Shown here: piece after piece, positions 1-7,153 of the stretch | Layout: each line of letters begins with the position of its first letter | Position numbering within the stretch: the stretch's first letter is position 1 | NCBI GenBank assembly: GCA_021442965.1 | Contig: JABUUX010000036.1 | Location: 1 to 7,153, forward strand | Direction of reading: 5' to 3' | Source: Treponema sp. | GTDB lineage: Bacteria > Spirochaetota > Spirochaetia > Treponematales > Treponemataceae | DNA length: 7,153 nucleotides | Position numbers and translations under genes: made by a program | Notes under the pieces: generated by a model | What the model saw: only the letters and a program-made list of their open reading frames with translations | What the model was told of the DNA's origin: nothing | Databases searched by the model: none

Positions 1-842
1 TTGAAGAAAGAACTTATCCAATAGAGCAAGTTGCTGAAACAGAAGATGATGATGAAGAAAACTATACTGACGAAGAGAGAAAAAAAATAGAAAAAGTAGT
101 TCCTGATGCAGAAATAAAAATTATGGGAACTTTCCAAACTATTAATTTTCGAAATGAAACGGATTCGTTTAGAGGGCTGGAAAAACTCGTTTCTGATAAT
201 TTCTTTAAGCTTTTTCCAAATTATCCGGAAGAACATACTATTTTGATTTCTGAAAATCGTTTGTTTAAAACACAACAGAAAAAGGAAACTGTAATTGGAG
301 AGTCAAGAATCCCTGATGCATTAATGATAACTTTTGATAAGAATCGTGAAATCCCACTCCGAGTCAGTCTTGTTGAATATGAGTGCTACGGAGAAGGAAA
401 ATTAAAAACTTCTGATAAGTCAAAGTATATGAACTCTCATATTATTCCGCAGCTTATGCAGTTTGCTTCGAGCTTCAGCACAATTACGGATAAAACAACT
501 CGTGATAACACAATTTCAGACTGGATTGAAAAAATAGAAACAACAGGAATTGATATTCAGAAAATTACAAGGTGGATGAAGGAATTGAATCCTGAAATTC
601 AGGAAGCTTTTGTAATCAGTCAGTTTGAGAAGGAATTAAAAAAAGCCTTTAACGGAAATATTCATGTGTATTTGATTATTGATGAATTAAGCCCTGAGCA
701 GAAAGAAACAATCAAAAACATTATTGCTGCATTCAAATTGGATTCGGGACAACCGATTATTTTTGATTCAAATATTGTTAGGCTTGTTCAGAAGATTAAT
801 TTCGTTGATAGCAATTTTGAGTATGGTTTGACGGCACAATAG
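1..842 (+). CDS. Probable PD-(D/E)xK-like nuclease protein, 5'-truncated by window edge
   Basis: The reading frame is open from base 3 to the TAG at 840-842 and has no start codon before the ATG at 123. That ATG lacks a Shine-Dalgarno sequence, so I read it as an internal Met and the gene as entering from the left. Bases 3-122 encode a hydrophilic acidic linker (AETEDDDEENYTDEER) typical of an inter-domain tether. Numbering from Met 123, the 239-residue part has an IPD motif at 63-65 (Asp65), then a hydrophobic strand ending in E-Y-E (Glu85, Glu87), with Lys93 nearby, then HIIPQLMQFAS (about 102-112). This D...ExE/K spacing followed by a helix with H..PQ resembles restriction-endonuclease-like folds that cleave DNA. 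The usual ExK lysine is replaced by Glu, as in some ExE enzymes. The C-terminal part is helical and charged and I do not recognise it. Eight bases separate it from the DUF6361 gene, which suggests one operon. Coding in this frame is near certain; the nuclease call is tentative. If translation starts at 123 the product is 239 residues. Confidence 0.72.
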   Translation, partial: EERTYPIEQVAETEDDDEENYTDEERKKIEKVVPDAEIKIMGTFQTINFRNETDSFRGLEKLVSDNFFKLFPNYPEEHTILISENRLFKTQQKKETVIGESRIPDALMITFDKNREIPLRVSLVEYECYGEGKLKTSDKSKYMNSHIIPQLMQFASSFSTITDKTTRDNTISDWIEKIETTGIDIQKITRWMKELNPEIQEAFVISQFEKELKKAFNGNIHVYLIIDELSPEQKETIKNIIAAFKLDSGQPIIFDSNIVRLVQKINFVDSNFEYGLTAQ

Positions 843-846
843 GACT
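841..846 (+). promoter_or_regulatory. Ribosome binding site of the DUF6361 gene
   Basis: AGGA at 841-844 overlaps the stop codon of the upstream gene and sits six bases before the ATG at 851. It supports that start and implies that ribosomes finishing the first gene can reinitiate on the second. Confidence 0.6.
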
Positions 847-850
847 TAGT

Positions 851-2041
851 ATGCAATTAGGCTGGATAGATTTTTCAGAAAGTGACAGAAAAAAAGTATT
901 GGAGGTAATACAGCTTCTCAGTACTAAAGGTGCAGTAGATGAACTTGGATTTGGAATAATTCGAGATGGGTTTGCAGATTATTTCTTTCCAGGAACTTCA
1001 ACTGTTCAAACTCGAGCCAAGTATTTTGTTCTAGTTCCATATATCTTAAAAGAGGCAGCAAGTGAACAGAATCCAACCAAGTTTCTTGATAATACGGAAA
1101 AAAATATTGCAACCGAACTATACAAAAAAGGTGAAAGAAACGGATTGATTGGGAGTGATTCGATTGCTGCGGGTAAATGGGTTATCAGACCTCCGTCAGA
1201 TATCTATTGGAATGGAATAAAAAAAATGGGAATTTTTAGAGGAGATATTTCCATAAATCAATACTTTCAGGAAGTTTCAAAAATAAAGAAGATACAGAGA
1301 AATAATAGTGGGAATACTTCGAGTCAGGAAGAAGGTGAACACGATGACTGGGATGCAGGAAGAGATACTGTCATAAACTTCTGGGATATTCCAACTTATA
1401 AAAAGAACTGGAGAGATAATCTCAGTATTGAACTTTCAAATAAAGAAGCCTCTTTTTTGAAAAAGAAAATTCTGTCACTAAAAACGAAGAAAGGGGAGCA
1501 GACATTATATTCATATATTCTTGAAAACAGACTGGAACTAACTGAAAAAGATTCATTTGAAGATTTGTATAATAAATTAAAGAAACAAATTGGACCAGAG
1601 ATGGCGGGAATGATGGATCTTGCAAATAAGTTTAATTATTTGGCGATGATTGCTAAATGCCGTTATAACATTATTCTCTCTGATGGTAATAATCTTGAAG
1701 CTAAAAAAAATTGGGAAATATATCAAAATCGCTTGGAGAAAATAGCTTGTGTTGACGTTGATAAAATTTTTCAAGAACTGAATTTAAGAAACTCAGCTTT
1801 AAAATCCTTTCTAAAACAACTTCAGTCATTATTGTTGAAAAATGAAATTGAGAAAGTTGATGAATTAATAATTTTTCGGGAAAAACAGTTAAAAGGATCC
1901 GATAGGGCAAAATTATTACATCCAGAAAGATACAATCCAGAGGATTTAAAAAATTATTTTGTCGGCACTTTATTTTTGGATTATCGAATGCACAGTGCAA
2001 TTCGAATTTTAAACGATATTTATGGAGCTGAAAGTGTTTAA
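851..2041 (+). CDS. DUF6361 family protein
   Basis: This 396-residue protein carries the N-terminal signature I associate with DUF6361. It opens with LGWIDFS (3-9) and continues with DELGFGIIRD (30-39), then FFPGTSTVQTRAKYF (45-59) and a hydrophobic VPYI. The family has no established biochemical activity known to me, although members recur beside helicases and nucleases in defence-like loci. A polar, acidic segment around 153-171 (SQEEGEHDDWDAG) separates the conserved head from a mostly helical, lysine-rich second half. A C-terminal block, HPERYNPEDL followed by LDYRMHSAIRIL, is probably a conserved helical element. There is no signal peptide or membrane segment, so it is likely cytoplasmic. 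The ATG start is backed by AGGA six bases upstream. Its 3' end overlaps the PLD gene, so the two are probably made in proportion. A scaffold, sensor or DNA-binding role would be a guess. Family assignment is strong, function unknown. Confidence 0.88.
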   Translation: MQLGWIDFSESDRKKVLEVIQLLSTKGAVDELGFGIIRDGFADYFFPGTSTVQTRAKYFVLVPYILKEAASEQNPTKFLDNTEKNIATELYKKGERNGLIGSDSIAAGKWVIRPPSDIYWNGIKKMGIFRGDISINQYFQEVSKIKKIQRNNSGNTSSQEEGEHDDWDAGRDTVINFWDIPTYKKNWRDNLSIELSNKEASFLKKKILSLKTKKGEQTLYSYILENRLELTEKDSFEDLYNKLKKQIGPEMAGMMDLANKFNYLAMIAKCRYNIILSDGNNLEAKKNWEIYQNRLEKIACVDVDKIFQELNLRNSALKSFLKQLQSLLLKNEIEKVDELIIFREKQLKGSDRAKLLHPERYNPEDLKNYFVGTLFLDYRMHSAIRILNDIYGAESV

Positions 2042-3881
2042 ACCAAACGAAAGAAAAGATCGCTTAAACTACTGCAAACTTTTGAACTGTCCAGAAGGAT
2101 ATTCTTTAGATTATGCATTGGGAACAACCTATTCTTTAGATTTAGAGACACTTGCAGCTGTTTGCTTTTCTCTTGGAATAGACAGTGAATATAGTGAAAG
2201 TATGATGAACAATCCTGTAATTTTACTTAACGCTTTCCAAAAAATTTCAGACAAAATCTTGATTTTTCATGAGCCGGGGCAGATTCATTTACCAAAAAAG
2301 ATTTCACAATTAGATTTTCTTCTCGAGAAGATGGTTGTTCCAGTTTTATTGAAAAAGGACCGCTTTCAAAACCGATATCCAGCATTCCACCCCAAAATAT
2401 GGGTTCTCCGTTATGTTAATGTTTGCGGTGAATATCTATACAGACTTCTTATTTTGAGCAGGAATCTGACTTTTGATAGAAGCTGGGATTTTTGTTTTGC
2501 AATTGACGGGAATCCGGATCAGGAAAACAAGGGAAATGGAGAAACGGTTTCTGATTTCTTGGATTTCTTAATAAAATATATTCCAGAAGACTTAAACGAG
2601 TCAAAACAGATAAAAGAGAAAATAAAAAACATCAGTGACGAATTAAGGACCGTTTTCTTTGATACGGATAACAATAATTTTTCAGATTTTGTTTTTATGC
2701 CTTTGGGTATAGGAGATAAAACATATCCATTAAAAGAAGAACGTCTGTTAAATCGTAATAAAAACTTTGATGAACTGGTAGTTGTTTCTCCGTTTCTGTC
2801 AAATGAAATAATGGAAATATTAAATCAACAGGGGCGAAATTCTGATAGGCATAAGAGAACACTTTTTACAAGAGATTTTTCTCTTAAAAAAATTGGAAAT
2901 AAAAATCTATCACATATGGATGTTTACACTGTAAAGGATACTATTTATGAGGGAGAAGAGCTTATCTCTGAAGATAGTGATAATGAATCTATAAAACAGA
3001 ATCAAGATATCCATGCCAAAATATATCAGTTGGATTACAAGAAAGAGCATTACCTTTATTTTGGATCTGCTAATGCGACACGAAATGGTTTTTATAAAAA
3101 TGTAGAAGTATTGTGCAGACTTTCTTCTGATAAGTACACATGTCAAAAATTTAAGAATGAATTAATAGGTGATAAAGAGACAGGGGCTTTCCAGAAAGTG
3201 GATATTTCAACAATTGTTTCGGAAACAGATGTCAGCGAGAAGGTTCTGCTTGATACATTAGAGCAGGGAATAAAGGAAATCTGTCATGCAAAATCCAAAG
3301 GCACAATAATCGCTTCAGATGGGAATAAATATAAGCTTTCAATAAATATAAAAATTCCATCAGGTTTTAATGCAGCAAATTATGAACTGGCTCTCTTTAA
3401 TTCTAACAGAAAAATAACACTAAAAGAACAGATGGTTTTTTCAGATTTAGGGTTAATGGATCTGAGTGAATTTTATGTTCTTTCTGCAAAAGCAAAAGAT
3501 AAGCATGGTGAAGAAGTTTGTGTTGAAAGAATAATAAAAATACCAACTTCTCCAATACCTGAAGAAAGGGACAAGAATGTAATAAAAAGTATAATCAATA
3601 GCAAAGAAACATTTTTTGAATATATTTCTTTTGTATTATCTGATGACAATGTTTTAACAGCATTTGAAAATAAGAATAAGAAACTCTTGGGTTTAGAACA
3701 TAGTGAAACAGAAGAAATTCCTGCTGTGTATGAAAAACTGCTCAAAGTTTGTTTGATTGATAAAGACAGAATTCATGACCTTCAGTTTGTAATGGACAAT
3801 ATTGATGATAAGGGAATAGTGCCAGATGAATTTAGAAAACTATATGAATTATTCATTGGTGCTATGGGTGGTCAGAAATGA
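2022..3881 (+). CDS. Phospholipase D superfamily protein (putative nuclease)
   Basis: This 619-residue protein has the two-lobe architecture of PLD-superfamily enzymes, which act on phosphodiesters and in defence loci are usually DNA nucleases. Lobe 1 has HPK at 123-125 followed by LSRNLT (145-150); the Asp expected five residues after the Lys is Arg130. Lobe 2 begins with DELVVVSPFLS (250-259) and holds a complete motif: His331, Lys333, Asp338, then YFGSANAT (346-353). The N-terminal stretch ALGTTYSLDLETLA is typical of the long PLD proteins paired with SNF2-like helicases. An acidic loop at about 310-322 precedes the second motif. Residues 420-520 look beta-rich, and the C-terminal 100 residues are helical; I do not recognise either. 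No signal peptide is seen. The ATG at 2022 overlaps gene 2 by 20 bases but has no good ribosome site. The GTG at 2034 does, and would shorten the protein by four residues. The gene ends in an ATGA overlap with the helicase, its likely partner. It is comparable in role to DISARM DrmC, by analogy only. Confidence 0.87.
   Translation: MELKVFKPNERKDRLNYCKLLNCPEGYSLDYALGTTYSLDLETLAAVCFSLGIDSEYSESMMNNPVILLNAFQKISDKILIFHEPGQIHLPKKISQLDFLLEKMVVPVLLKKDRFQNRYPAFHPKIWVLRYVNVCGEYLYRLLILSRNLTFDRSWDFCFAIDGNPDQENKGNGETVSDFLDFLIKYIPEDLNESKQIKEKIKNISDELRTVFFDTDNNNFSDFVFMPLGIGDKTYPLKEERLLNRNKNFDELVVVSPFLSNEIMEILNQQGRNSDRHKRTLFTRDFSLKKIGNKNLSHMDVYTVKDTIYEGEELISEDSDNESIKQNQDIHAKIYQLDYKKEHYLYFGSANATRNGFYKNVEVLCRLSSDKYTCQKFKNELIGDKETGAFQKVDISTIVSETDVSEKVLLDTLEQGIKEICHAKSKGTIIASDGNKYKLSINIKIPSGFNAANYELALFNSNRKITLKEQMVFSDLGLMDLSEFYVLSAKAKDKHGEEVCVERIIKIPTSPIPEERDKNVIKSIINSKETFFEYISFVLSDDNVLTAFENKNKKLLGLEHSETEEIPAVYEKLLKVCLIDKDRIHDLQFVMDNIDDKGIVPDEFRKLYELFIGAMGGQK
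2024..2027 (+). promoter_or_regulatory. GGAG ribosome site favouring the GTG start at 2034
   Basis: GGAG lies six bases before the GTG at 2034, which is in frame with the PLD gene. No Shine-Dalgarno match precedes the ATG at 2022 (upstream bases are TTTTAAACGATATTT). If GTG is used, the overlap with gene 2 shrinks to eight bases (GTGTTTAA), a common coupled-translation arrangement. Confidence 0.45.
3866..3871 (+). promoter_or_regulatory. Weak ribosome site of the helicase gene
   Basis: GGGTGG, a four-of-six match to AGGAGG, ends six bases before the ATG at 3878. That ATG overlaps the PLD stop codon as ATGA. The in-frame ATG at 3887 has no comparable upstream site, so 3878 is preferred. Confidence 0.4.
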
Positions 3882-6800
3882 ACAAAATGGATAAGAAAGT
3901 AATTTTAGACCAGGAAGATAAGACAATAAGCATTCTAAAAGATTTTCAAAAGGCAACTGTTGAAAGAATTGCGTATTTGTTTACACATGACCAAAATAGG
4001 GTTTTGGTTGCAGATGAAGTAGGGTTGGGGAAAACTCTTGTTGCAAAGGGGGTAATAGCAAAAACTGCCAGTATACGTTTTCAAGAAGGAGATGATTGTT
4101 TTAAAACAATTTATATCTGTTCCAATCAAGTTATTGCTAAACAAAACATTTCAAAGCTTAATATCTTTGGTGTAAATACAGATTATTCATCCGATACAAG
4201 ACTTTCTATGCAACATCTTGTTATTTGGGAACGAAAAGTTACGAAACAAAATGGGAATAATCAATTCATTCAGTTAATTCCATTAACACCTCAGACTTCT
4301 TTTAGTCTTGGAAGTGGGCAAGGTACTGCAGGGGAAAGGGCATTAATATATACAATTCTTGAAGAAATATCGGAGGTAAAAAAAACAAGACTTAATACTC
4401 TTTTCAGCAGAAAGGTTTCAGATGAAAGGTGGACTTATGAAAAAAAGTTGTATAAAAAACGAGTAAAAGGTTGTGATAAAAACTCAAAAGGCAAATATCT
4501 AAAAGACCTTATTGGCAGGATAAAGAAATACGACAAAACACACAAAATAATTACAGAACTGAATGATTATCTTGTGCGAAATAGCGCAAAACAGAAAGGA
4601 GAAAATGACTCGGCTATTATTTCAAAATTACGACAAATGTTTGCAGAAATTTCAGTAGAGATGCTAGAACCTGATTTAATAATCATGGATGAATTTCAGA
4701 GATTTAAATTCATGCTTAATGCAGAGGCAAATTCTGGTTCAGACTTGGGAATCCTGGTAAACAAATTTTTTAGAAATAATAATAACCTTACAAGAGTTCT
4801 TTTACTCTCTGCGACTCCATATAAACTGTATTCAACGTTGGACGAAATTGAAGAAAATGGACAAACAAATGACCATTACGAAGAGTTCTTTGAGGTCATT
4901 AATTTCCTTTTTGACAGTGATAAAAAACAGAAAAAATTCAAAACCATTTGGGAAGATTATTCGAATAAACTTACCGAAATAAAATCTGGTGACACTGCAA
5001 TTTTATATGCAAAAAATAAGGCAGAAGAAGCTTTGTATCAAAGTGTTTGTAGAACAGAACGAATTGCTGTTATGGAAAATTCAGATTTTATAGATGATTC
5101 AAGTGTAAAGAAATCGATTGAAATTCATGAATCAGATATTTTGTCTTATATGCAGATGGGAAAATTAGCAATGGAAACAAAACAGAAGCTGTCATTCCCA
5201 GTAGACTATGCAAAGAGTTGTCCATATTTAATGACCTTTATGAATTCATATAAATTGAAGGAAGGAATTGAAAAATATTTTGAAGAAAATACTGCGGAAA
5301 TAGATAAGGCAAATCATGATTTAATTTGGATAAACAAGGAATTAATAAACAATTATAAAGCACTGCCTCCAGTTAATGCTCGCCTTGAAGAATTAAAGGC
5401 AAATATATTCCAAAATAAAGCTGAACTTCTTTTATGGGTTCCTCCATCTAAGCCATATTATGAATTAAGCGGAGTATATGAAGGGTCAAAAAATTTTTCG
5501 AAGATACTAGTATTTTCGTCTTGGGAAATGGTTCCAAAGATGATCGGATGTATGGTTTCTTATGAAGCAGAGAGAAGAACAGTAGGGAAACTAGTAGAGT
5601 TATCTAAGAACCATAAAAATACAAATTATTTTGCAGAGAATAAAAAAAGATTCCCTGTTCCACGACTTAGATTCAATGTATCAAAAAATGCAGCTACAGG
5701 AATGTCTCTTTTTAATTTAATTTATCCATCAGAGACATTGGCGACTTTGTTCGATCCTATAGATGCCAGTAATAGTCATCTTTCTTTAAAACAGTTAAAA
5801 AAGCAATTGGAATCTAAATTGTCCGAGAAGTTAAAGAATTTAAATGAATATGTGTCGTCTGATGTATCAGATAGAGAGAAGCGTAAGTGGTACTATCTTG
5901 CACCTATGTTGCTTGATGGGAAAGCCAAAGCATTAGAATGGATAAAGACTGTCAGAGATTCATTCTCACAAAAAGATAACAGAGGTTTTTTAGATGATGA
6001 AATAGAAGAAGGGGAAATAGCTGATTCAAGTGAAGGAAATACATTAATTAAAAAGCACCTGGATGTATTGGAAAAGGAACTGCAAAATTTGAAGCTTGGA
6101 AACATGCCAGATGATTTAGTTTCTGTATTGGTCGACCAAGTATTAGGTTCTTTCGCGGTTTGTTTATATCGAACCTACAAAGACAAACAGATAGCAACAG
6201 AATTAGCTAGAACGTTTATAAATAGATTTAATACAACAGAGAATACTGCAATTGTCATGCTGTGCTACAATGATTTTTCCAACGATGACGAAAGTGATGA
6301 TGCATATTGGAAAAATGTTTTGAAATATTGTCGGGATGGAAATTTTCAGGCAATGATTGACGAATACTATGAACTTTTATATGAAGGGGAAAAGATTGGA
6401 AGTTCAGATTCAGGTATACAAACAAAAGTCGCAGAAAAAATGAACAGAGCACTTTCTTTTCACACGGTAAGTTATAGAGTTGATACTTTCTCCGATTTAA
6501 AGAACAGAATCATTTTAAAAACAAAAACAGAAACAAATATGAGATCTCATTTTGCAGTCGCCTTTACAAAAAGCAAAAGCGATGATTCAAAAAACGTCAG
6601 ACGAAAAGAAAATCTTAGAGACAGTTTTAACAGTCCGATGAGACCTTTTATTCTGGCTTCAACTTCAGTTGGGCAAGAAGGATTGGATTTTCACAATTAT
6701 TGCAGAAAGATTATGCATTGGAATCTTCCCACTAACCCTATAGATTTAGAACAACGCGAGGGACGAATCAATAGATTCAAGTGTCTAGCTATTCGTCAGA

Positions 6801-7153
6801 ATATTGCAGAAATGTTTGCCGATAAAACTGATTTTAAAAAAGACGTGTGGTCAGAATTGTGGGATGCTGCAAATAAAAAAGCAATAGAAGATGCAAAAAG
6901 GGAAAAGCGTAAGAAATCCGACCTTATCCCATATTGGTGTTTAGGAAAAGACCAGAAGATAAAAATTGAACGTATTATTCCAATGTATCCAGTTAGTAAA
7001 GATGAAGTTGGATATACACGGTTGATAAAAATTCTTTCACTATATCGATTGACTCTGGGGCAGGCTCGTCAGGAAGAATTGCTGGATTATATATTTACCG
7101 AGATTGATGACGAAAAAGAAAGGGCGAATTTAAAGAAATTGTTTATAAATCTA
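3878..7153 (+). CDS. Large SF2 (SNF2/RapA-like) helicase, 3' end beyond window
   Basis: The frame stays open for 1092 codons from the ATGA overlap to the last base, with no stop, so the gene is cut by the window edge. It encodes an ATP-dependent DNA translocase or helicase. Visible motifs in order: a Q-like LKDFQ (20-24); Walker A ADEVGLGKT (45-53, Lys52); motif Ia ICSNQ (80-84); Walker B DEFQRF (271-276), a variant of DEAH with Gln in the His position; motif III LSATPY (310-315); motif IV KILVFSSW (542-549); motif V STSVGQEGLDF (928-938); motif VI QREGRINR (959-966) with arginine-finger candidates Arg963 and Arg966. The tail has LIPYW (1016-1020) and YRLTLGQARQEELL (1056-1069), which I recall as the C-terminal signature of this helicase group; the true end is therefore probably close. 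Inserts are large: a lysine-rich one (about 168-228) between motifs I and II, and about 380 residues between IV and V, the latter with an acidic patch near 703-720. It is probably the motor for the adjacent PLD protein. It is too divergent for me to name a specific gene. Confidence 0.93.
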   Translation, partial: MNKMDKKVILDQEDKTISILKDFQKATVERIAYLFTHDQNRVLVADEVGLGKTLVAKGVIAKTASIRFQEGDDCFKTIYICSNQVIAKQNISKLNIFGVNTDYSSDTRLSMQHLVIWERKVTKQNGNNQFIQLIPLTPQTSFSLGSGQGTAGERALIYTILEEISEVKKTRLNTLFSRKVSDERWTYEKKLYKKRVKGCDKNSKGKYLKDLIGRIKKYDKTHKIITELNDYLVRNSAKQKGENDSAIISKLRQMFAEISVEMLEPDLIIMDEFQRFKFMLNAEANSGSDLGILVNKFFRNNNNLTRVLLLSATPYKLYSTLDEIEENGQTNDHYEEFFEVINFLFDSDKKQKKFKTIWEDYSNKLTEIKSGDTAILYAKNKAEEALYQSVCRTERIAVMENSDFIDDSSVKKSIEIHESDILSYMQMGKLAMETKQKLSFPVDYAKSCPYLMTFMNSYKLKEGIEKYFEENTAEIDKANHDLIWINKELINNYKALPPVNARLEELKANIFQNKAELLLWVPPSKPYYELSGVYEGSKNFSKILVFSSWEMVPKMIGCMVSYEAERRTVGKLVELSKNHKNTNYFAENKKRFPVPRLRFNVSKNAATGMSLFNLIYPSETLATLFDPIDASNSHLSLKQLKKQLESKLSEKLKNLNEYVSSDVSDREKRKWYYLAPMLLDGKAKALEWIKTVRDSFSQKDNRGFLDDEIEEGEIADSSEGNTLIKKHLDVLEKELQNLKLGNMPDDLVSVLVDQVLGSFAVCLYRTYKDKQIATELARTFINRFNTTENTAIVMLCYNDFSNDDESDDAYWKNVLKYCRDGNFQAMIDEYYELLYEGEKIGSSDSGIQTKVAEKMNRALSFHTVSYRVDTFSDLKNRIILKTKTETNMRSHFAVAFTKSKSDDSKNVRRKENLRDSFNSPMRPFILASTSVGQEGLDFHNYCRKIMHWNLPTNPIDLEQREGRINRFKCLAIRQNIAEMFADKTDFKKDVWSELWDAANKKAIEDAKREKRKKSDLIPYWCLGKDQKIKIERIIPMYPVSKDEVGYTRLIKILSLYRLTLGQARQEELLDYIFTEIDDEKERANLKKLFINL

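Follow-up and report, generated by a model that had tools for sequence, protein, structure and literature searches.

Do four tightly coupled genes on one spirochaete contig form a single defence system, or do they join a known system to a separate unit? The stretch of DNA analysed here (the window), an apparently complete contig of 7,153 bases, had been read in a preliminary description as a four-gene defence operon, in which a nuclease gene (gene 1) precedes genes for a DUF6361 protein, a protein with two PLD motifs and an SF2 helicase. The defence reading proved right, in that the last three genes correspond to Azaca; by contrast, conservation does not extend to the four genes as a set. The Azaca part is another copy of a known system, whereas novelty resides in the front gene, with its putative reader-plus-nuclease build, the amino-methyltransferase partners that recur beside it in phage-like contigs and the two PLD–helicase defences that stand behind it in close relatives.

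Organization of the locus and identity of genes 2–4

The four frames are co-directional (Table 1), and their coordinates confirm the coupling described earlier: 8 bases (843–850) separate gene 1 from zacA, zacA and zacB overlap by 20 bases (ATG at 2022) or by 8 bases (GTG at 2034), and zacB and zacC share an ATGA (3878–3881). The window seems to span its contig entirely, since its own ZacA is listed on one of 7,153 bases. Gene 1 is truncated on its 5′ side, the start of the full protein lying outside the window. GC content (0.32–0.33) and GC3 (0.25–0.27) are alike in all four genes, GC3 staying even across the gene 1–zacA junction, and the codon-usage correlation (0.85) is uninformative. Searches of the window for tRNA and Rfam families gave zero matches.

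Table 1 Features of the 7,153-base window
Feature	Position	Strand	Basis
Gene 1, 3′ part	3..842	+	C-terminal part (~279 residues) of a protein of ~404 residues
Gene 1, putative PD-(D/E)XK-like domain	120..839	+	Alignment A2, model pTM 0.83, fold rows
Gene 1, acidic residue E in GLEKL	174–188	+	Conserved in alignment A2
Gene 1, acidic PD in IPDAL	309–323	+	Conserved in alignment A2
Gene 1, acidic ExE in VEYEC	372–386	+	Conserved in alignment A2
zacA (DUF6361)	851..2041	+	PADLOC ZacA E 1.9e-85, residues 2–393; Pfam DUF6361 E 1.7e-23
zacB, PLD-family protein	2022..3881	+	PADLOC ZacB E 4.2e-136
zacB HxK motifs	2385–2402 and 3012–3026	+	Motif search
zacC, SF2 helicase, nearly complete	3878..7153	+	PADLOC ZacC E 0, profile positions 5–1014 of 1019
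zacC SF2 motifs	I 4010–4036, II 4688–4696, III 4802–4819, V 6659–6691, VI 6752–6775	+	Motif search

The PADLOC profiles ZacA, ZacB and ZacC match genes 2, 3 and 4 over nearly their full lengths, adjacent and in the order of Azaca, and Pfam adds DUF6361 (as the preliminary description had stated for gene 2), PLDc_2 and helicase domains. By these matches, genes 2–4 are the known anti-phage system Azaca, which the preliminary description had named, which PADLOC-DB lists among defence systems and which Millman et al. reportedly first described in 2022; anti-phage activity is predicted for the present copy. Both PLD-type HxK motifs pointed out earlier in ZacB, HPK 123 and HAK 331, are intact, the second being the only one that the Pfam PLD model detects, and a third HxK is present (HAK 422). 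The SF2 helicase motifs are likewise intact, in that motifs I, II, III, V and VI could be located, in a gene that has no stop codon inside the window. A table row in PMC10952713 gives a PLD-like domain for Azaca, and an excerpt of PMC12278908 names ZacC among defence helicases. A literature search for DUF6361 found no mention of it, and a search of viral contigs found no close relative of the window's ZacA.

Two similar systems do not account for genes 2–4. The core of DISARM consists of DrmA, DrmB and DrmC; the window resembles it in placing PLD and helicase genes together, and the helicase motifs of ZacC match DrmD and DrmA profiles. However, none of the four proteins matches DrmB in PADLOC, and gene 3 is DrmC-like only at E 0.0012. 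PDC-M27, a PADLOC candidate system for which a literature search found no mention, likewise combines a PLD protein with an SNF2-type helicase and a 396-aa first gene (M27A). Here gene 2 lacks an M27A match, M27A and ZacA matching no common PADLOC family, and the matches of gene 3 (M27B 5.8e-4 versus ZacB 4e-136) and gene 4 (M27C 2.5e-23 versus ZacC 0) are far better for Azaca.

Domain composition of gene 1

Gene 1 appears, from sequence comparison and structural modelling, to represent an unnamed family of known build, comprising a reader and a nuclease-like domain. Most of the relatives listed are ~400–425 aa long. The N-terminus of one relative (P0001), which corresponds to the region that lies off-contig in the window, has a YTH/EVE/ASCH fold, placing a PUA-superfamily domain (EVE/YTH/SRA/ASCH) in the gene 1 family. 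The modelled C-terminal piece of gene 1 returned nuclease folds with weak fold support for PD-(D/E)XK, so that the probable PD-(D/E)xK-like domain proposed earlier stands as a candidate; three acidic sites are conserved in alignment A2, which has 25 rows (L028, L019, L022 and L023 being left out). In a Geitlerinema MAG, the gene 1 homologue is split over two frames (L028:9992–11231).

Profile searches gave little more. Pfam and PADLOC scans of 40 gene 1 relatives produced weak matches only (best E 0.0018 and 0.00052), among them DUF7669 in 11 (best E 0.0061) and DDE_3 in 10 (best E 0.0018); neither EVE nor YTH was among the 25 of 31 matched Pfam families listed for these relatives, and no NCBIfam model matches the window's piece of gene 1. 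The succession of a PUA-superfamily reader fold and a candidate restriction-like nuclease fold in gene 1 relatives resembles that of modification-dependent EVE/YTH–PD(D/E)XK restriction nucleases, fusions that Bell et al. 2020 (PMC7641849) predict to be type IV enzymes. The gene 1 family differs from these nucleases in often having methyltransferase-like neighbours. The C-terminal piece of gene 1 and HamA of Hachiman share 11% sequence identity. We know of no DUF6361 or PLD gene in Hachiman. In literature listings and the opening parts of abstracts, no description of gene 1 together with Azaca was found.

Distribution of gene 1 and of Azaca

If gene 1 were a general component of Azaca, the two should be found together. 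A scan of genome contigs yielded 28 gene 1 loci, in spirochaetes, Bacillota, Bacteroidota, Cyanobacteria, Ignavibacteria and Desulfobacteraceae, and two scans of viral contigs yielded seven and then one new locus (two of the initial seven duplicate genomic loci, and two are identical to each other). A tblastn search of the DNA of these 28 genomic and 8 viral loci with the window's proteins recovered gene 1 itself in 36 of 36 and the zac operon in none, the sole match to a zac query being a helicase-motif match in L001. At least 1 kb of downstream sequence is available in 25 of the 28 genomic loci, which end at contig ends. With P0001 as the query, gene 1 was not found in plasmid or phage collections.

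Conversely, we collected other Azaca loci by ZacB-profile matches of at least 180 bits, a cut-off chosen because at E 0.001 the profile also picks up 5 of 14 control genomes. Such matches come from the phyla of a Treponema MAG (G004; 5 of 296 genomes, with two of the five loci, G039 and G241, being divergent), of Clostridium magnum (G013; 9 of 398) and of a Saprospiraceae MAG (G007; 2 of 395); together with one locus from the family of L001's genome, these make 17. A tblastn search (E 1e-4) did not find gene 1 at any of the 17. Upstream of zacA, 13 of them offer 1 kb or more of sequence, and the other four have a contig end near or inside the operon. Across 274 genomes of L001's family, gene 1 or pieces of it occur in 8 and a close ZacB in 5, one of these being a broken remnant; a single genome has both, on different contigs. 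The co-occurrence test that the preliminary description had proposed for the four genes thus failed for gene 1, and the presence of zacABC without gene 1, and of gene 1 without zac, favours two separate units.

Several other candidate partners of gene 1 were rejected. Proteins of the L001 locus (HsdR, HsdM, HsdS, M27A, M27B, M27C and three neighbours) had no tblastn match (E 1e-4) in the remaining 27 genomic loci or in the 8 viral ones, which excludes type I restriction–modification (R-M) and M27 as general partners. ORF clustering over the 28 genomic loci gave, apart from gene 1, three families; each occurs in 3 or 4 loci, and no family is always adjacent to gene 1. A PADLOC and Pfam tally of 121 neighbours revealed no dominant one (mad2, 5 of 121; type II methyltransferase models, up to 4; Uma2 and N6_N4_Mtase, 3 each); it covers 121 of 122 listed ORFs, one very long ORF being set aside, and leaves out L001, L003, L008, L018 and L019. 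At four viral loci, neighbours include ribonucleotide reductases, DNA polymerases and a sigma factor (PHROGs; 46 of 79 neighbours scanned).

Methyltransferases do recur. As for METHYLTRANSFERASE neighbours, an amino-methyltransferase-like gene adjoins gene 1 in each of the 7 distinct IMG/VR loci (L119, L120, L121/L122, L123, L124, L125 and L142), lying ~60–110 bases before it or 10 bases after it. Pfam confirms an N6_N4 or D12 type in five of these loci, directly or via an identical genomic locus. In L121 the adjacent copy has no Pfam match and a confirmed D12 copy lies 844 bases away; in L142, which was found after the pattern had been noticed, the neighbour matches another D12-type gene (tblastn E 1e-10). 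Over 31 distinct loci (the genomic loci and the first viral scan, with 4 duplicates dropped), a methyltransferase-like ORF, defined by a motif-and-size rule plus a hand list, lies within 300 bases of gene 1 in 10, compared with 7 of the 247 other ORFs in these loci that reach 200 aa (Fisher p 8e-7), or in 8 of 31 against 7 of 247 (p 4e-5) when only Pfam-confirmed neighbours are counted, which drops L016 828 aa and L121 9161; both p values are optimistic, since it was these loci that had suggested the pattern. The other 21 of the 31 loci have no such ORF within 300 bases, and the link is therefore frequent, not obligatory.

These neighbours bear on what gene 1 might do. Methylases beside it speak for a nuclease blocked by methylation, as in type II-like systems, whereas its solitary copies and the reader fold speak for cutting of methylated DNA, as in type IV. 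A classical R-M pair, in which gene 1 would cut DNA that lacks methylation and a cognate amino-methyltransferase, encoded upstream of the contig, would block it, would explain the recurrent neighbours and the L001 locus, where HsdM ends 10 bases before gene 1. However, the neighbouring methyltransferases belong to several classes (N6_N4, D12, HsdM and Type ISP), most distinct loci have none close by, and HsdM of L001 is already accompanied by an HsdR and an HsdS; we regard such a pair as possible but rather doubtful.

Proposed exchange of the module behind gene 1

The nearest genomic relative of the window's gene 1, 93% identical to it, lies in L001, a locus of a Candidatus Treponema merdequi MAG. 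There, an island in one orientation (L001:653–17807) runs from a PDC-M59B match through HsdS, HsdR and HsdM of a type I R-M operon to gene 1 and then to PDC-M27 A-B-C, which starts 8 bases after gene 1. The DNA of the window and that of L001 are 83% identical through gene 1 up to its stop codon, with no identity beyond. Over the shared C-terminal 240 codons, the two copies differ by a dN of 0.020 at a saturated dS of 2.19 (NG86), which indicates that gene 1 is strongly constrained by purifying selection while its downstream partner differs.

Two further pairs of proteins may come from related arrangements. P0006 (gene 1) and P0130 (ZacA) agree in source, in contig count (2) and in the length of the longest contig (11,465 bases); for P0004 (gene 1) and P0271 (partial M27A), that length is 13,791 in both. 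Chance would yield 0.07 and 0.02 such matches among the ten closest gene 1 proteins, but about 1.0 and 0.4 over all 120 gene 1 proteins listed. A second contig with gene 1 and zacA, and one with gene 1 and M27A, may thus exist, as leads drawn from shared sizes. A pairing of gene 1 with Azaca in one lineage, comprising this window and perhaps one more contig, may be real.

The identities and order of the genes, their intact motifs, the conservation of gene 1 and the sharp break behind it are established here, and the arrangement that they point to is, in our judgement, probably a stack of two defence units, the gene 1 nuclease and zacABC, with a swap of the rear module behind gene 1. Both units would probably be carried on one transcript. 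The YTH/EVE-like domain of gene 1 would detect a base or its methylation, cutting being left to the PD-(D/E)XK-like domain, as in a restriction-type nuclease that presumably acts on its own and normally stands alone or beside an N6-adenine or N4-cytosine DNA methyltransferase. ZacC would engage invading DNA and translocate on it, ZacB would cut, and ZacA might have a role in recognition. In a Treponema-like lineage, gene 1 would have become the front gene, with the rear module (Azaca or PDC-M27) exchanged at its stop codon.

A closer association is conceivable, since gene 1 precedes two PLD–helicase systems and functional coupling to Azaca is possible on that account; its absence from other Azaca loci would make it at most a lineage-specific addition. 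As an accessory subunit of a four-component system, gene 1 would bind ZacABC (or PDC-M27) and contribute target recognition and a second nuclease. The 8-base spacing ahead of two different systems, the purifying selection and the two possible contigs argue for such a subunit; 0 of 17 other Azaca loci with gene 1, 36 other gene 1 loci without a zac operon, the separate contigs in the one genome that has both, first genes (M27A and ZacA) without a common PADLOC family match and shared sizes that are notable only for the ten closest proteins argue against it, and we consider it unlikely. More speculative still, and in our view quite improbable, gene 1 would be a portable methylation-sensing front module, borne by phages as a restriction-like pair with amino-methyltransferases and attached in spirochaetes to Azaca or PDC-M27, its YTH-like reader choosing the target DNA. 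Azaca in this lineage would then be a methylation-gated system. A reader that senses methylation would offer an experimental approach to how such machines could distinguish self from foreign DNA. A chance neighbourhood or artefact, in which random insertion or a chimeric contig joined gene 1 to zacA, is very improbable: the window is a single contig and the only locus read with the two genes side by side, yet the break falls exactly at the stop codon with the same 8-base gap as in L001, GC3 is even throughout and a second such contig may exist.

At one Azaca locus from the Clostridium magnum phylum, a 1,555-aa helicase-like ORF (L109:70–4737) ends 11 bases before zacA, and at another locus a below-cutoff match to a RAMA domain (L113:6781–7773) lies two genes upstream of zacA. 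A broken zacB remnant (L131:9261–10009), 65–67% identical to the window's zacB over ~130 residues, lies in another genome of the L001 family, where a search for gene 1 found none. The plasmid collection contains ZacB-like proteins on 34 plasmids, of which Cronobacter accounts for 19; identity is 22.8–28.2% among the 20 rows listed.
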